From Ferruginibacter sp. (GTDB lineage Bacteria; Bacteroidota; Bacteroidia; Chitinophagales; Chitinophagaceae), in NCBI GenBank assembly GCA_025362765.1, contig JANYFI010000064.1, forward strand, positions 1 through 13,607: 13,607 nucleotides of DNA, written 5' to 3'. Every line of letters starts with the position of its first letter. Position 1 is the stretch's first letter. The position numbers and the translations under genes were made by a program. The notes under the pieces were generated by a model that saw only the letters and a program-made list of their open reading frames with translations, ran no database searches and had not been told where the DNA came from. Shown piece after piece: positions 1 to 13,607 of the stretch.

Positions 1-332
1 ACTACTTCATTTACATTCATATTGCTCTGCGTACCACTACCGGTTTGCCAAACCACCAACGGAAAATAAGCATCTAATTTTCCATCCAGAATTTCATCGC
101 ATACCTTGCCAATCAGATCGCATTTTTCTTTCGACAGAACACCGGCATCAAAGTTGGTGAGCGCAGCAGCTTTTTTTAAATAGGCAAATGCTTTGATAAT
201 TTCTTTGGGCATTTTGTTAATGTCCTGCGCAATTTTAAAATTATCAATACTGCGTTGTGTTTGTGCGCCGTAATACGCATCAACGGGTACTTTCACTTCA
301 CCCATGGTGTCTTTTTCAATCCGGTATTCCAT
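1..332 (-). CDS. fumC: Fumarate hydratase class II, N-terminal part (cut by window edge)
   Basis: Fumarase class II interconverts fumarate and L-malate in the TCA cycle in the cytoplasm. The visible part is the first 110 residues, read leftward from an ATG at 332-330. It starts [16 protein letters not shown], then has the family segment [10 protein letters not shown] (about residues 19-28) and the strongly conserved [14 protein letters not shown] block near residues 96-109, which contributes to the active site. The class I iron-sulfur enzyme has no such motifs. The rest of the gene, including the signature SSxMPxKxN loop, lies outside the window. A 117-nt gap separates it from the upstream enoyl-CoA hydratase gene and contains a TAnnTTTG -7 match, so it may have its own promoter. 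Argininosuccinate lyase and aspartase are related, but the GSGTQSNMN block and the start fit fumarase best. Confidence 0.95.
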
Positions 333-361
333 GTAATTATTTTTTAGGTTATTATTCGCGG

Positions 362-369
362 CAAAGTTA
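362..369 (-). promoter_or_regulatory. Possible -7 promoter element for fumC
   Basis: On the minus strand this reads TAACTTTG, an exact match to the Bacteroidota -7 consensus TAnnTTTG. It lies about 30 nt upstream of the fumC ATG, which would give a short 5' UTR of roughly 20-25 nt. I see no clear TTG/TTTG -33 box at the usual distance, so support is partial. Confidence 0.4.
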
Positions 370-449
370 CTTGTTGCTGTATAAAGTAATCAGCATACAT
401 GATAATAATCATTGCGCTGTTTTATAAACATGCTAGCGGGAATATTTAA

Positions 450-1229
450 TTATTTACCCGTAAAATGAGGTTTCCTCTTTTCTAAAAAGGCAGTGGTACC
501 TTCTATCATATCTGCGGTTCCGAAGCAGTGGCCAAATGCATTTATTTCGGCCAGGTAACCATCAGTGCTTTTATCATAAACAGCGTTGGCGGCCCCGATG
601 CATGCTGCTACCGCGACTGGTGCTTTTGTATTGATGAGCGTTAAAATGGCAGTTGCTTTATTTAATAATTCAGCTGCCGGTACAACATAATTTACAAGGC
701 CATATTGAAGGGCGGTGGCAGCATCAATCATGTTTCCGCTAACCAGCATTTCTATCGCCCGGCCTTTGCCTATCAACTGCGTCAGGCGTTGGGTTCCTCC
801 ATAGCCTGGTATTAAACCAAGGTTTACCTCAGGTTGCCCAAATTTTGCATTGTCGCTGGCGATGCGAAAATGACAGGCCATTGCCAGCTCACAACCACCA
901 CCGAGTGCAAACCCGTTAACAGCCGCTATTACCGGCTTTGCGCTGTTTTCTATCTTAAAAAAAATATCCTGTCCTTTTTTAGATAAAGCCGTAGCTTCTG
1001 TTATAGTTAGGCAGGTAAATTCAGTAATATCCGCGCCGGCAACAAAGGCTTTATTACCAGCACCGGTGATGATGGCTGATTGTATAGCAGAATTATGTTG
1101 TATTTCGTCAATGGCATTGTTAAGATCAATAAACACCTCTTTGTTTAACGCATTGAGTTTATCTGTCCGGTTGATGGTGATGGTGAAGATGTTATCTGTT
1201 AAAGAAGTAAGCAAAGTTGAGTAACTCAT
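450..1229 (-). CDS. Enoyl-CoA hydratase / crotonase family protein
   Basis: This 259-residue protein has the usual length and motif order of an enoyl-CoA hydratase, which hydrates trans-2-enoyl-CoA (or crotonyl-CoA) to 3-hydroxyacyl-CoA in fatty acid or amino acid breakdown. AFVAGADITEF (residues 61-71) forms the CoA-binding/oxyanion region. The VNGFALGGGCELAMAC segment (104-119) carries the first catalytic glutamate, Glu114. FGQPEVNLGLIPGYGG (130-145) carries the second, Glu134. Both acids of the hydratase pair are present, which favours a true hydratase over isomerase-only or hydrolase members. It sits 83 nt downstream of the B12-binding subunit gene on the same strand, consistent with acyl-CoA metabolism, but the exact substrate cannot be read. 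A near-consensus promoter (TATATTTC at 1266-1273, with TTG at 1291-1293 on the minus strand) could drive it separately. Confidence 0.92.
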   Translation of the reverse strand: MSYSTLLTSLTDNIFTITINRTDKLNALNKEVFIDLNNAIDEIQHNSAIQSAIITGAGNKAFVAGADITEFTCLTITEATALSKKGQDIFFKIENSAKPVIAAVNGFALGGGCELAMACHFRIASDNAKFGQPEVNLGLIPGYGGTQRLTQLIGKGRAIEMLVSGNMIDAATALQYGLVNYVVPAAELLNKATAILTLINTKAPVAVAACIGAANAVYDKSTDGYLAEINAFGHCFGTADMIEGTTAFLEKRKPHFTGK

Positions 1230-1312
1230 GCATTTGGAATTTTTGGTTGTTAGACTACTACGGGAGAAATATAAGATGGTAAGGTCTCGTCAATGTCAAT
1301 TACTATTCTCAT

Positions 1313-1720
1313 TCAAAAACTGCGGTTTACTTTTACCCAGTCTTTTATATACACTGCAATTTCACTGGTAGTGGCGCCGGGCGCAAATAATTTTCCAACA
1401 CCCATTTTATTCAATGCCTCCATATCTTCGTCCGGTATGATGCCGCCACCAGTAAGTAATACATCATCCATTTTTTTTTCTTTCATCAAGGCAATTACTT
1501 TGGTAAAAACAGTATTGTGTGCGCCACTTAGAATACTGATTCCGATGGCATCCACATCTTCCTGCAAGGCGGCGTTTACTACCATCTCCGGTGTTTGGCG
1601 CAGGCCTGTGTAAATTACTTCCATGCCAGCGTCACGCAGTGCGGTGGCAATTATTTTAGCGCCCCGGTCGTGGCCGTCTAATCCTACTTTTGCTACCAGC
1701 ACCCGTATTGGTCTGTTCAT
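1313..1720 (-). CDS. Free-standing cobalamin-binding subunit, methylmalonyl-CoA mutase C-terminal type
   Basis: This 135-residue protein is a complete B12-binding Rossmann-type domain with no catalytic TIM barrel. It has the DxHxxG motif as D15-G-H17-D-R-G20, where the histidine is the lower axial ligand to cobalt. It also has the SxL motif (S62-I-L64) and the glycine-rich TGGG around 90-93, which surround the nucleotide tail. The opening [16 protein letters not shown] is typical of the methylmalonyl-CoA mutase C-terminal domain and of small subunits of methylmalonyl-CoA, isobutyryl-CoA or ethylmalonyl-CoA mutases. Those enzymes rearrange acyl-CoA carbon skeletons. The catalytic large subunit is not in the window, so the partner must be encoded elsewhere. 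It starts 24 nt after the gltX stop, so co-transcription with gltX is likely. The exact mutase cannot be decided from this domain alone. Confidence 0.88.
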
Positions 1721-1744
1721 ATGTAACGTCTTTTGGTAATAAGA

Positions 1745-3274
1745 TTACTCAATTAAAGATAGCGTATGCTCTATCCTTTGTATCGTCGCTTCTTTTTCAA
1801 TGGCAGCGGCAATTTCAAATACGCCGGGCCCAAATTTACCGCCGACCAGCATAATGCGCAATGGCAGCATCAGTTCGCCGGTTTTTAACTGGTTGGCTGC
1901 TGCCAATTCTTTAAAACTTAGTTCCAGGTCTGCCGCATTCCATAAGGTGCTTAATTGCCATGATTTTATCAATTCTATAAAAAACATGTTTTTCTTCTCA
2001 TCCCATTTTGGTTGTATGGATGTTATGTCAATAGTTGCCGGTGCCTGAAAAAAGAAACTGCCTTGTGTAAAAAAATCGGGTAGTAAGGTGCAACGTTCTT
2101 TTACAAGCTCCATCACCTTTTTTAAATAATTATCATCCAGGATTGCTATGCCGTTTGATTTAAAAATATTTTTTACTCTATCAGCGTAATGGCTCACATC
2201 CAGCTTTTTTATCCACTCATGATTATACCATTTTGCTTTTTCGAAATCGAATTTGGCCCCGCCTTTATGTACCTTTTCAATATTAAATTTGGCTATCAGT
2301 TCATCCATTGAAAAAATTTCCTGCTCCGTTCCATCATTCCATCCCAATACTGTCAGCAGGTTAATAAATGCTTCGGGCAAAAAGCCGATTTCTTTAAAAC
2401 CTTTGGTAACTTCTTTGGTTACAGCATCAGCCCAATCCATTGCATACACAGGAAAACCCAGGCGGTCGCCATCCCTTTTACTAAGCTTGCCATTGCCATC
2501 TGGTTTCAATATCAATGGCAGATGCGCCCATTGCGGCATATTTTCAAGGCCAAACAAATATTGCCATAATAAAATATGTACAGGCGCGCTGGGGAGCCAT
2601 TCTTCGCCGCGAAAAGCATGCGTTATCTTCATTAAATAGTCATCCACCACAACGGCCAAATGATAAGTAGGCATTCCATCGGCCTTTAATAAAACTTTAT
2701 CATCTACATTATTGGTATCAAAAGAAATATCGCCCCTGATCATATCGGTAAAGGGAATAAATTCATCCGGCAATATTTTTATCCTGATAACATACGGCGT
2801 GTCGGCATCCAGTAACTGCTGTGTTTCTTCCGGCATCAAACGCAGTGAATTATTCATATTCATGCGAACGTGGTGATCATATTGTAAACTGTTGCTGCCC
2901 TTTGTTTTTAATAGCTCCCGCATTTTTTCAATTTCATCAGCCGTATCAAATGCATAGTAGGCGTGCCCGTCTTTTACCAGTTGTTCCGCATATTGCCGGT
3001 ACATTTCCTTTCTTTCACTTTGCCGGTAAGGTTCATAGGGGCCACCGTGCAACACACTTTCGTCTGGTGTTAAACCACACCATTGCAGGCAATCAAAAAT
3101 ATATTTTTCAGCGCCCGCCACAAACCTGTTTTGGTCAGTATCTTCTATTCTTACAATAAAATCACCTGACTGCTGTTTGGCAAACAAATAGTTAAATAGC
3201 ACGGTGCGCACGCCACCAAGGTGTAACCCCCCCGTGGGGCTTGGCGCAAATCTTACTCTTACTTTTTTTGACAT
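1745..3274 (-). CDS. gltX: Glutamyl-tRNA synthetase (class I)
   Basis: Charges tRNA-Glu with glutamate in the cytoplasm. The protein has 509 residues, normal for bacterial GltX. The start VRVRFAPSPTGGLHLGGVRT (residues 5-24) holds the class I HIGH-type signature as HLGG (18-21). The second ATP-binding signature, KMSKS, appears as KLSKR at 263-267. Between them are the glutamate-recognition and acceptor-binding segments, such as RIEDTDQNR (42-50) and ADGMPTYHLAVVVDDYLM (198-215). The C-terminal half is the helical anticodon-binding region. Whether it also mischarges tRNA-Gln cannot be told from this sequence. The ATG at 3274 lies only 4 nt after a -7 promoter match, so the mRNA may have almost no leader. 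The B12-binding subunit gene follows after 24 nt. Confidence 0.97.
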   Translation of the reverse strand: MSKKVRVRFAPSPTGGLHLGGVRTVLFNYLFAKQQSGDFIVRIEDTDQNRFVAGAEKYIFDCLQWCGLTPDESVLHGGPYEPYRQSERKEMYRQYAEQLVKDGHAYYAFDTADEIEKMRELLKTKGSNSLQYDHHVRMNMNNSLRLMPEETQQLLDADTPYVIRIKILPDEFIPFTDMIRGDISFDTNNVDDKVLLKADGMPTYHLAVVVDDYLMKITHAFRGEEWLPSAPVHILLWQYLFGLENMPQWAHLPLILKPDGNGKLSKRDGDRLGFPVYAMDWADAVTKEVTKGFKEIGFLPEAFINLLTVLGWNDGTEQEIFSMDELIAKFNIEKVHKGGAKFDFEKAKWYNHEWIKKLDVSHYADRVKNIFKSNGIAILDDNYLKKVMELVKERCTLLPDFFTQGSFFFQAPATIDITSIQPKWDEKKNMFFIELIKSWQLSTLWNAADLELSFKELAAANQLKTGELMLPLRIMLVGGKFGPGVFEIAAAIEKEATIQRIEHTLSLIE

Positions 3275-3278
3275 ATTG

Positions 3279-3286
3279 CAAAGATA
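3279..3286 (-). promoter_or_regulatory. Possible -7 promoter element for gltX
   Basis: The minus strand reads TATCTTTG, an exact TAnnTTTG match ending 4 nt before the gltX ATG. Transcription normally starts a few nt after this element, which would give a leaderless or nearly leaderless mRNA. No good -33 TTG box is visible at the expected distance. Confidence 0.4.
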
Positions 3287-3510
3287 AGCAGACGGTAGAG
3301 AAACGTTCTATTTGAAGCGCCACATTTAGTAGGATTTGCAGTATTTATTTAGAGGTAGAAACCGTTGGAAAACAGTTCAGCAGCACATTTTACCGTATGC
3401 ATAACAGAGATACCGCTAATATTTTTTTACAGATTATTAACGAGACATTAAACTTCCGTGTGAAATATTCATCTATTAAAAATCGTTCATTAAAAAAACC
3501 AAAAAAGATT

Positions 3511-4440
3511 ATGCAATCAAAAATCCGTTCAATCGCTACAATCAGTTTAGCGATGACCATCTTAATCGCAAGCTGTAAGAAAACAGATACCGGTACTACA
3601 GCTACCGATCCCACAGTTGAACTCACTGCACAAACAACAGATCAATCAAATGTGTCTGCCGCCAACGACGCGGTAGAAAACGATGTAAATGTTGTATTGG
3701 AAGGCACCGCCTCTTTCAACGGCAGAATGGAAAATACCCTTGGTGTATTGTGCAACGCAACAACGGTAGCTGATTCCTCCAATGGTGTCAGAAGAATTAC
3801 CATTACATATGGTGGCGCTAATTGCGTCGGAAGCCGTACAATAACTGGTGTAGTAGTATTGTCAATGCCCATCGGAAGCCATTGGAAAGATGTTGGAGCG
3901 GTAATGACCATGACACAAAATTTGACTATCACAAAAGTCAGCGATGGTAAGAGCGTTATTATCAGCGGATCAAAAACCATTACCAATGTTACAGGCGGCC
4001 GGTTGAGCGATCTGGCGAAAAAAGGAACTATTACTCATTTAATTGCAGGAGCAGATTCGATTACATTTGATAATGGCAAACAAAGAATATGGCAGGTAGC
4101 CAAACAAAGGGTATTCACTTATAGTGATGGCGTAGTTATTACTACTACTGGTACCCATACCGACGCAGGCGTAACTGGTATTGCAGAGTGGGGTACCAAC
4201 CGTTTTGGTAATGCATTCGTAACAGCCATCAGTGCGCCAATGGTTATCAGGCAGGATTGTGATTTCAGGCTGGTAAGCGGAGCCGTAGTACACAGTAAAT
4301 TGGTAGACAATGTAACAGTAACTTTTGGCTTGGATTCAACAGGTGTGTCAACTGGTTGTCCTGGAAGTGGCACATACTATTATAAGGCGGTTTGGCAGGG
4401 CGTAAATGGGGTAACAAAAACAATTATTTTACCTTATTAA
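3511..4440 (+). CDS. Unrecognised secreted lipoprotein, about 309 residues
   Basis: I do not recognise a family. The first 22 residues form a lipoprotein signal peptide: a basic start (MQSKIR), a hydrophobic core, and the lipobox IASC with the lipidated cysteine at residue 22, followed by Lys-Lys. This places the start at 3511 rather than at the in-frame ATG at 3397, which would bury the signal peptide 38 residues inside. The mature protein begins with a low-complexity Thr/Asp/Ala linker (23-55). The rest is rich in alternating Val/Thr/Ile/Gly segments, suggesting an all-beta fold. Four further cysteines (C81, C105, C250, C283) could form disulfides. It is probably anchored in the outer membrane or on the cell surface. 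It is monocistronic: gltX diverges upstream and a strong terminator follows 24 nt after the stop. Confidence 0.85.
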   Translation: MQSKIRSIATISLAMTILIASCKKTDTGTTATDPTVELTAQTTDQSNVSAANDAVENDVNVVLEGTASFNGRMENTLGVLCNATTVADSSNGVRRITITYGGANCVGSRTITGVVVLSMPIGSHWKDVGAVMTMTQNLTITKVSDGKSVIISGSKTITNVTGGRLSDLAKKGTITHLIAGADSITFDNGKQRIWQVAKQRVFTYSDGVVITTTGTHTDAGVTGIAEWGTNRFGNAFVTAISAPMVIRQDCDFRLVSGAVVHSKLVDNVTVTFGLDSTGVSTGCPGSGTYYYKAVWQGVNGVTKTIILPY

Positions 4441-4464
4441 CATTAAGACATTTTAATAAAAAAG

Positions 4465-4489
4465 GCTATCTGGAAGGATAGCTTTTTTT
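4465..4489 (+). terminator. Intrinsic terminator after the lipoprotein gene
   Basis: GCTATC (4465-4470) pairs with GATAGC (4477-4482) across a 6-nt loop and is followed by seven T residues. Flanking A and T runs extend the stem. It lies about 24 nt after the lipoprotein stop codon. Confidence 0.85.
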
Positions 4490-4700
4490 ATGTGCAAATT
4501 ACTATAGGGACTTATCCATAGCAGCAAACAAATCTAATTTTTGTCTCAATGGCTTTTTCAAAACGGATTCCCGCAAATTGAAAAGGTATTTAAGTGCGTT
4601 TGTCCCGGATATCAACAGGCAGCACAATCATGATTATTGCGATAGCTTTGCGAAGCTATTTATTGAATGAAGCCGGGCGGCGGGCGGTAAGAAAAAAGTA
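4490..4700. other. Intergenic region with a perfect short hairpin
   Basis: About 210 nt between the lipoprotein terminator and the deacetylase gene. The only clear structure is a perfect 7-bp inverted repeat, ATAGCTT (4642-4648) and AAGCTAT (4653-4659), with loop TGCG. It contains TAGCTTTG (4643-4650), which matches the -7 consensus TAnnTTTG, but no -33 box is at the right distance. It could be an operator-like site, an mRNA 5' structure or chance. Confidence 0.35.
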
Positions 4701-5333
4701 ATGACTATGTTCTATTTTATTAAAACACCAGGCTGGCTAAAAAAAATTTATTCATCCTGTATTTGGCATATTGATACAACGGAAAAAAAAATTTACCTGA
4801 GTTTTGATGACGGGCCACATCCAACGGTTACGACCTTTGTACTGGATATATTGGATAAATACCAGGCAAAAGCAACTTTTTTTTGCATAGGAAAAAATGT
4901 AGCGGCTTACCCGGAAGTGTTTAAAAAAATTCTTTCGGCGGGCCATGCCGTCGGCAATCATACCTTCAACCACTTAAATGGATGGAAAACAACAAAAGAA
5001 ACCTACCTACAGGATATTGAAGCAGCAAAGCGGTTGGTAGATTCCAATCTTTTCAGGCCGCCATATGGCAAAATTAGCGCTGGTCAGCTAAAAGAACTGC
5101 ACGCAATGTGTCCGGAAATGAAAGTAATTATGTGGTCGGTGTTAAGCGCTGATTTTGACAATAGGATATCTGCCCGCCGTTGCGCACACAACGTATTAAA
5201 CAATGCCTCGCCCGGCGCCGTGGTGGTATTTCACGACAGTGAAAAAGCATTTGAAAAACTTCGAATAGCTTTGCCGCAGGTGCTGGAAAACTTTTCTAAA
5301 AAGGGATATGTATTTGAAAAAATTGTTACTTAA
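4701..5333 (+). CDS. Polysaccharide deacetylase, NodB homology domain
   Basis: A carbohydrate esterase family 4 type enzyme that removes N-acetyl (or O-acetyl) groups from sugars such as peptidoglycan or chitin-like glycans using a divalent metal. All main motifs are present in 210 residues: SFDDGPHP (34-41; catalytic Asp36 and metal ligand Asp37), NHTFNH (86-91; metal ligands His87 and His91), RPPYGK (119-124), WSVLSADFD (145-153) and VVFHDS (175-180; His178). The protein is almost only the catalytic domain. It has no clear signal peptide, though its start (FYFIKTPGWLKKIYSSCIWH) is conserved in Bacteroidota relatives as I remember them. That makes the second ATG, at 4707, an equally good or better start. 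A strong hairpin terminator lies about 50 nt downstream, so it is a single-gene unit. The substrate is unknown. Confidence 0.92.
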   Translation: MTMFYFIKTPGWLKKIYSSCIWHIDTTEKKIYLSFDDGPHPTVTTFVLDILDKYQAKATFFCIGKNVAAYPEVFKKILSAGHAVGNHTFNHLNGWKTTKETYLQDIEAAKRLVDSNLFRPPYGKISAGQLKELHAMCPEMKVIMWSVLSADFDNRISARRCAHNVLNNASPGAVVVFHDSEKAFEKLRIALPQVLENFSKKGYVFEKIVT

Positions 5334-5383
5334 GGCGAGAAGCCCTATAAGCGTGGTAATTGATGAGTTTGTTAAAAAAAAGT

Positions 5384-5413
5384 GGGCCTGGGTAGAAACC
5401 CTGGCCCGTTTTT
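5384..5413 (+). terminator. Intrinsic terminator after the deacetylase gene
   Basis: GGGCCTGGGT (5384-5393) pairs with ACCCTGGCCC (5398-5407) around the 4-nt loop AGAA, with one T-T mismatch. It is followed by TTTTT (5409-5413) and preceded by an A-run at 5374-5381, so it may work in both directions. Confidence 0.88.
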
Positions 5414-5456
5414 AATCCGTACCCTATGAAAACTGGGCGAAAGGTACTAAGTAGTT

Positions 5457-5491
5457 TTTGAATAAACAATATTATTTTAACATTATTTTTG
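5457..5491 (+). promoter_or_regulatory. Possible promoter for tatD
   Basis: TATTTTTG (5484-5491) matches the -7 consensus TAnnTTTG, with TTTG (5457-5460) 23 nt upstream as a -33 box. The spacing is somewhat long, and the region is very AT-rich, so chance matches are likely. It would start transcription about 60 nt before the tatD ATG. Confidence 0.4.
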
Positions 5492-5557
5492 GCACCTTTT
5501 TTACCTGCTGCGTATAGGGTTGGTATAAAATATTTATCAATACCTGTTTACTTTAAT

Positions 5558-6325
5558 ATGAAGATAATAGATACCCATTGTCATCTTTACTCAGAAGAGT
5601 TTAACAGTGACGTAGAAGCAACAATCAGCCGTGCGACGGCATTGGGAGTTGAAAAAATTTACCTGCCTGCTATCGACAGTGGCAGTATAGATGCTATATT
5701 AGCAGTAGAGCGGGCTCACCCCGGAAAATGTATTGCGATGATGGGTTTACATCCCTGTTACGTAAAAGAAAATTATAAGGAGGAACTGGCGATAGTACAG
5801 TCATGGCTCACTAAAAGAAAATTTGCAGCCATTGGCGAAATTGGCCTGGATTTTTATTGGGATAAGACATTTGTAAAAGAGCAGCACGAGGCATTTCGGA
5901 TGCAAATGGATTGGGCGGTTGCATATAATTTACCCATAGTAATACACACCCGAAATGCCATGCAGGAAACCATTAACCTTGTTAAAGAATATGTGCCAAA
6001 AGGTATAAAAGGCATTTTCCATTGCTTTAGCGGCAGCTATGAAAGTGCCAGTGAAATTATCAAAGCAGGATTTTATCTTGGCATTGGCGGGGTGCTTACT
6101 TATAAGAATTCGGGCTTGCCCGAAGTGCTGTCAAAAATAGACTTGCAACACCTGGTACTTGAAACAGATGCGCCTTATTTAACACCTGTTCCATTCAGGG
6201 GTAAAAGAAATGAAAGCAGTTATTTAAAATACATAATTGAAAAATTAGCGCTGGTAAAAAACTGTTCTGAAGAAGAAATTGCGGCAATAACAACAGCCAA
6301 TGCCGAAAAAATATTCGGCTTATAA
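5558..6325 (+). CDS. tatD: TatD-family metal-dependent hydrolase (DNase)
   Basis: A TatD/YcfH-type amidohydrolase-fold enzyme, 255 residues, the usual family length. Known members are metal-dependent 3'-5' exonucleases or DNases, and the cellular role of many is unsettled. The metal ligands are all visible: THCH (His7, His9), GEIGLD (Glu94), VIHTR (His130), FHCFSG (His155) and ETDAPYL (Asp204). The start at 5558 gives [15 protein letters not shown], the standard family N-terminus. The same frame is open back to an ATG at 5489, but the extra 23 residues are not family-like and overlap the putative promoter. It is followed 34 nt later by tRNA-Ser, which appears to have its own promoter overlapping the end of tatD. 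Confidence 0.94.
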
Positions 6326-6345
6326 AAAGCGATACTGTATTTTTG
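6314..6345 (+). promoter_or_regulatory. Probable promoter for tRNA-Ser
   Basis: TATTTTTG (6338-6345) matches TAnnTTTG exactly and lies 15 nt upstream of the mature tRNA. A TTCG (6314-6317) lies 20 nt upstream of it as an imperfect -33 box, inside the last codons of tatD. Confidence 0.5.
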
Positions 6346-6359
6346 CCCTCCTGAAAAAA

Positions 6360-6446
6360 GGAGAGTTGTCCGAGTGGTTGAAGGAGCACGCCTGGAAAGT
6401 GTGTATATGGGTAACTGTATCAAGAGTTCGAATCTCTTACTCTCCG
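6360..6446 (+). tRNA. tRNA-Ser, anticodon GGA
   Basis: An 87-nt class II tRNA for UCC/UCU codons. The acceptor stem GGAGAGT (6360-6366) pairs with ACTCTCC (6439-6445), with G6446 as discriminator base. The anticodon loop CTGGAAA has GGA at 6394-6396. A long variable arm (ATATGG/CTGTAT with two G-U pairs) is typical of serine tRNAs. The T arm is AAGAG-TTCGAAT-CTCTT. CCA is not encoded (the next bases are CTTT), so it must be added after transcription. A perfect terminator follows 17 nt downstream. Confidence 0.97.
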
Positions 6447-6448
6447 CT

Positions 6449-6625
6449 TTAAGTGATGCATAAGGCCTGTAAAATGTAAGTTTTACAGGCCTTTTTTATG
6501 CCCTTCCATGTAATTAATGCCGGCAAAAAAATAATGGAGAGCACAAGCATGCCCGCTGCTGTCAACGTTGCTTTTCTTTCATGGATCAGCACAATATCTA
6601 CAGGACAATTAATATCCATAGGCAT
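6449..6625 (-). CDS. Doubtful 58-residue ORF, possible gene remnant
   Basis: Read leftward from ATG 6625 (alternative ATG 6619) to TAA at 6451-6449. The first 37 or so residues look protein-like: a polar start containing MDINCPVDIV and then a hydrophobic, possibly membrane-spanning stretch (AAGMLVLSIIFLPALI). The start reminds me of small membrane proteins of the DUF4395 kind, from memory only. The last 20 residues are encoded by the tRNA terminator hairpin itself, so the C-terminus cannot be original coding sequence. It is either a truncated remnant or a chance ORF. No promoter match is seen upstream. Confidence 0.22.
   Translation of the reverse strand: MPMDINCPVDIVLIHERKATLTAAGMLVLSIIFLPALITWKGIKKACKTYILQALCIT
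6464..6497 (+). terminator. Strong intrinsic terminator after tRNA-Ser
   Basis: GGCCTGTAAAA (6464-6474) pairs perfectly over 11 bp with TTTTACAGGCC (6481-6491) around the loop TGTAAG, followed by six T residues (6492-6497). Confidence 0.93.
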
Positions 6626-6751
6626 AACGATGAGTTTATTATGGGTAATTTAATAATTGATAATAAAGCAACAGGAAATAAATTTGTATGTTTTTTTGTT
6701 TGCTTATACTGCGTATCTATTTTTTAAAGATTGATTTTTATTATTAGTCTA
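6498..6751. other. Intergenic DNA between the tRNA terminator and the susCD leader promoter
   Basis: AT-rich. Apart from the doubtful minus-strand ORF and a lone TAnnTTTG match (TAAATTTG, 6679-6686, plus strand), I see no gene, repeat or RNA here. Confidence 0.4.
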
Positions 6752-6755
6752 TAAA

Positions 6756-6787
6756 TTTGGTAGGCTAATAAAATCATTCTATTTTTG
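6756..6787 (+). promoter_or_regulatory. Probable promoter of the leader peptide-susCD-tlpA operon
   Basis: TTTG (6756-6759) and TATTTTTG (6780-6787) are separated by 20 nt, a textbook Bacteroidota sigma-ABfr arrangement (TTTG-N19-21-TAnnTTTG). Transcription should start near 6792-6796. That gives about 170 nt before the small Cys-rich ORF and about 405 nt before susC. The -33 box overlaps another -7 match, TAAATTTG (6752-6759), so an alternative upstream start is possible. Confidence 0.6.
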
Positions 6788-6966
6788 CAGCAGATTTAAC
6801 AGAGGAGTGCTCAATAATTCGGATGTTTTAAAATTGTTCCAATCTTATAAGGGCCTGTTTTTTTAAGAAGAAGAATAAATTACAGGTGACGCAGCCTGCT
6901 CCTTTTTTCCGGTGTAATCAGATAATGATCTATTGTAATCAAAAGTTTTAAACTAAATATTTTATA

Positions 6967-7071
6967 ATGAAACAGTGCGCCCCATTTAATTTTTCTCCTT
7001 TCTTTTTGCTCACTTTAAAAGTTGTCGCCAATAATTGTTGTGCCAACTGCAACAGTTGTTGTTGCAGTTAA
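6967..7071 (+). CDS. Cysteine-rich 34-residue leader peptide upstream of the SusC operon
   Basis: A small ORF that starts MKQCAPFNFSPFFLLTLK and ends CCANCNSCCCS. Seven of 34 residues are cysteine (C4, C24, C25, C28, C31, C32, C33; four UGU and three UGC codons). The middle (FNFSPFFLLTLKVV) is short and hydrophobic. In-frame TAA at 6949-6951 blocks any upstream start. It lies 129 nt upstream of susC on the same strand, inside the likely operon leader. The last cysteine codons form both arms of a perfect hairpin, and the TAA stop sits at its base. I infer a regulatory leader peptide: either ribosomes stall at the Cys codons when charged tRNA-Cys is low, or the cysteine cluster senses metal or redox state. 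It could instead be a small functional metal-binding protein. I do not recognise it as a named family, and chance cannot be excluded without homologues. Confidence 0.7.
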   Translation: MKQCAPFNFSPFFLLTLKVVANNCCANCNSCCCS

Positions 7072-7165
7072 TCTTCCTCAAAAATTTGCTATAATAAATC
7101 GTTTGAAACAGGCCGTGTAAACAACTGGCATGTTGCCAATAGCCATTGCTATGCTCATTGGCAAT
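7044..7165 (+). promoter_or_regulatory. Competing RNA structures in the operon leader (candidate attenuator)
   Basis: Several pairings exclude each other. Hairpin B is AACTGCAACA (7045-7054) with TGTTGCAGTT (7060-7069), 10 bp perfect, over the last Cys codons. Hairpin A is CAACTG (7044-7049) with CAGTTG (7053-7058). Long-range pairing E is CAGTTGTT (7053-7060) with AACAACTG (7120-7127). Hairpin C is TGGCA (7126-7130) with TGCCA (7134-7138). Hairpin D is TTGCCAAT (7133-7140) with ATTGGCAA (7157-7164), ending 36 nt before the susC ATG. E excludes A and B, and C excludes D. No T-run follows C or D, so a classical intrinsic terminator is not evident; control of susC translation or Rho-dependent termination is more likely if the switch is real. 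Confidence 0.5.
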
Positions 7166-7185
7166 CAATCATATCTTAACCAAAA

Positions 7186-7193
7186 TAATTTTG
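7186..7193 (+). promoter_or_regulatory. Weak -7-like element directly before susC
   Basis: TAATTTTG matches TAnnTTTG and ends 7 nt before the susC ATG. The nearest TTG (7158-7160) is 25 nt away, too far for a good -33 box. If active, it would give a leaderless susC transcript that bypasses the Cys-rich leader; more likely it is chance in AT-rich DNA. Confidence 0.2.
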
Positions 7194-7200
7194 ACTAATT

Positions 7201-10200
7201 ATGTACAAGACTTCGATCCTTATCAAAAAAATAATTCAAAAAGGGGCGGCATGCCTGCTGCTATTTCTTTTGTCTCAATCAGCAATAGCGCAACGGCTAA
7301 GCGTCAATGGTTCAGTAACGTCTAAAAATACCGAGCAGCTTTTGCCAGGTGTTACCATTGCTGTGGAAGGCACTACTGCAAAGGCTGTAACGGATGCCGC
7401 AGGCAACTTTTCAATAAATGCAACAGATAAAAGTGTTTTAATCTTTTCATTTATTGGGTACAAATCTCAGCAGATAATAATCGGTAAGAACACCGTTTCG
7501 TTACAAGTTTTACTGGAGCAGCATGAAAACCTGCTGAATGAAGTAGTAGTAACTGCGCTGGGCATCACTAAAGAAAAAAAGTCTTTAGGTTATGCCGTGC
7601 AGGAACTAAAGTCAAAAGATATTTCCGAGGCTAAGGAAACCAATCTTGTCAATGCATTATTGGGCAAGATAGCAGGCGTAAATGTTACCAATAGCCAGGG
7701 CGATATGGGGTCTTCAAGGATCATCATCCGTGGCGAAACTTCTATCGCCGGCAATAACCAACCCTTGTTTGTTATAGATGGCGTGCCGGTAGATAATTCG
7801 CAATTTCAGGGTTCCGGCGCATCCAGGGATTTTGCTAATTCCATCGCCGACATCAACTCAGAAGACATCGAATCTATCAGTGTGCTGAAAGGCCCTAATG
7901 CCGCGGCGCTTTATGGAGCCCGTGCCGCAGCCGGTGTTATCCTTATAAAAACAAAGACGGGTAAAAAACAAAAAGGGCTTGGCATCACCCTCAATTCAAA
8001 CACCAGTTTTTCTAACCTGCTCACGTTGCCCAATTATCAAAATGCTTTTGGGCAAGGCTCCAACGGCAACTTTAGTTATGTAGATGGAAAGGGCGGTGGA
8101 GTGAATGATGGCGTTGATGAAAGCTGGGGACCTGCATTGGATGGAAGGCTTCTCCCTCAATTTAATTCTAATGGTGTGGCAGTGCCGTTTGTTGCGCATC
8201 CTAACAACGTTCGTGATTTTTTTAATACCGGTTATACTTATAACAATGGCGTGGCTATTGCAGGATCGGGCGATAAATATGATGTCCGCTTCTCTTACAA
8301 TAACCAAAAACAAACGGGCGTAATACCCAACACCAGCCAGGGAAAGAATTCTTTTTTATTGAACACTACGTATAAAATTTCTCCGGAACTGACCCTGCAC
8401 GCAAGCGCCAATTATATACAGGACAATGCCGCTAATTTACCCGGGGCATTCGGTAAAAGGGCTACCAGCACCATGTTGCAGTTTACCTGGTTCGGAAGGC
8501 AGGTAGATATCAGCCAGCTAAAAAATTACCGCAACGCAGATGGCAGCACCTTTAACTGGAACAACAGTTATTACAGCAACCCTTATTTTCTGGCTTACGA
8601 AAATACAGCAGGCCAGCGAAGGGACAGGTTGATAGGAAACGTTGAATTGAACTATAAGATAGCTAAAGGGCTATCCGCAAACTTTCGCACCGGCAACGAT
8701 TATTATACAGACCGCCGTAAATTAAAGATTGCTTATGGCACCAATGGAACGCCATTCGGATCTTATGAAGAAGATGCTTATACCATCAACGAAAACAATA
8801 CAGAAGCAAGGCTCGATTTTAATAAAAAACTGAACAGTGATTTCTCGCTTGATGTTTTCGCAGGTGGCAACATCCGCACCAACAGCTATACACAGAACGA
8901 CCAGGTAGCGCCAAAGTTAGCGGTGAGCGGGGTTTACACGCTAAGCAACTCCCGCGACCCGTTGATATCTTCCAATTATTTCAGCAAGCTTAAGACCTAT
9001 AGTTTGTTTTCATCGGCACAGGTGGGCTATAAAAACTATGCCTACATAAACCTTACCGCACGCAACGATTGGTCATCTTCATTGCCTGTTGTTAACCAGT
9101 CTTATTTTTACCCATCCGTAAACGGCAGCTTTATATTAACAGAAGCATTCGACATAAAAGGCACAGTGCTTAGCTATGCAAAATTAAGAGGCGGCTGGTC
9201 TAAGGTGGGCAAGGCGGCAGACCCTTACCAGTTGGTGAACACGTTTAATTTTACTGCGCCCTTTGGCACCAGCCCGCAACAGAATATAGCCAGCATTGAC
9301 CTTAATCCCAACCTTAAACCAGAGAGCACTTCTTCTACTGAAGTGGGTGCAGAGTTTGGCTTTTTAAATAACCGCATAAGGCTGGACCTCAGCTTGTACA
9401 ACACCAATAGCATTGACCAGATATTAAGCGTAGATGTAAGCCCATCAACAGGCTATAGCCAAAAACTCATCAACGGCGGAAAGATAAATAACAAGGGCAT
9501 AGAAGTGCAGTTGGGGTTGACGCCTGTAAAATCTACTCAATTTACATGGGATGTAAACTTCAATTTTTCCAGCAACCGCAGCAGGGTATTAGAGCTGGAT
9601 AAAGAAGGCAGGCTACAGAGTTACGTGCTTGGGTCAGACCGTACAGTACAGGTATTGGCAGCAGTAGGACAGCCATACGGATCGCTTTTCGGCAATGCTT
9701 ATTTAAGGGATGCATCCGGACAAATAATCGTGACTGCCGGCGGTACGCCTACCATTGACCCTACAAAACATTTTCTTGGAAAGTTTACGCCAGACTGGCT
9801 GGGCAGTATCAGCAACAGCTTTACTTATAAAGATTTCAACGTAAGCTTTTTGGTAGATGCAAGAGTGGGCGGATCGATCTACTCCAACACCAACCGTACC
9901 GGAACTTATACCGGCGTACTGGCAACAACATTGCCGGGCCGCAATGCCGCCAATGGAGGGCTTGCTTATTATTATGCCGGCAACCAGGCTTCAACCGGTG
10001 CCATTGCAATTGCGGCAGGTACTGCTGCAGGGCCAGGCGGCGAAACAGTTTACCAGGATGGCAATGTGTTTAAAGGCGTTACCGCAGATGGCAAAGCAAA
10101 CACAACGATACTGCCTGCACAGAATTACTATAAAGGCTTTACTAATGTAGATGAACAGTTTGTGTACGATGCTACCTATGTAAAACTTCGCGAAGTAAAG

Positions 10201-10413
10201 TTTGGCTATTCGCTTCCTTTGAAACTGATAAAGGGCATTGGCCTGCAAGGCGCCACCATTGCTGTGGTTGGCCGCAACCTTTGGATCATTCATAAAAAAG
10301 TACCTAACATAGATCCTGAAACAGCCTTTGCCAACAGCAACGCACAGGGCCTTGAAGACCTTACACTGCCAACAGTCCGTAACATCGGCATCAACATCAA
10401 CCTTAAATTTTAA
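7201..10413 (+). CDS. SusC/RagA-type TonB-dependent outer membrane transporter
   Basis: A 1070-residue outer-membrane beta-barrel that imports a nutrient with its SusD lid, powered by TonB-ExbBD. Signal peptide: residues 1-30 (basic IKKIIQK, hydrophobic LLLFLL, cleavage after SAIA). Next is a carboxypeptidase-D regulatory-like beta-sandwich (about 33-105), the TonB box region EVVVTALG (114-121), and the plug domain (about 125-250). The plug has the SusC hallmarks LFVIDGVPVDN (189-199) and ISVLKGPNAAALYGARAAAG (226-245). The barrel fills the rest and ends in INLKF with the terminal Phe used in outer-membrane assembly. There is no extended signalling domain, so anti-sigma control is not indicated. 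The mature protein has no cysteine. The substrate is not readable; a SusD-like partner and TlpA follow. The upstream Cys-rich leader probably regulates it. Confidence 0.96.
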   Translation: MYKTSILIKKIIQKGAACLLLFLLSQSAIAQRLSVNGSVTSKNTEQLLPGVTIAVEGTTAKAVTDAAGNFSINATDKSVLIFSFIGYKSQQIIIGKNTVSLQVLLEQHENLLNEVVVTALGITKEKKSLGYAVQELKSKDISEAKETNLVNALLGKIAGVNVTNSQGDMGSSRIIIRGETSIAGNNQPLFVIDGVPVDNSQFQGSGASRDFANSIADINSEDIESISVLKGPNAAALYGARAAAGVILIKTKTGKKQKGLGITLNSNTSFSNLLTLPNYQNAFGQGSNGNFSYVDGKGGGVNDGVDESWGPALDGRLLPQFNSNGVAVPFVAHPNNVRDFFNTGYTYNNGVAIAGSGDKYDVRFSYNNQKQTGVIPNTSQGKNSFLLNTTYKISPELTLHASANYIQDNAANLPGAFGKRATSTMLQFTWFGRQVDISQLKNYRNADGSTFNWNNSYYSNPYFLAYENTAGQRRDRLIGNVELNYKIAKGLSANFRTGNDYYTDRRKLKIAYGTNGTPFGSYEEDAYTINENNTEARLDFNKKLNSDFSLDVFAGGNIRTNSYTQNDQVAPKLAVSGVYTLSNSRDPLISSNYFSKLKTYSLFSSAQVGYKNYAYINLTARNDWSSSLPVVNQSYFYPSVNGSFILTEAFDIKGTVLSYAKLRGGWSKVGKAADPYQLVNTFNFTAPFGTSPQQNIASIDLNPNLKPESTSSTEVGAEFGFLNNRIRLDLSLYNTNSIDQILSVDVSPSTGYSQKLINGGKINNKGIEVQLGLTPVKSTQFTWDVNFNFSSNRSRVLELDKEGRLQSYVLGSDRTVQVLAAVGQPYGSLFGNAYLRDASGQIIVTAGGTPTIDPTKHFLGKFTPDWLGSISNSFTYKDFNVSFLVDARVGGSIYSNTNRTGTYTGVLATTLPGRNAANGGLAYYYAGNQASTGAIAIAAGTAAGPGGETVYQDGNVFKGVTADGKANTTILPAQNYYKGFTNVDEQFVYDATYVKLREVKFGYSLPLKLIKGIGLQGATIAVVGRNLWIIHKKVPNIDPETAFANSNAQGLEDLTLPTVRNIGININLKF

Positions 10414-10418
10414 CTATC

Positions 10419-11858
10419 ATGAAATTGAAATCGCTATACATATCCTTCTCTGCATTTTTATTGCTAACATTTTCTGCCTGCAAAAAAGACCTGGAGAAAG
10501 TGAACCAGAACCCCAACGCAGCGCAAAACGCACAGCCGGATTTTTTATTGACGGCCGCTATCAAAACAACCGCCGATACTTATTGGGGCACAACAAACAA
10601 CATGAACAGCAGCCTGCTATTTATACAATACTGGGCAAAGATTCAATACACCGATCCTGACCGCTACATATTTTCTAACAGCGATTTTCAGGAGCTGTGG
10701 ACAGTCGGGTTTTCTAAAAGTATCGTGAACCTTAACCAGGTAATCCGCATTGCGGATGCACAGCAAAACCCTAATTATAAAGGCGTGGCGTTGGTATTGC
10801 GTTCGTGGGTATTTTTATTATTAACGGATGCTTACGGCGATATTCCTTACAAGCAATCTGCCAATATAGATACTTACTTAACGCCTGCCTATGACCATCA
10901 GAAAGATGTGTACGAAGGCTTACTGGCTGATTTGAAAACTGCGCAGGCATCGCTTGATCCCGCAGGCAAAGCCATTTTAGGCGATGTGGTGTACAACAAC
11001 AATATTGCCCTTTGGAAAAAGTTCGCCAACTCTTTGCGGTTGCGCATAGCATTGCGTATTGCGGATAGGGAGCCTGAAGTATCTAAACAAGTATTGGCAG
11101 ATATCCAGACGGAAGGTGGCTCATTCATTAGCAGCAATACCGAAACGGCGCAACTGGTTTATTTAAGTTCGCCCAACCAAAACCCTATCAGTAATTTGTT
11201 TGATACCCGAGACGATTACCGCATCAGCAAAACAGTTACTGATCAACTGGCAACGCTCAATGACCCACGCTTGCCCATTTTTGCTGCAAAAACACAAGTG
11301 GCTACGCCGCTGACTTATGCAGGTATTCCGAATGGTTTATTGGTAGGCGATGCAAGCAGCCTTGGGTTTACAAAAACCTCTAAGCCGGGTACTTATTTTA
11401 CAGCGCCTAACGCACCGGCGGTAATAGTAAATTATGCGGAAGTATTGTTCAACAGGGCGGAAGCTGCTGCAAGGGGGCTTACAACGGAAGACGCCGAAGC
11501 GCTTTATTTACAAGCCATCAAAGCATCGTTGGGGCAGTATGGAATTGCGGATAATGATATCGCAACTTATACCGCACAACCCGCTGTACAGTATGATGCG
11601 GCTAATTTTAAAAAATCTATCGGCAACCAAAAATGGATAGCGCTTTTTGGCGAAGGCCTTGAAGGATTTGCAGAATGGCGCAGGCTCGATTATCCTGAAT
11701 TGCAGCCAGCCGTAGCAGGCGTATTAAATGGCAAGCTCCCTTTGCGTTTTGTATATCCCGGCACGGAACAATCATTGAACGGGCAGAATTATAAAGCAGC
11801 CGTAGCAGCACAGGGGCCAGACCTGTTGACAACAAAACTTTGGTTCGACGTAAATTAA
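10419..11858 (+). CDS. SusD/RagB-like outer membrane lipoprotein
   Basis: The surface lid that captures ligand for the SusC barrel; the gene starts 5 nt after the susC stop. The lipoprotein signal peptide ends in FSAC with lipidated Cys21, followed by Lys-Lys and the common early VNQNPNA segment (28-34). The 479-residue length and the motifs match the SusD-like type 2 group: DAYGDIPY (137-144), LFDTRDDYRIS and NDPRLPIF (260-288), NYAEVLFNRAEAAARG (338-353) and the late EGFAEWRRLDYP (415-426). The N-terminal half contains the helical TPR-like repeats of the family. Cys21 is its only cysteine. The ligand is unknown, and nothing here indicates glycan enzymes, so a polysaccharide utilisation locus is not supported. 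Confidence 0.94.
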   Translation: MKLKSLYISFSAFLLLTFSACKKDLEKVNQNPNAAQNAQPDFLLTAAIKTTADTYWGTTNNMNSSLLFIQYWAKIQYTDPDRYIFSNSDFQELWTVGFSKSIVNLNQVIRIADAQQNPNYKGVALVLRSWVFLLLTDAYGDIPYKQSANIDTYLTPAYDHQKDVYEGLLADLKTAQASLDPAGKAILGDVVYNNNIALWKKFANSLRLRIALRIADREPEVSKQVLADIQTEGGSFISSNTETAQLVYLSSPNQNPISNLFDTRDDYRISKTVTDQLATLNDPRLPIFAAKTQVATPLTYAGIPNGLLVGDASSLGFTKTSKPGTYFTAPNAPAVIVNYAEVLFNRAEAAARGLTTEDAEALYLQAIKASLGQYGIADNDIATYTAQPAVQYDAANFKKSIGNQKWIALFGEGLEGFAEWRRLDYPELQPAVAGVLNGKLPLRFVYPGTEQSLNGQNYKAAVAAQGPDLLTTKLWFDVN

Positions 11859-11868
11859 AACAGCAATC

Positions 11869-13137
11869 ATGAAAAATAAATCAACGTCTTTAAGCAAATC
11901 GGTAATAGCGATATTGGTATTGATGATATCAGCTATCTCTATACATTGGATGGAGAAGAAACCAGCATTGAAACCAGGCAGATGGAGAGCCGCGATCAAC
12001 CGGCCAGATGGGCAGCAGATTGTATTTAATTTTGAAACGAAAGATAAGGCAGGCAAACCTGTACTGTACATCATCAACGGAAGCGAGCGCCTGTTGGTAG
12101 ATAGTATCGGGTTTAGCGGAGATTCTTTATTTATACAAATGCCCTTCTTTGAATCTGGCTTTAGGGTAAAGCTGAATGGCGAAAATGAACTGGAAGGCAC
12201 CTGGGTAAAAAGCTATGGAGAGGTAATACAAAGGCTGCCATTTAAAGCGCGGTATAACACTATAGAAAGGTTTGCCACCACCGCCATTGCAACCGCTAAT
12301 ATTACCGGAAGATGGTCGGCTCATTTTAAAGGAAAGAATGATAAAGTATCAACGCTTACGGCAGAGTTTACGCAAGATGGGGCGCACCTTACCGGCACCT
12401 TCCTTGATCCTACGGGCGACTATCGTTTTTTAGAAGGCGTAGTAGATGGCGATAGTTTAAAGCTATCTGGTTTTGATGGCGGGCATGCATTTTTGTTTAC
12501 AGCAAAAGTGGATGATGGCAATACGATATCTTCCGGTAAATTTTATTCCGGCGCCAAAGGATTGCAGGATTGGTCGGCAGAAAAAAATGCCAATGCCGCC
12601 ATACCCGATGGAAACGATGCCGCCAACATTAACCTTGCCGCTGGTAAATTAAATTTTAGTTTTCCTTCCATAACGGGTGGCGGCAATGTTTCTATAAAAG
12701 ACAAACAGTACGCTAACAAAGTGGTAGTGATACAAATCCTCGGCTCATGGTGCCCTAACTGTATGGACGAGACCAGTTTTTTAAGCGATTACTATAATGC
12801 CAATAAACAACGCGGCGTTGAAGTAATAGGCCTCACTTATGAACGTACTACAGACCTTGAAAAGTCGCGGAAGGCGGTGCAATCCTTCAGCAAAAGATTT
12901 GATGTAAAGTACCCCATACTGTTGACTGGTGTAGCCGTATCCGATACCTTGCGTGCAGAAAAAACATTGCCGCAATTAAAAAAGATAGCCGCCTTTCCCA
13001 CAACCCTGTTTGTTAATAAAAGAGGAGAGATAGCAAAGGTACACATCGGCTACAATGGCCCTGCCACAGGCAAGCATTATGAAGAATATAAAAAAGAGTT
13101 TGAAGAAACAATAACAAAGTTGCTGGCAGAAAAATAA
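11869..13137 (+). CDS. TlpA-like thioredoxin-fold protein with duplicated N-terminal beta domain
   Basis: A periplasmic, probably membrane-anchored thiol-disulfide protein of 422 residues, starting 10 nt after the SusD gene. Residues 10-26 are a hydrophobic segment without a lipobox or clear cleavage site. Two similar beta-rich modules follow (about 37-115 and 147-228): each begins GRW and has GDSL exactly 47 residues later, suggesting an internal duplication. The C-terminal TlpA/AhpC-TSA domain (about 260-420) has the redox motif W294-C295-P-N-C298 and the cis-proline loop FPTTLFVNKRGE (376-387). The two active-site cysteines are its only ones. TlpA-type proteins usually reduce disulfides, in cytochrome c maturation or in stress defence. 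Co-transcription with SusC/SusD suggests it acts on the imported substrate or protects the transporter. This role is inferred. Confidence 0.9.
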   Translation: MKNKSTSLSKSVIAILVLMISAISIHWMEKKPALKPGRWRAAINRPDGQQIVFNFETKDKAGKPVLYIINGSERLLVDSIGFSGDSLFIQMPFFESGFRVKLNGENELEGTWVKSYGEVIQRLPFKARYNTIERFATTAIATANITGRWSAHFKGKNDKVSTLTAEFTQDGAHLTGTFLDPTGDYRFLEGVVDGDSLKLSGFDGGHAFLFTAKVDDGNTISSGKFYSGAKGLQDWSAEKNANAAIPDGNDAANINLAAGKLNFSFPSITGGGNVSIKDKQYANKVVVIQILGSWCPNCMDETSFLSDYYNANKQRGVEVIGLTYERTTDLEKSRKAVQSFSKRFDVKYPILLTGVAVSDTLRAEKTLPQLKKIAAFPTTLFVNKRGEIAKVHIGYNGPATGKHYEEYKKEFEETITKLLAEK

Positions 13138-13296
13138 ATAAATGATCCCAGGCGGTGTGTATCAAAAAATACCGCTCCGGCAATTATCCTGTTATCCATT
13201 AAATAAATGGGTTCACCGCATGGTCGGGTGGTTAGGTTATAGTCTCTTACGCCCAGCAAAAAAATGGCCGTATATGCCAATGAATGTTTTAAGTTG
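13138..13296. other. Operon 3' region without a recognisable gene
   Basis: About 160 nt between the tlpA-like gene and the main terminator. A weak 5-bp hairpin, GCGGT (13152-13156) with ACCGC (13171-13175), lies just after the stop codon. An open minus-strand frame crosses this stretch but overlaps the tlpA-like gene and has no family-like features. Confidence 0.3.
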
Positions 13297-13323
13297 AGGT
13301 CCTTCGTTGCGAAGGACCTTTTT
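13297..13323 (+). terminator. Intrinsic terminator closing the susCD-tlpA operon
   Basis: AGGTCCTTCG (13297-13306) pairs perfectly over 10 bp with CGAAGGACCT (13310-13319) around a 3-nt loop, followed by TTTTATTTTA. It lies about 160 nt after the last stop codon. On the minus strand it also lies just past the small ORF at 13465-13322, so it may serve both sides. Confidence 0.88.
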
Positions 13324-13465
13324 ATTTTATTGCAAAATTGGAAGCTATTGAATGAAGAAATAACCGGCTCATCTGTACCAGGGCAAAACCGTATGCACTG
13401 TTAATTGTATCCGGCACGCATTTTATTTCCTCCGCCAATGCCATTAGTAATTCATCTATACGCAT
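13322..13465 (-). CDS. Possible 47-residue hypothetical protein
   Basis: A minus-strand ORF that starts MRIDELLMALAEEIKCVPDT and ends at a TAA next to the shared hairpin terminator. Its composition is protein-like (acidic helix, then a hydrophobic-basic segment ending SNFAIK). Its stop codon adjoins a strong hairpin, which fits a convergent gene pair. I do not recognise it. No TAnnTTTG element is seen upstream on the minus strand, and at this length chance is a real alternative. Confidence 0.33.
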   Translation of the reverse strand: MRIDELLMALAEEIKCVPDTINSAYGFALVQMSRLFLHSIASNFAIK

Positions 13466-13607
13466 GCATTATTTTATCATGCAATAGTAGAAAAAAATCT
13501 ATACCTGTTATAAACATACCCCTATATAAACCATAGCGATATGGCTATAAAATTTTGCTGATAGGTTATATATTTTTACCCCACTAAATACGGCCTACAT
13601 GTGCAAG
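13466..13607. other. AT-rich end of window, no gene recognised
   Basis: A small perfect inverted repeat, CCATA (13531-13535) with TATGG (13540-13544) around GCGA, is the only structure noticed. An ATG close to the right edge cannot be judged from the few bases left. Confidence 0.3.

Follow-up and report, generated by a model that had tools for sequence, protein, structure and literature searches.

A leader peptide with a tail of cysteine codons probably ties a SusC/SusD/TlpA operon of Ferruginibacter sp. to the supply of sulfur amino acids

What is a 34-codon open reading frame (ORF) that ends in a cluster of cysteine codons doing in front of an operon for a TonB-dependent transporter? The locus lies in a stretch of 13,607 nucleotides from Ferruginibacter sp. 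(hereafter, the window), which comes from a draft assembly of 852 contigs that is 69% complete. We think it quite probable that the ORF encodes a leader peptide that reads the supply of sulfur amino acids via its own codons and that leaders of this kind control sulfur scavenging in Bacteroidota. The ORF and its tail are:

6967-7071, plus strand: leader ORF of 34 codons with a Cys-rich C-terminus (from the ORF listing, its translation, and homologous Cys-tail ORFs)
7036-7065, plus strand: presumed regulatory Cys codons 24, 25, 28, 31, 32, and 33 (from the codon positions and the Cys/Met tail profile of 53 unique homologous leaders)

In the window's list of ORFs, 6967-7071 begins with ATG and is translated as MKQCAPFNFSPFFLLTLKVVANNCCANCNSCCCS, followed by the stop. 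Cys is encoded at codons 4, 24, 25, 28, 31, 32, and 33, so that six of the seven are within the final 11 codons, and 129 nt separate the stop codon from the ATG of susC (7201); our recount agrees with the initial annotation on the length, the Cys counts, and the spacer. The window's leader has consecutive Cys codons (CC and CCC), and homologous leaders have up to CCCCCC. The Cys tail is not due to chance: in 5000 dinucleotide shuffles of 6701-7200, no ATG ORF of 10-60 codons reached six or more Cys in its last 11 codons. A weaker tail, for which three Cys with a CC pair among the last 12 residues suffice, was seen in 127 of these 5000.

The operon had been read as SusC/SusD/TlpA, and Pfam and NCBIfam confirm these products:

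6462-6493, plus strand: terminator-like hairpin and T tract that close the tatD-like gene upstream and set it apart from the operon (terminator scan)
7201-10413, plus strand: SusC/RagA-family TonB-dependent transporter (TIGR04056, 613 bits, cut-off 368)
10419-11858, plus strand: SusD-like lipoprotein (PF12771)
11869-13137, plus strand: TlpA/ResA-like thiol-disulfide oxidoreductase with a CPNC motif (Pfam/NCBIfam; a paralogue in the same genome, 52% identical, lies behind another Cys leader)

The nearest relatives of this SusC are 83% and 81% identical and are from metagenome-assembled genomes (MAGs) labelled Ferruginibacter. The nearest solved relative is BT_2264 (5fq6_B, E = 2.4e-124), which we take to be a member of a complex that was crystallised with peptides. 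Given this likeness, and a TlpA/ResA-like protein in the operon, the cargo might be sulfur-containing or disulfide peptides.

Is the leader conserved? When we searched 195 genomes of the family with the leader peptide (P0001), 19 genomes, including its own, had matches at E ≤ 0.1, which is about the number expected by chance, and at none of the other loci was there a SusC gene behind the match. Since this search was at the chance level, we instead collected the leaders of orthologous SusC genes. The first set has 26 places in 24 of the 195 family genomes (L022 is the window), and the second has 80 loci from named genomes, which are the best 80 of 133. We defined a Cys-tail ORF as an ATG ORF of 6-60 codons, at most 500 nt upstream, whose last 12 residues hold at least three Cys, two of them adjacent. 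We found one at 48 of the 80 SusC orthologues in the second set; among other genes on the same contigs, 8 of 318 had one, and so did 21 of 1600 dinucleotide shuffles of the 80 loci. The initial annotation had made conservation upstream of orthologous operons one test of its proposal, and at these 48 loci the tail is kept. One of the eight control matches (L053) precedes a gene whose start resembles cysteine desulfurase, and a few of the Cys-tail matches, such as L121, are unlike the rest. In the first set, Cys-tail ORFs were found at 9 of the 16 loci with at least 59% identity (this includes the window, and the genomes partly overlap those of the 80-locus set). Of the ten distant SusC genes, one lacks a called start, and one of the other nine has a Cys-tail ORF.

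The other 32 of the 80 orthologues fail this strict criterion. By our own judgement, and without a shuffle control, 15 of these 32 keep a weaker form. A looser, unshuffled rule finds a Met/Cys end (RMCxxC, for instance) at thirteen of the misses; it also picks the apparently unrelated L092. In the closest relative (L048), the orthologous leader ends with SCCSSTK and has only two Cys in its tail, and the leader at L111, another miss, has CC. We saw no Cys/Met end in 17 of the 32 misses; among these is L090, whose start codon is probably misplaced. As far as the sequences can tell, it is the Cys tail and little else that recurs in the leaders of orthologous SusC genes.

The make-up of the tail suggests that its codons matter. 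Across 53 unique leaders, the last 16 residues are 25.9% Cys and 10.0% Met, versus 1.1% and 1.5% in the front part; our filter for leaders selects for Cys and not for Met. Counted over 56 leaders, the last 16 codons contain 92 in-frame ATG triplets versus 5 and 13 in the other two frames, and 235 in-frame TGY triplets versus 88 and 24. Both Cys codons are common (124 TGT and 100 TGC). The Cys run is at the extreme end of the leader, with Cys at position -3 in 81% of leaders, and the spacing of Cys inside the cluster differs between homologues. The initial annotation had also proposed comparing synonymous and nonsynonymous change. In 14 hand-picked pairs of leaders, 26 of 112 codons in the tail were nonsynonymous, versus 146 of 390 in the front part, so the tail does change less, although the difference is modest. 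These comparisons support selection for Cys and Met codons in the leader ORF, and the leader probably senses methionine besides cysteine.

Which other genes have such leaders? We ran a Cys-Cys-Cys-Cys-stop pattern in 12 genomes that were chosen because they carry the SusC orthologue, including the window's own genome (G000), and found 86 sites, versus 11 for the reversed pattern. We sorted all 86 sites: 59 lack an ATG within 60 codons, 3 lie within other ORFs, 2 are under 12 codons, and 22 are intergenic ATG-ORFs. Nineteen of these 22 precede TonB-receptor, metY, cysH, or redoxin genes (6 the window's SusC family, 6 other TonB-receptor genes, 5 metY, 1 cysH, and 1 redoxin), and 3 have no such gene. 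The downstream families were checked on eight representatives (PF01053/TIGR01326, PF01507, Plug, CarbopepD_reg_2, and AhpC-TSA). The gene at L128 runs off the contig and matched CarbopepD_reg only, and L162 and the remaining metY genes were assigned from their start sequences. The leader at L164 heads susC-susD-sulfatase-sulfatase. The leader at L134 heads a TonB receptor that adjoins PAPS-reductase-family and sulfite reductase genes, and by eye L162 has the same layout.

At the E-values we used, 188 of 247 genomes of the phylum have metY and 86 have cysH-like genes. Among the best 30 loci of each, Cys-tail ORFs precede metY at 10 of 30 (5 of 600 shuffles) and cysH at 5 of 30 (10 of 600 shuffles); three of the cysH cases are convincing, and all three are in the window's family. 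A SAM riboswitch lies 5' of the Cys leader at five metY loci of the CCCC-stop set, at 9 of the 10 surveyed metY loci with a leader (the exception is L224), and at one cysH locus, L237. No Cys leader was found at five other metY loci that have a SAM riboswitch close by (L212, L213, L218, L219, and L220). Where both are present, riboswitch and leader are probably two sulfur sensors in series on one transcript. The SAM-I riboswitch (S-box, RF00162) is absent from the window: an Rfam search of the window and of the leader gave no match, RF00162 included.

We also note some variants of this arrangement. The order SAM-I riboswitch, Cys/Met leader, metY is seen at L135, L157, L160, L197, L202, L206-L211, L214, L216, and L217. 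In the cysH operon of G004 (L267/L237), the SAM riboswitch is accompanied by a leader with two Cys runs (CCCC and CCCKC). Genomes further away in the phylum (L230, L232, and L233) have Met-rich or Met/Cys-rich ORFs before metY (for instance, ...MMCWSMMMPMHHKGTGV), and these are possible methionine leaders.

In G034, from the same genus as the window, a Cys leader opens a sulfate-assimilation operon (cysH, cysD-like, cysN-like, a hexapeptide transferase, cysK, and further genes). The same genome has a CCCC leader before a TonB receptor (L311) and a CCCCC leader 537 nt before a PhyH-type gene (L312), which is followed by SDR-like and TlpA-like genes and adjoined by encapsulin-like genes. The window's own genome has three Cys leaders besides the window's:

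L128, before the start of a TonB-receptor-like gene: leader with a CCCCCC-stop end
L306 4053-4139, minus strand: Cys leader before an arylsulfatase, with a gap of 190 nt
L306 7585-7692: Cys leader before a CarbopepD_reg gene and then the TlpA paralogue that is 52% identical to the window's TlpA

Our Cys-tail scan of L306-L318 also gave ORFs that overlap or are antisense to genes (three in L306); as leaders, we took ORFs in gaps before genes. The L306 contig also encodes a family 2A encapsulin shell (535 bits, cut-off 380), the cysteine desulfurase cargo of the encapsulin (895 bits, cut-off 800), and a metX-like protein (327.7 versus a cut-off of 331 bits for one model, and 345.6 versus 500 for another).

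The genes behind homologous leaders thus include supply genes for the sulfur amino acids (metY, the cysH operon, and sulfatases), and by association the window's operon may serve this supply as well. The inference of the initial annotation, that a leader peptide senses cysteine or a sulfur source, is well supported at the sequence level by conservation at orthologues together with like tails before sulfur genes.

As a side observation, the L306 contig has a DUF4395 gene after the TlpA paralogue, and over 31 residues a 58-codon ORF in the window (6449-6625, minus strand) matches the beginning of the DUF4395 protein (52%). This ORF has no Pfam match and looks like a decayed copy.

Upstream of the leader are two further elements:

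6756-6787, plus strand: Bacteroidota-type promoter, with TTTG at 6756-6759, 20 nt, and TATTTTTG (TAnnTTTG) at 6780-6787 (motif coordinates and the Bacteroidota consensus)
6748-6764, plus strand: inverted repeat TCTATAAATTTGGTAGG, a putative operator of the form YCTAY-N7-RTAGR that overlaps the -33 element (the only match in the 13.6-kb window)

TTTG / TAnnTTTG is the promoter type of Bacteroidota, and the predicted promoter here, which had been described as well formed, fits it. A sigma-70 scan of the window did not report a promoter at 6756-6787. Transcription is predicted to start near 6795, which would give a leader RNA of about 405 nt. TAnnTTTG is found within 250 nt of the leader's ATG for 32 of 56 leaders (a figure without a shuffle control).

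The inverted repeat is present in 22 of the 57 promoter regions of homologous leaders, window included (the mean for shuffles is 0.3 and the largest is 2). We drafted the regular expression after inspecting about nine promoters, so the count of 22 of 57 is not blind. With other half-site spacings, from 3 to 12, there was no match in the 57 promoter regions. A stricter pattern, TCTAYNNNNNNNRTAGAC, from which the window's own site deviates, had 17 strand hits in the window's own genome versus 6 for the control. There was no clear excess over the control in four other genomes (8/7 in G034, 10/9 in G087, 18/22 in G162, and 9/16 in G200), so on its own it is a poor genome-wide marker. At L317, the repeat sits between the leader and the gene, not 5' of the leader.

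The stricter pattern has nine sites in the window's own genome, and we examined the surroundings of all nine. Two are between the sulfatase and encapsulin genes, one is before the TlpA leader, one is before an Rrf2 gene, one is before apparently unrelated genes, and four are before TonB-receptor genes. Two of the three TonB-receptor genes concerned have no Cys leader (our scan found none at L308 and L309). The encapsulin and cysteine desulfurase genes (L306 4222-7419) are behind two copies of the repeat and lie between the sulfatase and the TlpA unit, each with its Cys leader. The Rrf2-family regulator gene (L307 258-746) has an inverted repeat of the window's type that ends 49 nt upstream. 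Its protein scores under the cut-offs of the equivalog models for CymR and IscR. This protein is a candidate regulator of sulfur genes, and the repeat may be an Rrf2-type binding site.

How might the tail affect susC? The features of the leader RNA that bear on this are:

6883-6898, plus strand: weak terminator-like hairpin, followed by T-rich sequence, that falls within the predicted leader, 5' of the Cys ORF
7045-7069, plus strand: perfect 10-bp hairpin of Cys codons, 7045-7054 with 7060-7069 (RNA folding)
7072-7200, plus strand: untranslated spacer from the leader stop to susC, with 26 C and 17 G (base count)
7130-7198, plus strand: second short ORF, whose stop is 2 nt before the ATG of susC (ORF list)

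In the window, the hairpin of Cys codons and an 8-bp alternative (7053-7060 with 7120-7127) are mutually exclusive, and the spacer has an 8-bp stem of its own (7133-7140 with 7157-7164). The terminator scan found no terminator-like site at 7072-7200. We aligned 19 Mucilaginibacter-type and 8 Pedobacter-type leaders, which we picked from the 57, and found no conserved or clearly covarying RNA structure in either alignment; two-sided changes were seen at one of three predicted pairs in the first and at none of five in the second. The mean unpaired fraction at the susC start, across 57 leaders, was 0.597 for the free RNA, 0.599 with the Cys codons blocked, and 0.614 with the stop blocked. Blocking the Cys codons leaves the accessibility of the susC start unchanged (a mean change of 0.002 across the 57 leaders). 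Because there is neither conserved pairing nor a change in start accessibility, we rejected a simple RNA switch as the general mechanism. We also set aside ORF 7130-7198 as a device for translational coupling, as its ATG is absent in several relatives (alignment by eye). The spacers have a skew of C over G of 0.199 (n = 52), versus 0.060 for 279 control regions, which include promoters, and C-rich spacers would fit access by Rho. TTTTT is present in 27 of 52 spacers. In Mucilaginibacter loci (such as L065, L071, and L089), the sequence around AATCAATTCTTTACAG, midway along the spacer, is conserved.

We propose the following mechanism, in which we infer that the leader is translated, that the ribosome pauses, that pausing raises expression, and that it is coupled to susC. 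Transcription of the leader would start at a promoter that an Rrf2-type operator overlaps, and a ribosome would translate the 34-codon ORF. When charged tRNA-Cys is plentiful (and, for many homologues, tRNA-Met too), the ribosome would reach the stop codon and leave, and the 129-nt untranslated spacer would then hold susC-susD-tlpA low. When charged tRNA is scarce, the ribosome would pause on the Cys codons by the stop, and expression would rise. The pause could be linked to susC by Rho-dependent termination, a block of translation, or RNA decay. The window's operon would be one of several sulfur-scavenging units (sulfate assimilation, metY, sulfatases, and TonB transporters) with a common leader and often the operator.

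Could the cysteines instead bind a metal or sense redox state as part of the nascent peptide, and so relieve or cause ribosome arrest? The initial annotation allowed for this, and the best precedent is from Bordetella, where bfrG presumably encodes a TonB-dependent transporter. In the parts of the CruR report that we draw on (PMC9426467), CruR is a copper-responsive upstream ORF before bfrG, with a spacer of 162 bp; its CXXC motif senses copper, RAPP causes the stall, and it acts via Rho's access to the RNA after the ORF. The window likewise has a Cys-rich ORF before a TonB-dependent transporter and a long spacer, and pause-dependent control by Rho is possibly a shared end step. CruR, however, is longer, and copper is sensed by the nascent chain through an internal CXXC with a separate RAPP stall, whereas the Cys codons of the window are the last ones before the stop. 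The window's leader has no RAPP motif, and it has C-A-N-C at codons 25-28 and Cys at the C-terminus. Since the stop codon directly follows the cluster, the ribosome would still enclose these residues at the time of the decision, which argues against metal or redox sensing. Also, the spacing within the cluster is variable, Met is co-enriched, and the identified partners are transporter and sulfur genes. So this alternative, for which we found no support, seems quite unlikely.

The peptide could also be a free-standing Cys-rich micropeptide, such as a thiol buffer, a metal store, or a modified natural product. The ORF is translatable and its Cys end is conserved, as this would require, but the front part is poorly conserved and the leaders precede differing target genes in the loci that we examined. 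Nor does P0001 match any family in Pfam or NCBIfam, and ten homologous leader peptides had no NCBIfam match except one below the threshold (E = 0.11). We give this explanation very little credence.

Alternatively, the TGY run might act as an RNA or DNA element and not as codons. The Cys codons of the window do form a 10-bp hairpin, and inspection by eye suggests that in some Mucilaginibacter loci the TGY run could pair with the spacer. Against this, TGY and ATG are strongly in frame with the ATG start and end at the stop, TGT and TGC are both common, and neither alignment had a conserved structure. It is very improbable that the codons are incidental.

A further possibility is that the leader is real and reports the supply of Cys, but that the cargo is not a sulfur source; for instance, the operon might maintain the redox state of the envelope via TlpA. 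A TlpA-like protein is in the operon, and redoxin genes recur behind Cys leaders. The leader, and often the promoter repeat, is nevertheless common to sulfate assimilation, metY, and sulfatases, and the repeat is also found at the encapsulin and cysteine desulfurase genes, so we doubt this strongly. Finally, that the ORF is a chance one is scarcely conceivable: short ORFs are common and weaker tails turn up in shuffles, but the actual tail never did, and most of the 80 orthologues keep one.

We return to our preferred explanation, a leader read through its Cys codons. Classical leader peptides (trp, his, and thr) have a run of codons for the amino acid that is sensed and lie before the genes for its supply. 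The leaders described here differ in that we found no conserved terminator or antiterminator, the control codons abut the stop, and many unlinked targets have the tail in common. The closest precedent is in mycobacteria, where leaderless short ORFs with polycysteine tracts mediate Cys-dependent attenuation, according to the passages of PMC13236596, PMC9031893, and PMC9094748 that describe this work (Canestrari et al. 2020, doi 10.1111/mmi.14498). Those passages share with our case contiguous Cys codons, a short upstream ORF, and cysteine biosynthetic genes among the targets. The Bacteroidota leaders differ in being from another phylum, in the Met codons of the tail, in targeting SusC/TonB transporters and sulfatases, and in the SAM riboswitch in series at metY. 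Also, the mycobacterial ORFs are leaderless, while the promoter at 6756-6787 puts the predicted RNA start of the window about 170 nt before the ATG, so this feature would not hold here. In Rhodobacterales, uORFC-8-2 lies before cysS and has tandem Cys codons, and the portion of that report that we draw on (PMC8632094) interprets it as ribosome-mediated attenuation, with two Cys codons in a conserved stem, a U run consistent with an intrinsic terminator, and cysS as the only target. The window differs in that the gene is susC, there is no conserved fold, and 7072-7200 has no terminator-like site.

For Bacteroidota, our literature search, whose coverage largely excludes subscription papers, found no description of Cys-codon leaders, and the initial annotation likewise knew of no equivalent for SusCD operons. 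In the parts of the reports that we draw on, leader-peptide attenuation is described at amino-acid operons of Flavobacterium, where Cys leaders are not named (PMC9723704), and leader-like short ORFs are described in 5' UTRs of Bacteroides thetaiotaomicron (PMC7366714). PMC11109978 mentions neither cysteine nor Bacteroid. Polycysteine attenuators in mycobacteria and a Cys-codon attenuator at cysS in Rhodobacterales are already known, and the Bacteroidota case is apparently new.

More broadly, we lean towards a two-layer regulon for sulfur starvation in Sphingobacteriales and Chitinophagales, with the window's operon importing organic sulfur, at odds somewhat better than even. An Rrf2-type operator would gate transcription, and Cys/Met leaders would then gate elongation or translation via charged tRNA-Cys and tRNA-Met. 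The outward-facing part would comprise SusC/SusD, other TonB transporters, sulfatases, and the TlpA-like reductase. The inward-facing part would comprise sulfate assimilation, metY (in series with the SAM riboswitch), and, via the operator, the family 2A encapsulin and its cysteine desulfurase cargo. The organic sulfur might be disulfide-bearing peptides that are reduced by TlpA.

For many SusC/SusD systems, the cargo is unknown. A leader that names the nutrient that is sensed would offer a route, from sequence, to assign some of these systems to sulfur foraging. It would also mean that codon-based sensing of Cys, described in mycobacteria, exists in another phylum, where it seems to span both sulfur amino acids and works in series with the SAM riboswitch at metY. 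For the bacterium, the leader probably acts as a gauge: when cysteine is short, sulfur scavenging would be raised.
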